Positions 1 through 56,150 of a DNA stretch of 56,150 bases are shown here, piece after piece. The translations under genes and the position numbers were made by a program. Position 1 is the first letter of the stretch. Every line of letters begins with the position of its first letter. The notes under the pieces were generated by a model. It was not told where the DNA came from and ran no database searches. It was given only the letters and a program-made list of their open reading frames with translations. This DNA is from a virus: positions 1 through 56,150 of IMG/VR virus record IMGVR_UViG_3300037097_000033; one strand, given 5' to 3'.

Positions 1-84
1 CCCGTCGTAACGGGGCTGCCGGCTGAGGCGGTCGCCATCCTGGCCCGCAAGCCCGAGCGAGGGGAGCGCCGAGATGGGCGCTGA
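1..84 (+). CDS. C-terminal fragment of an unidentified protein
   Basis: An open frame enters from the left edge and ends at a TGA at 82-84. Only 27 residues are inside the window, rich in Ala, Arg and Glu. It overlaps the ATG at 74 of the next gene, the close packing seen throughout this block, which is the main reason to believe it. No domain can be named from so short a tail. Confidence 0.4.
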   Translation, partial: PVVTGLPAEAVAILARKPERGERRDGR

Positions 85-310
85 AGCGCTGCCACACCTC
101 CCGCGCGACGCCATCGTCGGCCCCCAAGCGGCCGTGCTCTGCGCCGTGCTGCGCGGAGCAACCACGGTCAGCAAAGTGGCCGAGCACTCCCACCTCAACC
201 GCTACCGGGCCTACGCCGTCCTGTGCCAACTGCGGGACCGGGGCCTCGTCGACTGGGAGACTAGCGCTAGTCGCGCTGGCCAGAAATCGGGCACCATCCA
301 TGCCCTCTAG
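74..310 (+). CDS. Small winged-helix DNA-binding protein
   Basis: A 78-residue protein whose central part (about 20-65) reads like a MarR/DprA-type winged helix: a helix with LCAVLRGATTVSKVAEHSHL, a recognition helix around NRYRAYAVLCQLRDRGLV, then a short wing. Such proteins bind DNA and often regulate or assist phage replication. It overlaps the fragment upstream and the HNH gene downstream (start at 300), suggesting one transcript. The exact role is unknown; the fold call is by pattern only. Confidence 0.5.
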   Translation: MGAEALPHLPRDAIVGPQAAVLCAVLRGATTVSKVAEHSHLNRYRAYAVLCQLRDRGLVDWETSASRAGQKSGTIHAL

Positions 311-605
311 CTCGTTGGAGCGACGCCGCGGCCTGAAGCCGGTCAGTGAGAAGCGGGCCGCGCTGGAAGACGACCTGAAGGCGTGGCGCACGGCCGTGCT
401 CAAGCGCGACCGCTACAACTGCCAGGCGCGGGCACTCCTGGGTACCCCGTGCGATGGGCGCCTGGAAGCGCACCATGTCACCCCTCGTAGTCGGGCGCCT
501 CAACTGCTGCTCGACATCGCCAACGGTTTGACGGTCTGCGCTTTCCATCACGATGTCATCGACCGTCACCCGGCCGAGGCCAAGGCGCTGGGGCTGCTTC
601 GATGA
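300..605 (+). CDS. HNH endonuclease domain protein
   Basis: A 101-residue HNH-type nuclease. Visible motifs are a basic N-terminus, Cys residues in YNCQARALLGTPCDG, the LEAHHVTPRSR segment carrying the HH of the beta-beta-alpha metal site, and NGLTVCAFHH where the Asn and final His complete the motif. HNH proteins nick or cut DNA; in phages they act in packaging, replication or as free-standing homing enzymes. Here it lies in the early block directly before a RecB-type nuclease (4-bp overlap at 602) and RecT, so a recombination or replication role is more likely than a packaging role. Confidence 0.8.
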   Translation: MPSSSLERRRGLKPVSEKRAALEDDLKAWRTAVLKRDRYNCQARALLGTPCDGRLEAHHVTPRSRAPQLLLDIANGLTVCAFHHDVIDRHPAEAKALGLLR

Positions 606-1552
606 CCCAGTGCGCTTACGTGGACCCGAGCAGCGCTCCATGCCTGTTTGACGACAAGGGCCACCGCCCGTACCAAGGTCAGAACCGCAAGGACCACTCC
701 CCGTCGATAACAACCGTCTCTGGAATGATCGACGACGGGAAGGCGAGCGCCTTCGGCTTCGCAGGCGCCGAGATCGCCGCAGTCACGGCCGTGCACGACG
801 GCTGGGGCAATCTCGTGGCCGAGCCTACTTGCCGCCGCAGTCACAAGCTCTGCGCCATCTGTGGTGAAGAGAACGACCAGCACGGCGAAGCCGACCACAA
901 GTTCCAGCTCGGTCTATGCCCAGCATGCTCGTGGATCAGGGGCGAGCACCAGCGCCGCTGGGACACCAAGGCTGCGCTGGGCACGCACTGCCATCACATG
1001 GCCGCCCAGTGGTGGGCCGGTGAGGACATCGTTGTCGACTCGGTGACTGGTCCGATCATGGACAGCCTTGAGCAATTCGTCCACGACCTCAAGCCCGAGA
1101 TCGAATTAGCCGAGTTCACCGTCCTACACGACACGCCAAAGCACCAGATGTACCGAGGCCAGGGCGACACGCTGGGCACTCTGCTCTGCCCGGTGTGCAA
1201 AAACGGTGAGCGCTGCAGCTGGATTTGGGACAACAAGACGGGCGACTATTACCCCAAGGAGCAGACGCTCCAGGTCGCCGCCCAACGCTACGCCGCCCAC
1301 CTGACCGACTGGTCCGACGGTACCGAGCGCATCGTTGGCCCGATGCCGAGAGTCGCCCACGCCGGCGTACTCCTGCTGTCTGCTCAGGGTTACCGCCTCG
1401 TCCCGCTCCCCGTCGACCAGACGGCTTTCAATAGCTTCTTGCGCTTACGCGACACGTGGGCGTGGCTCGCCAGCATGAGCGCTTGGGACAAGGCACACCC
1501 GTTGCCCGCCCCCACCCCGTTCTCACCATCTCTACAGGAGACAAGCAAATGA
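602..1552 (+). CDS. RecB/Cas4-like PD-(D/E)XK exonuclease with zinc-ribbon insertions
   Basis: A 316-residue protein matching the layout of phage RecB/Cas4-type exonucleases. It has an N-terminal SPSITTV segment (about 33-39), a GTHCHH motif (127-132, active-site His), Glu171, Asp189 in GQGDTLG, the core D-N-K at 210-212 followed by TG, and the LQVAAQRY motif (223-230, Gln and Tyr). The C-terminus [15 protein letters not shown] is also typical of the family. Two Cys clusters are inserted: C84-x2-C87 with C106-x2-C109, and [10 protein letters not shown] (196-205) between the active-site Asp and D-x-K. It overlaps recT by 4 bp (ATGA at 1549), which fits a nuclease/annealase pair. The zinc role of the Cys pairs is inferred. 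Confidence 0.75.
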
Positions 1553-3645
1553 CCACCACGGATCTCGATGTCCGCCACAACGGCCTCGCTCTACCCACTG
1601 CCGCCGTTCTCAGCACAGAGCAGGTCGATCTAATCAAGCGCACCATCGCCAAGGGGACGACGGACGACGAGCTCGCCCTGTTCGTGGCGCAATGCAACCG
1701 CACCGGCCTCGACCCGTTCAACCGCCAGATTTATTGCCTCAAACGCTGGAACGCTAGAGAGCAGCGCGAGGAAATGAGCATCCAGACCTCGATCGACGGC
1801 TTTCGCTTGGTGGCCGAGCGTTCCGACGTTTACGCCGGCCAGGACGGCCCGTACTGGTGCGGGCCCGACGGCGTGTGGAAAGACGTGTGGCTGGCCGAGA
1901 GCGCGCCGGCGGCGGCCAAGGTCGTAGCGCTGAAAGAGCGGCCGAGCGGCGCGCTGGCCCACTTCACGGGCATTGCCCTTTATGGCGAGTACGTGCAGAC
2001 GGGCAAGAACAGCGAACCGAACTCGATGTGGCGCAAGATGCCCGCCAACCAGCTCGCCAAGTGCTTCTCGTCGGACACTGAAATTTTGACCGAAGACGGC
2101 TTTCGTCTCTTCTCCAAGGTTCAGCCCGCGTGCCGCATAATGCAGGTCACGCCCGACGGACTGGAACCCGTCGATGCTGAACCCTTTGCTCAGCCCTACA
2201 CCGGGGCCATGATCGCGTATGACTCGGACGATCTGAACTTCTGTGTCACGCCAAACCATGACATGGTGACTACTTACGGCAAGGTTGAGGCCGGCGGCAT
2301 GTACGCCACAAGTCGCCAGCGCAGCACGTGGTCAATCCCTCGGATCGTACCGGTTGACGTCAAGGAGGCACCGATACCCGACGCCCTAATCCGGCTCTCG
2401 GCTTGGGTCCTGGCGGACGGTTATGCCCGCAATGGGGGATGGGGCATATCGGTGAGCCGACCACGCAAGCTCGCATCCCTGCGAGCACTAAGCCTCGCCA
2501 TCAGCGAGGGAGTTCAGCACTCGCGAGGCGCCGAGGTCACCGTTGCTTCAGGCAGGACGATCCGGTCGAACTTCGATAAGGCGGTTTTCCAGTTCAGGCT
2601 CAATGACGCAGCGCTCGTTTGTGGCGCCAAAGACGTGGACACCGAACTGCTACTCACCCTGTCCTCTCGTCAGGCGCGCATCTTCGTCGACACCTGGGTC
2701 GAGGCCGATGGCAACGAAAACCGCAAGACAGGCGTGCGCCGTCTTTATACTTCCAACCCGCTACACATGGACGCGTTCGAACTGGCCGCAGTTATGGCTG
2801 GCTACGCGGTGAGCGGGCGAAGCGAACGCACATCGGACATCAGCACGAAGCCCAACGCGAGCGTCACCATTAGTGCCCGCGATGCCATCCCGGTCTTCCG
2901 CAGGAGTCCCAAGTTGGGACCGACGCTGGCACTGCAAGAGAATGGCGATGGCGTGGTGTGGTGCATCACCGTGCCGTCTGGCGTCATAGTGGTACGCCGC
3001 AATGGCTTCTCAATGCTCTGCGGGAACTGTGCCGAGGCCCTGGCACTGCGCAAGGCATTCCCCAACGACCTCAGCGGGCTCTACACCGCAGACGAGATGG
3101 GCCAAGCGGACAATGTCCCGGCCCGGGCACCGGCAGTCACGAGCACGCCGACGACGACCCCTGCGGCCACTACGACGAGGTCCAGCCCCATGGCGGCCAA
3201 GCCGGCGCCCGCCGTTCCCGTCGACGTGCCCACGGGCGAGATCGACCCCGACGAGCTCGCCAAGCGCCGAGGCTGGGGCAACGCGCAGGACGAGCGCAAC
3301 GCCCGCAAGGCCGCCCGGGACGTACTGACCTACCGCAAGGCCGATGGCCGCATCACCTCGGAAGCGGCGAACGCGGCATGGGGCGAGTACGGCGATCACC
3401 CGACATCCGACGAGCACGACGCCTGGGTGGCCAAGCACTTACCTGTGATCACCCCTGAGGTTGCCGAAGACCCTTTAGCCGCTGGTGCCGAGAGAACCCC
3501 GCCGGGCCCGTCACCATCTGTTCTGGCCGCCGGCGGGGCGAGCAAGCGCCCGTCACCGCTCGCCGCAGTGCGTGATGCCCGAGAGCAGCTTGCACGGACC
3601 GCCGCCGCTACCGAGGCCGCTGAGGCAGAAGGGTTGCCATTTTGA
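1549..3645 (+). CDS. recT: RecT/Bet single-strand annealing protein interrupted by an intein
   Basis: The protein is a phage recombination (Bet/RecT) annealase that pairs complementary ssDNA, using 3' overhangs made by the exonuclease encoded just upstream. Signature segments are [29 protein letters not shown] and, after splicing, MPANQLAK joined to [15 protein letters not shown] and [10 protein letters not shown]. Start at 1549 is chosen because AGGAG lies just upstream and ATGA overlaps the previous stop. The N-extein is 171 residues, the intein 322, and the spliced product about 376. The C-terminal part is a Pro/Ala/Thr-rich linker then a charged domain ([17 protein letters not shown]). 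An intein inside the most conserved annealase motif means activity depends on splicing. Confidence 0.9.
2062..3027 (+). mobile_element. Intein with LAGLIDADG homing endonuclease, in RecT
   Basis: A 322-residue in-frame intein. It starts with Cys ([14 protein letters not shown], block A), has TPNHDM at about 63-68 (block B), two LAGLIDADG-like motifs, [11 protein letters not shown] (111-121) and [11 protein letters not shown] (208-218), and ends WCITVPSGV...[10 protein letters not shown] before the +1 Cys of the C-extein. The penultimate residue is Gly rather than the usual His, a known but uncommon variant that may slow Asn cyclisation. Both LAGLIDADG acidic residues are present, so the endonuclease looks intact and the element may still home into intein-free recT alleles. 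Confidence 0.9.
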
Positions 3646-3970
3646 CCTACACCAAACTCACCGAAGAGGGACGGCAGAGCGTCCGGAGCATTATCGACAA
3701 ACTCACGACCGTGGGCGAGGCGATAGGTGGTTGGCAAAGCAAGATGAACGCACGACAATCGGGTGTCGATCTCTACATCCACTTCGACAACAAGGTCGAC
3801 GTGATGACCACGACCGTCCAGTTTGCCAACCAATTAGAGCAAGCGCCGAGCCTGCTCGTGGACGCGTGCCAGCGGCTCTTGGACGCCGACGCCGCCGTGG
3901 CACATCTCGGCCAGCTTCTTAGGACCACTCTCGACCTTGGACTCACACCTATCGCCGCTGAGGCAGAAGG
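3616..3970 (+). repeat. Pair of 17-bp direct repeats at two gene ends
   Basis: The sequence GCCGCTGAGGCAGAAGG occurs at 3616-3632 (end of recT) and again at 3954-3970 (end of the next gene), 338 bp apart and in the same codon phase. It encodes AAEAEG in both. It could mark a past duplication of a gene end or a recombination joint. Confidence 0.7.
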
Positions 3971-3980
3971 ACTGCTCTAG
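3642..3980 (+). CDS. Hypothetical protein downstream of RecT
   Basis: A 112-residue acidic, mainly helical protein with no motif I recognise. The TTG start at 3642 overlaps the recT stop (TTGA), and the next gene begins one base after its stop, so it belongs to the same transcript. Its last codons (AAEAEGLL) repeat those of RecT (AAEAEGLPF) at the DNA level: a 17-bp identical stretch lies at 3616-3632 and 3954-3970. The TTG start is inferred from the overlap; an ATG start further in cannot be excluded. Confidence 0.6.
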
Positions 3981-4325
3981 ATGACGGAAGAAACCGATCT
4001 GCTGACCGAAGAGGAGACCGCCGAGTTTCGCTCCACCACTGGCGTCCCGCTTTACGAGACGGCCCATCCGGTAAAAGAACTACACCTCATTTTCGTCACC
4101 CGCGCCGTCGCGACGATCGAGGCGTTGCGCCAGGAGTTGGACGACGCCCGCCGAGTCCTCGTCTTTGCTGATGGGCTGACGGTAGCGGAGACTGGCAGAT
4201 GCCTAGCCGACCCGTACGCGGCAGACTACGAGCCGGCGCACCGAGCGCTCCGGGGGGCGGGCTGCGGCCCCGTCGGCGTCACAGATGCTGGCCCTGGCCA
4301 TCTACCTGGCGAGAAGGCGAGGTAA
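3981..4325 (+). CDS. Hypothetical early protein
   Basis: A 114-residue acidic protein. The first 75 residues look helical (ELHLIFVTRAVATIEALRQELDDAR, partly coiled-coil in pattern); the rest is Gly/Pro-rich. The ATG follows the previous stop directly. No family is recognised. Position between recT and nuclease/helicase genes suggests an accessory replication role, which is inference. Confidence 0.55.
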   Translation: MTEETDLLTEEETAEFRSTTGVPLYETAHPVKELHLIFVTRAVATIEALRQELDDARRVLVFADGLTVAETGRCLADPYAADYEPAHRALRGAGCGPVGVTDAGPGHLPGEKAR

Positions 4326-4328
4326 GGC

Positions 4329-4574
4329 ATGAGCAAGGGCGACTCTGTAGAGGTCTGGGTTGACACGGGCGAGCCCACCTGCCGACGTTTCGAGGTGCTG
4401 GCCGACGCTAACGGCCGGTCAGTGGAAGTCAAGACCGCCCGCAACATGATCGAGGTGGCCGTAGTCGGCCGGACTGGCAAAGAGGTCAAGGTCGACCGCT
4501 TCCTCGCTGCCAGGGTGGTGGCGCTGATCGAGCACAAGACGGAGCCTGACGCCGTACAAGGGGCCTTGCTGTGA
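4329..4574 (+). CDS. Hypothetical small beta-rich protein
   Basis: An 81-residue protein with alternating hydrophobic residues (SVEVWVDTG, RRFEVLADA, IEVAVVGRTG) that suggest a small beta-sheet domain, then a short helix. A GGCATGAG start follows the previous gene by three bases and its stop overlaps the GTG of the nuclease gene (GTGA). It may partner its neighbours; no function is visible. Confidence 0.55.
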   Translation: MSKGDSVEVWVDTGEPTCRRFEVLADANGRSVEVKTARNMIEVAVVGRTGKEVKVDRFLAARVVALIEHKTEPDAVQGALL

Positions 4575-4945
4575 CCCCTAATCCGACGATGCCCCGGGTG
4601 CTGCCGACGCCCCGCAAGCCCCGCCCGCTGCCGATGAGCGAGACGCAACTGAAAAAGGCCGTCATCGACCGGGCCCACGATCTGGGCTGGAAAATAGCGC
4701 ACTTCCTCCCCGCCATGATGGGCGACCGCTGGTACACCGCCGTGCAGGCGGACGGCAAAGGCTGGCCCGATCTGGTGCTCGTTCGGAATGACCAGCTGCT
4801 CTGCATCGAACTGAAGAGTGAGCGCGGCAAGCCCACGCCCGAGCAGTTGCAATGGGCCGAGTGGCTCATGGGCGCCGGTGTCCACTGGGAGTGCTGGTCG
4901 CCTACGACTTGGCGGGATGGCACAATCGAAAGCCGACTTCGTTGA
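4571..4945 (+). CDS. VRR-NUC family PD-(D/E)XK nuclease
   Basis: A 124-residue stand-alone nuclease of the VRR-NUC type. The core is GKGWPDLVLV (Asp of the PD motif) followed by LLCIELKSERGKPTPEQLQW, giving E-L-K as the D/E-x-K motif plus the family's Gln-containing helix. N-terminal MSETQLKKAVIDRAHDLGW is also typical. VRR-NUC domains act on branched or structured DNA and are common next to phage helicases; the SNF2-like helicase lies one gene downstream. Start is a GTG overlapping the preceding stop. Confidence 0.85.
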   Translation: MTPNPTMPRVLPTPRKPRPLPMSETQLKKAVIDRAHDLGWKIAHFLPAMMGDRWYTAVQADGKGWPDLVLVRNDQLLCIELKSERGKPTPEQLQWAEWLMGAGVHWECWSPTTWRDGTIESRLR

Positions 4946-5304
4946 ACGCCCAAGCAACGCTCTTCGATGCCGGCCTCCCGTCGCCCGACGTCCCGCTCGT
5001 CCAGGTGGCGCGTCACGCCCCCCGCACGAGCATCGACGCCGCCCGCCTGGCTTTGCCCAAGAGCGGCACGGCACGCTACAAGGTGCTGGCAGCCATCGCC
5101 AACGCCCCGGACGGCATGACTGACCACCAAGTGGTCGCCAAGACGCTGCGGCCGATCAACATCGTCAATCCGAGACGGGGCGAGCTCGTCGACCTCGGGT
5201 GGATCGTCGATGGCGGCGAGCGGCGCGACTGGAACGGCCACGTCGGCATCGTGTGGGTGCTCACTAGTGACGGTAAGCGGGAGTGGGCCAGGAGGGCGGC
5301 ATGA
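4942..5304 (+). CDS. Winged-helix protein between nuclease and helicase
   Basis: A TTG at 4942, overlapping the nuclease stop (TTGA), gives a 120-residue protein; a longer frame upstream exists but would run through the nuclease gene. Residues around KSGTARYKVLAAIANAPDGMTDHQVV, read with TLRPINIVNPRRGELVDLGWI, form a helix-turn-helix with a wing, and the end GIVWVLTSDGKREW completes it. Similar small proteins lie between phage VRR-NUC and helicase genes. DNA binding is inferred from the fold. Confidence 0.65.
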   Translation: MNAQATLFDAGLPSPDVPLVQVARHAPRTSIDAARLALPKSGTARYKVLAAIANAPDGMTDHQVVAKTLRPINIVNPRRGELVDLGWIVDGGERRDWNGHVGIVWVLTSDGKREWARRAA

Positions 5305-6599
5305 TGGCGCTCGCCTATGCCGACTTTATCGAGATGAAGCGAAGGCGGCATGGCGACGTAGGCCGAGACATCGACCCCGACGAACTCCACCCGTCGATGT
5401 TCGGCTTTCAGCGGGCTATAACGGCGTGGGCTTGCCGGAAGGGCCGGGCCGCCGTGTTCGCTGACTGCGGGCTCGGCAAGAGCCGCATCCAGTTGGAATG
5501 GGCAAGGATGGTCGGTACCCGGTCCCTGATCGTCGCCCCGCTATCCGTAGCCCGCCAGACGGTCCGAGAAGCGCACGCCATCGGCATCGACCTCCATTAC
5601 GTGCGCAACGGCTTGGACGCCGATAGCGACGGCTTGTGGATCACGAACTACGAGATGATCGAACGTTTCGACCCGGCCATGTTCGACGCCGTGGTCATCG
5701 ACGAATCGAGCATCCTCAAGAACGTCGAGGGCAAAACTCGGAGGCTGCTAACGGAGATGTTCGCCGAGACGCCACTACGGCTGGCCTGCACGGCCACACC
5801 GGCGCCCAACGACGTGGCGGAACTGACCAACCATGCCGAGTTCCTGGGAGTCATGCCCCGCAATGAAATGCTCGCCGCCTACTTCGTCCACGACGATGAG
5901 GGCTGGCGATTGAAGGGCCACGCCCAAGATCCCATGTACAAATGGATGGCCACGTGGGGTGTCGCTTTGCGGCGCCCATCGGACCTCGGCTATTCGGACG
6001 AGGGCTACAACCTGCCGCCGCTGTCGATCATCCCTGAAATAGTGCAGGCCGACATCGAGGCCGAGGGCCAGCTGTTCGCCACGGAACTGGGCGGGATCGG
6101 TGGCCGCTCAAAGGTGCGCAAGGCCACGATGAGCAAGCGGGTACAGCGAGCCGTCGACCTGGCACGGGGCGACGAGCAGTGGATCGTCTGGTGTGGGCTG
6201 AACGACGAAGCCGACGCCTGCGCCAAGGCGATAGACGGAGCGGTGAACGTTGAGGGTTCATGGGCGCCAGAGCGTAAGGCGGCAGCGCTCGAAGCGTTCC
6301 AGGACGGCACGGTTAGAGTTCTGGTGACCAAGGTGACCATCGCGGGATTCGGGATGAACTTCCAGAACTGCCACCAGATGGCGTTCGTCGGACTGGGCGA
6401 CAGCTACGAGCAGTATTACCAGGCCATCCGGCGCTGCTACCGGTTCGGGCAAACGAGGCCCGTCGAAGCGCACGTCGTCCTGTCCACGCTCGAATCTCAG
6501 ATCGCCATAAACGTGCAGCGTAAGGAAGCCACCGCCCTGGCGGTGACCGATCGCCTTGTGGCGCACGTCCGCCAGCACTTCGAAGGAGCGACCGCATGA
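5301..6599 (+). CDS. SNF2-like DEAD/DEAH-box helicase
   Basis: A 432-residue superfamily 2 ATPase. Walker A is FADCGLGKSR (about 53-62), motif II is VVIDESS (132-138), motif III is CTATPAPND (163-171), and motif VI is YYQAIRRCYRFGQTRP near 380, the Q-x-x-R-x-x-R pattern of the SNF2 group. It likely moves on or remodels DNA during replication. Start at 5301 is chosen because GGAGGG precedes it and ATGA overlaps the upstream stop. It forms a tight unit with the methyltransferase gene (4-bp overlap). Confidence 0.9.
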   Translation: MMALAYADFIEMKRRRHGDVGRDIDPDELHPSMFGFQRAITAWACRKGRAAVFADCGLGKSRIQLEWARMVGTRSLIVAPLSVARQTVREAHAIGIDLHYVRNGLDADSDGLWITNYEMIERFDPAMFDAVVIDESSILKNVEGKTRRLLTEMFAETPLRLACTATPAPNDVAELTNHAEFLGVMPRNEMLAAYFVHDDEGWRLKGHAQDPMYKWMATWGVALRRPSDLGYSDEGYNLPPLSIIPEIVQADIEAEGQLFATELGGIGGRSKVRKATMSKRVQRAVDLARGDEQWIVWCGLNDEADACAKAIDGAVNVEGSWAPERKAAALEAFQDGTVRVLVTKVTIAGFGMNFQNCHQMAFVGLGDSYEQYYQAIRRCYRFGQTRPVEAHVVLSTLESQIAINVQRKEATALAVTDRLVAHVRQHFEGATA

Positions 6600-7498
6600 C
6601 AATGACCAGCACGCCATACGTGACCGATGAGGCCTACGGCGACAGGTGGACCCTCCTGCTGGGCGACTCGTGCGAGCGCTTGGCCGAGGTTGAAACCGAG
6701 TCGATCGACCTGTCCGTCTGCTCGCCGCCCTTCGCCAGCCTCTACACGTACAGCCCAAGCGAGCGGGACCTCGGCAATTCGTCCAGCCGGGACGAGTTCT
6801 TCACGCATTACCGGTTCATCATTGATGAGCAGCTACGGGTGACTAAGCCGGGGCGGCTGGCGTGCATCCACGTGCAGCAGCTGACCACGACGAAGGTCAC
6901 TCAAGGCGTGATCGGGCTGACCGACTTCCGGGGCCAGGTCATCCGGGCCTTTCAAGACGCCGGCTGGATATTTCACGGCGAGTGCACGGTAGACAAGGAC
7001 CCGCAAGCCCAAGCCATTCGCACCCACTCGATCGGGCTGTTGTTCGCCACCCTCAAGCGAGACTCGATCATGAACCGGCCGGCACTGGCCGACTACGTAT
7101 TGCTGTTCCGTAAGCCCGGGGACAACGCCGTGCCCGTCATCCCCGACGTGAGCAACGACGAATGGATCGAGTGGGCCCGCCCGATATGGACCGGGATCAA
7201 GGAGTCGAACACGCTCAACGTGGCCGAGGCTCGGGACGACCCCGACGAGCGCCATATCTGCGCTCTCCAACTCGATCTCATCGAGCGCTGTGTGCGGCTG
7301 TGGTCGAACCCTGGCGATCTGATCCTGTCACCATTCGGAGGCATCGGCTCTGAGGGCTATGTGGCCGTCAAGCAAGGACGGCGCTACGTGGGGATCGAAC
7401 TGAAGCCGAGTTATTGGGCCACGGCGTGCGACAACCTGCGTAAAGCCGAGTACGAAGCGGCGCTGCCCACGCTGTTCGACGGCGACGAAGCCCGATGA
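6596..7498 (+). CDS. DNA methyltransferase, N4-cytosine/N6-adenine type
   Basis: A 300-residue S-adenosylmethionine-dependent DNA methylase. The catalytic motif IV is SPPF (43-46), typical of beta-class N4-cytosine or N6-adenine enzymes; the SAM-binding region LILSPFGGIGSEGYVAVKQGRRYVG is near the C-terminus, so the motif order is IV first and I last (beta class). No matching restriction gene is adjacent, so protection of phage DNA from host restriction, or regulation, is more likely than a full restriction system. Start overlaps the helicase stop; a second ATG six bases in is possible. Confidence 0.9.
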   Translation: MTMTSTPYVTDEAYGDRWTLLLGDSCERLAEVETESIDLSVCSPPFASLYTYSPSERDLGNSSSRDEFFTHYRFIIDEQLRVTKPGRLACIHVQQLTTTKVTQGVIGLTDFRGQVIRAFQDAGWIFHGECTVDKDPQAQAIRTHSIGLLFATLKRDSIMNRPALADYVLLFRKPGDNAVPVIPDVSNDEWIEWARPIWTGIKESNTLNVAEARDDPDERHICALQLDLIERCVRLWSNPGDLILSPFGGIGSEGYVAVKQGRRYVGIELKPSYWATACDNLRKAEYEAALPTLFDGDEAR

Positions 7499-7632
7499 CC
7501 ACCGGACCCGTAGAGAAGGACGGCTGGACCTACATCGACGGCCTACCGGTCTGCGAGGTGTGCCACCAAGAGCTCGACTGCGCCTGCGGGATTTGCTGGG
7601 AATGCCACAGCAAGGGAGTCCCGGGAGCATGA
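7495..7632 (+). CDS. Cys-rich 45-residue zinc-binding peptide
   Basis: A short gene beginning at ATG 7495 (overlapping the methylase stop) and ending at TGA 7630-7632. It contains CEVCHQELDCACGICWECH, six Cys in closely spaced pairs, which suggests a small zinc knuckle. Its stop overlaps the next ATG (7629). The 4-bp overlaps on both sides are the main support for expression. Confidence 0.6.
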   Translation: MTTGPVEKDGWTYIDGLPVCEVCHQELDCACGICWECHSKGVPGA

Positions 7633-8210
7633 GCCACCCCGCCGTCCACACCCACCAGAGCAACGAGCCCATCGCGCTCGACCGTCCCTGCACCTGTAAG
7701 CGGCCCCACTGCGGAGAGCCGGCCATCGGCGTTGCTGCGGCTGGCAGCTACGTTGACGCGGCTTACTGCCAGCTTCACGCTGAGGCCAACAAACGGCTCC
7801 GAAGCAGAGGCGAACGTCAAACGACTGAACAACGGCCGCGTACTGTACGGGGAGCGGTACTGATGGGCAACCCCAAGACCAACGCCCGCAAGCGCACCGA
7901 GTTCCGCCGCTACCTGGAAAGCCTCGGCTACAGCCCTGCTGAGGTCGAAAGAGCGGTTGCGTCACGAGAAGAGCGCCGGGCCGCCAAAGCCCGCCAGGCC
8001 GACCAGGAGGCGGCACTGGAGCAAGCACGCAAGCCCAAGTCCCCGGCGCAAGAGTGGGAGCACCTCGACGACACGGGCTACCGGCCCGCCCAGGTCGACT
8101 CCGTCCTAACCGGAGTGGCCCGGGCTACCGGCCAGACAGCAGCCGCAGTGAAGCGGCGCAGCACTATGACGAGTGCCCAATATTACCGATGGAAAGGGAA
8201 CAATGGCTGA
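7629..8210 (+). CDS. Hypothetical basic protein with N-terminal Cys/His motif
   Basis: A 193-residue protein from ATG 7629. The N-terminus has CTCKRPHCGEPAI and, after a gap, YCQLHAEAN, a probable zinc site. The centre (about 80-150) is highly charged and helical (ERAVASREERRAAKARQADQ), likely coiled-coil. An internal ATG at 7863 could give a shorter product. Basic composition would fit nucleic-acid binding, but no family is recognised. Confidence 0.55.
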   Translation: MSHPAVHTHQSNEPIALDRPCTCKRPHCGEPAIGVAAAGSYVDAAYCQLHAEANKRLRSRGERQTTEQRPRTVRGAVLMGNPKTNARKRTEFRRYLESLGYSPAEVERAVASREERRAAKARQADQEAALEQARKPKSPAQEWEHLDDTGYRPAQVDSVLTGVARATGQTAAAVKRRSTMTSAQYYRWKGNNG

Positions 8211-8400
8211 GCCCATTAGGCCACAGTGGAACGGCTACCGGCCGATCGTTGGGGACCGCATGCCTGCCACGCCAGAGGAGCAAGACTTGTACGCCGAGTG
8301 TGACGAGCGGTACCGGACTGCCTTCTACGGGCGCAAGCGCCAGGTCGAACCGAGTTTGCCCCTACCCTCAAACGACGACGACGACGAGCAGCTGTCCTGA
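8203..8400 (+). CDS. Hypothetical 65-residue acidic-tailed protein
   Basis: A short gene whose ATG at 8203 overlaps the end of the previous gene. It ends in an acidic stretch (NDDDDEQ). It sits directly before the replication initiator, within the same transcript. No motif is recognised. Confidence 0.55.
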   Translation: MAEPIRPQWNGYRPIVGDRMPATPEEQDLYAECDERYRTAFYGRKRQVEPSLPLPSNDDDDEQLS

Positions 8401-8410
8401 GGTGGGCTGG

Positions 8411-9220
8411 GTGCGAGTCTCCGACGACTTCTACGACCACCCGAAGTTCTTGGCGGCCGGCCTGACGGGAGTGGCTCTGTGGCTCGTTGCGCTTGCCTGG
8501 TGCAATCGCAACCATACCGACGGCCATATCCCAGCAACTGCCGTCCGGCGGCTGCTCGACCTGGACGGCGCCGACGACGTCACCGAACGCCTCGTGGCAT
8601 GTGGACTATGGGAGCGCACCGAGAGCGGCTTCCACTTCCACGATTATGAGGACTATCAACTCACCAACGGGCAGGCCACCGAGAGGTCCGCTGCGTTTTC
8701 AGCTGTCAGGGCGGAGGCTGGCCGGAAGGGTGCGGCCGCCAGATGGGGCAACCGAGATGCCTCCCCCATGGCAACCCATGGCAAACCGATGGCAAGTCCA
8801 TGGCAAGCCGATGACAAGCCGATGGCAAACCGATGGCCCCAACCCCAAACCCCAGGGGTTAAAAACAACCCCCCCCTTACCCCCCCCGATGGCAAACTCA
8901 TGGCAAATGCCATACCCGCCACTAACAGCGGGGTTATTGCTACGCAACAGAGGAACGGGGTCAACCTCGACGAACTAGAGCGAATCACCGGAAGGCTTAT
9001 CCGGCTATGCACAGCCCACAGCCGAGAACGGGTCAAGCTCGAAGCTGTAGCGGTGACCACGTGGGCCATGTGCGCCCTAGACCTGCGTGTCGTCGATGAG
9101 GAAATCGGGCTGGCCGAGGTTGCCGCTACTCGACCAGCACTGCCGCGGTTCCTCGTCAAGCCTCTCGAACGCCGAGCAGCAACAGCCCGGGTGTCCCTTC
9201 CCAAGTTCGTCTTGCCCTAA
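8411..9220 (+). CDS. Replication initiator-like winged-helix protein
   Basis: A 269-residue protein like phage replisome organisers. The N-terminal domain (about 1-100) reads VRVSDDFYDHPKFL, ALWLVALAWCNRNHTDG, IPATAVRRLLDL and FHFHDYEDYQ, a winged helix found in phage initiators. Next is AEAGRKGAAARWG, then a low-complexity linker encoded by an 11-bp DNA repeat, then a helical C-terminal domain. GTG 8411 is chosen because GAGGTG lies six bases upstream; GTG 8402 is the alternative. By analogy with lambda O, the protein may bind the repeats inside its own gene and recruit the host helicase. Confidence 0.7.
   Translation: MRVSDDFYDHPKFLAAGLTGVALWLVALAWCNRNHTDGHIPATAVRRLLDLDGADDVTERLVACGLWERTESGFHFHDYEDYQLTNGQATERSAAFSAVRAEAGRKGAAARWGNRDASPMATHGKPMASPWQADDKPMANRWPQPQTPGVKNNPPLTPPDGKLMANAIPATNSGVIATQQRNGVNLDELERITGRLIRLCTAHSRERVKLEAVAVTTWAMCALDLRVVDEEIGLAEVAATRPALPRFLVKPLERRAATARVSLPKFVLP
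8768..8906 (+). repeat. Iteron-like 11-bp repeats inside the initiator gene (candidate origin)
   Basis: ATGGCAA-type units start at 8768, 8778, 8789, 8800, 8811, 8822, 8833, then 8889 and 8900. Steps are 10 bp once and then 11 bp; unit 8811 reads ATGACAA and unit 8833 reads ATGGCCC. Because 11 is not a multiple of three, the repeats fall in all reading frames, so the period is not set by protein sequence. Several units are flanked to give CCATGG. This is the classic arrangement of a phage origin within its initiator gene. Confidence 0.7.
8855..8872 (+). other. Hairpin between the two iteron groups
   Basis: GGGGTT at 8855-8860 pairs with AACCCC at 8867-8872 around an A-rich 6-nt loop, and is followed by long C runs. 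It separates the seven-unit and two-unit repeat groups and may be part of the origin's melting or priming region. Confidence 0.4.
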
Positions 9221-9249
9221 GCGCTCACTCAAACAGAAAAGAGTAACCA

Positions 9250-9327
9250 TTGAAAAAGTTCCTAGCTGCGCCCGCCCTACTCATCCCGGCCCTAGCTGCC
9301 GCTCTGGTCCTGTGGTACGGACGATGA
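9250..9327 (+). CDS. Possible 25-residue membrane peptide
   Basis: TTG at 9250 starts a short frame (KKFLAAPALLIPALAAALVL then WYGR) with one hydrophobic span. AAAAGAG lies upstream as a possible ribosome site, and the stop overlaps the ATG at 9324. It could be a small membrane protein or a translated leader coupling the next gene. Confidence 0.45.
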   Translation: MKKFLAAPALLIPALAAALVLWYGR

Positions 9328-9734
9328 GCACAGTCGAACAGCCGCTCAACAAGATCGCCGCCACCCTGGTCGACTTGCAGGAGCGCTACGCCAAGGCGCT
9401 AGAGGTAGTGGAGGCGGCGCGGCTGTTTGAGTACGCGCCAGGCTCTGAAAGCAGACGCCAGACTTTGCGGGTCGCTCTGGCTGCCTTGATGAGAGCAGCG
9501 AGTGATGGCGCTAAGGCTGGCGTCGTGACCCCTGACCGCTTCACGATGCCCGGCGAGCCTGCCCTGACCCTCGGCGAACTGAGGGAGCAGACCGGCAACC
9601 TGGGCGACTACTATCGGATCGTGCTAGTGCAGAAGGCCGGCATCGTGCCGCTCGTTTTCTACGGGATCGACAACGGGCCAGCGCCCGACGACCCGGGCGA
9701 GCCGGGGACCATCTACTTGGAGGTGAAGCCGTGA
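9324..9734 (+). CDS. Hypothetical early protein, 136 residues
   Basis: The start at ATG 9324 overlaps the small peptide's stop. The N-terminal half is helical (IAATLVDLQERYAKALEVVE), the C-terminal half beta-like with YYRIVLVQKAGIVPLVFYG. It carries the peptide VVTPDRFTMPG, whose DNA (GTGACCCCTGACCGC at 9525-9539) matches the start sequence of three genes downstream. Function is unknown. Confidence 0.55.
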   Translation: MSTVEQPLNKIAATLVDLQERYAKALEVVEAARLFEYAPGSESRRQTLRVALAALMRAASDGAKAGVVTPDRFTMPGEPALTLGELREQTGNLGDYYRIVLVQKAGIVPLVFYGIDNGPAPDDPGEPGTIYLEVKP

Positions 9735-9961
9735 GCGGCGACGGGTTCCTTTGTCCGACCTGCGGTCACGCCTGCCCGTCAGAGCACCCAGCCAGAGGGT
9801 ACGCGGAGGCCCTGGAACGGTCGGCGAAGGTGCTCAAGGACGCGCAGACATCCCTGTTCGACGCAATGCAATCGATCGCACGGGCCCTCCCGGCGACGGC
9901 CGACATCGATAAGCTCCATGAGGCAGCGAAACGAATGGGGTACAAAGGGGAGGTCTCGTGA
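9731..9961 (+). CDS. Zinc-ribbon protein, 76 residues
   Basis: A GTG-started gene with LCPTCGHACPSEHP near the N-terminus (one CxxC and a further Cys/His), followed by a helical region (YAEALERSAKVLKDAQTSLF). It overlaps both neighbours by 4 bp. A nucleic-acid or protein-binding role is possible. Confidence 0.55.
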   Translation: MSGDGFLCPTCGHACPSEHPARGYAEALERSAKVLKDAQTSLFDAMQSIARALPATADIDKLHEAAKRMGYKGEVS

Positions 9962-10281
9962 CCCCTGACCGCGTAGCTGAGGCCCCCGATGCCGTCATGA
10001 ATTCAGTGCGGAGGTTGCCTGAGAGGCCGGAGAGTCCGGAAACGATCGAGCGTAAGGGAAGTCTCCTCCGCGCTGAACACTTTGACGACACCGATGAGGA
10101 CTTTGAGCGTCAGCTGTTGCTGGCACCCGGGCCTTGTATCTGCGGAGACCTGGCGACGGTCGAGGTCGTGGTGCGCTGGAAGAACGGCCCGTGCCACTAC
10201 TGGTACTGCGAGCAGCATGCCGCCACCGTGCTGGAACTGGAGGGTGTCAGCCGAACGGGCTGGCGCAGGGGACCGAAGTGA
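9958..10281 (+). CDS. Accessory protein with the MTPDRVAEA start (copy 1)
   Basis: A 107-residue protein starting at GTG 9958 with VTPDRVAEAP. It has a Cys/His cluster in the second half (CICGDL, CHYWYCEQH) that looks like a zinc site. The first ten codons are almost identical in DNA to those of the next two genes. The start overlaps the previous stop (GTGA). Confidence 0.6.
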   Translation: MTPDRVAEAPDAVMNSVRRLPERPESPETIERKGSLLRAEHFDDTDEDFERQLLLAPGPCICGDLATVEVVVRWKNGPCHYWYCEQHAATVLELEGVSRTGWRRGPK

Positions 10282-10628
10282 CCCCTGACCGCGTAGCCGA
10301 GGCCCCCGGGTTGTCTCCCGTTCCGGTGGCCAGGGCTGGTGGTCGTTTTTACCGGCACTGTCTTGGTGGGCACGCTATCAGTTCGGATAAGTCCGATCTG
10401 TCGGACCTCACGGCTTGCCCTGCTATGGTCGGGACCATCCATGCTGGGGTATGGCAGCCCGGCTCGCACCAGTGTGGGCGAGAGATGGGTGGGTGGGAGA
10501 TCGAGCCACCCCCGCTCGTTGAACGCATCAGGGACAGCTGCTGTCGTTCTTGGCCAAAGCCCTGCTCTTACCACGAGGGCTGGCGTGACGGCTACGAGTA
10601 CGCCCAAGAGAACGGGACGGATGGATGA
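10278..10628 (+). CDS. Accessory protein with the MTPDRVAEA start (copy 2)
   Basis: A 116-residue protein from GTG 10278. After VTPDRVAEAP the sequence is unrelated to copy 1: Ser/Asp-rich (ISSDKSDLSDL) then Cys and Trp-rich (CCRSWPKPCSYHEGW). This C-terminal piece is like small phage proteins with a YHEGWRDGYEYA-type tail. No function assigned. Confidence 0.55.
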   Translation: MTPDRVAEAPGLSPVPVARAGGRFYRHCLGGHAISSDKSDLSDLTACPAMVGTIHAGVWQPGSHQCGREMGGWEIEPPPLVERIRDSCCRSWPKPCSYHEGWRDGYEYAQENGTDG

Positions 10629-10945
10629 CCCCTGACCGCGTAGCCGAGGCTCTGGCTGCTCTAGAAGCGGCTGAGAAGGCGGTGACGCCGGGAAGGTGGG
10701 AGTTCCAGGCTGACGGTTCCTACGCCGACGTGTATGCCGACGATGCTGGCGTAGTCAGGGTTTGGGTCGCCGGCACGGACAATCCTCCCGACGCCGAGTT
10801 CATCGCCCGCTGGCGCAATGCAGCGCCGGCGCTCCTGAAGCTGGCTGCGGTGGCAAATGGTGTGCTAGACGAGAGCCGGGAGTGCTGGCACCCCGAACTG
10901 GCCGCGGCGCTCGACGAGCTAGCAGCGGCGGTGCTCGGGCCTTAA
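10625..10945 (+). CDS. Ea22-like phage protein with the MTPDRVAEA start (copy 3)
   Basis: A 106-residue protein from ATG 10625. After MTPDRVAEA it has PGRWEFQADG and NPPDAEFIARWRNAAPALLKLA, the D-x-E-F-I-A...P-x-L-L pattern common in Ea22-like phage proteins of unknown role. It is the last gene of the rightward early block, ending just before the terminator that stops the convergent late operon. Confidence 0.65.
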   Translation: MTPDRVAEALAALEAAEKAVTPGRWEFQADGSYADVYADDAGVVRVWVAGTDNPPDAEFIARWRNAAPALLKLAAVANGVLDESRECWHPELAAALDELAAAVLGP

Positions 10946-10949
10946 CGCG

Positions 10950-10981
10950 AAAAACGCCCCCCGACCCGAAGGCCGAGGGGC
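10950..10981 (-). terminator. Rho-independent terminator of the leftward late operon
   Basis: Read on the minus strand: arms GCCCCTCGGCC and GGTCGGGGGGC (nine pairs, two mismatches) around a TTCG loop, followed by TTTTT. It lies just past the last leftward gene (11009) and between the convergent gene sets. Confidence 0.85.
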
Positions 10982-11008
10982 TTGAGCATTCGTGTGCTGA
11001 GGCGCAGG

Positions 11009-12073
11009 TTAGATGATGTCTTCGACGTCCTTGACCAGCTTCCTGGCGTCGCCCTCGACGTCGGCCTCGATCTTCTTGAGCTCGGAGACGAAGCCGGCAT
11101 CGAACTTCTTGACGAGGGGCCCGAGGCTCGGCGCTCTGTTGACCGTCGAGAGGATGAGCTCACGACGCTGCTCGGGTGTTTCGACAGGGAACTCCTTGGC
11201 AAGCACGGCAATGTCGCTGTCTAGGTCGTTGACGGCCACGCCGTGGTAGGTGCCGTCAGGAGCGATGACGATCTCATTGTCGAGTATCACGGCGCCTTCC
11301 TCTCGGATGGCTCGCCAGTTCTCCCAGTCGCCCGGCTGCACCATGTCCCAGGTGTCGTAGTCGGCTTGCGTCGGGGAGCGGAAGATCACTGGTGCGCAAT
11401 GCCCCCCGATCCAGTCGGTAGCCGTCGAGTCCCAGGGTTGCGGCGGGGTAGACGTGGAAGCGGTCATCATTTCCTGGCTGACCAGGATGCCGTCGAAGAA
11501 CACGCCGAACGCGCCGATGCCACCCTGGAAGAACTGGCCATTAGTCGGGACCCCGGCGAAGCGCTTGACCAGGGGCATCTTGCCGATCGGCTGCGTCAGT
11601 AAATAAATCAGGCCCACGCCGACGTCGCAGCCGTTGTCGTAGCCGCTTCCCTGGCACCACGTGAAGTATGCAGCGGGAGCGGCTGGGTCGGTCGTCTGGT
11701 AGCCGTTCTGCGAGCACCACGCAGCGAAGGCGGGTGCGCCCTGGAAGACGAAGTACGCCTCCAGGTTCTGGACGGTGGTAGGCCACAGGCTGAGGTCACC
11801 CGGCTTGGTCTCGCCGGCTAGCCAGGAGTTGCGCATCTGGGTCACCTGTGCGGCCCTAAAAAAGCAGTTGCCGGCGCCGGCAAAGCCGGGCACGGTCGGG
11901 TCGGGCCCGTTCCCGAGCATTCCCGTGGTGGCGCCTCCAGTGGTCCCGTCGAAGGTGCTCTTGGGGTTGCTGTAGGGGAAGGGGTCGACTTGCCCGGTAA
12001 GGTATTTGTCGATGGCGAGGCGCTCAAGGACCGGCGACTTGCCCATGTGGCGCCCTAGCTTGCGATCAGGCAT
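11009..12073 (-). CDS. Papain-fold-like cysteine peptidase candidate in the lysis region
   Basis: A 354-residue protein with GGGAGAG before its ATG. AGNCFFRAA (about 66-74) resembles a catalytic-Cys helix start, and WIGGHCAPVI near 225 resembles the catalytic-His strand of papain-like peptidases, followed by TWDMVQPGDWENW where such enzymes have the Asn/Trp segment. The C-terminal 60 residues are charged and helical. It is the last late gene, after two membrane proteins, so it may be a wall-degrading or host-modifying enzyme. The call is motif-based and tentative; it may be a structural protein instead. Confidence 0.4.
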   Translation of the reverse strand: MPDRKLGRHMGKSPVLERLAIDKYLTGQVDPFPYSNPKSTFDGTTGGATTGMLGNGPDPTVPGFAGAGNCFFRAAQVTQMRNSWLAGETKPGDLSLWPTTVQNLEAYFVFQGAPAFAAWCSQNGYQTTDPAAPAAYFTWCQGSGYDNGCDVGVGLIYLLTQPIGKMPLVKRFAGVPTNGQFFQGGIGAFGVFFDGILVSQEMMTASTSTPPQPWDSTATDWIGGHCAPVIFRSPTQADYDTWDMVQPGDWENWRAIREEGAVILDNEIVIAPDGTYHGVAVNDLDSDIAVLAKEFPVETPEQRRELILSTVNRAPSLGPLVKKFDAGFVSELKKIEADVEGDARKLVKDVEDII

Positions 12074-12353
12074 TTGCTCTCCCGATAATGGCAGCCACGT
12101 GCACGGCCTTGGTGGCGGAGCGGTGGGTAATGACGTGCACCGCCTGGACGCAGCCGGCGACCAGCGTGCCGACGATGGGAATGAGCGTCACGGCCCAGCT
12201 CGGCTCGGTGAAGCCGGGGTGGAGCATGCCGACCACGCCGAGGGCGAAGGCGATCATGCTGACCAAATAACTGGTCACTGACTCGGCATCGTTCCACTGA
12301 GGAAGCGGCGGGAGGGGAGACGGCGTGGGCGTTACGGGAGGTACTGGTGTCAT
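12066..12353 (-). CDS. Small membrane protein, holin-like
   Basis: The ATG at 12353 follows GGAGCACAC. The 95-residue product has a Pro-rich N-terminus, then two hydrophobic spans (YLVSMIAFALGVVGML and TLIPIVGTLVAGCVQAV) and a short basic tail. Size, two spans and position between enzyme-like genes fit a holin, a protein that permeabilises the inner membrane at lysis. Holins have no conserved signature, so this is by context. Confidence 0.55.
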   Translation of the reverse strand: MTPVPPVTPTPSPLPPLPQWNDAESVTSYLVSMIAFALGVVGMLHPGFTEPSWAVTLIPIVGTLVAGCVQAVHVITHRSATKAVHVAAIIGRANA

Positions 12354-12691
12354 GTGTGCTCCTTTTCTAGTTCTTGCTGATGAGGTTGTGGACGTATTGT
12401 CCGGTCGAGCTTGCGCCCTATGTAAAAGCCCACTTCGCTGCCCGCCATGGAGCCGAGCAGCAGGGCCGCCAGCATGGCCAGGGTCAGGGCCGATAGGCCG
12501 TAGCGGACCCAAGAGACGCCCGTGGAGACGACGCAGAACGGTAGTGTCAGGTCGCCCAGCCCGTCCATGATGCCGCCCTTGAGTGCGCCCCGCCAGTCCT
12601 TCGCCCGGGCCAGCAACACCACGGATGCGGTGTAGAACACGTCCTGCACGGACATGGAGATGAACACGACGGCCACCAGGCCGTAGTTCAC
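12350..12691 (-). CDS. Multi-span membrane protein of the lysis cassette
   Basis: A GTG-started 113-residue protein with three hydrophobic segments (LVAVVFISMSVQDVFYTASVV, LPFCVVSTGVSW and LTLAMLAALLLGSMAG) and a charged tail. Its stop overlaps the next ATG and its GTG overlaps the preceding stop (GTGA), so translation is coupled. It could be a second holin or an antiholin. Confidence 0.55.
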   Translation of the reverse strand: MNYGLVAVVFISMSVQDVFYTASVVLLARAKDWRGALKGGIMDGLGDLTLPFCVVSTGVSWVRYGLSALTLAMLAALLLGSMAGSEVGFYIGRKLDRTIRPQPHQQELEKEHT

Positions 12692-12999
12692 AGCGCGCTG
12701 ACTAGGAACCGCATCAGTTGACCGTCTCGATGAGCCGGGCGAGCACGATGGCGATCCATGCCGAGATGAGCCACGTGTCCCAGCCCTGCCCGAAGATGGT
12801 CCGGGGGACGGCGGCGCACATCGTTCACCCGACGTATCTCACCCAGGATGTACTCCCGGGACGCGGCGATGTCGCGCCGCAGTTCCTCTTTGGCGGCGCT
12901 GACGGCAGCGGCGGTCAGCGCTGTCGGGTCAGGGATGGGCACGTTCCCGCCGTGCGACTGCTCGTCCTTGTGCCAGTTGCCGTTGGGTTCCTCAGCCAT
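12688..12999 (-). CDS. Small acidic virion/lysis accessory protein
   Basis: A 103-residue product from ATG 12999. The first 65 residues (MAEEPNGNW...IPDPTALTAAAVSAAKEELR) resemble small proteins found beside phage coiled-coil and holin genes. After IRRVNDV the sequence becomes Arg/His-rich and looks unlike protein, while another frame encodes a membrane peptide (12714-12821). The stop at 12688 overlaps the next GTG, which supports reading to that point. Confidence 0.55.
   Translation of the reverse strand: MAEEPNGNWHKDEQSHGGNVPIPDPTALTAAAVSAAKEELRRDIAASREYILGEIRRVNDVRRRPPDHLRAGLGHVAHLGMDRHRARPAHRDGQLMRFLVSAL
12714..12821 (-). CDS. Nested 35-residue membrane peptide
   Basis: In the +1 frame within the preceding gene, an ATG at 12821 opens MCAAVPRTIFGQGW then DTWLISAWIAIVLARLI, a convincing single transmembrane span. 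An in-frame TGA lies just upstream of the ATG, so it needs its own start or a shift after that point. It may be the true 3' product, with the longer reading of the host gene being incidental. Confidence 0.4.
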   Translation of the reverse strand: MCAAVPRTIFGQGWDTWLISAWIAIVLARLIETVN

Positions 13000-13012
13000 A
13001 AACGCTACCGCC

Positions 13013-13507
13013 TTAGTTCGTCTTGAGAGCGGCGGCAAGGAGACCGATGGTCGTGTCCTGCGCCCCGAGGTGAGCTTCGATCCGGACGACACCAGCAGCC
13101 GCTTGGGCCGCCGCTTGGGCCGCATCCTTGGCCGCGCTGGCCGCTGACTGTGCATGCCGTTCGGCCGTAGCCGCCGCCAGTCGGTTTTCAGTAGCCGCCG
13201 TCACCGCTTCGCTTTTGAAGCTGGCAACGACGAGGGTGAGCTGGTCGACCTTGCCTTCGGTGCGCTCGACCTTATCTTCGAGGCGAGGAGCGATGTCGCC
13301 GATACTCCTGCTATTGCCACCGTTGCTCACCTTGGCGTTGGTGTCCTTCGACGTGGCGAGCAGCTTGTCGAAGGTGGCGCGGAGCATGAAGCGCAGCGCG
13401 GCCAGGAGCAGGGCCCCGACCACGAGGACGAGGATGCCTTCGAGTGCCCAGCCGGTCCAACTAATATTTGAGCTCCCAGCGACAGTGGGAGCGACGTCGG
13501 CGAGCAC
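13013..13507 (-). CDS. Membrane-anchored coiled-coil protein
   Basis: A 164-residue protein with one N-terminal transmembrane span (LEGILVLVVGALLLAALRF) and a long Ala-rich helical part (AATAERHAQSAASAAKDAAQ) typical of coiled coils. The layout resembles XhlA/spanin-like lysis accessories that link membrane and wall events, but no specific family is recognised. It starts at GTG 13507, two bases from the preceding stop. Confidence 0.55.
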   Translation of the reverse strand: MLADVAPTVAGSSNISWTGWALEGILVLVVGALLLAALRFMLRATFDKLLATSKDTNAKVSNGGNSRSIGDIAPRLEDKVERTEGKVDQLTLVVASFKSEAVTAATENRLAAATAERHAQSAASAAKDAAQAAAQAAAGVVRIEAHLGAQDTTIGLLAAALKTN

Positions 13508-13508
13508 C

Positions 13509-14333
13509 TTAGTGGAGAGCGATCGAGGTGAAGCGGGCCAGTAACGGTCCGCTCTCGATCAGCGGCTCGTCGGGGTACGCGGCCTGGACGGTGGGCCAGT
13601 CGTCGCCCAGGTTGACGGCGCCGGCCGGGCTCACGAGACAGATCGTGCCGGCAAGCAGCACGTTCTTCTTGGTGTCGGTGATCTGGGTTGGCGTGCGTAC
13701 GAGCATGGTTTCCCTTTCCGTTGTGGGCTTCGGCGGCGGGGGTGGAGGTGGAGGCGGAGGGATCGCCCAGGACGCTAGAGCAACGCTGCAGTCGTAGGTG
13801 TACTTGGACTGGTTGAAATACTGGCAAGCGACGTTGCCAGTGCCAGTGCCGACGCCCTCAAAGACGCCGTTGGGTACGATCGGCACGCCGTTCCACCAGG
13901 CGAGCCAGCAGTCGACGTCGCGGCCCCACTCCAGCCCGAGCGCGGCCAGTGCGGCGGTGACGATCGGCTTGTTCGCAACTTCGATATAAATGAACGGCCG
14001 GCCGAGGTTGGCGTGGATCTTGTTGTACGCCCACTGTGCGGCCTGCACCTCTGTGGCGTCGCCGAACTCGCTGTCGATCCCGTCATAGTCGAGGAACGCA
14101 TTTACGTCGCTGCTGGTCGAGATGCGCCAGAGCTTTTTTGCGTTCGGGAACCGCGCCTGGACAGCAGCGATGGTCGACTCGTAAGTGAGGAAGTACTCAG
14201 CCCATGACGGGATCGTGTCGATCGCAATTGCGTCAAAGATGTAGATGAGTGCCGGCGCCGACGTGGCAGCCATAAGCGGCAACGGCCGCAACTTGTTGAG
14301 GACGGCGTTACGGATCGCCCGGAATGCGCTCAT
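13509..14333 (-). CDS. GH25/DUF1906-like lysin or virion glycosidase
   Basis: Start at ATG 14333 is supported by GAAAGGGAA upstream; 274 residues. The N-terminal ~190 residues follow the TIM-barrel pattern of phage lysin-like domains: LIYIFDAIAIDTIPSW, YDGIDSEFGDATEVQAAQWA (acidic catalytic region), FIYIEVANKP, CWLAWWNGVP and a final CQYFNQSKYTYDCSVALASW. A run of ten prolines then links to a ~60-residue C-terminal domain. It probably degrades peptidoglycan or another cell-surface polymer. Nearby holin-like genes support an endolysin role; a virion role is the alternative because baseplate genes are next. Confidence 0.6.
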   Translation of the reverse strand: MSAFRAIRNAVLNKLRPLPLMAATSAPALIYIFDAIAIDTIPSWAEYFLTYESTIAAVQARFPNAKKLWRISTSSDVNAFLDYDGIDSEFGDATEVQAAQWAYNKIHANLGRPFIYIEVANKPIVTAALAALGLEWGRDVDCWLAWWNGVPIVPNGVFEGVGTGTGNVACQYFNQSKYTYDCSVALASWAIPPPPPPPPPPKPTTERETMLVRTPTQITDTKKNVLLAGTICLVSPAGAVNLGDDWPTVQAAYPDEPLIESGPLLARFTSIALH

Positions 14334-14433
14334 TGGTTCCCTTTCAATGCTGCCCGTGGCCAGGACCGACGGCGGGGCGGTCCCGGCGCTGCGGGCTCTC
14401 GATGCGCCAGGAGCACGCCTCGCGCGCGAGAGA

Positions 14434-14793
14434 TCAGTAGAACGTGACCGACCCACAGGGCAGCTCGATCAGCTCAGGCGAGTCGGTCAGCTGGATAAAG
14501 ACGTCGTACTCACCGACGACCAGCGCGCCGGAGCCGGCCGGCCCGATCAGCACGCTGGCACTGAAGCCGGCGCCGGTCACGTCCCAAACTCCGGATAGCC
14601 AGGTCGTCCCGCTCGTGGGCCGCATGCCCGAAGCCAGGATGGCGAACGCCACCGCCCCGCCGGTCGGGTCCACCTGGCTGCCGTCGGGCGCCAGGCAGGT
14701 AACGGCGACGTGCAGGTCGACGGTCGACAGCACCGAGACTTCGTCGACGTCCAGGCCGCTGACGGTGACGGTGCCGAGGTCGATGGTCATCAA
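14434..14793 (-). CDS. Hypothetical beta-rich tail-region protein
   Basis: A 119-residue protein with the alternating pattern of an Ig-like or similar beta sandwich (STVDLHVAVTCLAPDG, GEYDVFIQLTD). It overlaps the fibre-tip-like gene upstream by 4 bp. Small beta domains like this are often tail or fibre accessories. A ~100-bp stretch to the next gene (14334-14433) has no convincing gene. Confidence 0.55.
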   Translation of the reverse strand: MMTIDLGTVTVSGLDVDEVSVLSTVDLHVAVTCLAPDGSQVDPTGGAVAFAILASGMRPTSGTTWLSGVWDVTGAGFSASVLIGPAGSGALVVGEYDVFIQLTDSPELIELPCGSVTFY

Positions 14794-15416
14794 TTTATGC
14801 CGTACAAGTAGAAAGCGGAGCCGATAGTGAAGTTGGGGCCGGTGGTGGGAGCCAACGCCAGGCTGGTGATGGCAGCCGTCGAGCGCCAGAGGCCACGGTA
14901 GAGGCCTTCCGAGTAGTTGGTGGGCGCCGTCACGGCGTCGTAGTAGCCCGACCGAGATGTAAACGCCTTTTGGAAGGTGGTCAGCGCATAGCAGGGGATC
15001 TCGATGTCGAGTGCCCCCGCTACATTGGCGGTGCCGTAAGTGCCCATCGCCACAGCGACCTGAGCCGAGGCGCCCACAACGGTGTCACCACTCGTGAACG
15101 TGCCTTCCACGTTCTCGGTCCAACACACGTCGTAATGGTTGCCGGTATCCCCGTTGAGCGTCATTTTTACGGAGTCCAGATAGCCCCCGGCGTATGTGGT
15201 TCGTAAGACTGCTTTGACGAGCAGGTGGTTGAAGTCCTGGGGGATGGCACTGAACGTCACCGAGGGTTCGGCCACGGTGAGCACCTGGGAGGCGATGAGC
15301 GTCGAGCCGACCGCGGCGTCCAGCACGTTGGCGAGGCTTTCGATTTGCCCCGGGCCATTGGGGGGGTCCGTGCCCAGCGGGTACGGCAACGCCAGGCGCG
15401 AGGTGTAAGCGGGCAT
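14790..15416 (-). CDS. Tail fibre/receptor-binding tip-like protein
   Basis: A 208-residue protein. The first 35 residues (LALPYPLGTDPPNGPGQIES) are a short collar sequence found at the start of many phage fibre proteins; the rest is beta-rich and ends in SAFYLYGIN, a common ending of virion fibre domains. It lies directly after the baseplate gpI gene, the normal position for a fibre or tip protein. Confidence 0.6.
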   Translation of the reverse strand: MPAYTSRLALPYPLGTDPPNGPGQIESLANVLDAAVGSTLIASQVLTVAEPSVTFSAIPQDFNHLLVKAVLRTTYAGGYLDSVKMTLNGDTGNHYDVCWTENVEGTFTSGDTVVGASAQVAVAMGTYGTANVAGALDIEIPCYALTTFQKAFTSRSGYYDAVTAPTNYSEGLYRGLWRSTAAITSLALAPTTGPNFTIGSAFYLYGIN

Positions 15417-15425
15417 GGGCGCCTT

Positions 15426-16034
15426 TCAGTCGTAGGCGACGGTGAGCACAAGACCCGCGGGGAGCGCGGCCTGCATGGCGGCGACGAGTTGGGTCCCCGA
15501 GCCACCTAGGGCATTCCAGGTGGCAAAGGCGGCTTCTAGTGCGTTCCAGGTGGCGTATTCAGATCCAACGTAAAACCAAGTGCCAAGCACGCCGGCCCCC
15601 GGCACCGTGACCAGCACCTTGTACGGGTCGCCCTCGTAGCGCTCGGTCACCACAACGCCCGTGGTGGTAGTCAGGAAAGTGGCCGCCGCTGCGATGAGCG
15701 CGTCCACGGTGCCCCGCTGGAAACCCTGTTCGCCGGTGATGGCCGCCCGCATCTGGGCGTCGGTGGTCTGTAGCGAACTGAACCGCACGCCGACGAACTG
15801 GGCCAGCCACGGCAGGTCGGCCGTCGGGCACCGGGTGACGTCGAGCAGGATCGACCAGCCCGGGTTCTGGCCTTGGTCGCGCGCCAGCGTGTCCGTCGCC
15901 TGTAGCAGCGAGCAGGGCCCTTCAAGCCAGGAGAGGAACGGGTAGCCGTTGCCGGCGTCGCTGTCCTGGACGAATTGGGGCAGGAAGCCCCACAGGGTGG
16001 CTGTGTCGGGCGAACACGTCGAAGGGGTGAGCAT
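15426..16034 (-). CDS. Baseplate protein, P2 gpI-like (tail protein I)
   Basis: A 202-residue protein with CPTADLPWLAQFVGVRF (about 72-88), the hallmark of gpI-like proteins, which connect the wedge to the fibres. The C-terminal half (GVVVTERYEGDPYKVLVTV) is a beta domain. It directly follows gpJ with a one-base overlap, giving the standard order gp25-J-I-fibre. Confidence 0.8.
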   Translation of the reverse strand: MLTPSTCSPDTATLWGFLPQFVQDSDAGNGYPFLSWLEGPCSLLQATDTLARDQGQNPGWSILLDVTRCPTADLPWLAQFVGVRFSSLQTTDAQMRAAITGEQGFQRGTVDALIAAAATFLTTTTGVVVTERYEGDPYKVLVTVPGAGVLGTWFYVGSEYATWNALEAAFATWNALGGSGTQLVAAMQAALPAGLVLTVAYD

Positions 16035-17653
16035 TACGAGTGAGCCGAGACGGCCCCGGAAATGGTGCCGACGGTGGTGAGCGGGGCGTCACCCGGTAGC
16101 GAAAGGTTCGCGGTACCTGGGCTGTTGCCGTGGATGTTGATGGTGACGGCGAGACCGCCCCAAAGCCCCGGTGTGGCCGCCAGCACGCCTACGACGCCGA
16201 GGTAGTTGACCGTCGTCGCCGTCGGGTCCCAGGTGCCAGCCAATACCAGCGTCAGGACCGCGGTGCCTGAAGCCGTGGCCGGGTTGGAGATGGTCACCGA
16301 GCCGTCGTTGTTGACCGAGATGACCGCCGTGTTCGTCGGGATGCCATAGCCGCTGATGGGCTGGCCTGGCTCGACCTCGAAGGCGGGGTTGCCCTGAGCG
16401 TTGGCGGGCACGACTACGCCGGTGACGATGTCCGAGCCAGCGGTAAGGGTGCCGGCCAGATCGACCGAGGGAAGGCCCCAATTGCTGGGCGAGAGGTAGG
16501 CGCTGACCGCTGCGTCCCCGGCCGCCTGCACGGTGGTGATGTTCGCTCCCACCTGAGCGATGCCCGACCACGTGACGTCGATCTCGGTGTAGGTGGGCGA
16601 GATGACGAACACGAGGAAGTTGATCTCGCGCTGGCCCTCCAGGTAGGCCTGCAGGGCGGCCGTGACGGTCGGTGACAGGGCATTGCCGTCGATGTCCACC
16701 GCGGCGACGGTGACGCAGCGCTCGACGCCGGTGAGGTCCCCGAGCACGACCGTGCCGGTGGTCAGGGAGCCGGTGGCGGCGTGGCTCATCGTCACCTGCG
16801 TTGTCGAGACGTAGGCGCTGATGGTGGTGGAGCTCGGGATGTCCGTGCCCGTCACCAACCGGCCGACATCTTCGGCGCTGAACGAGCCGGCGGTGTCCAC
16901 GAGAGCGGTGGTGGTGGCGAGCGTGATCGTCCCCGTGATGGTGCGCCCGGCCGCCAGCAGGTTGATCGCCATGGCCCGGTAGACCCCGGCCACGTTGGTG
17001 GCCAGGGCGGCGAAGTCTTGGGGCAGGATCGGGCGCGGGCTGAGCAGTTGCAGCTCGGCCGATAGCCGGTTGAGGTAGGTGGCCAGCGACTCGGGGTTTG
17101 CCCCGCCCGAGGTCGTGGACGTGGCCACCACACTCTGGACGAAGGCGAGCTGGTTGACGAGCACCACGGGCACTGAGTCGGCGATCGAGTTGTTGACGGC
17201 TCCGGTCGTCGTCGCCTGGATGATTACGCCGGTAGCCGTCGACGAACCGGGCGGCACGGTGAAGGCGTTCACGGTAGCGAACTGGACCTGCACGTTGCCG
17301 AGGGTCTGGTAGGCCACCAGTGTGCCGGCGGGGACAGTGAAGCCGGCCGAGCTGACCATGGTCCACGTCGTCGTGGCTTGGCTGGCGGCCCCGGCGATGG
17401 GGAAGATGTTGACCAGCGACCCGAAGTACTGGAAGATCGCCGGCGGGACCTGTGCGGCCACTGTGGCCGACTCGCTGGCCATCTGCGCGAACTGCTCGAG
17501 GAGCAGGACGTCGAGTTGGCCCTCCTGGGGCACCCAGCCGGGCAGGTTGGCGGCGATCGTCGCCAGGGCGGCCTGCACCATGGCGTTTGGGTCCGTCGTG
17601 ACCGGCAAGACGATGTAACCGTTGTTGATGGTCAGGGGCGTGATGTCCGACAT
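16034..17653 (-). CDS. Baseplate wedge protein, gpJ-like
   Basis: A 539-residue baseplate J-like protein. VNIFPIAGAASQATTTW, a beta-sandwich region, and GGANPESLATYLNRLS followed by QLLSPRPILPQDFAALA are characteristic. It assembles the wedge around the tail hub. The protein is longer than P2 gpJ because of a Thr/Val-rich beta insertion around residues 240-300. Two more beta stretches lie near the C-terminus. Confidence 0.9.
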   Translation of the reverse strand: MSDITPLTINNGYIVLPVTTDPNAMVQAALATIAANLPGWVPQEGQLDVLLLEQFAQMASESATVAAQVPPAIFQYFGSLVNIFPIAGAASQATTTWTMVSSAGFTVPAGTLVAYQTLGNVQVQFATVNAFTVPPGSSTATGVIIQATTTGAVNNSIADSVPVVLVNQLAFVQSVVATSTTSGGANPESLATYLNRLSAELQLLSPRPILPQDFAALATNVAGVYRAMAINLLAAGRTITGTITLATTTALVDTAGSFSAEDVGRLVTGTDIPSSTTISAYVSTTQVTMSHAATGSLTTGTVVLGDLTGVERCVTVAAVDIDGNALSPTVTAALQAYLEGQREINFLVFVISPTYTEIDVTWSGIAQVGANITTVQAAGDAAVSAYLSPSNWGLPSVDLAGTLTAGSDIVTGVVVPANAQGNPAFEVEPGQPISGYGIPTNTAVISVNNDGSVTISNPATASGTAVLTLVLAGTWDPTATTVNYLGVVGVLAATPGLWGGLAVTINIHGNSPGTANLSLPGDAPLTTVGTISGAVSAHS

Positions 17654-17656
17654 CGG

Positions 17657-18187
17657 TTAGGAACCCCCCGCCACCAGGGCGACGGCGACGTTGATCGACT
17701 CTGCGCCCAGGCCGTCCGTGCTTACGCTCACCGTTGCATCTGCTCGCGGCTCCCATTGGCTGATGGCCTGGACGATCTCGCTCACGTTGGCGGTGGCGAA
17801 CGTCGGGTCGACGACGCCATAAGCGGGCACCATCGTGCGCTCGCCGATCACCGTGCCGAGCAGCACGCCGACTGACTGCGCCACTTCCGCGGCGGTGTCC
17901 TGGGCTACGACGTCCCAGCTTCCCGAGGGCCCGATCACGAGAGGGAACGCCAGGTGTGGGACGACTGGCGTAGCGTAGAAGACGGCCACGCTGGCGTCCG
18001 GGGGCGGAGGAGGAGGCGTCGGGACCTCGGGCGCCATTGCCATACCCGGCACGGCGAACCCCGGCCTCGCAAGCCCGGGGACGGATGTGGTGATGGCCAG
18101 AGAGGGTGTCGGGGCTAGCGTGACGTCCCAGGTGTCGCCTGCGTTGTCCCAGGTGTCGCCCGAGTAGTCCCAGTTGTCAAAGGACAT
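17657..18187 (-). CDS. Baseplate wedge protein, gpW/gp25-like
   Basis: A 176-residue protein. Its C-terminal domain (about 95-176) carries VAQSVGVLLGTVIGERTMVP and ISQWEPRADATV, the conserved core of gp25-type proteins that trigger sheath contraction. The N-terminus has the short repeat WDYSGDTWDNAGDTWDV and a proline run, extra to the usual domain. It precedes gpJ by three bases. Confidence 0.85.
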   Translation of the reverse strand: MSFDNWDYSGDTWDNAGDTWDVTLAPTPSLAITTSVPGLARPGFAVPGMAMAPEVPTPPPPPPDASVAVFYATPVVPHLAFPLVIGPSGSWDVVAQDTAAEVAQSVGVLLGTVIGERTMVPAYGVVDPTFATANVSEIVQAISQWEPRADATVSVSTDGLGAESINVAVALVAGGS

Positions 18188-18196
18188 TGCGTCCCC

Positions 18197-20278
18197 TTAC
18201 GGAACTACGAGCACGGAAAGCGAGGACCAGGGGATGTGCGGGAAGGCTGCATAAGCCTCGGCCATGTTCACGGGCCAGTTGGGAGGCGCCGCGGTCGACC
18301 AGCCTTGGAAGGTCTGCCACGGAGCGTAGTTTTCCATTGCAATGCTGAAATAGCCGGAGTCTGAATCGATGGCGTACGCACCATAAGTCTTGAGCGCTTG
18401 GAATACCATCGCTTCAAAAGTGCCCATGCCGCTCGGCGTGGCTACCCCCGACTCAAAGAAGTACAGCGTCCCCTCAGGAATACCGCCGCTGCCTATCGAG
18501 GTTGAGCCGTCTCCGTGGACGGCAGGGAGGACACTGGTACCTGTGCCAAACCCTACGGTGAGCGCAAGAGGATGGTTGATCGTCCCGTACAGCCAGTCGG
18601 CAACAGTGATAATGCCAGCGCCATACGGCGCACCAGACGCAGTCGATGATGTTGAGTAAGAAGCAAGCGCACCGGTCGACGAGACGGTAAACCCTGCCGT
18701 AAATGAACCGTTGGTCGCAACTATCTGCACGGTGCTTGCCGTCTTGGCTGAGGCATTGGCTTGCCAGAAGTTGAACATGACTGGGCCTGAATAAGAACCC
18801 CACGTTTCGTCGTCCACGTCCCAGACGACCATCTCAGAGTCAGAACCTGGGGCGGCAACCCAAGCGGGGGGCAACGGCACCTCGGGGTTCCCGTACCCGC
18901 TCCCGACGTTTATGTCGGTATCTGTAAGCTGCAAACCATGGACCACGTAGCGCGACGCACCTGTTGACAGCGACATCGTGCCGCCGTAAGCGGCCATCCC
19001 GTTGACGAGGTTGGCCACAAGTGTGGCCGAATTACTGGCCAAAGTCGGGCTAGTGGGGATCTTCGCAGCCCACGGAGAACCCGGGAACGGCTGTGTAGGT
19101 TCAGCACCAGTAGCCGTATAGTCAGGATTACTTGAGTTCCACCCCGTTGGACCACTGCCACTATTTGGCGTGCCATAACCATAAACAGTGGTACCACCGT
19201 TAGGAGACATCAGGGTATAGATGGTCACGCCAGTTGTTGGGGTAAGGACTTGCCCAGGCTGCGGACCAATCCAGTTGACGCCAGGAAAGCTAGGTGCGTA
19301 ACCGCCCGTGCCGTTCTCCGTCACCACCACTGTGGCCGTAGAGACACCGCTGGGCCAGTTCTCGAAAGAAAAGGCACAGTTGGCACCTAACGTAACTTCT
19401 TGCGTCAGGCCGCTAGCGAGGTTTAGAAGTTGAGTCGAACCGGTAGCTGTAACCGACGTCGCAATGGTGGACAATGGCGTCTTGAAGGTGGCGGCCGTCC
19501 CGCTGGTAGCGGTGAGGATCTCGTTGGGCGTGGGCGTGCCGCTGACCGTGATGCCGCCCACGGCGGTGGCATTGGTGGCCGTGGTGGCCGTGGTGGCCGT
19601 GGTGGCGTTGACCGCGTTCGTGGCGTTGCCGGCGGTGAGCCCCGCCGCCGTACCGGTGAGGTTGGTGGCCACCCCGGAGGCGGGCGTGCCCAGTGCTGGC
19701 GCCGTCAAAACTGGCGCCGTGAGGGTCTTGTTGGTGAGCGTTTGAGCGGCCGTCGTGCCAACCACCTGTTGGTCGATACCGGCAGGATCGTAGGTACTGG
19801 TGCTCATGTTGCCGGTTCCCGGGAGGGACTGCCAGTCCGCCGCCGTGGTGCTTGTGGCCACCAGGGCCTGCCCTGAGGTGGGCGTCCCCGAGATGGTGAT
19901 ACCGCCCACGGCGGTTGCGTTACCTGCCGTCAAGCTGGCGGCGATACCTGTGCAGTTGGTGAGCACGCCTGATACCGGCGTACCGAGAGCCGGCGTGATG
20001 AGCGTCGGGCTCGTAAGCGTTGTGCCCCACGAGGGATCGGTGCCGTTCGAGATCAGGAACTTGCCGGCCGAGCCCGAGATGGGCAGGCCGACGAGCTGGC
20101 CGGCGTGGTAGTAGAAGATGGCGCCTTCAGCTAGGCCCGTGCCGTTGTTGGACAGCCACGCCGCTATCGCTGCGACGTCGGTCTCGACGTCGGTCATGAC
20201 CTCAGCGGGCCCGTCGGTGCCGCTGGCGCGCGAGGTGGACCCGCTTACGATCGGCAGCGCATCAGGGAGCAGAGACAT
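18197..20278 (-). CDS. Long tail fibre / receptor-binding protein
   Basis: A 693-residue protein starting at ATG 20278, which overlaps the preceding stop; the upstream extension of the frame is not coding. It is very rich in Thr, Ser, Ala, Gly and Asn. Residues ~75-300 hold near-repeats of the form GTPxSGVxTNxTGxAAxLTAG with GGITxSGTPT, typical of trimeric fibre shafts. The C-terminal ~330 residues are a non-repetitive domain ([31 protein letters not shown]), probably the receptor-binding head. Position between spike-like and gp25 genes fits a fibre. Confidence 0.7.
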
Positions 20279-20661
20279 CAGCCCTCCAAGAACTCGGTAC
20301 CGCCCGACCCACCCGAGGGGACCGCAGCGTAAGTGAAAGTGGCCGTCGGGAACGACATCACGTAGGGCCGGCCCATGCCGTTGCCGACGAAGAGCACGAC
20401 GCACGGCGTACCGACGGTGGGCGTCCATCCCGGCACGGTCTGATAGGGGGCAGGCCCGTAGCCAACGGTGCCGCCGAAGATGTCGTTGAGGGTGAACCAC
20501 ACGGCCGGTACGGTGACGGCGGGCTGGCCGGCGATGGACACAATGGCAGTGCCCACCTGGGTGACGATGGCTTCCTGCGGGCCGGGCGCGGGCGGGATGG
20601 CCACTCGGATCCCGAGTTGTTCCTTGAGCAGCTTCTGGCCCCAAGCGTTGAAGTCGCTCAT
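20278..20661 (-). CDS. Baseplate OB-fold-like assembly protein
   Basis: A 127-residue protein with a beta-barrel pattern, [36 protein letters not shown] and GRPYVMSF, as in small gpV/gp5-like baseplate or spike proteins. Its ATG is right at the edge of the TnpB insertion: the sequence upstream has no clear ribosome site, suggesting the insertion displaced it. Confidence 0.5.
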
Positions 20662-20752
20662 GGGATTTTTGCCGGGAGACCCCGGACTTCAGGCCGGGGA
20701 GGGATAGGCGCCGGAGCGCTAGCTCCGGAGAGTTCTCGTCCCAGCCAGGGCA

Positions 20753-20758
20753 TACACT
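20753..20758 (+). promoter_or_regulatory. -10 box of a probable leaderless tnpB promoter
   Basis: TACACT is followed by seven bases and the tnpB ATG at 20766. That spacing puts the transcription start at or next to the A of the start codon. No clear -35 or ribosome site is seen. Confidence 0.5.
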
Positions 20759-20765
20759 GGGACCT

Positions 20766-21926
20766 ATGGAAGCGAGGTACACCTACCGGCTGCGCGTGAC
20801 GCCGGCTCAGGCCCGCTCGCTTCAGGAGGTCTTCGACTCCTGCCGGTTCGTGTGGAACACCTCTCTTGGGCGCTGGCGGGACCTGTGGCGTTACGAGGGC
20901 CTGAGCTTGTCGTGGGTGGAGACGGCGGCCGAGCTGACCGACTGGCGAAGCCGTTTCGACTGGCTGGCCGCGGTGCCGGTGACTCCCCAACAGCAGGTGA
21001 TCCGGGACCTCGGTAAGGCGATCCGGGCTTTCTTCGACCCGAAAAACCCGGCCGGCCGGCCGAGGTTCAAGAAGAAGGGCTCGCACTCCACGGCGTCGTG
21101 GAACGCCAACGGGTTCGCTCTCCGTGAAGGCCGCCTCTCGGTTGCGGTCCGGGCCGGCCGCACTGACCTGCGGGTTGTGTGGTCCCGGGACTTGCCCACG
21201 GCGCCGAAGTCGGTAACCGTCTACCGGGACGCCGCTGGTCGTTGGTGGGCAAGCTTCGTCGTGCGGGTCGAGGCCGATGACGTTGGCGTTACTGGGGCCA
21301 GCACCGGCCTGGATGTGGGACTGACCACCTTCGCCACTACGGAGTTCCCGGGCGCCGATGTCTCTAATCCTCGTTTTGCCCGTCAGGCTGCCAAAGCGCT
21401 CGCTCGTTCGCACCACAACCTTTCCCGCAAGAAGAAAGGGTCGAGCAACAGGTCCAGGGCGAAGACAACCACAGCGAAGGTGTATGCGCACACCACCAAC
21501 CAACGGAAGGACTGGCAGCACAAAGAGGCCCGCAAACTGGCCCGGCGGTTCGACCGTATCGGCGTCGAAGACCTCCGCATCAAGAACATGGTCCGTAACC
21601 GGCACCTCGCCCGGGCCATCTCCGACGCCGGATGGGGCGACTTCCTCGCCGCCCTCAACTGGCACGCCCGTAAGGCTGGGCACGAGGTCGTGCGCCTCGA
21701 TCCCCGCAACACTTCTCAAACCTGCTCCGGGTGTGGTGCGAAAGCCAAGCACCACCTCGGGTTGGCAGACCGAACCTTCTTGTGCGAAGAGTGTGGACTG
21801 GTCGAAGACCGGGACCGCAACGCAGCACGGAACCTGAACCCGGACCGGTGGGATAAATCCGTACGGGTAGGTCAGGGCGTCGACGGCCGTAAGACCTTGG
21901 TCCCTGCGGGGACTGAGGCAGCCTGA
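20766..21926 (+). CDS. tnpB: TnpB RNA-guided nuclease
   Basis: A 386-residue TnpB. RuvC residues are Asp183 in GLDVGL, Glu268 in GVEDLR, and Asp348/Asp350 in [10 protein letters not shown]; the zinc ribbon is C320-x2-C323 with C340-x2-C343. The N-terminus ([21 protein letters not shown]) is the family's usual opening. TnpB is an omega-RNA-guided DNA endonuclease that helps the element persist. All catalytic residues are present, so it looks active. The guide-bearing RNA would come from the 3' end of the gene and the right end hairpin. It lies antisense to late transcription. Confidence 0.92.
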
Positions 21927-21936
21927 GCCCCAGAAT

Positions 21937-21965
21937 CCCCGTCGTTTACGTCGGGGAGTTGTCAA
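21937..21965 (+). ncRNA. Probable omega-RNA 3' hairpin / right end of TnpB element
   Basis: A 20-nt hairpin (CCCCG ... CGGGG with an inner CG pair and TTTA loop) sits 10 bases after the tnpB stop, then AGTTGTCAA. In characterised TnpB systems the RNA scaffold ends at the element's right end and the guide is the flanking host sequence; here the guide would begin near 21966, in GGGCGCCTCACAGATATTGA. The extent of the RNA is inferred. Confidence 0.45.
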
Positions 21966-21972
21966 GGGCGCC

Positions 21973-22947
21973 TCACAGATATTGAAGGGTGGGCGTTCCG
22001 AGCCTGACCGCCTCGGCCGACATCGGCGCCTGAAGCGTCATCGTCCCTTGTGGGTTATAGAGGTTGCGGGCCATGCTGAACACGAGCCACGGGTTGCGCC
22101 CGAGCGGGCCCATGCGGGCGAGCGTCACAGCGTCGCCGGGTTTCCACGGCCACAGGTCGCTCATCGCCGTGACCGTGACCTGCCCCAGAGGCATGCCAAT
22201 GTCATAAGTGCCGTCCATGTTCAAGATGGCCGGCGTGAATTCGGTGAGCGTGCCAGCCGAGCCAAACTCGCTCATTAGCCACTGGTCCGAGCCCAGGTAG
22301 AGCACGCCTTCGCACTCGTAGGCCCGGTAGCCGGCCGAGTTGGCCAGCCGGTTGATGGCCGTCCAGCTGTCCTCGTTGGGCGTCGACGTCGTACCCCGGG
22401 AGATGGTGACGGACTGGCTGACCGTGGTGGATGCGGTGAAGCCCGAACCCGTGTCGAAGCTGACCGGCCCCGGCTCGGCCTTGAGCGTGGCCCCGGGAAC
22501 CTTCGCCAGTAGGCTCTCGACGAAGCCGACGAGGTCAGTGGCCGACTTCCACGCCAGCGGTCCGCTCTGCTTGCGCAGGTCGTAGGCCAGCGCGGCCTCG
22601 AAGGTGATCTGCAGCTGGTCGGCCTGCTTGGCGAAAGCGACCAGGGCGAAGTTCAGCCCGTCGAAGGTCATCGTGTCGCCGAAGTCGAACAGCGCCGAGT
22701 TGAGGATGGAGCGCGAGGCGTCCTGTAGCTGCAGCACTGCGTACGAGGCGCCGTCGATCTGACGGTTCATCTGCAGGTCGGTCACGCCGGATGTCAGGTC
22801 AGTGGGTACGCCTGGCGGGGTATCGCCCGGGTTGACGATGGGCACCAACTGGGACAATGGCACTTCGCCCACAAGCACGTCCGCCGCGCTGAGCTGCGTG
22901 CTAAAGCCTTTGGCCGGGGTGACCCCGAGGACCGGGACGGTGCTCAC
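21973..22947 (-). CDS. Baseplate hub protein, gpD/gp27-like
   Basis: A 324-residue protein resembling P2 gpD/late control D. Diagnostic parts are DLTSGVTDLQMNRQIDGASY, the beta-domain FDFGDTMTFDG and DSWTAINRLANSAGYRAYE followed by GVLYLGSDQWLM. It forms the ring at the tail tip that holds the spike. It follows the LysM protein with a 4-bp overlap. The insertion of the TnpB element lies just beyond its stop. Confidence 0.75.
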   Translation of the reverse strand: MSTVPVLGVTPAKGFSTQLSAADVLVGEVPLSQLVPIVNPGDTPPGVPTDLTSGVTDLQMNRQIDGASYAVLQLQDASRSILNSALFDFGDTMTFDGLNFALVAFAKQADQLQITFEAALAYDLRKQSGPLAWKSATDLVGFVESLLAKVPGATLKAEPGPVSFDTGSGFTASTTVSQSVTISRGTTSTPNEDSWTAINRLANSAGYRAYECEGVLYLGSDQWLMSEFGSAGTLTEFTPAILNMDGTYDIGMPLGQVTVTAMSDLWPWKPGDAVTLARMGPLGRNPWLVFSMARNLYNPQGTMTLQAPMSAEAVRLGTPTLQYL

Positions 22948-23696
22948 GAGCTCGGCATTATGAGGACCTGACCCACCTGGATGTTATTTGGGTCGCGTAT
23001 ATTATTGGCGGAGGCTATGGTCGGCCACAGGGCCACGTTGCCGAGCACCCGGGCGGCGATGCCTGAGAGCGTGTCGCCGGACTTGACCACGTACGTGCGC
23101 CGGGAGGTGGTCGACACGTGGGAGGACGTGAGCGCCTTCTGTGCCACCTTGGCGGGCGAAAGGTTGGTCAGGACGGCGGCCGTAGCCGAGCAGTACTCGT
23201 ACAGTGTGACGTGGATCGACTGCTGGGTGCGGGCGCCATCGTCGTTGCGGATGACATTGTCCTGGTCGAACTTCAGCGTGTAGACGATCCAGTACAGCGC
23301 CTTGGCTTGGGCGTCGATCGGGCCCTTGACCGAGAGCACGGGCGGCTGGATGCCGCCGGCGGGCGGGTACTGCCAGGCGAACAGGCGGGCGGCGTCAGGC
23401 TCGACCGAGGTGCCGCCGCCGTCTAGGAGCAGGTCGAGCACGAGCGACATGGGCGAGGCGTCGTACCACTGGGTGATGGCTTTCTGGCGCGGCCTGTCGA
23501 CTATCTGCCAGCCGCCCGACGAGCCAGCACTGACGGGCTCGCAGGTGGCGTCGCCGACCATCCCGAAGTTGACCGACGTGCCCTTGGGTAGCACCGGGGT
23601 GAGCGTGAGCGCGTACGGCCCCGCCGAGCTCGCTGCCGTCCCCGAACTTGCCGGCCTGACGGACACCCCAGTAGTGCCGGGGATAGTGACAATCAT
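22944..23696 (-). CDS. LysM-domain tail/baseplate protein
   Basis: A 250-residue protein. The last ~52 residues are a LysM domain: YVVKSGDTLSGIAARVLGNV, then WPTIASANNI, IQVGQVLIMP. The N-terminal part (TLTPVLPKGTSVNFGMVGD, LDLLLDGGG) resembles XkdP/gp53-type proteins that sit between tape measure and hub in contractile phages. LysM probably contacts peptidoglycan or anchors the hub assembly. Its neighbours fit this order exactly, apart from the inserted moron upstream. Confidence 0.8.
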   Translation of the reverse strand: MIVTIPGTTGVSVRPASSGTAASSAGPYALTLTPVLPKGTSVNFGMVGDATCEPVSAGSSGGWQIVDRPRQKAITQWYDASPMSLVLDLLLDGGGTSVEPDAARLFAWQYPPAGGIQPPVLSVKGPIDAQAKALYWIVYTLKFDQDNVIRNDDGARTQQSIHVTLYEYCSATAAVLTNLSPAKVAQKALTSSHVSTTSRRTYVVKSGDTLSGIAARVLGNVALWPTIASANNIRDPNNIQVGQVLIMPSS

Positions 23697-23723
23697 CCTT
23701 AGTCACGCTCCTCGGATGAGGTG

Positions 23724-23729
23724 TATAGT
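23724..23729 (+). promoter_or_regulatory. -10 box of a probable leaderless moron promoter
   Basis: TATAGT, six bases, then ATG 23736. There is no Shine-Dalgarno sequence. The spacing fits a leaderless transcript, as common in Actinobacteria. The -35 region is weak (TTAGTC, 19 bases upstream). Confidence 0.6.
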
Positions 23730-23735
23730 CCGGCC

Positions 23736-24080
23736 ATGATCAAGCGTTTCGTGGCCGTGGTAGCTATCGTCTTGGGGGCAACTGCCCTCACGGCGACAGC
23801 CTCCGCATCATCGGTCGGTTTCTACAACATGAAGACCCTGGATGCCTCTGTCCGCTCTGCCATTGGGAAGAACCTGAGAGCGGTCAACGCCCTCCAGGGC
23901 TATTCGCTCGTCCTCAAAAACGTGACGTGCGTCCCCGCTGACCTGAACTACTTCTGCAAATACGTCCTCCGCGATCCGGGCATAAACCTGACGCTCTCGT
24001 ACCTGGAACAGGTCAAGGTCTACGACGACGGCTACGCCTGGAAGTCTGTTGGCAACCCGACGCTCATGTCGGCACCCTGA
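23736..24080 (+). CDS. Secreted moron protein
   Basis: A 114-residue protein on the strand opposite the tail operon, wedged between LysM and tape-measure genes. MIKR then FVAVVAIVLGATALTATASA is a clear Sec signal peptide, with ASA cleavage near residue 25. The mature part has two Cys (NVTCVPADLNYFCKYV), probably a disulfide, and no known domain. Own promoter, opposite strand and secretion mark it as a moron that could be expressed in a lysogen and act at the cell surface, for example in superinfection exclusion; that function is inference. Confidence 0.7.
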   Translation: MIKRFVAVVAIVLGATALTATASASSVGFYNMKTLDASVRSAIGKNLRAVNALQGYSLVLKNVTCVPADLNYFCKYVLRDPGINLTLSYLEQVKVYDDGYAWKSVGNPTLMSAP

Positions 24081-24085
24081 AACCC

Positions 24086-27000
24086 CTACTTCCTAGCGAC
24101 CGACTGCTTCGTCCCGGCAACGGCGGCGCTGTGGATGTTGGCCGGTTTGAACGCCGTCGCAGCGTTAGCGGCAGCGGTACCGAGCTTGCCGGCCGCCGTC
24201 TCTAACTGACTGGCCGCACTGGTGAGGTTGAACGCCGCCGTCTGAGTCGTGTTCGCAGCGTTGGTCTGCTGGCTGGCCGCGTTTAGGAACTTCGAGAGCG
24301 TCGCCGTCTCCTGCTTGGCCGCGTCGGAGAGCTGAGAGGCGCTCATCTTGTTATGGTCGGCAGCGTCCTGCTGCTTGACCGCTGCAGCGATGAGCTGAGT
24401 CTCCGCCCCGGCCACGGACTTGTCCTGGCCCGCTCCGGCCTTCATCTTGCTGGCGGCCGTGAGCGCACTGACGAAGGCGTTGACAGAGGGAGCAGAGACG
24501 CCCATGGCCGTCCCAAGGTGGCCAGCCGGGCTCCGGGCGTAGAGTTGCGCCGCCGTCGGGAACTGGGCCTGGTAGGCCGTCAGACTGCCTCGGGCGTTGC
24601 GCTGGGCCGTTCCCGCTGCCACCGCTGCCCCGGCCAGCCCCTCGTAGGCCATGGAGTGCAGGCCCGGGTGCGTGCGCTCGTAGACGGCGAGGCTCCCCGT
24701 GGCGTTGCGGTCGGCAGTCTGCGCCACGCTGAGGCGCTGCTGGAGTTGCTTGGTGAAGATCGGGTTTGCCTTGGTTTGGCGAGTGGTGAACGAGCCCATC
24801 AGCCCGGCGAGAGCACCGATGCCCCCGCCAACAAGCCAGTTCAGGCCAGGGATGGGGATAACGCTTGCAATGGTGGCGCCGAGGATCGCACCGTGGGCCA
24901 CGTCGACGGCGGTGCGGTCCTCTTGTGAGGTCAGGTGCTTCGTCTTCAGGTAGGGCTCGCCGTATTTGTTGAAGGCGTAGAGGGCCGCGGCTCCGACGAC
25001 TGCCTTGGTGGCAGCCCCGAGTGCGAACTGCTTCAGGTTCTTGCCGCCGAGGCTGAACATGCCGAACAGCCCGGCGTCCTCCTCCAGGCCCGTGGCCGCG
25101 GTGCCTTCGCCTGCAGGTACCAGTGACGTGCCTCCGCCGCCTGGCAACCTCGTGCCGGGCACGCCCATGAGCCGGTCGGCCGCCACCTGCAGGCTCCCCC
25201 CGGCGGCGTTCAGGCTGGTGCCGGCGACGTTGAGCGACGCACTCGAAGCGGCAGACGAGCCGCCTAAGAGGTACCGGACGCCAGAGCCGAGCTTCTCGAT
25301 GACCGAGATCGTCTTTATGGTCGCAGCACCAGCCACGATCGAACCAGCAAGGATGCCCAACGCGGCCAAGGCGCCCTTGTTCTTGCCGAACCACTGGCCG
25401 ACGCTGAGCAGGTCTTTGCCGAAGGTCTCCAGCGCCGGGGTGATGTCCTGGCCGATCTTGATGGTCAGGTTCTCGAACGCCTGCCCCAGCTTGGCGAACG
25501 TGACGGTCGGCTCACCGAAGGCGAGGGCGAGCTCACTGCCGTAGGTCTTCGGGTTCTCACCTGCAACGATCCCGGTTTGTTTAGCTGTAGCGGTGGCGCT
25601 CTCGTTCATGAGCTGCATGATGGCGGCGCCGGTATGACCGCCTCCGAACATGCCGCCGATGATGGCGGACTGCACGCTCTTCTCCGCTTCAGTGCCGGTG
25701 GTGCCCTTGGCGAAGCCCATCCCTGCCAGTTGCGCCGTGGTCATCTTGGCGAAGCTGGCGATGCCGCCCGCGCTCTCCATGACGGACGCCTGTGCCGGGG
25801 TGAAGCCGAGGACGCGCAGGTATTCGCCCGCACCGGAGCCGACGCCCTTAGTGCCGCCGGTGATGGTGCCCAAGCCGCCGCCGTAGAAGGCGCTGGCAAA
25901 CGTCGAGCCCGTCACGCGTCCGGTCGTCAACGTGTTCAGGTAGCTGAGGAGCGCAGCGCCGCCCTTCGAGCGCAGCGTGCTAGCGGCGGTGGTGATGTTG
26001 CCGCCGAACAGCTCGAATCCTTCCGACGCCTTGGCCGACGGGGCGGCAAGCATGCCGATGGCGGTCTTGAGCCGGGTGGATGCGCTGGTGGCCCCCATGG
26101 CTGGCGTCAGCACGTCGAGCCACGCGCCGACGGTGTTCAAGGGGATACCGAAGGTCTTGGCGATGGACAGAAGGCCGGTGCCCATGGCCGCCGAGACGCC
26201 GCCGACGGTGATGTCGCCGTGGCCGGTAACGGCGTTGATCCACTCGTTTATCGCTTTACCCGAGGCGGCCGAGTAGGTGAGAGCTTTACCGCCAGCAGTG
26301 AGGGACAGTTGATTGCTGACGATAGCCCCGTACGCCTTGGACTCAGCCGTCGGGTTCGCTGAGTTGCCCGCCAAGACGTTGAGCTCGGCCGCCTGGTTGG
26401 TCATGGCCAGCAGCGACGAGGTGCTCGTCTTCAGCGCCGGGTTGGCCGATGCAAGGTAGTAGGCCATGTTGGCGACGTTGGTGGCCGACATGCCGGTGGC
26501 GTCGCTGATCTTCATGAAGCCAGCGGCCAGGGCGGGCAACTGCTTGGCGCTGAGGCCGGCATTGATCCCGAGCTGGGTGACCTGCTGGTTGTAGGTGAGG
26601 AACTTCTTGACGCCCTCATATCCCACTACCGCACCGATGATCGAGCCCCACTTGAGGATCTTGGTCGACCCGGCCACGGCGGCGTCCCACGAACCGGCCA
26701 CACCGGCGGCGGCGGTCTTCGATGCGTCGGCCACTTTGCCTTGGGAGGCGACCACGGCGTCCGAGGCAACCCCGACCTTCTCGGCTGCGAGCTCAGACGC
26801 GCCGGCGATGTCGCTTTGGGCACCAACGATGGCGTCCCGGGCGGCGACCGTCTCAGTTGCCTCCGCCTTGACGGCATCCGCACTGGCGCCAGCACTCGTC
26901 TTGACCGCGTCGGCCGACTCCTCGGCGCTGTCGGAGATGGTGCCGGCCGTCTCTTTGGCCAGCTCGGCCGCCCGCTCCTGCTCGTCGTTGAAGGCGGCTA

Positions 27001-27097
27001 GGGCCTCGGTGGCTGCCTGGAGCCCGGCCCTGAAGGTATCCGCATCCAATAAAACAAGCCTGGCTCCAACAGCTTCAACGGCCCCCATATCGCTCAC
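24086..27097 (-). CDS. Tape measure protein
   Basis: A 1003-residue protein, the longest in the window. The N-terminal 130 residues are Ala/Glu-rich and helical; the middle has TMP-like segments (GINAGLSAKQLPALAAGF, ATGMSATNVANMAYYLA, FGIPLNTVGAWLDVLTPAMG) and hydrophobic spans near 570 and 740-780; the C-terminus is helical again. It sets tail length and helps DNA entry. It lies after the chaperone pair as expected, but the NNNGG cassette now separates them. Confidence 0.9.
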   Translation of the reverse strand: MSDMGAVEAVGARLVLLDADTFRAGLQAATEALAAFNDEQERAAELAKETAGTISDSAEESADAVKTSAGASADAVKAEATETVAARDAIVGAQSDIAGASELAAEKVGVASDAVVASQGKVADASKTAAAGVAGSWDAAVAGSTKILKWGSIIGAVVGYEGVKKFLTYNQQVTQLGINAGLSAKQLPALAAGFMKISDATGMSATNVANMAYYLASANPALKTSTSSLLAMTNQAAELNVLAGNSANPTAESKAYGAIVSNQLSLTAGGKALTYSAASGKAINEWINAVTGHGDITVGGVSAAMGTGLLSIAKTFGIPLNTVGAWLDVLTPAMGATSASTRLKTAIGMLAAPSAKASEGFELFGGNITTAASTLRSKGGAALLSYLNTLTTGRVTGSTFASAFYGGGLGTITGGTKGVGSGAGEYLRVLGFTPAQASVMESAGGIASFAKMTTAQLAGMGFAKGTTGTEAEKSVQSAIIGGMFGGGHTGAAIMQLMNESATATAKQTGIVAGENPKTYGSELALAFGEPTVTFAKLGQAFENLTIKIGQDITPALETFGKDLLSVGQWFGKNKGALAALGILAGSIVAGAATIKTISVIEKLGSGVRYLLGGSSAASSASLNVAGTSLNAAGGSLQVAADRLMGVPGTRLPGGGGTSLVPAGEGTAATGLEEDAGLFGMFSLGGKNLKQFALGAATKAVVGAAALYAFNKYGEPYLKTKHLTSQEDRTAVDVAHGAILGATIASVIPIPGLNWLVGGGIGALAGLMGSFTTRQTKANPIFTKQLQQRLSVAQTADRNATGSLAVYERTHPGLHSMAYEGLAGAAVAAGTAQRNARGSLTAYQAQFPTAAQLYARSPAGHLGTAMGVSAPSVNAFVSALTAASKMKAGAGQDKSVAGAETQLIAAAVKQQDAADHNKMSASQLSDAAKQETATLSKFLNAASQQTNAANTTQTAAFNLTSAASQLETAAGKLGTAAANAATAFKPANIHSAAVAGTKQSVARK

Positions 27098-27150
27098 GGG
27101 CGTATCTCCTTAGCGTGGGGGTTGGCGGGTATAGCGACGGAGTAAGATCT

Positions 27151-27178
27151 TTGACGAGTACCCATATATGCGTATGGA
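27151..27178 (+). promoter_or_regulatory. Candidate promoter of the two-gene cassette
   Basis: TTGACG at 27151-27156 and TATGGA at 27173-27178 are separated by 16 bases, a plausible sigma-70-type pair on the plus strand, about 30 bases before the gene start. AGGAG at 27192-27196 then serves as a ribosome site. Confidence 0.45.
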
Positions 27179-27207
27179 CTCGCCGCTGGCTAGGAGACAG
27201 CGTTCTT

Positions 27208-27825
27208 ATGGCTGAGATCGAGATCAAGCGGATCGGCCGTCACATGGCCGTCATCCCCATCAAGGGGACAGCACCCCTGATCGTTCACCGCTTCGACGAG
27301 AAGTCGAAGCAGACAATGCTGGACAGCATGCAGGGCCGCAAGAAGCCCAAAGAAACACGGGATCCCGATGCCGACTATCAGCGGGCGTTCCACCGCCTGC
27401 CGAATGGCGATTACGGTTTTCCGGCCACGGCGTTCAAAGCTGCGACCGTGGGAGGTGCCCGCTATTTTCAGGACAAGAAATTGTCCATGACCTTGCTCAA
27501 GCAATCGCTGTTCGTGACCGGCGAAGGTCCCGACATGCTCGTTCCCATCGAGGGCGCCGAGCCGAAGATGCGAGAGGACCATGTTCGCATCAGCATGAGT
27601 TCCACCGACCTGCGCTACCGGCCGATGTTTGACCCGTGGGGCACGACCCTGAACGTCATCTTCGTGCCGACACTTCTCAGCCTTGAGTCGGTGGTCGCCC
27701 TAGTCGATGCCGGTGGCCTTGGTGGCGTAGGCGAGTGGCGCCCGTCATCCAAGATGTCAGCGACCGGTGTCTACGGCACCTATCAGGTCGACATGGAGTC
27801 CGAGGTCAAGGAGATCAAGCGGTGA
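27208..27825 (+). CDS. Conserved phage protein of the NNNGG cassette (first gene)
   Basis: ATG 27208 is preceded by TAGGAG; earlier in-frame starts lack a ribosome site. The 205-residue product has IPIKGTAPLIVHRFDEKSK, GFPATAFKAATVGGAR, MLVPIEGAEPKMREDHVRIS and GGVGEWRPSSK, a combination I have seen as a conserved phage early protein without an assigned function. It lies opposite to the tail genes, between tape measure and chaperones, and overlaps the second gene by 4 bp. Nothing here shows a catalytic motif. Confidence 0.7.
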   Translation: MAEIEIKRIGRHMAVIPIKGTAPLIVHRFDEKSKQTMLDSMQGRKKPKETRDPDADYQRAFHRLPNGDYGFPATAFKAATVGGARYFQDKKLSMTLLKQSLFVTGEGPDMLVPIEGAEPKMREDHVRISMSSTDLRYRPMFDPWGTTLNVIFVPTLLSLESVVALVDAGGLGGVGEWRPSSKMSATGVYGTYQVDMESEVKEIKR

Positions 27826-28250
27826 GCAAACGCCAAGTTATCGAGGAAGCACTACAGGCCATCTATGACGAGAGGGGCGACCTCGTGCCAGCACAGATCG
27901 TCACGCTCGCTTCAGATGCCGCCCACCCGCTACATCCGTTCTTCACCTGGGACGATTCGACAGCGGCAGCCAAGTACCGGCTCGGCCAAGCTCAGGCCCT
28001 GGTCCGGTCGGTCAAGATCAAGGTCGTCACCGATAACGACACTTACAGCGTGCGCGCTTGGCACGCTCTGCGCAATGTCGGCCAGGACCGGACTGGCTAC
28101 GTGCCCGACTCGGAGGTCCAAGAAAATCCTGAACAGCGGAAGTTCCTTCTTCAATCGTTCAAGCGGGACTGGAATGCGATGAAGCGTCGCTATGAACACG
28201 TCGACGAGTTTTGGGACGTCATCCGCCAGGATGTGCCCGTAGCCGTTTAG
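27822..28250 (+). CDS. Conserved phage protein of the NNNGG cassette (second gene)
   Basis: GTG 27822 overlaps the previous stop. The 142-residue product has VIEEALQAIYDERGDLVPAQ, HPLHPFFTWDDSTAAAKYRL and AQALVRSVKI, then a helical C-terminus. This small protein pairs with the first gene in other phages as far as I recall. The HPFFTWDD segment suggests a small DNA-associated domain, but the role is unknown. Directly after its stop begins the G-rich phased array. Confidence 0.65.
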   Translation: MSKRQVIEEALQAIYDERGDLVPAQIVTLASDAAHPLHPFFTWDDSTAAAKYRLGQAQALVRSVKIKVVTDNDTYSVRAWHALRNVGQDRTGYVPDSEVQENPEQRKFLLQSFKRDWNAMKRRYEHVDEFWDVIRQDVPVAV

Positions 28251-28321
28251 TAGTTCAGTCATGGAAGGGTTAGGTCGGTCCCGGTGCTGCTCGGAGCGGC
28301 AGTGCTGGCCGTGGCAGTAAT

Positions 28322-28535
28322 GGCTAGGAGGGCATAGGCGCGGCGTGGCAGGTTGGGTGCGGCTTGGCCAGGCGCGGCGTGGTACGTCAGGGTTCTGCTC
28401 GGCGCGCAATGGCAGGCGAGGTCAGGAATGGTGCGGTACGTCATGTTCGGGTTTGGCGTGGCAGGTTGGGTGCGGCTCGGCCAGGCGCGTCTTGTTGCTG
28501 AGCGTCTGGGTGCGGCAGGAATGGTGCAGCGGGGT
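28322..28535 (+). repeat. Phased NNNGG array (non-coding)
   Basis: On the plus strand GG recurs every 5 nt over long runs: pairs at 28351, 28356, 28361, 28366, 28371, 28376, 28381 and, after one miss, 28391; then 28415, 28420, 28425, 28430, 28435; then 28464, 28469, 28474, 28479, 28484. Occasional 4-nt steps shift the register. Two 33-bp copies (28343-28375 and 28456-28488) differ by one base. The three bases between GG pairs vary. The stretch 28251-28540 otherwise holds no gene. Confidence 0.8.
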
Positions 28536-28540
28536 GCCGT

Positions 28541-28771
28541 TTATAGGCCGATGTGGGCGATCTGCTCGCGCACCGCCTTGAACTGCTCGCTCAGGAACTT
28601 GAGCTGGTCGAGCCGGCGCTTGCCGTCAAGCTCTAAAGCCTTGGCGAGGACGGCCGTGCGGATCTGGAGCTCGTCACCTGTCGAGGCCAGCCATTCCATC
28701 GGGTCGTGACCGAGCAGTGCCACGTAGGCGGCCTGTTCAACTAAGGAGTGGCCCTTTAGGGCCTCGGAAAA
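28541..28771 (-). CDS. Frameshift extension of the tail assembly chaperone (gpGT-type)
   Basis: Read in the -1 frame relative to the upstream chaperone, joined through the slippery site at 28768-28774. It adds about 76 residues starting near FSEALKGHSLVEQAAYVALL and ending in FKAVREQIAHIGL. As in lambda G/GT, the short and extended proteins coat the tape measure during tail assembly. The frame has no good start of its own, which supports frameshifting. Confidence 0.8.
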   Translation of the reverse strand, partial: FSEALKGHSLVEQAAYVALLGHDPMEWLASTGDELQIRTAVLAKALELDGKRRLDQLKFLSEQFKAVREQIAHIGL

Positions 28772-29358
28772 CCCTTGTCGGCCTTCTCCGACGCCTTGGA
28801 CGACCACTCGGCGAGTTGAAAGGCGGCGCTCGTCAGGTCGCCCTCGGTGACGTACAGCGCCCGGCACACCCCTACCGCCGTGCGACCGTCGGTGACCAGC
28901 GCCGGCCCGAGCATGGCGGCCAGGTCGGGGTCCATGCGCGTCCAGGCGCCGGTAGGGTCGCCCTCTCTCAGTGAGTACTGCGTCTCGTCACCGGGGAGGA
29001 TGGCGTAGACGCCGATGCAGCAGTCGGCCAGGATCTGGGCGTTGGTCTGAGTGGCCCAGTCTCGAGCGCCGATCTTCTGGAAGCGCTCGGAAATGGCCGA
29101 GGCCTCGCTGGGCGCCACCGGGCGGTAGCGTACCCAAACCTTTAGGCCCATGCCCCGGCCGGACGGCGGCAGTTCGTCCCAGCGCGGTACTTCCAGGTCG
29201 AGGTAGAGCTCGTCTCTGACGGCGGCCAGCTTGGCCTTGAGGCCGGCGAGCGGGGACGGGACGGGCGGCGGTGTGGGTGCTTCCGAGCGGAAAGCCTCGG
29301 GCTCGGGTTCAGGGCCCGGCTCCGAGGCTTCCACGGCGGTGATATTGACGTTGGTCAT
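28756..29358 (-). CDS. Tail assembly chaperone (gpG-type)
   Basis: A 200-residue protein. The first 35 residues are Pro/Glu-rich; the rest (ELYLDLEVPRWDELPPSG, LKVWVRYRPVAPSEASAI, DGRTAVGVCRALYV) matches chaperones of contractile and siphoviral tails. It ends at TAA 28756-28758, ten bases past a GGGTTTT heptamer. It lies between the tail tube gene and the tape measure, the standard place. Confidence 0.8.
   Translation of the reverse strand: MTNVNITAVEASEPGPEPEPEAFRSEAPTPPPVPSPLAGLKAKLAAVRDELYLDLEVPRWDELPPSGRGMGLKVWVRYRPVAPSEASAISERFQKIGARDWATQTNAQILADCCIGVYAILPGDETQYSLREGDPTGAWTRMDPDLAAMLGPALVTDGRTAVGVCRALYVTEGDLTSAAFQLAEWSSKASEKADKGFPRP
28768..28774 (-). promoter_or_regulatory. Programmed -1 frameshift site GGGTTTT
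   Basis: On the minus strand the zero-frame codons AAG GGT TTT contain G GGT TTT, the canonical X-XXY-YYZ heptamer. Slipping back one base joins the chaperone to the overlapping extension frame. It lies ten bases before the zero-frame stop. Confidence 0.85.
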
Positions 29359-29395
29359 TTAGGGCGTGCTCCCTTTTGGTTTGCGGTGCGCTGGT

Positions 29396-29848
29396 TTAGT
29401 TGGCCAGGGTCGTGGCGTTGATCTGTACGGTCCACTTACGGGCGGCTTCGGAGTCGGAGTCGACGTTGCCCAGCTTTATGTCGCCGAGCATGCCTTGCCA
29501 TGTGCGGGGCGTGCCGAAGGCGGACAGGTTGGCGTCGAGCGGCTGCTCGCTCACCGTTGCGCGGGCCATGCCGCTAAGCGCGAGGAGCTTCGACGACAAT
29601 TGCTGGTCGTTGTCGCCGAACCCGTCGCTGCCGTTGTTGTAGACGCGTTCAAGGGTGAGCGCGTCGTATTTGATCAGGCTCGGGTAGATGACCTCGGTCT
29701 TACTGCCGCCGGGCCGGTGCTTGATTGGTGCGGTGGTGACATCTCCACCGTCTCGCTTGTCCCAGGTGCCGCAGTTGATGGCTGCCGCACCCGCCGGGCT
29801 GAGTGGTTGAACATGAAGGGTCAACAGTGCCATCTGTTCTGAGGACAT
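29396..29848 (-). CDS. Tail tube protein
   Basis: A 150-residue protein with a beta-sandwich pattern, KHRPGGSKTEVIYPSLIKYD, then LTLERVYNNGSDG and ARKWTVQINATTL. Size and order right after the sheath match tube proteins of contractile tails. AAAGGAAA precedes its start (GAAAGGAAACCCATG read on the minus strand). Confidence 0.8.
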   Translation of the reverse strand: MSSEQMALLTLHVQPLSPAGAAAINCGTWDKRDGGDVTTAPIKHRPGGSKTEVIYPSLIKYDALTLERVYNNGSDGFGDNDQQLSSKLLALSGMARATVSEQPLDANLSAFGTPRTWQGMLGDIKLGNVDSDSEAARKWTVQINATTLAN

Positions 29849-29886
29849 GGGTTTCCTTTCGTGCTAAATCGTGATTGGAAGGGCGA

Positions 29887-31434
29887 TTAGGTACCGGCTG
29901 AGGCGTTGGTCCCAGCCGGGACTACGACCACGCTGTTCATGACGAACTCCGCCGTGGGACTGAATGCCACGGTCGTGGCCGCGAGCAGTTCGCCCGCGGC
30001 GAGGGTTATCGGGGTGTTCACCTGCGGGCCGGTGTTGACGCTGAAGGCGGCCGAGGCGGTGGCCCCGTACAAGGCACCGTTTTGCCACTCGCCCTGGCAG
30101 ACCCCGGCGATCGCTCCGTTGTAGGCGCTGATGGTATGGCCTTCACCGTCGATCTGTTCGAAGACGAAGGGCTTGCCAGCCTGGTCGAACAGGCTCTTGA
30201 GCGACATGCGCTCCCGGGCGTAGTTGGCCTGCGCCCACGCCGGGTTAGACGAGAAGGTGACGAAGCCGTAGAGCTCCACCGGTCCCCCCTGGCCGAACTG
30301 GCGGATGACCGAAACCCCGGCCGTGTTCAGCGTGCCCCGGTCGGCCTGGACATAGGTCTGCGTGACGCCGATGGCGTAGCTGGAGATGCCATTAGCGCCG
30401 GCGGCGGCGACGTTGCAGTTGTTGTTCTGGTCCGAGGTCGCCAGGAGGGCAGCGACCAGAGCGGAGGGCGGGACCGTGCGCGTGTTGGCCACAGGGGACG
30501 CCCCGATGGCCGCGCCGGCAATGCCGGGGATGATGACCCACGGGGCCAGGAACATCCCGAAGGAACCGTCGCCGCTCGTGATGCTCTGCACCGAGCTCAC
30601 GACGGAGCTCGCGGTCGCGGAGTCGACATCGTCGCAAAGAGCGAACCGGTTGTTGATCAGCGCGCCCGAGGACGGATCGAGCGCACCGGCGTGGGCGAGG
30701 AGAGCCTCCCACCCGAGTACGGTCGTGTGGCCTGGCGCGCAGACCTGGCCGGGGCCGAGCTCGGGTGGGAACGCAGTCAGAGCGCTGGTCCACGGCGTCT
30801 CGGTGACGCCCGCAAGGTTGTCGGCGCCCGTAGCGAGGTTGGTGGCAGCCAGGACGGCCGGGTTGTTGGTCGGCGAGACGCTCGCGCTGCCGTCGTTGGC
30901 GATCGTGAACGGGAACGCCCACGGCGTGGTGCCGGCCATGTTGGTGGCCCAGGTAACGGCGTCCGCCGGGAAGAACAGGTTCGGCGATACCCAGCTCTGG
31001 CCCGTGGCCGGGTTGGCGATGGTGATGACGTAGCTGTTGGAGGCGGTGCCGTTCGCCACTGCCACGGTGCACGCGTTGCCCCACACGCCGCCGCCGTTGG
31101 CCGTGACGGTCAGGGTGGAAAGCGGGCTGCCGGCCCGGTCCACCAGGACCAGGGTGGCATTGACGGCCGACGGGCCCACGATGCGGGAGCCGTAGGCCAG
31201 GACCCCGCCATCGTGGAAGAACTCGTCAAACCAGTCGTAAAACATCGTGTAGCCGTTGCGGGTGCCCAGGTAGGAGGCGTAGTCGGTCATCGACGTGATG
31301 GGGATGGCCACGCCGACCGGCCCTTGGGCCGCTTCACCGGTGACGAACGCCGTGCCGGTGCTGGGGGCGAGCCCGGCCGACGGAGCGGCGGCGATGATGT
31401 TGACGTAGTTGCCGGGGGCAGTGGGGACGGTCAT
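29887..31434 (-). CDS. Tail sheath protein
   Basis: A 515-residue sheath protein. TAFVTGEAAQGPVGVAIPIT near the N-terminus is the usual opening domain; the C-terminal region carries RFGQGGPVELYGFVTF-like segments (VIRQFGQGGPVELYGFV) and NYARERMSLKSLFDQA, typical of the conserved sheath core. It drives contraction. The ATG overlaps the previous gene's stop by 4 bp, so it is translationally coupled. Confidence 0.88.
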   Translation of the reverse strand: MTVPTAPGNYVNIIAAAPSAGLAPSTGTAFVTGEAAQGPVGVAIPITSMTDYASYLGTRNGYTMFYDWFDEFFHDGGVLAYGSRIVGPSAVNATLVLVDRAGSPLSTLTVTANGGGVWGNACTVAVANGTASNSYVITIANPATGQSWVSPNLFFPADAVTWATNMAGTTPWAFPFTIANDGSASVSPTNNPAVLAATNLATGADNLAGVTETPWTSALTAFPPELGPGQVCAPGHTTVLGWEALLAHAGALDPSSGALINNRFALCDDVDSATASSVVSSVQSITSGDGSFGMFLAPWVIIPGIAGAAIGASPVANTRTVPPSALVAALLATSDQNNNCNVAAAGANGISSYAIGVTQTYVQADRGTLNTAGVSVIRQFGQGGPVELYGFVTFSSNPAWAQANYARERMSLKSLFDQAGKPFVFEQIDGEGHTISAYNGAIAGVCQGEWQNGALYGATASAAFSVNTGPQVNTPITLAAGELLAATTVAFSPTAEFVMNSVVVVPAGTNASAGT

Positions 31435-31658
31435 GCTTGGACCTCCTGGGGACGGGCAGGCTCGGAGCTCTTGACCGGTACCGCCGTGGGCGGCGCGGCC
31501 TTGGGCTGGTTCCCCGCGAGACGGAGATGGCCCTGCTCAATAAGGTGTTGGTGACGCTCGCTGTCCTCGATCTCGGCGATTTCTCCGGGGTGCAGGTGGC
31601 GCCCGTTGTCGAGACAGATGGGATAGCTAGCGTTCGTGACGACGGTGATCTGGCTCAC
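31431..31658 (-). CDS. Small protein between connector genes and sheath
   Basis: GTG 31658 follows a strong GGAGGAA site, giving 75 residues: SQITVVTNASYPICLDNGRH, then GEIAEIEDSERHQHLIEQGH and a Pro/Ala-rich tail. It is a common small gene next to sheath genes; function not known. The longer open frame upstream is not coding. Confidence 0.65.
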   Translation of the reverse strand: MSQITVVTNASYPICLDNGRHLHPGEIAEIEDSERHQHLIEQGHLRLAGNQPKAAPPTAVPVKSSEPARPQEVQA

Positions 31659-32335
31659 GAGGGTTCCTCCTGGGTGATGGTGACGCCGGTGTAGATGACT
31701 TCGGTGGGCTCGGCTGGGGCGAGCACGGACGGGACGGTCGGCCCGCCGAAGGGGCTCATGGCGTTGGACAGGGTGACGCCGAACATGACCAGCGAGGTCA
31801 TGCGCCACAGCGTGGCGGACCGGGCCTCGGTGCCGATCTTGTAGCCGTGCCACTTGGTGCCCTCGGCGAAGGGTTGCGGGAGCCCGGTCACTGAGTTCGT
31901 GCCGACATCGCCAAGGCCGGGGTGCTGAGCGATGGCCCCGATCACCGCGGCGACGTAGCCGTTGCCGATGGCCCGGGACTCGTTGAAGTCTTCGGTGCCG
32001 CCGTAGAAAACGCTTACCCGGGCGTCGAAGGTGGTCCGGGTCGCGCCGTTCTGGCCAGTGCCGGCCGAGCGGGTAGGCATGCCGATGGTGCCGGGGACGA
32101 CGACCATGACCTGAGCCGTGCCGGCGTCGATGGTGCGCTCCGTCGGCTGGTAGAGGTAGTCCTGGGGAACGGCGAGGAAGTCGCCTTCGAGTTGGCGGTT
32201 GATCTCGGCGATATAGGTCGGCAGCCACATTTGCAGCGTGCGGCGCAGGGCCACTTCGACAGAACCGCCCATGTAGAGCGCCCCGAAAACGTCGGGGAGA
32301 TAGCTGAGGTCCCACCCCTGCCAGGTCGTGTCCAC
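31655..32335 (-). CDS. Tail terminator/completion-like protein
   Basis: The GTG at 32335 comes right after the preceding stop; a GTG at 32353 is the alternative. The ~226-residue protein begins TTWQGWDLSYLPDVFGALYM and has VEVALRRTLQMWLPTYIAEI, then beta segments (TTFDARVSVFYGGTEDFN) and GYVAAVIGAIAQHPGLGD. This arrangement and the position before the sheath fit tail terminator or neck proteins. No motif proves it. Confidence 0.5.
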   Translation of the reverse strand: MDTTWQGWDLSYLPDVFGALYMGGSVEVALRRTLQMWLPTYIAEINRQLEGDFLAVPQDYLYQPTERTIDAGTAQVMVVVPGTIGMPTRSAGTGQNGATRTTFDARVSVFYGGTEDFNESRAIGNGYVAAVIGAIAQHPGLGDVGTNSVTGLPQPFAEGTKWHGYKIGTEARSATLWRMTSLVMFGVTLSNAMSPFGGPTVPSVLAPAEPTEVIYTGVTITQEEPS

Positions 32336-32337
32336 GG

Positions 32338-32712
32338 CTAGACCTGCCTCCACACGTTGCCCTCATCGAGGAAACCGTGCCAGCCGTCGCTTTCCGTACT
32401 GTCGCCCGCCCGGTCGCTGATGCTCGCCCTGATCTCCAATGAGCCGTCCGGGCACTCTCGGAAGGTGTGCGGTGGGAAGTTGACATGCTGGACGCTGCGG
32501 GCGCGCGCCGGCACACCTTCGTCCCGGGCGTTGGGCTTCAGGAAGAAGCACGAGAGGCCCGGGCCGGCGTAGCCGCTGATGGGGCCGCAGTAGTCACCGG
32601 GCCGCTCGAAGGCTGGCATGCGGCCGTCAGGAAAAACGGGGCGCCCCTCGTCGGTCAGGGCCTCGTCTGGGATTGGCTGGAGCCGGCGACCGATCAGGAT
32701 GCGGGATGCCAC
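32338..32712 (-). CDS. Head-tail connector region protein
   Basis: GTG 32712 overlaps the previous stop (TAGTG). The 124-residue product includes RLQPIPDEALTDEGRPVFPD and PGYAGPG-like SGYAGPGLSCFFLKPNARD with PPHTFRECPDGSLEIRASIS, a beta-rich protein. Position between the morphogenesis and terminator genes suggests a connector subunit. No family identified. Confidence 0.5.
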   Translation of the reverse strand: MASRILIGRRLQPIPDEALTDEGRPVFPDGRMPAFERPGDYCGPISGYAGPGLSCFFLKPNARDEGVPARARSVQHVNFPPHTFRECPDGSLEIRASISDRAGDSTESDGWHGFLDEGNVWRQV

Positions 32713-33212
32713 TAGAGCGCCGACATTTCGACTTCGCCGGACATGAGCCAGCCCTCCAGGATGGCGGCCCACGCCTCGGCTGCCCCGCTGTCCAAGTCGA
32801 CGATCTTGCGCTGCGGCGGCCACCCGGCCCCGGATGCGTGCAGGCGAAAGCCGCCCGTCTGGTGCCAATGCGCGTACGGCACGGTGGTGCCCGCCTCGAC
32901 CGAGAACGGCGTCAGGATCGAGTAGGAGCCTTCGCCCTCGCTGGTGATCGAAGCCATGAGCACGCCGGTGTCCTGCAGTATCTCGTCGAAGTTCTGGTTG
33001 GTGCGCGCCCAGCTGCCAGTCATGGAGATGGTCGCTTCGGCCAGCGGCAGCCAGCCCGGCCCGTTGGCGTTGAAGCGTTCCTTCTCTATGGCGTGGAAGG
33101 ACTCGATGACGGCGCCGAAGGCCGGCTCCCAGTCGGAGGCCCGGTCGACCATGGCGTCCAGTTGCTTCTGGAGAGCAGCCCCGCCCGCCAGCGGTTCGTA
33201 GCCCGTGCTCAC
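32712..33212 (-). CDS. Virion morphogenesis / tail completion protein (gpS or Mu gpG-like)
   Basis: GTG 33212 overlaps the preceding stop (GTGA); 166 residues. Typical segments are KQLDAMVDRASDWEPAFGAV, ATISMTGSWAR and PYAHWHQTGGFRLHASGAGW then PQRKIVDL, where family members have a His-x2-Gly-Gly loop followed by a Pro-rich strand. Such proteins complete or join tails to heads. The frame extends upstream but that part lies inside the neighbour gene. Confidence 0.65.
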   Translation of the reverse strand: MSTGYEPLAGGAALQKQLDAMVDRASDWEPAFGAVIESFHAIEKERFNANGPGWLPLAEATISMTGSWARTNQNFDEILQDTGVLMASITSEGEGSYSILTPFSVEAGTTVPYAHWHQTGGFRLHASGAGWPPQRKIVDLDSGAAEAWAAILEGWLMSGEVEMSAL

Positions 33213-33889
33213 GAGCGAGCCCAGGCGCTCATGAGCTTGTCGATCTGCTTTTCGATCTCGTCGAAGTTCATTTCCTTGCGGAGCTGGGGCTCCTTGTCGA
33301 GCATCAGCATCTTGGCCGCCTGGTAGCGGCACAGGCGCTGCAAAGACGGAGGGATAGCCACGGTGAAGCCGCCCGAGTAGACGACCTCCATGTTGGTGCC
33401 CTCGGGCGCGAAGGTGCCTAAGCGCATCCGAGCCTCGCCCGTGTCCGGGTAAGGGCCCTCAAGCGATCCCGTGTCGACACTGATGAGCGACCCAAAGGTG
33501 AGGTGCAGGGTTATGGACGTGATGCTGTACGTCCACAATTCGGTGTAGTGCGGAGCAGCCTGGTCGAGCCAGAACTTCCGCACCAGGTTGTCGGACTGGT
33601 AGGCGGCGGCTTGGGACATCCCGAGCGAGCCGTAGATGTCGAGCGGGCTGTCGGTAGAGGCCCCGTACTCGTCGGGGTCGATACCGAACAGGCGGTGTGA
33701 CTCCACCACGTTCGTGAAGGGAGCCAGCCGGCGGTCTACGGCGTCCTCTATGGCAGCCGTGGCTTCGACCATGAGCTGTTCCACGGCCAGCGGGTCCGCA
33801 CCGACGCCCTGCTGGCACAGAGCGGGAAAGAAGCGCTTGAAGTCGGCCGCGCTCGCCAGAGGCGGTGGGACCGTGCTGACGATGGCCAT
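33209..33889 (-). CDS. Head-tail connector protein (gp6-like)
   Basis: A 226-residue protein with ASAADFKRFFPALCQQG at the N-terminus and VEQLMVEATAAIEDAVDRRL next, the helical pattern of gp6/gp15-like connectors. A beta insertion (ITLHLTFGSLISVD) and a helical C-terminus (FDEIEKQIDKLMSAWARS) follow. It probably forms the ring under the portal. Confidence 0.6.
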   Translation of the reverse strand: MAIVSTVPPPLASAADFKRFFPALCQQGVGADPLAVEQLMVEATAAIEDAVDRRLAPFTNVVESHRLFGIDPDEYGASTDSPLDIYGSLGMSQAAAYQSDNLVRKFWLDQAAPHYTELWTYSITSITLHLTFGSLISVDTGSLEGPYPDTGEARMRLGTFAPEGTNMEVVYSGGFTVAIPPSLQRLCRYQAAKMLMLDKEPQLRKEMNFDEIEKQIDKLMSAWARS

Positions 33890-33904
33890 GCCGCCTCCCC
33901 CTGC

Positions 33905-34339
33905 TTACCCTGCGCCCGGTTCGGTGCTCTCGGCGTCCAAGACGGCAACGACTCCGCCGTTGTCGGGCGGCTCGGGGAACACGGTGGACGGCGTGGTGGT
34001 CTCGGTCGGCGCGACGTCGGCAGGCACGGCGGCACCTCTGGAGCGCATCGACCAGGCCGGGACCAGTGGCTCGCTGGCCAGCCCGGGCCCGGCATCCGCT
34101 GTGACGACGCCTTCGTAGATCTCGTCGTCGGGTTCGTCGACCTCGACTACCGGGTGGCCAGTGAACGGCACGACGACCTCGCCGACCTCGACGACCTCAG
34201 TGAATGGCGACGGAGCTGTGCCACCTTGGGGGAAGTTGGCCGGCACGACTTCGGCGAACTCGCCCTGGACCACAGGGGCAGGGTTGTGGGTGGCTTCCTG
34301 AGGGGGCGGGACGTTGCGGGTGACGGGTTCCTGGGTCAT
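33905..34339 (-). CDS. Hypothetical acidic head-region protein
   Basis: ATG 34339 overlaps the preceding stop (ATGA). The 144-residue product is rich in Pro, Val, Glu and Thr with few hydrophobic clusters (VVEVDEPDDEIYEGVV), likely disordered. It could be a head accessory; no family is recognised. Confidence 0.5.
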   Translation of the reverse strand: MTQEPVTRNVPPPQEATHNPAPVVQGEFAEVVPANFPQGGTAPSPFTEVVEVGEVVVPFTGHPVVEVDEPDDEIYEGVVTADAGPGLASEPLVPAWSMRSRGAAVPADVAPTETTTPSTVFPEPPDNGGVVAVLDAESTEPGAG

Positions 34340-34818
34340 CGGTCGGACGAGAGCTCGATGGAGGGACCAGCGAAAACGGGAGAGGGCACCACGAAGGGCC
34401 CGGGCGACCACAGCTCGCCGGTGTACGGCTCGAACTCGCCACCTGTGCCGGTCGGCTCTTCGCCGGCCTTGTCCTCGGCGTAGGTGAACAACCGGAGGCC
34501 GTGGGGTCCCGTCACGTCGCTGACCGGTACCCAGCTCAGGGCGTCGATGGTGCGGGAAGAGCCGACGAAGGCGTACAGGGGCAGCTTGGAGTCAGGGTCG
34601 TACGTCTGCACCAGCACGGGGACGACGGGCGCCACGACGGGCGCAGCGGGCACGGGGATGCCGGCGGCGGCGGTCTTCAGCACCACGGTGGTGGAACTGA
34701 TGCGGGACGCGGCGGCTTCGATGGCGGCGCTGTCCTCAGCCACGATGGCGGCTTGCAGGTCGGCGTCTTGCGCCACCAGGGCGGCCACGGCGGCGTTCAG
34801 GTCAAGGATTGGGGTCAC
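34336..34818 (-). CDS. Possible head decoration or accessory protein
   Basis: A 160-residue protein: N-terminal helix (LNAAVAALVAQDADLQAAIV), an Ala/Pro/Val-rich linker, and a small beta domain (LPLYAFVGSSRTIDALSWVP). The N-terminal helix resembles small phage proteins with a trimerising helix. The head location is by neighbours (capsid upstream). Confidence 0.5.
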   Translation of the reverse strand: MTPILDLNAAVAALVAQDADLQAAIVAEDSAAIEAAASRISSTTVVLKTAAAGIPVPAAPVVAPVVPVLVQTYDPDSKLPLYAFVGSSRTIDALSWVPVSDVTGPHGLRLFTYAEDKAGEEPTGTGGEFEPYTGELWSPGPFVVPSPVFAGPSIELSSDR

Positions 34819-35018
34819 GTGTTTCTCCGTCTGCGAGGGTCGTCACCGACCGGGGGATGGTGGCGCTCGGCCGGCTCGGGCTCGGGCTCGACTACGGCTT
34901 CGCCCACGAACGGGCTACGGGCGACTTTGCCAAGCATCACCGCGGCCTCGGCGTGTTGGCGTGCCACTTCGGCGCGGTCGCTGAACGGGCTGTGGGCGGT
35001 GCCTGAGTTCTGCGGCAT
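34815..35018 (-). CDS. Small hypothetical protein after capsid
   Basis: ATG 35018 follows TAGGAGCACAT. The 67-residue product (FSDRAEVARQHAEAAVMLGK, ending in Arg/Asp-rich sequence) is helical and charged. It is short but has a good ribosome site and overlaps the next gene. Unknown role. Confidence 0.55.
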   Translation of the reverse strand: MPQNSGTAHSPFSDRAEVARQHAEAAVMLGKVARSPFVGEAVVEPEPEPAERHHPPVGDDPRRRRNT

Positions 35019-35094
35019 ATGTGCTCCTAGAGGAAAGGCCCGAGGGCCGGGCGCACGAGGGAGGCGCGCGCCCGGCCGGTCCCGGGGTGGGGAA

Positions 35095-36519
35095 TTAGGC
35101 CGCCAGTGTGACCAGGGCGTTGGTTGCCCGGGCCAGGAAGTACTGGTCCCGGACCGCCAGGCAGTTGTCGTCCACGAAGGCGAACGGCAGGCTGTCCGGG
35201 CTGGACGTGGTCGGGTAGACGTTGACCGTCTGGAACTCCCGGACGTAGGGCCGGATGAGCAGGTCCGGGTCGAGTGGCAGCAGGTACAGGTTCTGCTGGC
35301 CCGTCGCCGGAGGAGCAAACCCGGTGTTGGTGCCCACGTAGGCGGCCGGGTAGGTCGCCGGGACGGTCGAGCCGTTCTGGGGGACCAGGGTCACGCCGGT
35401 GTCCACGATGGAGGTCGTGGGGATCGGGGTGATGTTGTCGCTCTGAAGCCCGACGTTGGCGTCGACGAAACCGAGGAGCGACTCGGTGCCCGTCCCGCCG
35501 GCGGCCGCAGTGCGCCACACCTTGTAATGGGTGGGCGAGAGCGTCTGGCCGAGCGTGGTCACCGACGGAGGTGTGAAGGCCAGGGTGATGAGGTTGACGC
35601 CCACGCCCGCACCCGTTGCCTGGCTGACCTCAGCCGAAGCCAGGATCTCGCCGAAGCGGGCGATGACGGCGCTAACCATGTACTTGTACGTGGTCGAGGC
35701 CGGCATGCCGCCACCCGTCGCCGTCGTGGTGGCCGTTACAGTGCCCATCGTGTTGGAGCGCGGGTTCAGGAAGGAGGACTTCATGATGGGGATGTTGCGG
35801 TAGCTCGCCACGATGAGACCGGGGGCGACCTCGACGTTGGTGAGCGCCCCATGGTCGGCAGCGATAAAGCGCTGCTGGTTGGTGAGGAGCTGGGCGATGC
35901 GAGAATCGACCGTCGAGCTCACCACGAAGGCGTACTTGGTCGAAGCACCGGGGTACTCGGCCGAGTTCGTCTCCACAAGTTCGATCATCTGGTCGAACAG
36001 GCCCAAGTCGAAAGCGGCGTTGGCCCAGGCGATCGTGTTCGGCGCGCCACCCCCCACGATGTTCACGAGGCTGTCCAAGCCGTCCATGTGAGGGTACGGA
36101 CCGTTCAGGGTCGAAGCGGCGTTGCCCCACACGAGGTCCGTCTCGACGTCCCACATGAGGCCCCTACTGGCGCCCTGGATTTCCTTGGCCCGCAGCGACC
36201 CGATCAGGTCAGCGGTCACTGCCTCGGCGTAACCCGTGACACCGCCCACGATCTGGTAGTTCTTCATCGTCACCGGGAACTGGGCGTAGGTGGACGCGCT
36301 GATGGGCCGAGCACCACCGTCGGTGACGGCGCCGCCCGCAGCTACCTGCGTCCGCTGGTTGAAGTTGTAAACAGTCGATCCCCAGCGAACGGACGGGAGC
36401 ACCCGGACCAGGGGGGCGTAACGACGCTGCATCTCGTGGACGACAGGGTCGATCTGCTTCTGGACCAGGGCACTCGCGCCGGTGGCGCTGAGGATGGCTT
36501 CGGAGAGTGCTGTAGCCAT
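35095..36519 (-). CDS. Major capsid protein
   Basis: A 474-residue protein; ATG 36519 is preceded by AAAGGAC. The N-terminal half follows the HK97-like capsid pattern: VVHEMQRRYAPLVRVLPSVR, IVGGVTGYAEAVTADLIGSL, TKYAFVVSSTVDSRIAQLLT and LIVASYRNIPIMKSSFLNPR. A Gly/Thr-rich Ig-like insertion of about 130 residues (TYKYMVSAVIARFGEIL to VDTGVTLVPQ) is followed by LYLLPLDPDLLIRPYVREF and a final strand. The terminator just upstream suggests that capsid has separate transcript control. Confidence 0.85.
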   Translation of the reverse strand: MATALSEAILSATGASALVQKQIDPVVHEMQRRYAPLVRVLPSVRWGSTVYNFNQRTQVAAGGAVTDGGARPISASTYAQFPVTMKNYQIVGGVTGYAEAVTADLIGSLRAKEIQGASRGLMWDVETDLVWGNAASTLNGPYPHMDGLDSLVNIVGGGAPNTIAWANAAFDLGLFDQMIELVETNSAEYPGASTKYAFVVSSTVDSRIAQLLTNQQRFIAADHGALTNVEVAPGLIVASYRNIPIMKSSFLNPRSNTMGTVTATTTATGGGMPASTTYKYMVSAVIARFGEILASAEVSQATGAGVGVNLITLAFTPPSVTTLGQTLSPTHYKVWRTAAAGGTGTESLLGFVDANVGLQSDNITPIPTTSIVDTGVTLVPQNGSTVPATYPAAYVGTNTGFAPPATGQQNLYLLPLDPDLLIRPYVREFQTVNVYPTTSSPDSLPFAFVDDNCLAVRDQYFLARATNALVTLAA

Positions 36520-36565
36520 CGTTTTGTCCTTTCTGGACGGGGAGTTGAGAGGGGAGCCGAGCGCG

Positions 36566-36604
36566 AAAAAGCCCCGGACCGTCAAAACAGGCACGGGGCT
36601 TTTA
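36566..36604 (-). terminator. Intrinsic terminator/attenuator before the capsid gene
   Basis: A perfect 10-bp stem AAAAGCCCCG/CGGGGCTTTT (36567-36576 and 36594-36603) with a 17-nt loop and T-runs in both directions. It lies between the protease/scaffold gene and the capsid gene, so it may reduce read-through or protect a processed capsid mRNA. Confidence 0.75.
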
Positions 36605-36615
36605 GAGCGGGCTGG

Positions 36616-38334
36616 CTAGGCCATTTGTGGCAGGAGCGGGTCGAAGGTGTCGAGGATCGCCTTGTTGAAGTCCTCGTCGGACATCTCGGCCAGCTTCTTA
36701 GGGTCGCTCTCGACCTTGGACTCACCTATCGCGCGCGCCTGGGCGACCAAACCGCGCCGGGTGATGCCGCCAGAGCGGCGGACTTCCTCGATGACCTCTT
36801 CGCGCACCTTGGTGGTGGTGGCTTCGACGATCGACTCGCCGAAGGTCTTGAGGTCGGCCAACGTGACCGGCTTGGCCGCGGCAGCCGCATCGGCTTCGGC
36901 GACGACGCGCCGGGCCTTGGCGAGCTCGTCCTCGACCACGGGGGCGGGCTTGGCTGTCAGCATCTCGGCCAGCAGTTCGATAGGGGTCTTGGCTGCGGGT
37001 GCGGTCTCAGTGACCGGAGCGGGAGTGAGTAGAACGCGCAGTTCCTCGGTGGTGTACTCGGTCTTGGTAGCGTCCAGGGTCGCCGCCTGCTCGGGAGTGA
37101 GCAGCGCCTTGACTTGGTCCGCGCTGTGGACAGGCATAGATGCCCCTTTCGGTTGGCCGACGCTTTCGGCGCCGGGGACTGGTTGCCCGCACTGCGGGCA
37201 GAACATTGCGGGAGAAGCGAAGGAGGCGCCGCACGAGGGGCAATCCTCCATGTCGTCGTCGTCGGCCTCGTCGCCCGGCTTGATGTCGATGTCACCGTCG
37301 TTGTCGGGGTCGAGCGCCAGCAGGCCGGCCAGAGCGGCGCGGGCGATGCGGGTAGCCACCTTGGCGAGGTTTGCGGGCTCGTCGGTGTAGCCGCTGACGC
37401 TGATGCTTCCTTGCCCGTTGTCGAGGCTGGTGGAGGCGTACGCTTCGATCACGTCGACGAACTCGGCACCCAGACGGCCGAGGGTTTCGTCCAGGTCGAC
37501 GGACTCTTTGGCCACGTCGATGCCGAACCGCTTGCATGCCGCCTTGATCTTGGACTTGATGCGGGCGAGTTGCGCGCTCGAGTACTTGGCAGCGTTGCCG
37601 CCCTTGTTGATGTACGACCAGGCGGACCGGGCGTGCCCCTTGGTGTCCAGGGGATAGCGCTTGACCTTGTCCTTCTGGTAGCCAGGATCGGCGTAGTTGC
37701 TGCCCGGCGTGAGCGCGCGCTCGTCGACACAGGCCGTGCACAGCCCGTCCGCCATCGGGTGGGCGATCTCGGCTTCGAGCAGAGCCAGCACGGACGGCCG
37801 CTCCTCTTCCAGGCTCACGTCGAGGTCGTCGACGGACTCGGTGACCGTGCCCGCCGGGAGCGATTCGCCCAGCTTGCCGGCGTCGATCTGCGCGCTGCCC
37901 ACGCCCGGCCGGTGCGTGAAGTCGATGCCGGTGACGTCGAGGTCGGGGGCCGTTTCGTTGCCCTGGTCGTCCTTGGTCACGTCGCCGACCCACTGGCCGA
38001 AGATGGAGACCGTCTTCAGTGCCGCTTTGCCGTCCTTGTCCGGCACGGCCATGGCGGCGATGTCCCGGCCCGCGTCGGTGGGCAGGATGTCGGCCTCGAA
38101 GCGACCGGCGCCAGCGTCGTTCTGGTAGACCTTGGTCACGTTCGCCGCGGTGGCCCGGGTGTCGCCTTCAGCATGGGCCTTGTGCGAGGTATGCATCGGG
38201 ATGGCCGCGCCACTCGCCAGGCGCGCGTTCATGCGCTTGACAGCGTGGCCGATGTTCTCCCGGTCGTAGCGCCGGTGGTTCCGGCTGACGCCGGGTGCCA
38301 GGAAGGTGCCCTTGAGCGTGCCGATTCGAGCCAT
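36616..38334 (-). CDS. Capsid maturation protease fused to scaffold
   Basis: ATG 38334 follows GAAAGGGGCCCC; 572 residues. The N-terminal domain (GTFLAPGVSRNHRRYDRENI, AIPMHTSHKAHAEGDTRATA, MAVPDKDGKAALKTVSIFGQ) fits phage prohead proteases of the U35/S78-like type, with conserved His and Ser. The middle has a zinc ribbon (CPSCGASFASPAMFCPQCG) and a region with KGHARSAWSYINKGGNAAKY, resembling DUF6582-type capsid-protease linkers. The C-terminal 150 residues are helical and acidic (scaffold). The exact catalytic residues are not assigned. Confidence 0.75.
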   Translation of the reverse strand: MARIGTLKGTFLAPGVSRNHRRYDRENIGHAVKRMNARLASGAAIPMHTSHKAHAEGDTRATAANVTKVYQNDAGAGRFEADILPTDAGRDIAAMAVPDKDGKAALKTVSIFGQWVGDVTKDDQGNETAPDLDVTGIDFTHRPGVGSAQIDAGKLGESLPAGTVTESVDDLDVSLEEERPSVLALLEAEIAHPMADGLCTACVDERALTPGSNYADPGYQKDKVKRYPLDTKGHARSAWSYINKGGNAAKYSSAQLARIKSKIKAACKRFGIDVAKESVDLDETLGRLGAEFVDVIEAYASTSLDNGQGSISVSGYTDEPANLAKVATRIARAALAGLLALDPDNDGDIDIKPGDEADDDDMEDCPSCGASFASPAMFCPQCGQPVPGAESVGQPKGASMPVHSADQVKALLTPEQAATLDATKTEYTTEELRVLLTPAPVTETAPAAKTPIELLAEMLTAKPAPVVEDELAKARRVVAEADAAAAAKPVTLADLKTFGESIVEATTTKVREEVIEEVRRSGGITRRGLVAQARAIGESKVESDPKKLAEMSDEDFNKAILDTFDPLLPQMA

Positions 38335-38348
38335 GGGGCCCCTTTCGT

Positions 38349-40046
38349 TCAGATCGTGCCCGCCGGAGCAATCGAACACCGACAGTTGTGGACTAAAATG
38401 CCACTAGCGATGTACCAACCCGTCTCGGTGTGGAGGTTGTAAACGTGCCCGCTAAATGGAAGCCGCCGGACAGCGACGATTGGATCGAGGACTACCGCGC
38501 CGGCAAGTCCGTCAAACAACTGGCTGACGAGTTCGGGATCGCCCGCAATGCCGTGACTAGAACTCTCACCGAGAGGGGCGTCATCGTTCGAGACAACGCC
38601 ACTGCCAACCGGCTCATGCAGGCGGATAGGTCGCCGGAGCAACGAGCCTTGTGGACGCAAGCCGCCCACGACGCTGCCCGAGGACGGGTCAACACCTTCG
38701 AGGAGAAGTGTCTCGGTGCTCTCACTCGACAACGCACGCTCGGTATCCGTATGAGCCCGAGCGAGCAGCTCTTTGCTGGATGGCTTAGGGACCGAGGGAT
38801 CGACACGGTCCCGCAACTCGCCATCGGCCCATACAACGTGGACTTGGCTGCCGACCCCGTCGCCGTGGAAATCTTCGGAGGTGGTTGGCACGGTTATGGC
38901 GCTCACGCCGCACGTTCCGCTGAGCGTTTTCGCTACATTCTCGATGAAGGCTGGGCCGTGATAGTGGTATGGAGTGCGGTCCTCTATCGCATCTCTGCCC
39001 AGGCAGCGGACGAGGTTGTCGCCTTCGTGGAGCAAGCCCGCCGCGACCCAACCCTGCGGGGTGAGTACCGGATGATTAGGGGTAACGGTCACTTCGTTGC
39101 CAGCGGCCGTGAGAATCTCGACCACCTCACCCGAGTACCACCGGGCGGTTGAGCCAAGCACCCGCGGGGTGATGACCAGCGTGCCAGCCGGGAAGCAGTT
39201 GAAGTGTTGGGGGCAGCCCGGCAGGTCACTGAGCGAGTACGTGCCCTCTAGCGGCTCGCACTCGCCGCAGGCCCCCGGCTGTGTGATGTAGTCGAACATC
39301 TCGACGCCGGCGGAGACGAGCTGAGCCAGCTGCGCCCGCTTCATCGCCGTGTTTATGGCCTCGTCGATGTAGCCCTGCGCACCGGCGCCCTTGTCGATGA
39401 CCTCGTTTACCGCCTTGACCAGTTCCTCGCTGCCGAAGTTGTGGGCGATGCCGTCGGCGATCACCCGGCCCATGTCCCCGGCGAGGCCCAAGAGCTGGTC
39501 TGCTATCCACTCGGGCGCTTCGGAGCCGTAGCTGTCGAGCGTGCGGAGCTGGGCCAGCGTGTCGCGGTAGAGCTGGTCGAGGTCGACGGGCACGTCCAGG
39601 CGTCCGCTGTCGGCCAGTAGCGCCGTCGCTTGGGTCACGCCCTCCGCTGCCGCTTCTGCCTCGGCCAGCGAGACGAGCTCGGTCCAGTCCTTCTCGGTCG
39701 ACGGATTGGCCCGTAACCAACTGCGCAGCCAGAGCAGGGCGAGCGCCTTGGCCGTGTCCCGCCGCAATGTGTAGAGGGCGCTGCGGGGCGTCTCCGCCCC
39801 CATATCGTCGCTTGAGGCTGAGAACGGGCCGATACCCGAGGCGTGGAACTGGGCCGCCGCAGCGGACACTACGGTGGCCGTGGGGAACGTCTTGGCTATC
39901 GACCTCGGGACGGGCTTGATCTTGCGGGCCCATCGCTTGCTCAGGCGCTCCCGGCGCTCGGCCAGGGTGGCCAGCACGCCCTCGTAGCGCTCCACCTCGG
40001 CCACGGCGATGCCGTAGCGGCTGGCGATCTCCTCCGCCAGGGTCAC
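38349..40046 (-). CDS. MuF-type minor head protein interrupted by an intein
   Basis: The protein is a MuF-like minor capsid protein, usually injected with DNA and needed for head assembly. The N-extein (283 residues) is helical and ends ITQPGACGECEPLEGTYSL then LPGCPQHFN; the C-extein is CRCSIAPAGTI. Joined, CPQHFNCRCS is the MuF signature. A 271-residue intein splits it. A rightward gene is encoded on the other strand within the intein. The N-terminal start overlaps the next upstream gene. Confidence 0.85.
   Translation of the reverse strand: MTLAEEIASRYGIAVAEVERYEGVLATLAERRERLSKRWARKIKPVPRSIAKTFPTATVVSAAAAQFHASGIGPFSASSDDMGAETPRSALYTLRRDTAKALALLWLRSWLRANPSTEKDWTELVSLAEAEAAAEGVTQATALLADSGRLDVPVDLDQLYRDTLAQLRTLDSYGSEAPEWIADQLLGLAGDMGRVIADGIAHNFGSEELVKAVNEVIDKGAGAQGYIDEAINTAMKRAQLAQLVSAGVEMFDYITQPGACGECEPLEGTYSLSDLPGCPQHFNCFPAGTLVITPRVLGSTARWYSGEVVEILTAAGNEVTVTPNHPVLTPQGWVAAGLLHEGDNLVRCLGRDAIEDRTPYHYHGPAFIENVAKTLSGTCGVSAITVPTTSEDFHGDGVGSQVHVVWADGELRDRVDPSVPKPSSKELLARAHTDTERALSSESTETLLLEGVDPSSGSVVGGLRPQGSLLRRPIRLHEPVGSGVVSNDDAPLGESSSHGIAGDPELVSQLFDGLAGAVVLDPIVAVRRLPFSGHVYNLHTETGWYIASGILVHNCRCSIAPAGTI
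38385..39197 (-). mobile_element. Intein in the MuF protein, with an antisense gene inside
   Basis: A 271-residue intein beginning CFPAGTLVITPRVLGSTARW, with block B TPNHPVLTPQGWV, and ending SGHVYNLHTETGWYIASGI LVHN followed by Cys +1. The canonical penultimate His and terminal Asn are present, so splicing looks competent. Between the splicing blocks is a ~160-residue stretch (PTTSEDFHGDGVGSQVHVVW) with no LAGLIDADG; read on the opposite strand this stretch encodes a Vsr/DUF559-like endonuclease (38445-39152). Confidence 0.9.
38445..39152 (+). CDS. HTH plus Vsr/DUF559-like endonuclease antisense to the intein
   Basis: GTG 38445 is preceded by GGAGG with eight bases between, a strong ribosome site. 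The 235-residue product has an HTH (about 21-45: KSVKQLADEFGIARNAVTRT) and a Vsr-like nuclease domain: SPSEQLFAGWLRDRGI (Glu107), GPYNVDLAADPVAVEIFGG (Asp133, Glu142) and GWHGYGAHAARSAERFRYIL (His149, His154), then GWAVIVVW. This is the EDxHD/DUF559 pattern seen in homing and repair nucleases. The whole gene lies inside the intein on the other strand. It likely serves as the homing enzyme; that is inference. Confidence 0.85.
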   Translation: MPAKWKPPDSDDWIEDYRAGKSVKQLADEFGIARNAVTRTLTERGVIVRDNATANRLMQADRSPEQRALWTQAAHDAARGRVNTFEEKCLGALTRQRTLGIRMSPSEQLFAGWLRDRGIDTVPQLAIGPYNVDLAADPVAVEIFGGGWHGYGAHAARSAERFRYILDEGWAVIVVWSAVLYRISAQAADEVVAFVEQARRDPTLRGEYRMIRGNGHFVASGRENLDHLTRVPPGG

Positions 40047-40294
40047 GACGGCTTGAGCCGCTTGGTGCCGCTCCAGTCCCGCAGCGCTACCTTGTGGACC
40101 TTGACGGGGGCGATGCGGGCAGCGAAGCGCGAGCCGGGCGGCGTCGGCACCGGGTTGATGCGCTTCTGGAAGTGGGCGGGCTCGCCGGACAGGGGCAGCT
40201 TGTGGACCGGAGCGGTCAGGCTCTTCGCCGCGGCCAGTCCCGACTTCGGCGGCTTGAGCGGCTTCTTTCGAGACTGACGCTTAGCCGTTGCCAC
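40043..40294 (-). CDS. Small basic protein upstream of MuF
   Basis: An 83-residue, Lys/Arg/Pro-rich protein (MATAKRQSRKKPLKPPKS). It overlaps MuF by 4 bp and the next upstream gene by 14 bp. It may bind DNA or a virion protein. No family is recognised. Confidence 0.55.
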   Translation of the reverse strand: MATAKRQSRKKPLKPPKSGLAAAKSLTAPVHKLPLSGEPAHFQKRINPVPTPPGSRFAARIAPVKVHKVALRDWSGTKRLKPS

Positions 40295-40472
40295 TGGCAG
40301 GCTCGGTGGGCTGCATCAGGCCGGGGCCAGCGAAGGCGCCGACGGACATGAAGTGGTCCCAGACTTCGACCGGGTCGACCTGGCTGTCCAGTTCAAGCGA
40401 TTCAGTCTCCTGGGCTCGGAGTACGCCCTGGTCGTCCAGGATGTCTCGAATCACAGAAATGGTGTGTTTCAT
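40281..40472 (-). CDS. Hypothetical acidic protein, 63 residues
   Basis: ATG 40472 (GGAGCACGAC upstream) opens MKHTISVIRDILDDQGVLRA, followed by an acidic segment and VWDHFMSVGAFAGPGLM. It ends inside the next gene. Function unknown. Confidence 0.55.
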   Translation of the reverse strand: MKHTISVIRDILDDQGVLRAQETESLELDSQVDPVEVWDHFMSVGAFAGPGLMQPTEPASGNG

Positions 40473-40487
40473 GTCGTGCTCCTCGTG

Positions 40488-40611
40488 CTAGGAGTTGCCG
40501 TGTAGGTCCTGGGGGACCTCGTACTTACCGCCGGGCATCAAGGCTGCGACCCGCTTGTCGGGTTCGTGGACGCCCCCCTGTGGGGCCGGGGGGACCGGCG
40601 GGGCCTGGCAC
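40488..40611 (-). pseudogene. Collagen-like short gene split at a G6 run
   Basis: GTG 40611 follows GGAGGAGGAAT and opens VPGPAGPPGPTGG, collagen-like, then enters a G6 run (C6 at 40573-40578 on the plus strand). In its own frame it stops soon after; with a -1 shift at the G6 run it reads VHEPDKRVAALMPGGKYEVP then QDLHGNS to a stop at 40488. This may be a real programmed shift, a sequencing indel or coincidence. No other gene is seen from 40488 to 40688. Confidence 0.3.
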
Positions 40612-40688
40612 TTCGACTATTCCTCCTCCACCACCAGCGCCCCACGAGAAAATCCCGGGGGGGACGAGGGACGGCGTTTGAGTGGCCA

Positions 40689-40805
40689 CTACGCCGACTC
40701 GCAGTCTTGTCGGTCATGGCGTTCCTGGTCATTTATTCCTTGGCCGCAGCGCTCGCAGGTCATAGGTGGAACAGCCCTGCCGGGCATCGCTAGTAGGACT
40801 GTCAT
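40689..40805 (-). CDS. Zinc-finger peptide, 38 residues
   Basis: ATG 40805 overlaps the stop of the upstream gene (ATGA). The peptide has MTCERCGQGINDQERHDRQD then CESA, that is C-x2-C with H and C further on, a plausible zinc finger. Small zinc fingers like this occur in phage virion regions. Support is the overlap and motif. Confidence 0.5.
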   Translation of the reverse strand: MTVLLAMPGRAVPPMTCERCGQGINDQERHDRQDCESA

Positions 40806-41491
40806 TTGTGGAAAGTGGCAAACACGTTGCCCCAATAGGTGGCGCCGGACAGAGTACCCGCCAGGGCCAGGGTTGGTTCAGAGGTGAGTGTCTGAGAAAA
40901 GGGGAAGTTCATCGAGTCGTTGGCCGTGGTTTCCATAGAGGGCTGAGCGTTCCAGCCCGCAGTCACGCTGCCTAGGGTGTAAGGCCCTCCCTGAGCGGCG
41001 ACGGCCCCAATGGCAAACTCGGGGTTATAGGCCGTCGCTCCAGATGCCGTGTTTGTTACTGCCCTTCCTGTCGAACCGCCAGACGAGTTGCTATGGCTCA
41101 CGTCGAGCGGGCCAGAGGTGGCGGGCCCGGCAATCTCCCAAAACTGAATACTGATGTCGGAAGCGCTGGTCGAATTGACGGTCAGGGTGGTGATGGCGGC
41201 TGAGTTAGCCTTATACCATAGGTAGAGAGCGCCGAAGTTACTTGAGCGCACGACGATGTTCGGCCCCGTTGTCCAGGTCTGAAGCAGACTGTCGGTGATC
41301 GACCCCACGGCGCTGGGGCCATCGATGAAGGATGTTACAACCACCAGGTTGCCTGGAGTGACGGGGGCGATCGTAGGCGACAGGGTCGTTACTGTCGTGC
41401 CAGCGCTTTTATTCTGCACTGCCTGGACGATGACAAAGGGGGCTACCACCACTGGCTTACTCCCCAAATTCAGAAGCAGTGATCTTGACAT
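40802..41491 (-). CDS. Virion surface-like beta-rich protein
   Basis: A 229-residue Ser/Thr/Ala-rich protein with repeated beta-strand patterns (TTVTTLSPTIAPVTPGNLVV, ALYLWYKANSAAITTLTVNS, SIQFWEIAGPATSGPLDVSH). It resembles adhesin or capsid-fibre beta domains, and is next to the GH26-like protein with a one-base gap. A virion surface role is likely; no family is named. Confidence 0.5.
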   Translation of the reverse strand: MSRSLLLNLGSKPVVVAPFVIVQAVQNKSAGTTVTTLSPTIAPVTPGNLVVVTSFIDGPSAVGSITDSLLQTWTTGPNIVVRSSNFGALYLWYKANSAAITTLTVNSTSASDISIQFWEIAGPATSGPLDVSHSNSSGGSTGRAVTNTASGATAYNPEFAIGAVAAQGGPYTLGSVTAGWNAQPSMETTANDSMNFPFSQTLTSEPTLALAGTLSGATYWGNVFATFHK

Positions 41492-43516
41492 TTAAGCGAC
41501 ACCCACGCAACGCCATTTACTTGTCTCTGAGTTCCAGTCGAAGCCCATATCGAGCCTTGCTGCTGCCACTGTCGTGGTGGGCAACGCTACGTTGCCACTG
41601 GCCTCAAAAGAAGTGCCGAAGGTGAGGCCCACGGCACCGCTGCCTGTTACGGAGATGCGCAGCGTGTCGCCGTCTACCGGTGTGCCGGTGAGGTTGGTGG
41701 TGAAGGATGTGATGGCGGTGCTGCCCTGGGCTGTGATATGTACCACGTCGTACAGGTCCGTGTTGATTGCGGGGGTGGCCGATGCCGCCGAGAGGCTGAG
41801 CACCCTGGAAGTGATCCGCTTATTGGTGAACGTACCAACACCGGCCAGGGTCGGTGTCGTAGCCGAGTTTGGACCGCTGCCAGGGCTACCCGTGAACGGG
41901 AAGGCATTGACGCTTCTGACGAAAGCCGCCGCGGCAGGAGCGTCGGCACTGGAGGAACTGATCGTGTAGTCCCCGTCAGACTGGCTGCGCTGCCACTGTG
42001 TGACGAAGATGCAGTTGGGCATCTGCGTTTGCACCATCTGGAACAGCAGGTCGTACCAGGCTGCTTTGCCCGTAGTCAGGCCGCCGTTGGCGCTAGCACC
42101 CGTTACGGCGCTGTTGAGGGCCGAGCTGGTGCAGCCAAACTCGCCAATGGCGAACGGCTTGGACGGGGCCAGCGCACACAGCGACAGGTAGTTGTTCAGG
42201 AACAGGGCAGGTGGGGTGAGCAGTGGAGATTGAACGGTTTCCATGTACCCATCGAGAGCGATGATGTCCACGTAAGCATCGCCGGGGTACCAGTTCACGC
42301 CGCTGCCATCAGCCACCGTGGGGTCTACTTGATTAGCGCTTGTCCAGCCGGTGCCGCTCCAAACGTTCGGGTTCCAGCACCAGAGGACATTGGTGGCGCC
42401 GTAGGCACGGAAGAGGTTGACGATATGCTTCCAGCCCGCCACGAACTGAGCCGCCGTCTCCGTGCCGTAGCCAAAGCTCGACCAGTTCGCATTGAACTCG
42501 TGGGCCAGTCTAATGACAACGGGACCGCCGTAAGCAGCGCAAGCGGTTGCTAGACCGACCAGTCCAGTGCCGCTATAGAGGCCCGACGTGTCATAGGTCC
42601 CGGCAGTGAACTGGTTCAAAGCTCCCGTCGGGTCACAGGCGGACATGATGATGGCTTGCAATGCCGCGGCCCAGGTCGGGTACGCGCTGTAGAAGATGGG
42701 TTCGCTATTGAGCGCCTGCATAAACAGCAGCATGTCAACCGAACGCGGAGCAATTAACGCATTAAATGATGTGAAGTCGGCGAGGGCCGGTGAACTAGAG
42801 CCGCACACGCCGAGCATGACCGTGGGCCGACTGATGCGCGCAGCGGTGACGGGGTTGCTCAGCCCCCCGGCGCTTCCCGTGGTGCCCACCCAAACGTTCG
42901 CTGCCGTCTGGATGAGCGTGATGGCCTGGTAGGCGCCCGTGGTCGCAACCGAGCCGCCGCTGACCCCGTTGAGGGTCACGCCCGCGGCGCCGGTGACGGT
43001 CAGGACCCCGGAGCCGGGGCCGTCCAAGGCCGTTATCTCTGTGGGGACGCCGAAGCCCACTGTGGAATTGAGGGGGATCGTGAAGGTGGCACCGGTGGCG
43101 TTGGTCGACTCCACGACGGTGCCCTCGTCGGCCAGGGCGAAGGTGTAGGTCGCTCCGGCCTGCTGGGTGACCACCAGCGCTTGAGCCGCCCCGTTCAGGA
43201 ACCCCGCGGGGATGGTGTTCGTGAACGTGTCGCCTATCGAGTGGGTCTTGACGACCCCATTGGTCCCCATGCCGCGCAGCACGACCACCTGGGTGCCGTT
43301 CAAGACCTCCGTGACGACGACTATCTCGGGGTTGGTGTCACCGCCGGGAGGGAGGACCGTGGCGCCGTACCGCTGGCCAGTGGTCGGCTGCGGCAGCGGC
43401 GGGCTGCCCGTCGTCGAGGTGAGGCTCCACGTCTCTGTGGTGCCCGGCGTGGGCGTGGTGGAAATAGGGGCAGCCAGCGTGGTAGAGCCCGCGTCAGCGA
43501 AGATCCATGTAGTCAT
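41492..43516 (-). CDS. Virion-associated GH26-like glycoside hydrolase
   Basis: A 674-residue protein with three parts. The N-terminal ~220 residues are beta-rich, fibre-like. Residues ~230-530 match a GH26 TIM barrel: VVIRLAHEFNANWSSFG with His339-Glu340 (acid/base), LWCWNPNVWSG, PGDAYVDIIALDGY, and FAIGEFGC with Glu459 (nucleophile). The C-terminal part is a beta domain (TSFTTNLTGTPVDGDTLRIS). GH26 enzymes cut beta-mannan and related glycans, so this is probably a depolymerase or receptor-degrading spike for the host surface. It lies among head genes rather than beside the tail fibres. Confidence 0.75.
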   Translation of the reverse strand: MTTWIFADAGSTTLAAPISTTPTPGTTETWSLTSTTGSPPLPQPTTGQRYGATVLPPGGDTNPEIVVVTEVLNGTQVVVLRGMGTNGVVKTHSIGDTFTNTIPAGFLNGAAQALVVTQQAGATYTFALADEGTVVESTNATGATFTIPLNSTVGFGVPTEITALDGPGSGVLTVTGAAGVTLNGVSGGSVATTGAYQAITLIQTAANVWVGTTGSAGGLSNPVTAARISRPTVMLGVCGSSSPALADFTSFNALIAPRSVDMLLFMQALNSEPIFYSAYPTWAAALQAIIMSACDPTGALNQFTAGTYDTSGLYSGTGLVGLATACAAYGGPVVIRLAHEFNANWSSFGYGTETAAQFVAGWKHIVNLFRAYGATNVLWCWNPNVWSGTGWTSANQVDPTVADGSGVNWYPGDAYVDIIALDGYMETVQSPLLTPPALFLNNYLSLCALAPSKPFAIGEFGCTSSALNSAVTGASANGGLTTGKAAWYDLLFQMVQTQMPNCIFVTQWQRSQSDGDYTISSSSADAPAAAAFVRSVNAFPFTGSPGSGPNSATTPTLAGVGTFTNKRITSRVLSLSAASATPAINTDLYDVVHITAQGSTAITSFTTNLTGTPVDGDTLRISVTGSGAVGLTFGTSFEASGNVALPTTTVAAARLDMGFDWNSETSKWRCVGVA

Positions 43517-43644
43517 CGAGCGATCTCCTTCTCAACCAGAACTGACGCCTTGGCCGCAGTCATGACGGCACTGGCAGGGGGCGGTTCCGGCGCGGCAGTG
43601 GCTTTAGCCGGCTCAACGGGCTCAGGCGGCTCAGTGGTTGGCAT
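43513..43644 (-). CDS. Short Pro-rich protein, 43 residues
   Basis: ATG 43644 opens MPTTEPPEPVEPAKATAAPE, ends ASVLVEKEIAR, and its stop overlaps the next ATG (ATGA at 43516-43513). An AGGGACGG site precedes it. It overlaps the 3' end of the zinc-site gene in another frame. Possibly a linker or small virion part. Confidence 0.45.
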   Translation of the reverse strand: MPTTEPPEPVEPAKATAAPEPPPASAVMTAAKASVLVEKEIAR

Positions 43645-43901
43645 GGGCGCACCGTCCCTAACTCGTCGGCGTCCTGGGTGGCGAAAATGCGAGCGGCTTT
43701 GCGGATTTCAGCGTTGCGGGACAGCGAGCAGTCAGCATGAGCGTCGTGGCCGTCATCGAAGCAGGGGTGCTGCCAGACCTGCAGCTTCTGGCCACACCGG
43801 CAGCACGTACCCGGGCTGATCGTCAGGCGACGCATCTGCTGGCGGTTGGGCGGCTCAAGCTGGCCGCACTTGGGCAGGCGGTTGATGCGGTCGAAGTTCA
43901 C
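43560..43901 (-). CDS. Cys-rich zinc-site protein
   Basis: A 113-residue protein with CCRCGQKLQVWQHPCFDDGH (about 33-52) and further His/Cys, a likely zinc site. Its final ~28 residues overlap the short Pro-rich gene in a different frame and look less protein-like, so its true end is uncertain. Function unknown. Confidence 0.5.
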   Translation of the reverse strand: MNFDRINRLPKCGQLEPPNRQQMRRLTISPGTCCRCGQKLQVWQHPCFDDGHDAHADCSLSRNAEIRKAARIFATQDADELGTVRPCQPLSRLSPLSRLKPLPRRNRPLPVPS

Positions 43902-44164
43902 GGCCGCGCTGCCAATTCGAGTTGCACCCAGCCTTCAGTGCCGATGTCGGACCCCACAACGCGCCGGCCAAAGTGGTCAGCGATCCGGAGGGCCATCTCG
44001 ATGTTGTTGTCGTGGATGAGCTGGCTGAACGGCTCGGACTCAGGCGTATGGCTTACGTCGGCGAACAGCAGCCCGCATTCGATGCCCCGGGCGAACTCTT
44101 CGGAGTCTGAGTCGAAAGCCAGGACAAGGCCCCACGATTCTCTGCTGCCGTCGCCCTCGCTCAT
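43898..44164 (-). CDS. Hypothetical acidic protein, 88 residues
   Basis: Begins MSEGDGSRESWGLVLAFDSD and has ARGIECGLLFADVSHTPESE and IEMALRIADHFGRRVV. Such small acidic proteins are common accessory genes between portal and capsid genes. It overlaps both neighbours by 4 bp. No motif is recognised. Confidence 0.55.
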   Translation of the reverse strand: MSEGDGSRESWGLVLAFDSDSEEFARGIECGLLFADVSHTPESEPFSQLIHDNNIEMALRIADHFGRRVVGSDIGTEGWVQLELAARP

Positions 44165-44310
44165 GACGGCTGGGCGTCCCAGTCGCTGAACTGCTCGTGC
44201 CAGGCGGTGTGCGCGGCCTGGTCCTCGCCCATGACGAGCCCGTGGCAGGCGCCACAGCGGTAAAGGTGCCAGCCGTCGACGGTCAGGGCTAGCTCATAGT
44301 GGACTGTCAT
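44161..44310 (-). CDS. Small zinc-finger protein, 49 residues
   Basis: The ATG at 44310 is followed by MTVHYELALTVDGWHLYRCG, with C-x2-C (RCGACH) and H-x4-H (HTAWH) later, a likely zinc finger. The longer frame upstream is not supported. It lies two genes after portal in the same direction. Confidence 0.5.
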   Translation of the reverse strand: MTVHYELALTVDGWHLYRCGACHGLVMGEDQAAHTAWHEQFSDWDAQPS

Positions 44311-44379
44311 GGCTTGCCTCCCCGGCGTTCCATCGCTGTCGCTGTTCGGCTCCACGATGGACGGAGTGGAAGAAACAGC

Positions 44380-44402
44380 AAAAACCCCACGCCGCCGGGG
44401 AG
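44380..44402 (-). terminator. Weak intrinsic terminator after portal
   Basis: Minus strand: CCCC, eight bases, GGGG, followed by TTTTT, just downstream of the portal stop at 44407. The stem is only four GC pairs plus a G-T pair, so termination may be partial. Confidence 0.5.
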
Positions 44403-44406
44403 AACT

Positions 44407-46203
44407 TTAGGGCTGGCTCACCGGAGCACGCCGCCGCTGGTACTCGTTGCGCCACGAGCGCCGGGCGAAGTACTCGGCCAGCGGTTCGCCGGGCTGGATC
44501 TCGTCCTCTTCGTCGTCGTCGGACTTGCCCAACGCCGGTTTCGGCTTCTTGCCGCCCGGTAGTGCCGGTTGGCCAGACTGCGGAGCACCAGGGGCACCGG
44601 GTGCACCGGGAATGGTCGGAGCGAGCCCGGCAGGGGCCGGCGCGGCGTTCTTGGCCGACAGCTGCTCCAGGTCCTGCCACAGCACGAGGTTCTGGCGGTC
44701 GACCAGTACCGGTTTGTCGCCGCCCTTGGTCGGCGGCTCGCCGATGTCCTTGCGCAGGCGGTCGAGGTCCCAGGAGCCATTGCGCAGGCGCAGGTCCCGG
44801 ATCTGCTCGATGATCAGTTCGTCGCGCCAGTCCACCTTGGCGAAGACGATGCGCCAGTCCTTCACGCCGTACGCCTGGTAGCACAGCGCAAAGCTGAACT
44901 TCTCCAGCACGAGCTCCTGGTAAGGCCCGCACGTGGTGACCATGAAGGTCCGGTTCTCGCCCTCCTCGGCCCCGGCGCCGCCGAGCGAGCCGGGCACGGC
45001 GACGCCGGCCTTGCGCTTCGGCACCCCGAAGGTAGAGAGGATGTCGTCCCGGGCGCCCTCCTTGACCGCCATCCAGTACTCGATCTTGTTCTGGCTGAGC
45101 TCGGTTACCTTGGTGCCGCCGCCCTGGACGCCGCCCCTGGTCTCGAACAGGTTGCCGATGTTGCGCGGCCCCAGGTTGCGACTGGCGTACTGGCTGCTCG
45201 CCTTGCGCACCTCGGGCTCGGCGAGCACCATGGGCCAGTCGACATGCAACCGGGGCGGGTCGCCCCGCTTCATGGTCTGTTCGAGCAGGCTGGCCGCAAA
45301 CAGCCACGTTTCGATGGCGACGTGGGCCTTACTCGTGGGCGAGACGCCGTAGAGCGAGGCGCCGGGGGCGTCGAGCTTGACGTGGATGATCTCGTGGGGC
45401 TCGAAGTCGACCCGCATGCCCGTCTCGGTCGTTTGGGTGTAGCCGACGAGCTTGCCGTCGACCATACGGCCGATGTTGCCGTGCTCGTCGGAGATGACGG
45501 ACATGGTCTGGCAGTCAAGCGGCCACAGCGCTACCGGCTCGGGCCCGAGCCAAGTGACCTCGACAAAGGCGTCACCGAAGATCAGGGCGTCGGTTATCAC
45601 CCGGCGCATCAGCTGGCGGACGTCGTCGCTCGGGTTGACATAGTCGAGCAGGGCCTGTATGCGCGCTATCCCGGGCGGAGGGGTAGGCGTCTTGGCCATC
45701 TCCTCGGGGTCGGTGTTGACCGGCTCCAGGGTCAACCCGCCGGCGGTGATGGTCCGGGCGATGCCGTCGACACAGGTGCTCACCCACGGGCAGGTCAAGT
45801 ACGCCTGGAGCAGTTCCGTCATAGCCGTGTCGCGATCAGGCGCGCCCGGCGTGCTACTCGTGCCGCTGTTGTACGGCGTCGTCCCGCCGATGGGGATGTT
45901 GTCGACGTAGCCGCGCCGCACTACCGGCCGGGCGAGCGGAGCGGGCTGGGCTGTCGCAACGGCATTGTTGCGGCGCCAGGGGAGCAGGGAGCGTGACGGG
46001 GTGCTCGCCGCCTCTACGAACGGGCTGGAGACGGTCTGTGCGAACGATGGCGGACGCAGCGGGCCGGCCTCGGACAGCGGCACCAGGTCGGTCATGGACA
46101 GCTCGCGCTCGAGCGATACGGCGGCGAGCTCGAGTTGGAGGTGTTCTACGCGTTGGCGGGCTTCGCCGAGCGGGTCGGGCTTGGCTCGGTTCCAAAAAGC
46201 CAC
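44407..46203 (-). CDS. Portal protein
   Basis: A 598-residue portal (HK97-type). Characteristic segments are TELLQAYLTCPWVSTCVDGI, RRVITDALIFGDAFVEVTWL, WPLDCQTMSVISDEHGNIGR, PHEIIHVKLDAPGASLYGVS, then SQYASRNLGPRNIGNLFE and GARDDILSTFGVPKRKAGV. It forms the DNA channel. The C-terminal 60 residues are Pro/Gly- and then Glu-rich. The start lies 22 bases left of an inverted repeat and the divergent small-gene promoter. Confidence 0.88.
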   Translation of the reverse strand: MAFWNRAKPDPLGEARQRVEHLQLELAAVSLERELSMTDLVPLSEAGPLRPPSFAQTVSSPFVEAASTPSRSLLPWRRNNAVATAQPAPLARPVVRRGYVDNIPIGGTTPYNSGTSSTPGAPDRDTAMTELLQAYLTCPWVSTCVDGIARTITAGGLTLEPVNTDPEEMAKTPTPPPGIARIQALLDYVNPSDDVRQLMRRVITDALIFGDAFVEVTWLGPEPVALWPLDCQTMSVISDEHGNIGRMVDGKLVGYTQTTETGMRVDFEPHEIIHVKLDAPGASLYGVSPTSKAHVAIETWLFAASLLEQTMKRGDPPRLHVDWPMVLAEPEVRKASSQYASRNLGPRNIGNLFETRGGVQGGGTKVTELSQNKIEYWMAVKEGARDDILSTFGVPKRKAGVAVPGSLGGAGAEEGENRTFMVTTCGPYQELVLEKFSFALCYQAYGVKDWRIVFAKVDWRDELIIEQIRDLRLRNGSWDLDRLRKDIGEPPTKGGDKPVLVDRQNLVLWQDLEQLSAKNAAPAPAGLAPTIPGAPGAPGAPQSGQPALPGGKKPKPALGKSDDDEEDEIQPGEPLAEYFARRSWRNEYQRRRAPVSQP

Positions 46204-46224
46204 GGGCGAGACCTCCGAGAAAAC

Positions 46225-46265
46225 CTGTCATAGGACTTGACAGAACAGGCCCCATCTGTCATAAT
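46225..46265 (+). promoter_or_regulatory. Strong promoter with operator-like inverted repeat
   Basis: TTGACA (46237-46242), 17 bases, CATAAT (46260-46265), then 7 bases to ATG 46273: a near-consensus promoter with a leaderless start. CTGTCA (46225-46230) and TGACAG (46238-46243) form an inverted repeat with 7-bp spacer overlapping the -35; a third CTGTCA (46256-46261) overlaps the -10. A repressor could block it. Confidence 0.7.
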
Positions 46266-46272
46266 TTATTAC

Positions 46273-46479
46273 ATGACGAGAACCACTCGCCTCAGCCACA
46301 AGTCCTGCAACCATCCGCCGTTCGCCAAGATGGCGATACCCGAACTGGCCGCACTGGCCCAGGAGGCCGGCTACGGCGACGACCGCGAGCACCGTTCCGT
46401 CGTCCGAGCGATCGCTGGGCGTCTCCACTGCCAGCCCGGTGAGATCGTCTTCACTAACGGCACAGCCGTCACGCTGTGA
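46273..46479 (+). CDS. Small rightward island gene, first
   Basis: A 68-residue protein whose ATG lies 7 bases after the -10 box. It reads MTRTTRLSHKSCNHPPFAKM then IPELAALAQEAGYGDDREHR. The helix SVVRAIAGRLHCQPGEIVFT may be part of a DNA-binding fold. Its stop overlaps the GTG of the next gene. Unknown function; regulatory role is possible given the promoter. Confidence 0.6.
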   Translation: MTRTTRLSHKSCNHPPFAKMAIPELAALAQEAGYGDDREHRSVVRAIAGRLHCQPGEIVFTNGTAVTL

Positions 46480-46775
46480 CCACCAAGCTTCTCGGCATAG
46501 CCGAGATAGGCGCCCTGGTCGACGTCAAGCCCCAGACCGTTGCCCAGTGGTACAAACGGGGCAAGCTCCCTAAGCCATACGAGCGCCTCGCTTGCGGGCC
46601 CGTGTGGGAGCGGTCGGTCATCGAGACGTGGTGGGGACCCGATCCGGCACCGGCCAAGAAGGCACCTCCGCCTGATGTCCCCGTCCCGGCCCGTCGGCCG
46701 AACTTCGTATCGAGCCAACCGTCAGGCGGCGAGGTGCCGACCACGCGAGAGGTAGTGACCCGCTTCAAGGGGTAA
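46476..46775 (+). CDS. MerR/AlpA-like HTH protein
   Basis: GTG 46476 overlaps the previous stop (GTGA). The first 50 residues are TTKLLGIAEIGALVDVKPQT then VAQWYKRGKLPKPYERLACG, a helix-turn-helix of the excisionase/AlpA type, in which a wing follows RGKLP. A Pro-rich tail follows. It may regulate the island or the late genes. Confidence 0.7.
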   Translation: MTTKLLGIAEIGALVDVKPQTVAQWYKRGKLPKPYERLACGPVWERSVIETWWGPDPAPAKKAPPPDVPVPARRPNFVSSQPSGGEVPTTREVVTRFKG

Positions 46776-46778
46776 ACT
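46773..46778 (+). promoter_or_regulatory. -10 box of leaderless promoter in the island
   Basis: TAAACT followed by seven bases and GTG 46786. No ribosome site is visible for the gene. It lies across the end of the preceding HTH gene. Confidence 0.55.
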
Positions 46779-46785
46779 TGGGGCC

Positions 46786-47010
46786 GTGCCTGATCACAAC
46801 CCGTACGCCTGCGCTGAGTGCTTCCGTCGGGTCGTGCTGTACGGCGAGAGCTACTACGACCCTAAGACGGGTGAGCACTTCGACAACTGGGTCTGTCGCC
46901 CAGATGGCGCCTATACCCTGCTCATGGACGTCGCGCTCAAGGACCTTCCCGCCGTGGACCTACTGCGAGAGGCGACCAAGGACCTAGCGCCCTACACGCT
47001 TCGTGCCTGA
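46786..47010 (+). CDS. Small Cys-motif protein of the island
   Basis: A 74-residue protein from GTG 46786. It has CAECFRRVVLYGESYYDP and, later, WVCRPDG, a possible zinc site. A charged helix (DVALKDLPAVDLLREATKDL) follows. Start is taken from the leaderless -10 spacing. Function unknown. Confidence 0.55.
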   Translation: MPDHNPYACAECFRRVVLYGESYYDPKTGEHFDNWVCRPDGAYTLLMDVALKDLPAVDLLREATKDLAPYTLRA

Positions 47011-47212
47011 GCGCCGCATCCACGAGTTGGCGAGCGAGCTGGCTGACACTGCGGTGCTCGATGTGGCCGGCTCGACCGGTCAGGGCACTGGCCTGGTCCC
47101 CGAACTGGCGCAGGTGCGGGCCGCCCACAAGCTGGCCCTGGCTGCCGTGGAGGTGGCGTTCAGCCGCTACCGGGAAGAGGCGCTCAACCGGGCGCTACCG
47201 GACAAACGGTGA
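47003..47212 (+). CDS. Hypothetical helical protein of the island
   Basis: A 69-residue Ala/Leu/Glu-rich protein (VRAAHKLALAAVEVAFSRYR) from GTG 47003, overlapping the previous stop. Likely coiled-coil. Its 3' end overlaps the convergent minus-strand gene by 18 bp. Confidence 0.5.
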   Translation: MPERRIHELASELADTAVLDVAGSTGQGTGLVPELAQVRAAHKLALAAVEVAFSRYREEALNRALPDKR

Positions 47213-47413
47213 GCGCGCCACCGCTCCGGGCTCGGTCTTGGGCTTGGGGCGGGGGTCTTCCACATCCGTCATGGCCATGTCCTTGGCAGCGAAGCGGCCG
47301 GCGAAGGGTGGCAGGCGCTCCTTGCCGTCAGGGTCGGTGCCGGGGAAGTAGGGCTCGACCTCGGGCTCGTCGGTAGCGAACACGTCGACGTCCATGTAGC
47401 GGTCAGTGGCCAT
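47195..47413 (-). CDS. Acidic protein in the portal-TerL gap
   Basis: A 72-residue acidic, Pro-rich protein (MATDRYMDVDVFATDEPEVE). AGGGGGGGG lies just before its ATG as a possible ribosome site. It is divergent from the next rightward gene. Function is unknown; a late or head accessory is likely by strand. Confidence 0.5.
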   Translation of the reverse strand: MATDRYMDVDVFATDEPEVEPYFPGTDPDGKERLPPFAGRFAAKDMAMTDVEDPRPKPKTEPGAVARSPFVR

Positions 47414-47426
47414 TGCTGCCCCCCCC

Positions 47427-47432
47427 TATGAT
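47427..47432 (+). promoter_or_regulatory. -10 box of leaderless promoter
   Basis: TATGAT, seven bases, then ATG 47440. The match to the consensus -10 is strong; the upstream is a C-run with no -35 seen. No ribosome site precedes the ATG. Confidence 0.6.
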
Positions 47433-47439
47433 GCATGCC

Positions 47440-47643
47440 ATGCCACAACTCGCCGACTTGCCAAAGAAGTCCGGTACCAACACCCGTGCTGACTACGAAG
47501 AGGCTCGCCGCTTGGCCGATGCCAACCCTGGCCAATGGGTGCTGATCGAAAAAGCCAATACAGCCTCTCGTTACGCCTTCAGGTCGCGAGGCTACGAGGT
47601 CCGGACGGTCAACAAGCTCCTTCATATCCGCCGCCCTCAGTGA
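47440..47643 (+). CDS. Small rightward island gene, last
   Basis: A 67-residue protein: MPQLADLPKKSGTNTRADYE, then ARRLADANPGQWVLIEKANT and a beta segment (YAFRSRGYEVRTVNKLLHIR). The pattern of a helix followed by FR-x-RGYEVRTV resembles small proteins with a DNA- or nucleotide-associated fold. ATG 47440 is favoured by the -10 spacing. It overlaps the convergent gene's end by 35 bp. Confidence 0.6.
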   Translation: MPQLADLPKKSGTNTRADYEEARRLADANPGQWVLIEKANTASRYAFRSRGYEVRTVNKLLHIRRPQ

Positions 47644-48145
47644 TTGCTGCTCCCGTTGCCGTTGCCGTTGCCGTTGGTGACGCCTCTTGGGGCACCATGT
47701 GGTCGAACGTGAACAGGGTCAGGGCGAGAAGGGACTCCTCGGTCAAAATGTGATCGGGTTGCCCCCCGTCCTTGTCCTCCTCCTGAAGTCGGTGCTGATC
47801 AAGCGACCTGCGAACCTCAAAGACGGCATCCGCGGCCTGGCGCAGGAACGCCCGGTCTTGCGTGGCGGTAAGCGCTTTGTTGAGTGCAATGAGCAGTTCC
47901 TTGGTGAGCCTGTAGGCATCACCTATCGGGCTTTGAGGGCCACCATAACCCTTTCGCTCTAGCCATTCGTGGCGCGCTTTTTCGCACTCGACAACATCCA
48001 GGGCAGCCATGGCGAGCAAGTACTCACGCTCGGCCAAAATGCTCTCACCTCGGCGCGCTCTGATTTCTTCTGCGAGCGCCTTACGGGTTGCTCCGTATGG
48101 CCCAGGTGATGGCTCACGCCAGGCGGTGCCATTTCCTACGTGCAT
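47609..48145 (-). CDS. Hypothetical protein downstream of TerL
   Basis: ATG 48145 follows AAAGGAA; 178 residues. The body is charged and helical (KALAEEIRARRGESILAERE, FLRQAADAVFEVRRSLDQHR), with Cys near VVECEKARHEW. The C-terminus contains PTATATATG encoded by a CCGTTG repeat that also occurs at the end of terL. No family is recognised. Confidence 0.55.
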   Translation of the reverse strand: MHVGNGTAWREPSPGPYGATRKALAEEIRARRGESILAEREYLLAMAALDVVECEKARHEWLERKGYGGPQSPIGDAYRLTKELLIALNKALTATQDRAFLRQAADAVFEVRRSLDQHRLQEEDKDGGQPDHILTEESLLALTLFTFDHMVPQEASPTATATATGAAITEGGGYEGAC

Positions 48146-48228
48146 TTCCTTTACCTCCACTCGTGCCAGTGGTTATTTAGATCCGTTGCCGTTGCTGTGG
48201 CCGTTGCTGTGGCCGTTGGTGACGAACG
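47653..48228. repeat. CCGTTG-rich repeat at the ends of two neighbouring genes
   Basis: CCGTTG occurs four times in tandem from 47653 followed by GTGACG, and the related CCGTTGCCGTTGCTGTGG pattern from 48183, again ending CCGTTGGTGACG. Both lie at the 3' ends of minus-strand genes, the second encoding the NGHSNGHSNGNG tail of TerL. Slippage or copying of one end onto the other could explain them. Confidence 0.5.
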
Positions 48229-49816
48229 GGCTCGCCGCCGTGCCAGCGCCTGGTGTCATCTCCAGCACCTTGTACGCTCTCACTGGCCGGTCCTCGTCGT
48301 CGTAGATGACAGGGCCGCCCACGCCGCGCATCATCTGACATATGTACCTTAAAGCGTCTGCCGCGTGATCGGGGGCGTCGCTATCGACGTCCTCCACCTT
48401 GGCCGTGTCGAATGGCAGCGCCGGCAGCTCACGCACCAGGTTTGGGCAGGTGCCGTCCAGGACATGGAGCATCGGGCACCGGTCGTCGCCATAGCGGCCC
48501 TGCTCACGCAGGTACTCGTGCACGCGGCACAGCGGGCCGTCAGCCAGGGCGGCGTGCACCTTGGTCCAGCCGGCAATGCGGTCGTTGTCGGCCTTCAGAC
48601 AGCCGAGGCCCTCCTGGGCGTACTCCTCCAGGATCGAGGGGCCGTCGGTTGGGTGGTTGGCCGTCGAGGGGTCGATGACGTGGCGCACCGTCGTCTCGCC
48701 GGCGGCCACCTCCACGTCGAGGATGCGCCGGGCCTGATCTCGCACGCCTACGCCGGTCTGGTAAAGCTCCCGGTACAGCCACACGCGGCCGTCGCCGTCA
48801 ACAGCCAGCCATAGCACGGCCCACGGTGCCCGGCGGCCGTAGTCGATGCCACACCAGCGCTCCCAAGAGACGGGCAGCCCTTCGCGGGGCCGGGGCACGA
48901 CGTGGCGGTCGTAGGACCATTCCTCGAAGTACTGGCCGAGGAAGCTGTCCCAACTTCCCTCTTTGAACGCCTTACGCATCGCCGGGGGCAGCGCGTCGAG
49001 GTCTCGTTCGTACTCGGGGTTCAGGTAGGGGTTGTCGGTCAGCCTGGCGGGGATAAACCGCACGGTGCGGCCGCGCTCGTCCTGGTACGTCTTGGCGCCG
49101 TGGTCGGTCGCCTCGATATAGCGGGCCTTCATGGCCCCATGGCCCAGGCCGCCGGGGTTGCCGGTGCTGCGGATGCCTAGCACTGGGATCTTGGGGTCGC
49201 CGCTGCGAAGACGGGAGGACAGGAAGTCCACGATGCCCGGCATCATGAGCGTGCGCTCGTCAATCAGGAGCAGCTGGTACTGACCACCCAGGTACCGGAT
49301 CGCCTCGTCAAGGCTCTTGGCATAGCGGCACATGAGGATCGACCCGTTCGGGAAGATCAGGTCATGCGTCGTTTTGGTCCACGTCGCGCCAAGTGCCAGG
49401 GCGTAGTTGAGCCGGGCCAGTTCTGCGATGATGGACTGTTCAAGCTCAGGGTAGCTGCGCCGGAAGGCTCCGACCCTTAGGCCGGGATAGGTGGCAGCAG
49501 CGCGCACGCCTTCTGCCACTAAAGCAGCGGATTTTGCTCCACCTGCCGCTCCGCCATAAAACAGGTCGAACTCGGTGGCGGCGTGGAACCGCTCCTGCGG
49601 GCACTGACCGCACATCGGAGGCAGGTCGAACTCCGGGACGTCGCCCTCTTCGATGCCTCGTTCTCGGGCGAGCGCCTTACGCTTGAGCACCCGGGGCTTG
49701 CAGATGGGCTCATAGCCCATCCGGGCGAAGACGTCGGGAGGATGGCCCTCCGCTTCGAGCAGGTCAGCCAGCAGTAACAGCGGGTTGGGCGCTGCGAAGG
49801 TCAGCAATGAGGACAC
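48173..49816 (-). CDS. terL: Terminase large subunit
   Basis: A 547-residue terminase ATPase-nuclease. Walker A is YGGAAGGAKS (87-96), Walker B is LLLIDE (182-187), and GIDYGRR near 333 opens the RNase H-like nuclease domain; the C-terminal acid is within DSDAPDHAADALRY. It packages DNA through the portal. The last ~15 residues are a NGHS repeat tail. Start is GTG 49816, overlapping terS; a downstream TTG is also possible. Confidence 0.9.
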   Translation of the reverse strand: MSSLLTFAAPNPLLLLADLLEAEGHPPDVFARMGYEPICKPRVLKRKALARERGIEEGDVPEFDLPPMCGQCPQERFHAATEFDLFYGGAAGGAKSAALVAEGVRAAATYPGLRVGAFRRSYPELEQSIIAELARLNYALALGATWTKTTHDLIFPNGSILMCRYAKSLDEAIRYLGGQYQLLLIDERTLMMPGIVDFLSSRLRSGDPKIPVLGIRSTGNPGGLGHGAMKARYIEATDHGAKTYQDERGRTVRFIPARLTDNPYLNPEYERDLDALPPAMRKAFKEGSWDSFLGQYFEEWSYDRHVVPRPREGLPVSWERWCGIDYGRRAPWAVLWLAVDGDGRVWLYRELYQTGVGVRDQARRILDVEVAAGETTVRHVIDPSTANHPTDGPSILEEYAQEGLGCLKADNDRIAGWTKVHAALADGPLCRVHEYLREQGRYGDDRCPMLHVLDGTCPNLVRELPALPFDTAKVEDVDSDAPDHAADALRYICQMMRGVGGPVIYDDEDRPVRAYKVLEMTPGAGTAASPFVTNGHSNGHSNGNGSK

Positions 49817-50426
49817 GCCTGAACGCCTCCGCTTGCTCTGGGCTCAGCGCCGCCGCCGTCATGGCCCGGCCTACCGAGGCGAGCAGGTCCCGGCCTTGCG
49901 CCTCAGCCAGAGCTACGCGGCGCTCGTCTACCTTGGCCGCCAGGGCCGTCTTGATGGTTTCGCGCAACTCCTTGCGCTCGTCGTCGTACATCTGCACCAG
50001 GATGTGGCGCTTGGCCTCGCCGGTCGGGATGCCGCTCTGATGGTAGGTGAGCCCGTAGATGCCTGGCTCGCCGCGGGTCCAAAACGGAGACTCGACGCTT
50101 GGCGGCGTGTCCGGTGTTGGGTGCGTCGGGAGCGCCTGAACCAACTGGCGGTAGTACTCGACGTTGCCGGCGGCTTCCCACACCAACTCAAGGATGCCGG
50201 TCGACGGGTCGACCTCACGGGGCACGCCGAGGCGCACCGCCATCTGCTTGATCTGCTCGACCTGGGCGTGCTCGTTATGGGTCGGAGTGCAGCCACCGTG
50301 CCACTTGCAGCGGCCAACGCCTACGTGGTCGGTCCCATACCCGGCTACGAGGTGACAGGTAAGGCCCTTGGACTGGTTTGTCCGCTGGGCCTCGCACAAC
50401 GCCTTGCCCGGGCCTGGGTTGGGCAC
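49764..50426 (-). CDS. Terminase small subunit-like protein
   Basis: A 220-residue protein. The N-terminus has MPNPGPGKALCEAQRTNQSK, followed by GRCKWHGG (Cys/His), common in phage terS-like proteins. The middle is helical, the C-terminus charged (VDERRVALAEAQGRDLLASV). It overlaps terL by 53 bp. DNA recognition is inferred from position and pattern. Confidence 0.6.
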   Translation of the reverse strand: MPNPGPGKALCEAQRTNQSKGLTCHLVAGYGTDHVGVGRCKWHGGCTPTHNEHAQVEQIKQMAVRLGVPREVDPSTGILELVWEAAGNVEYYRQLVQALPTHPTPDTPPSVESPFWTRGEPGIYGLTYHQSGIPTGEAKRHILVQMYDDERKELRETIKTALAAKVDERRVALAEAQGRDLLASVGRAMTAAALSPEQAEAFRRVLIADLRSAQPAVTAG

Positions 50427-50450
50427 GTCTTGCCTACTTCAGTTCCAGGC

Positions 50451-50657
50451 TCACTTGTCGGGCCCTGGCTCGCTGTCCTCGTCCTTGACCTGCCCGTCAC
50501 CAGGGCAGTCATGGGGGAAGTAGGTGTGCGTCTGGCAGCGGGCGCACCAGCCCCAGACGGGCTCGTCGTCGCCTCGGTAGAAGGTTGTCAGCGGTACTGA
50601 GGGCACGCCACCACGGCCGCCGGCGGTCGCCAGCTTAGGCTCAAGCGTGGCGTTCAC
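50451..50657 (-). CDS. Zinc-site protein, 68 residues
   Basis: The product has WGWCARCQTHTYFPHDCPGD, with C-x2-C then H and C, a zinc site. The tail is acidic (KDEDSEPGPDK). It overlaps the upstream gene by 4 bp. Possibly terminase-linked. Confidence 0.5.
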   Translation of the reverse strand: MNATLEPKLATAGGRGGVPSVPLTTFYRGDDEPVWGWCARCQTHTYFPHDCPGDGQVKDEDSEPGPDK

Positions 50658-50986
50658 GGGGCCACGCCGAAGATGCGCTGAATAGTAAAACCGCCCAAGA
50701 GTGCCTTGCGGGCCTCGGCGTGCCGCTCACCTTCGAGTGCCACCCGGTCAGCCTTCATCTGCACCGATACCCGGGCGCTCCACTCGGCAACGTCGCGACC
50801 GAAGACGACGCCCTCGGGATCGTCTCGACAGTCCCAGACGCCCGAGATGTACGCAGGTGCGTTACCCTCAGCCTCCATGATCTCAAGCGCTAGGCCGAGC
50901 GGATGAAAGAACAGGCGATTGGCCTCTTGCAAGAAGCCGAGCCGTCGAAACTCGGCGATGTCCATGTGCTTGACTGGGCCGCTCAT
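50654..50986 (-). CDS. Conserved small phage protein near TerS
   Basis: A 110-residue protein: FRRLGFLQEANRLFFHPLGL, then ALEIMEAEG and ISGVWDCRDDPEGVVFG, ending in a basic helix and GFTIQRIFGVAP. The pattern L-x-x-A-N-R-x-F-x-H-P-L-G-L-A-L is widespread in phages, of unknown function. Confidence 0.65.
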   Translation of the reverse strand: MSGPVKHMDIAEFRRLGFLQEANRLFFHPLGLALEIMEAEGNAPAYISGVWDCRDDPEGVVFGRDVAEWSARVSVQMKADRVALEGERHAEARKALLGGFTIQRIFGVAP

Positions 50987-51159
50987 CCGTCACCTCGCAG
51001 GACGCGCCGAGCCCGCACGCGCTTCTCGATCGCCTTGCGCTCTTCGGGTGTCCGGCTGGCCAGCACCCGGTCGACGTTCAGCACCGCACCGAGCACGCCG
51101 ATAGCGGCACCGCAGATCAGGGCGCAGGCGACCAGGGCGAAAACCCAACCGACGGTCAC
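50983..51159 (-). CDS. Small membrane protein, 58 residues
   Basis: GTG 51159 overlaps the previous stop. The first ~28 residues (VFALVACALICGAAIGVLGA) form a membrane span, followed by a basic tail (RTPEERKAIEKRVRARRVLR). Its stop overlaps the next ATG. Perhaps an accessory or holin-like gene. Confidence 0.55.
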   Translation of the reverse strand: MTVGWVFALVACALICGAAIGVLGAVLNVDRVLASRTPEERKAIEKRVRARRVLRGDG

Positions 51160-51452
51160 CGCTCCGCCTTCAGCCGCTCGATCTCTTCGGCTTGGCTGAG
51201 CACCTTGCGACGCGCCAGCGCGTACATCGTCAGCAATTCGGTGTACTCGGCTCGGCTGGCACAGGAGAAGGGGTGATGGCAGGAGTTGGGACTAGGACCG
51301 ATCCATCCCGAGCCGGTCGGCATGTCATCGAAGTCGGTCGGTGGGCCGGGCGAGCATGGCTCCGGGGGAGGGATGCCCGGCACCGTGTAGAGGCCGTGGG
51401 TAGGTTCCGCCATCGGCCGAGCGGCAAAGAGCCGGTGCCAGATGCGCATCAT
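51156..51452 (-). CDS. Hypothetical protein with C-terminal coiled coil
   Basis: ATG 51452 (or the next ATG 51449, or 51413) gives about 98 residues. The middle is Pro/Gly-rich (YTVPGIPPPEPCSPGPPTDF), and the C-terminus is a coiled coil (ARRKVLSQAEEIERLKAER). Start is uncertain because no ribosome site is visible. It follows the tRNA in the same direction. Confidence 0.45.
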   Translation of the reverse strand: MMRIWHRLFAARPMAEPTHGLYTVPGIPPPEPCSPGPPTDFDDMPTGSGWIGPSPNSCHHPFSCASRAEYTELLTMYALARRKVLSQAEEIERLKAER

Positions 51453-51567
51453 CGATGGGGACCCGCAAGGCTGTCGAACGCTGGAGCCCCTACGCAGGAC
51501 CGTCCCGTACCCCGGAAGCACGGGCCATTGCGCCGTTCCCTTTCGCCATTGGCTAGCGGGTCTACCG

Positions 51568-51639
51568 TGGCGGGGGCTGGAATCGGACCAGCTGTCTCCG
51601 ACTTATGAGGCCGGCGTGCTACCGGTGCACCACCCCGAC
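51568..51639 (-). tRNA. tRNA-Met/Ile2-type (anticodon CAT)
   Basis: Folds as a cloverleaf: acceptor GTCGGGG/CCCCGCC (one T-C mismatch at the second pair), D-stem GTGC/GCAC, anticodon stem CCGGC/GTCGG with loop CTCATAA, T-stem GCTGG/CCAGC. No CCA is encoded. The T-loop starts TCC rather than TTC. Could be elongator Met or lysidine-type Ile. Confidence 0.8.
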
Positions 51640-51754
51640 GAGAAGGAGAGCCGCTTACACGACTCTCCGATAAGGATCGTACCACACGCGTGTAGTTCAA
51701 CAGCGTTCGCCCTGCAAGTAAGCCTTGACGCCACCCTGGGCGTTCGCCGCACCA

Positions 51755-52051
51755 CTAAACACGAGGCGGCACAGCCCAATGGCCCTGGCCCTCACCTTCG
51801 TCGACGCTCGTCGCCCAGTACAGATCGTTGCCGTCGAGGAGGACTTGGCCGTTTACAGCCGTCCCTTCCGTCGGCGGATGACTCCATACCTTCGTAATAA
51901 CGAGTGGGTAGACCTCGCCAGCCGAGACGGCGTTGCTGTTGGCTTGGTGCTCGGGCATGTGGGCACGGGCGTGGGACCGACGTCGGTTGATGGCCTCGGC
52001 GTCTTGCTCGTTGAGGGTGTAGTGAACTATGCGGCCAACGGACGGGATCAT
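51755..52051 (-). CDS. Conserved small phage protein, 98 residues
   Basis: Begins MIPSVGRIVHYTLNEQDAEA and ends ATSVDEGEGQGHWAVPPRV, with VNGQVLLDGNDLYW between, a family widespread in actinobacterial and other phages of unknown role. AAAGGTGGAAG precedes its ATG. It overlaps the upstream gene by 4 bp. Confidence 0.7.
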   Translation of the reverse strand: MIPSVGRIVHYTLNEQDAEAINRRRSHARAHMPEHQANSNAVSAGEVYPLVITKVWSHPPTEGTAVNGQVLLDGNDLYWATSVDEGEGQGHWAVPPRV

Positions 52052-52791
52052 TTGACTTCCACCTTTCCTTGTCGGTACTGCTCATCGAAGCGCCGCCGAT
52101 CAGCCACCGGGTCGCCGCTCGGCTTGTTCTCCAGCTGCCACACGCCCCAGGCAAGCTGACAGTCCGGGCACCAGCCGTTCTTGAGTTGATCGCCCACCGC
52201 CCCTGACGCCCAGGCAGCGCAGCGGCGGCAGTTACCACCCAAGGCGGACTCCCGGCCCTTGACGGCGTCCCTGGCGTGCATCACCATCTGGCGCTTGCGG
52301 TCGACGATGGCGGCTAGCCGGCGCATGTCGGTCAGGGCGGCCACGATGTCTCGCACTCCCTCGCCGATGGGGTCGGCCCAGCGTCGGCCCGTGCCGTTGC
52401 AGCGCTGACAGGGCCGGGGCACCTCACCGGTGTGTGCGATCACCGTCCCCGCTCCGTTGCAGTCATCGCAGACGTCGTGCATCCGGTCCAGGGCTGCCTG
52501 CTCGACGCTCGTGTCGTCGACGAAACCGTGCTCGTGGTGGCTGGGCATCGGGTCGTAGAGGTGGGTGCGCAGTGCTCCGTTGCTGGTCGGCTGGTTGAGC
52601 AGGGCTCCTGTGACGCTTGAGCCTGAGCCGTAGCCGTCCGGGCGGGCACTGAAGGCGGCGCGAGCTAGTAGGTCGCCCATCACCGTGGCCCCGGTGTGCG
52701 ACGGGCCGGGCTTGGCCAAGGCCTCCAGCGTGTCAAGCAGGTCGGCGACCATGCGGTCCGCGTCCTTGGCGCTCGGGCGCTTACGGGGCAA
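52048..52791 (-). CDS. Protein with DnaJ-type zinc motifs
   Basis: TTG 52791 is favoured over a TTG at 52809 because AAGGTCGG precedes it. About 247 residues. CDDCNGAGTVI and CQRCNGTGRRW are CxxCxGxG-type repeats like the DnaJ zinc domain; a second pair follows (CRRCAAW, CPDCQLAW). Such proteins may act as chaperone-like or regulatory factors. It directly follows the zinc-finger regulator gene. Confidence 0.6.
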   Translation of the reverse strand: MPRKRPSAKDADRMVADLLDTLEALAKPGPSHTGATVMGDLLARAAFSARPDGYGSGSSVTGALLNQPTSNGALRTHLYDPMPSHHEHGFVDDTSVEQAALDRMHDVCDDCNGAGTVIAHTGEVPRPCQRCNGTGRRWADPIGEGVRDIVAALTDMRRLAAIVDRKRQMVMHARDAVKGRESALGGNCRRCAAWASGAVGDQLKNGWCPDCQLAWGVWQLENKPSGDPVADRRRFDEQYRQGKVEVK

Positions 52792-53971
52792 GCGTGCCGA
52801 CCTTGGCAAGCATGGCTTCTATGCGGTCCAACAGGTCCGTGTTCGGCCCGTCCCGCTCGGCCCAGCTCAGCAGTAGGTCGAGGTAGCGGCGCTCGGGTGA
52901 GCGCATGTCGACGTCGGCGTCGGGCGCTTTGGGTCTCGGGTGTGCCTCGCACCACTCGCCTATCGATAAGACGTCGCTGGGATCTGACGGAGGGACGACT
53001 GCGGGCACCGGGTCTCCGATCGGCTTGATCTGGCGATAGGTGGGCACGCCCAGCATCTCGTCTGGGTCACGGTGATGGGCGTTGCGGATGTGGTTGCGCA
53101 ACCCCTTCAGGACCAACTGCGGCACCTGGCAGATCGGGCACGGCTCCATGCCGGCGGTCATCTTGCGCTTGCGCTCTGGCACCGGCACGCGACCGACATG
53201 GCCCGTCTTGGCATAGCCCAACTCGCCAGGGACGATAGGTACGGGCGCAGAGGGCGCCCGTTTGTGATGCGACTTGCGGGCCGGCGATCGCTCGACGCCG
53301 CACCAGCGCATGTGCCCGCCGCGCTGACTGGCCGTGGCGAAGGGCGCCGAACAGGTCGGGCAGGGGAGGGACTCGGGCTCATCGACCAGCACGGCGGGCA
53401 CGAACTCTTCCTCGGCCGCTCGCTTGCCCACCTCGTAGGGGTCGACCATCCTCACGGTGGAGGAGACCGGCTCTGCCCATCCACTTGGCGTGAGATCGTC
53501 CGGCGTGGGATCGTCCAACTCGTTGACCTGCACCACGAGGTCACCATCCACGGGAACGATCGGGCGCATTACGCCGTCAGGGTCGACGGCCCACGCTGGC
53601 GCCCGCACGCTCTGATCAGCGGCCCACGGATCGTCAGGGACTGGGACCAGCGGAGGTTGTTCTCCTAGCACGAGGCTAAGGACTGGCTGGGGAGATGGTT
53701 CTCCACCTACGGGCGCCGCCTGTGTCGGCGCATCGGTGTCCGGTTCCTCGCGGTGCACCGCATCTCCCCAGATCTCGGCGGGCGTCACGCCGAAGCAGGC
53801 AGCCCACTCGGCGGCCACGCTCTCACTCACAGTGTCTTGCGGGCCGGGCAGGCTGGGCAGGGACCGGCAGCCTCGGCCCCGGGCGCTGACTGCGCCATAA
53901 CCGCGCTCGTCAAGCCAGGACAGAAATCGGGCGACGGAGTAGGTCGGTGTACCAGCGGCAGTGACGGCCAC
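52781..53971 (-). CDS. Large zinc-finger DNA-binding-like protein
   Basis: A 396-residue protein. The N-terminus (VARFLSWLDERGYGAVSARG, then VTPAEIWGD) looks like a small HTH or winged helix. Two C2H2-like fingers follow: CPTCSAPFATASQRGGHMRW then C, and CPICQVPQLVLKGLRNHIRN then AH. The C-terminal part is helical. It is next to the divergent regulators and likely controls late or lytic genes; inference. Confidence 0.6.
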   Translation of the reverse strand: MAVTAAGTPTYSVARFLSWLDERGYGAVSARGRGCRSLPSLPGPQDTVSESVAAEWAACFGVTPAEIWGDAVHREEPDTDAPTQAAPVGGEPSPQPVLSLVLGEQPPLVPVPDDPWAADQSVRAPAWAVDPDGVMRPIVPVDGDLVVQVNELDDPTPDDLTPSGWAEPVSSTVRMVDPYEVGKRAAEEEFVPAVLVDEPESLPCPTCSAPFATASQRGGHMRWCGVERSPARKSHHKRAPSAPVPIVPGELGYAKTGHVGRVPVPERKRKMTAGMEPCPICQVPQLVLKGLRNHIRNAHHRDPDEMLGVPTYRQIKPIGDPVPAVVPPSDPSDVLSIGEWCEAHPRPKAPDADVDMRSPERRYLDLLLSWAERDGPNTDLLDRIEAMLAKVGTLAP

Positions 53972-53974
53972 GGA

Positions 53975-54520
53975 TCAGTGCCGGTCCTGGTTGTTTGGAC
54001 CGAGGGGTATATCGCGGCGCGGGTACTTGACCATCTCGCCCAGCACCAGGTCTGCTATGGGCCGCAGGAGAGGCGGCAAGTCGTACAGATCGATCCGATA
54101 GACGCAGGACCGCTCGTCTGACTGTGGCGCCTCGGCGCACTGGTTGACCTGGGCGGCGAACGCCGAGGCCTCAGCTTCGTTTGCCAGGGCCGCCCTAGCC
54201 TCGGCCGCAAAGGCCCCGTCGGCCCAATAGTCGACACGGCGAGCAGCTTGGAGCATTTCTCGGAAGTCGCCCTGAGGGTTCTGGCCCACCTGGAGTTCGA
54301 CCAGGTGGCGCAGGTCATCGGCGAAAGCGGCCAGGTCCCGGCCGCAAGGGTTGGCGGGTAACGACACGCGTGTAATCCTAGTGAGTAGCGGTGACGTGAC
54401 ACGATCATCGACGTGTGCCTTCTCGGCCGCCTTCTTCCGGGACAGGCCGAGATGGATGTAACCGGCCTCCAACTGCTCACCGACCCACTTCACATCGTCC
54501 GGCGACGGGCTACCAGGCAT
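53975..54520 (-). CDS. HTH regulator, leftward (repressor candidate)
   Basis: ATG 54520 lies six bases after CATACT on the minus strand, suggesting a leaderless transcript; a longer TTG start is not supported. The first 75 residues (DDVKWVGEQLEAGYIHLGLS then RKKAAEKAHVDDRVTSPLLT) resemble an XRE-like HTH. The rest is Ala/Glu-rich. Divergent to a second HTH gene and facing GGTAC-type sites, it could be the immunity repressor. Confidence 0.6.
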   Translation of the reverse strand: MPGSPSPDDVKWVGEQLEAGYIHLGLSRKKAAEKAHVDDRVTSPLLTRITRVSLPANPCGRDLAAFADDLRHLVELQVGQNPQGDFREMLQAARRVDYWADGAFAAEARAALANEAEASAFAAQVNQCAEAPQSDERSCVYRIDLYDLPPLLRPIADLVLGEMVKYPRRDIPLGPNNQDRH

Positions 54521-54680
54521 GTACCAAGTATGTCCCGCTTTTTGTGTACCGGTGCAATCGGCTGATAGGGGGTCACCGACCCAGTTACACAAGTGAGGTT
54601 CTTCGCAAGTCCAGGTCAGTACCCTTTTTGATAAAGGTACAGTCCCGGTCTTGACACGGCGGCGAGCGGTACAGTACCGT
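54518..54680. promoter_or_regulatory. Divergent switch region with GTACC/GGTAC operator half-sites
   Basis: Half-sites: TGTACC at 54520 and 54545, AGTACC at 54618, GGTACA at 54636, and the palindrome GGTACAGTACC at 54668-54678. The first overlaps the leftward transcription start, the last overlaps the rightward -10. On the right TTGACA (54651-54656), 18 bases, TACCGT (54675-54680), then 7 bases to GTG 54688. On the left CATACT (54527-54532 complement), 6 bases, ATG. Confidence 0.65.
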
Positions 54681-54687
54681 TATAAGC

Positions 54688-54909
54688 GTGACAACGAACG
54701 CTCTGGACGGTGCATTCCTCCGGTGGTGCCGGGAGCAGAAGCAGATCCCACAGAAGGATTTCGCCAAGTCCCTGGGCATCTCCCCTGAATACCTGAGGAA
54801 GCTCGAAAACGGTACGAGGAGCGCCAAGCGCCGTCCTGACCTGTCCAAGAAGGCTGGCGAACTGCTCGGCGTCCCAGCCAAGAAGCTCCGCAGGGAGCTG
54901 ACGTCGTGA
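54688..54909 (+). CDS. XRE-family HTH regulator (Cro-like)
   Basis: A 73-residue protein with FLRWCREQKQIPQKDFAKSL then GISPEYLRKLENGTRSAKRR, the classic five-helix XRE fold (Gln and Leu-Glu-Asn-Gly at the usual sites). GTG 54688 is seven bases after the -10 TACCGT. It is the first rightward gene of the switch and overlaps the SWIM-domain gene by 4 bp. Confidence 0.85.
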   Translation: MTTNALDGAFLRWCREQKQIPQKDFAKSLGISPEYLRKLENGTRSAKRRPDLSKKAGELLGVPAKKLRRELTS

Positions 54910-55220
54910 CTCTTCCCGCCGCCGTAGCTGCTGAGGTCCGCTTCATCGAATCCGGAAGGCGCGCTTTCCTCGACACCGCCGCCCACTGCTTCACCGTCCG
55001 CTCCGAGTCCGGCGAGCGCACCTACCAGGTCACCATCGCCAGCCAGGGCGCCGAGCTCCGCGGTAGCTGCACCTGCCCGGCCGGTCGCCATGCCCGCCAC
55101 GGGACGCAAGTCCCTTGCCGCCACTCGGCTGGCGTCCTCCGGCGTCTTGAGCGGGAACGGCTGGCCACGTTCGATGGCCGCAGGTGGGTCATTGCCTCCA
55201 AGCTCGCCGAGGCGGTCTGA
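54906..55220 (+). CDS. SWIM zinc-finger protein
   Basis: A 104-residue protein with GSCTCPAGR and VPCRHSAGVL, the C-x-C...C-x-H signature of a SWIM finger, and beta strands before it (AHCFTVRSESGERTYQVTIA). SWIM domains bind DNA or proteins. It is co-transcribed with the XRE gene. Confidence 0.8.
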   Translation: MTLPAAVAAEVRFIESGRRAFLDTAAHCFTVRSESGERTYQVTIASQGAELRGSCTCPAGRHARHGTQVPCRHSAGVLRRLERERLATFDGRRWVIASKLAEAV

Positions 55221-55426
55221 TGCCCGACGCCCAAGCCTGGAACCTGACCGAGGCGGCCGCCGTGCTCCGCACCTCGCGCTGGACGCTGTACAAGCGTCGC
55301 CGAGGCAACGAGCTCGTGTTCCCCGACGGCCGGCGCATCCGGCTCTTTACCCTCGGTGGCCGCTATCTCGTGTCCAAGGTCGTGCTCAACCGGTTCCTTG
55401 AGCAGACGGGCGAGGAGACGGCATGA
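55220..55426 (+). CDS. Excisionase/AlpA-like HTH protein
   Basis: ATG 55220 overlaps the stop of the previous gene; 68 residues. AWNLTEAAAVLRTSRWTLYK then RLFTLGGRYLVSKVVLNRFL is a MerR/excisionase-like winged helix that recognises DNA. It may serve as an excisionase or a transcription factor. No integrase is seen in this window. Confidence 0.7.
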   Translation: MPDAQAWNLTEAAAVLRTSRWTLYKRRRGNELVFPDGRRIRLFTLGGRYLVSKVVLNRFLEQTGEETA

Positions 55427-55629
55427 CCCGGGTGCGCTACTACCTCGGCACCGTCAGCCGCCACGCCCAGCCGGGCACGCCCATCGAGGGCGACGGCACC
55501 TACGAGGGCGCCGGGGAAATGTGGGCCGGTCTGCCGGCCGACAGCGTACGCCTGGACGACGGCACGGTCGTCAACGTCTATCCCGAGTACGGCGACGAAC
55601 TGCGCTGCATCGAGGAGAACAAGCCATGA
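55423..55629 (+). CDS. Hypothetical small protein, 68 residues
   Basis: Overlaps both neighbours by 4 bp. Reads MTRVRYYLGTVSRHAQPGTP, then EGDGTYEGAGEMWAGLPADS, a beta-rich acidic protein. No function recognised. Confidence 0.5.
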   Translation: MTRVRYYLGTVSRHAQPGTPIEGDGTYEGAGEMWAGLPADSVRLDDGTVVNVYPEYGDELRCIEENKP

Positions 55630-56150
55630 CAACTGAAGCCGCGACCAAGCTCGCACCTTTCGGCGTCGAGCATGTCAAAAGCGTTTGCCGGGACATCCTC
55701 TTCCCCGACAACATGACGCCCGACGAAACGGCCGACCTGCGGTGGGGGTTCCGGCTCAATAGCCTCGACTTCACCTCGCACGGCGAGTACCACTGGGCCG
55801 AAGCCAGCGGCCCGTTTACTCAGTTGCCCAGCGCGTGTCCATCGGCCGAGGGCGACGGGATTTGCATCGCCAAGACCGTCAGCGGGGCGCAGTCCGGTAG
55901 CGGACGGTTCGGCAAGTCAACCGGCCTGCTGGTGGCGTACCTGCCCGCCGACCTGCTGGCAGAGGAAACCGACAAGCTCCGCGTCAAACGGGCGTGGGTG
56001 GCTGACGTGTTTGACCCGGTACGGGCACTCCTTCTCTCCGGGGCCGACCTCTTCGGGGCCGACCTCTCCGGGGCCTACCTCTCCGGGGCCGACCTCTCCG
56101 GGGCCGACCTCTCCGGGGCCGACCTCTCCGGGGCCAACCTCTCCGGGGCC
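55626..56150 (+). CDS. Pentapeptide-repeat protein (partial)
   Basis: ATG 55626 opens a protein cut by the window end. The N-terminal ~130 residues have Trp-rich and His/Tyr motifs (FTSHGEYHWAEASGPFTQLP, GKSTGLLVAYLPADLLAEET), a domain found before repeats in some phage proteins. From about residue 139 the A-D-L-S-G pentapeptide repeat begins (GADLFGADLSGAYLSGADLS). Such right-handed beta-helices can mimic DNA; here the role is unknown. Copies are 15-bp near-identical, suggesting recent expansion. Confidence 0.85.
   Translation, partial: MTTEAATKLAPFGVEHVKSVCRDILFPDNMTPDETADLRWGFRLNSLDFTSHGEYHWAEASGPFTQLPSACPSAEGDGICIAKTVSGAQSGSGRFGKSTGLLVAYLPADLLAEETDKLRVKRAWVADVFDPVRALLLSGADLFGADLSGAYLSGADLSGADLSGADLSGANLSGA
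56033..56150 (+). repeat. 15-bp tandem repeat encoding pentapeptides
   Basis: About eight copies of a CTCTCCGGGGCCGAC-type unit run to the window edge. One unit has TTC (Phe), one TAC (Tyr), one AAC (Asn) at the variable positions; the rest is almost identical. The array continues past the window. Confidence 0.9.

Follow-up and report, generated by a model that had tools for sequence, protein, structure and literature searches.

The window, by which we mean the whole 56,150-nucleotide stretch of viral DNA analyzed here (IMG/VR record IMGVR_UViG_3300037097_000033), contains on its minus strand a MuF-type head morphogenesis gene interrupted by an intein and, on the plus strand of the intein-coding segment, a gene for a putative nuclease. 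The following features were assigned:

38349–40046, minus strand: MuF-type head morphogenesis gene with intein (phrog_15127 head protein, 7.5e-33; Intein_splicing, 2.3e-7); the start is that of the mechanically called open reading frame (ORF) and is putative
39198–40046, minus strand: N-extein, ending ...CPQHFN
38385–39197, minus strand: intein, 271 aa, Cys1 to Asn271, followed by Cys+1
39171–39197, minus strand: intein block A (CFPAGTLVI); Cys1 invariant in family alignment A2
39060–39089, minus strand: intein block B (TVTPNHPVLT; T39, H42); T39 and H42 invariant in A2
38856–38891, minus strand: intein motif VPTTSEDFHGDG, residues 103–114, facing the active site of the nuclease; under selection in the intein frame when the nuclease is fixed
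38433–38447, minus strand: intein His251 with the beginning of block F (HVYNL), facing the start codon and ribosome-binding site of the nuclease gene; His in 138/161 homologues
38385–38408, minus strand: intein block G (SGILVHN with the Ala263–Asn271 region); N271 invariant in A2
38352–38384, minus strand: C-extein CRCSIAPAGTI
38432–38436, plus strand: GGAGG ribosome-binding site, 8 nt before the GTG; Shine–Dalgarno (SD)-like motif in 127 homologues
38445–39152, plus strand: antisense nuclease gene, 235 aa, GTG start, TGA stop; assigned from sequence, relatives, shuffles and dN/dS
38487–38612, plus strand: predicted helix-turn-helix (HTH) domain, residues 15–56; HTH_58 (4.1e-4) and helices in the AlphaFold (AF2) model
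38757–39044, plus strand: predicted Vsr/EDxHD-like nuclease domain, about residues 105–200 (E107, D133, E142, H149); MTES_1575, I-Bth0305I fold and conservation
38832–38891, plus strand: putative active-site motif YNVDLAADPVAVEIFGGGWH, residues 130–149; D133 and E142 invariant in 174 relatives

Elsewhere in the window, tail sheath and baseplate J proteins (29887–31434 and 16034–17653, respectively) indicate that the phage has a contractile tail, and a glycosyl hydrolase family 26 domain (7e-9) was detected in a protein of the structural region (41492–43516).

The MuF gene of the window is split at HFN|CRC (in general HxN|CRC) by an intein whose coordinates, good splice blocks and lack of a LAGLIDADG domain had been described in an initial annotation of this DNA, and all three hold. 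C1, T39, H42 and N271 do not vary in A2, class 1 (Cys1) splicing motifs are present, and Pfam scans of 19 intein family members returned Intein_splicing alone in 19/19, with no in-frame LAGLIDADG or HNH domain, which rules out an endonuclease domain inside the intein's own frame. Solved inteins were matched by the family profile, and the best Foldseek match to the intein model, with its Hint fold, was the Mtu RecA intein (3e-4). In the structure model, the splicing domain is predicted with confidence at both ends of the intein and residues 125–219 are predicted to be disordered. The intein is expected to splice itself out of the MuF protein. We also observed that it aligns to solved mini-inteins only from residue 21–24, at about residue 55 of theirs, which leaves its splicing domain ~30 residues short of the usual length in the N-terminal part.

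The rightward gene with its own GGAGG lies exactly where the initial annotation had placed it. All 235 codons fall inside the intein, from a start opposite block F to an end just within block A, so that the overlap takes in the middle of the intein and also some of the splicing domain. The product had been described as an HTH protein with a Vsr/DUF559-like nuclease domain. Searched alone against Pfam, it gave two weak matches (HTH_58, E = 4e-4; MTES_1575, 3e-6, below the curated cut-off), and of 36 nuclease relatives 29 matched MTES_1575 and 5 DUF559. An AF2 model built from these 36 relatives reached a mean pLDDT of 88.8, and its best Foldseek match in the PDB was I-Bth0305I (3r3p; probability 1.00, TM 0.62 (target)), at a modest E-value of 0.011 and with marginal sequence similarity. 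The modeled fold is thus nearest to that of the EDxHD homing endonuclease I-Bth0305I, with its Vsr-like domain; the HTH and the Vsr-like assignment stand, and DUF559 gives way to MTES_1575 as the best Pfam family. Longer members of the nuclease family have an extra N-terminal HTH copy.

Five residues, E107, D133, E142, H149 and H154, had been named for the nuclease in the initial annotation. Across 174 distinct relatives, D133 and E142 were each kept in 174/174 and position 107 was Glu in 168 and Asp in 5, in agreement with that list; H149 was mostly kept (151/174), and H154, present in 110/174, does not belong with the conserved set. In Guernseyvirinae loci (L053, L054 and L272–L278), the near-invariant motif GGGWH reads GGGWAC, with H149 replaced by Ala, and these Ala149 elements look recently transferred. 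Either His149 is dispensable or the activity of these enzymes differs.

The nuclease start is closely tied to block F. In 138/161 homologues, the residue before the block F VY has an ATG or GTG exactly across from it, a placement that makes this residue His. Where the His is absent, the start had moved by one or two codons in 11 homologues and none could be assigned in 12. An SD-like motif precedes 127 of the 149 assigned starts. A sigma-70-type promoter for the antisense gene was not found in the window, nor a plus-strand promoter site upstream of the nuclease start in phage dunkel. We infer that the antisense nuclease is expressed from the opposite strand.

The nested arrangement is widespread. 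Using tblastn, the nuclease matched 129 phage records, largely the same phages as those found with the intein-bearing MuF protein, and among the matches listed it sits under head-morphogenesis, MuF-like, minor capsid, related or unnamed annotations. Hosts included Gordonia, Mycobacterium, Rhodococcus, Salmonella, Escherichia, Klebsiella, Cronobacter, Pseudomonas, Vibrio, Aggregatibacter, Edwardsiella and others. Two plasmid records also matched, one of them annotated as a phage minor head protein. A contig scan with one short motif added two loci, in Micromonospora and Ornatilinea genomes; collection scans were keyed on motifs of these proteins, and their counts are no measure of how common other arrangements are. 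Among 396 genomes from the phylum of the Micromonospora genome, four genomes and one contig fragment gave strong nuclease matches, each fetched one of which has the antisense intein; weaker matches were mostly HTH-only or nuclease-domain-only. Over all fetched sequence, 173 of 174 distinct nuclease relatives lie antisense inside an intein, and all 173 share one codon register, in which positions 1 and 3 stand opposite each other and the middle bases pair, as seen in the active-site codon table. The antisense frame stays open in homologous MuF inteins, with the E/D/E residues retained in 168–174 of 174. Searching with the N-terminal part of the intein only, we found the nuclease in 73 of 75 newly fetched loci, the exceptions being one cut-off contig and one decayed copy. 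In Mycobacterium phage Sejanus (L062), the same intein–nuclease pair occupies another head-gene site, VWV|C...HN|CTIDGKTR. Salmonella phage vB_StyS-sam (L065) has a partial plus-strand hypothetical ORF, Sam_Sp43, annotated inside its intein at 2730–3131; among the fetched phage records, this is the sole intein-embedded nuclease with even partial annotation.

In this register, a stop codon in one frame always faces a Leu (TTA, CTA) or Ser (TCA) codon in the other. Synonymous choice can avoid these codons, which allows the two genes to remain open and under selection together. The initial annotation had pointed out that the nuclease core is the exact complement of the intein segment with SEDFHGDG; this is true by construction, and the finding proper is that both readings are selected. 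At 48 loci, we held the amino acids of one protein fixed, drew synonymous codons from each genome's own usage and scored the shuffles with family profiles built without close relatives (leave-one-out). With the window intein fixed, the antisense frame acquired 7.9 stops on average and an open ORF arose in 0/500 shuffles. Across the 48 loci, mean stop numbers were 1–30 in the antisense frame with the intein fixed and 1–23 in the sense frame with the nuclease fixed. At 48/48 loci, the observed nuclease outscored all 100 intein-fixed shuffles (mean z 13.0), and the observed intein likewise outscored all 100 nuclease-fixed shuffles (48/48; mean z 8.8).

These shuffles bear on the possibility that the nuclease is a chance antisense ORF, in which a GC-rich register frame tends to be open and the apparent protein is a shadow of intein conservation. 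GC content is indeed high in the window, and the antisense frame opened by chance in up to 32% of shuffles at some GC-rich loci. However, loci of 34–45% GC, for which 13–30 antisense stops are expected, have none, every shuffle fell short of the observed nuclease profile score, and the product belongs to known HTH and nuclease families with a known fold and has a dN/dS of 0.18. A chance GC-driven ORF is hence vanishingly improbable and is ruled out by the shuffles and the low-GC homologues.

The dN/dS values came from an overlap-aware substitution count on eight Guernseyvirinae-type elements (ten fetched, two near-duplicates dropped), which gave 0.18 (0.13–0.24) for the nuclease and 0.38 (0.28–0.52) for the intein. 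In the same eight elements, doubly synonymous sites were near saturation (0.98) and doubly nonsynonymous ones stood at 0.05. Nuclease constraint was strongest over the HTH part (0.11) and weakest at the C-terminus opposite blocks A/B (0.56), where the intein value was 0.32. The initial annotation had named purifying selection on both strands as the test to make. Together with the shuffles in each direction, the counts show, at the level of sequence comparison, that both frames are conserved and under purifying selection.

Constraint on the intein beyond that imposed by the nuclease varied by region, being strong in blocks A/B, clear in residues 101–125 (VPTxxEDFHGDG; z 3.2 with the nuclease fixed, 45/46 loci) and in block F, and small in residues 126–235. 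This distribution is relevant to a second alternative, that of a real nuclease paired with an intein that has lost splicing or whose frame opposite the nuclease is just open filler without function. The predicted disorder of residues 125–219 and the little intein-frame constraint there would suit such filler, but the splicing blocks are conserved, and selection on them exceeds what the nuclease imposes, an unspliced insert in the HPN|CRC stretch of a head protein would probably be harmful and one intein has stayed open after its nuclease decayed (L246, below). We consider this alternative quite improbable as a whole. An intein frame that is an empty shell is ruled out for the splicing blocks and residues 101–125 and largely accepted for residues 126–235, which confines the filler reading to the linker.

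Natural controls were provided by loci where the pairing has broken down. At L246 (68% GC), the nuclease frame contains 7 stops and lacks a start codon opposite block F (GYVYNL), while the 350-residue intein is still open with its end motifs kept. Rhodococcus phage REQ3 carries a degenerate copy with Cys1 changed to Ala and a nuclease without HTH. Related inteins with a broken antisense frame, which the initial annotation would have counted against the idea, thus exist, as rare decay products. The one relative of the 174 without an intact intein around it is in Acinetobacter phage BUCT629 (L056), where the nuclease gene neighbors an uninterrupted MuF gene; 12 stops interrupt the register frame complementary to this nuclease. 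This freestanding relative (2315–3208), annotated as a hypothetical protein, is convergent to the MuF gene and just overlaps it; a weak trace of the intein profile was seen opposite it. An intein may have been lost from around the BUCT629 nuclease, or this copy may represent a freestanding stage.

Exact empty sites suggest that the element is mobile. Over 4.9 kb, Pseudomonas phages BR313c and PP9W share 95% identity, the element being inserted precisely in BR313c and absent from PP9W. Empty-site relatives in the Guernseyvirinae share up to 94% identity with the spliced MuF protein, and many further empty-site relatives indicate precise insertion at a conserved position in a host protein that also occurs intein-free. 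Divergence also differs between inteins and their surroundings: inteins 0–4% apart occur where exteins have diverged by as much as about 30%. Between Snoke (Escherichia) and PST-H1 (Salmonella), intein divergence is 2.3%, compared to 20–31% for the adjacent exteins, and the inteins of dunkel and sam are identical, with the upstream flank ~27% and the first 600 bp downstream 0–9% apart. SE1 and SaI_NFG show the reverse pattern, with upstream extein stretches 1–3% apart and inteins 19%. Reduced divergence from dual coding alone fails to explain mismatches in both directions; the compared sequences show that the element's history differs from that of its host gene. The transfer itself could also reflect ordinary phage recombination. 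The compact mobile system suspected in the initial annotation gains support from these empty-site alleles and signs of horizontal transfer.

If the nuclease were a decaying, non-working fossil, the mosaics would be products of ordinary recombination. The decayed copies in L246 and REQ3 and the H149 substitutions of some clades point that way, but the nuclease dN/dS of 0.18 among close phages, the presence/absence polymorphism and the low divergence specific to the element speak against it, making a fossil very improbable. Alternatively, the nuclease might have a different purpose, for instance defense or keeping out rival phages that co-infect, with intein spread being incidental. The freestanding copy adjoining an intein-less MuF gene in BUCT629 would fit this role, and cutting of rivals' MuF genes would presumably follow from the same activity; nesting in 173/174 cases and exact empty-site polymorphism nevertheless fit homing best, and we rate this other purpose as improbable.

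We therefore favor, with a probability of about 0.86, a mobile intein with a separately encoded homing endonuclease, the gene for which occupies the complementary strand of the intein DNA. Inserted in MuF at the conserved HPN|CRC residues, the intein would splice itself out of the head protein, and the antisense gene would yield a protein with an N-terminal HTH and a C-terminal Vsr/EDxHD-like nuclease. This enzyme may cut MuF alleles without the intein, and repair of the cut allele would copy the element into the intein-less MuF gene. Splicing, nuclease expression and empty-site cleavage are the three activities that we infer. More broadly, it appears highly likely that these loci represent a class of mobile inteins widespread in phages, with splicing protein and homing endonuclease encoded by the two complementary strands of one DNA segment and the nuclease active site (PVAVEIFGGGWH) opposite the separately selected intein motif VPTxxEDFHGDG.

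Endonuclease-bearing inteins are textbook mobile elements. Here, the enzyme lies on the opposite strand, in an arrangement that persists across many phage groups, with almost no annotation in the GenBank records examined. Such an arrangement would account for the spread of short MuF inteins that look endonuclease-free and suggests a both-strand search of other inteins lacking an endonuclease. If the proposal is true, nature has here kept two unrelated folds under long-term selection while they overlap antisense in codon register, and has compressed a self-mobilizing element to about 0.8 kb. The 173 sequences form a large natural data set on such antisense coding of two different folds, with bearing on the limits of gene overlap and on the Rodin–Ohno idea. 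Escherichia phages with and without the element (Snoke and fEg-Eco19) make homing testable.

Our search of the open literature returned no report of an antisense endonuclease in an intein; subscription papers lay outside it, and an earlier report may exist there. MuF-site inteins of the same family and site have been annotated in phages, as in Snoke and in Salmonella Jerseyvirus, where an intein-containing capsid morphogenesis protein was noted (PMC8425127), with the antisense nuclease unannotated. A mycobacteriophage intein survey mentions neither MuF, capsid nor antisense (PMC5050341).

The MuF element shares with canonical mobile inteins, which contain in-frame LAGLIDADG or HNH domains, the splicing blocks in a conserved site, endonuclease-linked mobility and exact empty sites. 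It differs in that the putative endonuclease is a separate opposite-strand gene, fully overlapping the intein and outside the intein protein. Members of the EDxHD group are said, in work by Dassa in 2009 and by Taylor, to occur in introns, free-standing or in fractured genes (in Dassa's case, split-intein loci). This homing endonuclease family (PMC3943268), of which an outgroup occurs in phage group II introns (PMC12350094), resembles the MuF-intein nuclease in the best fold match (I-Bth0305I), the combination of a DNA-binding part with a Vsr-like nuclease and the association with phage mobile elements. The MuF-intein nuclease, in contrast, is antisense in an intein, its His is not universal and the sequence similarity is marginal. 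The ShiLan domain, an HNH insertion out of frame in another frame of the same direction, whose in-frame product is not an intein (PMC11855218), also hides an endonuclease in another frame of an insertion that is open in the host gene's frame and has a disjunct distribution. There, the hidden gene is an HNH endonuclease running in the same direction, whereas the MuF element uses the opposite strand and a true intein. Lastly, antisense homing endonuclease genes are found in nuclear group I introns, for example, I-DsqI (PMC9548176), and they, too, run antisense to their self-splicing element. Those genes, however, are inserts in a peripheral RNA segment of the ribozyme and the other strand codes no second protein, whereas in the MuF element both strands encode a protein under selection.
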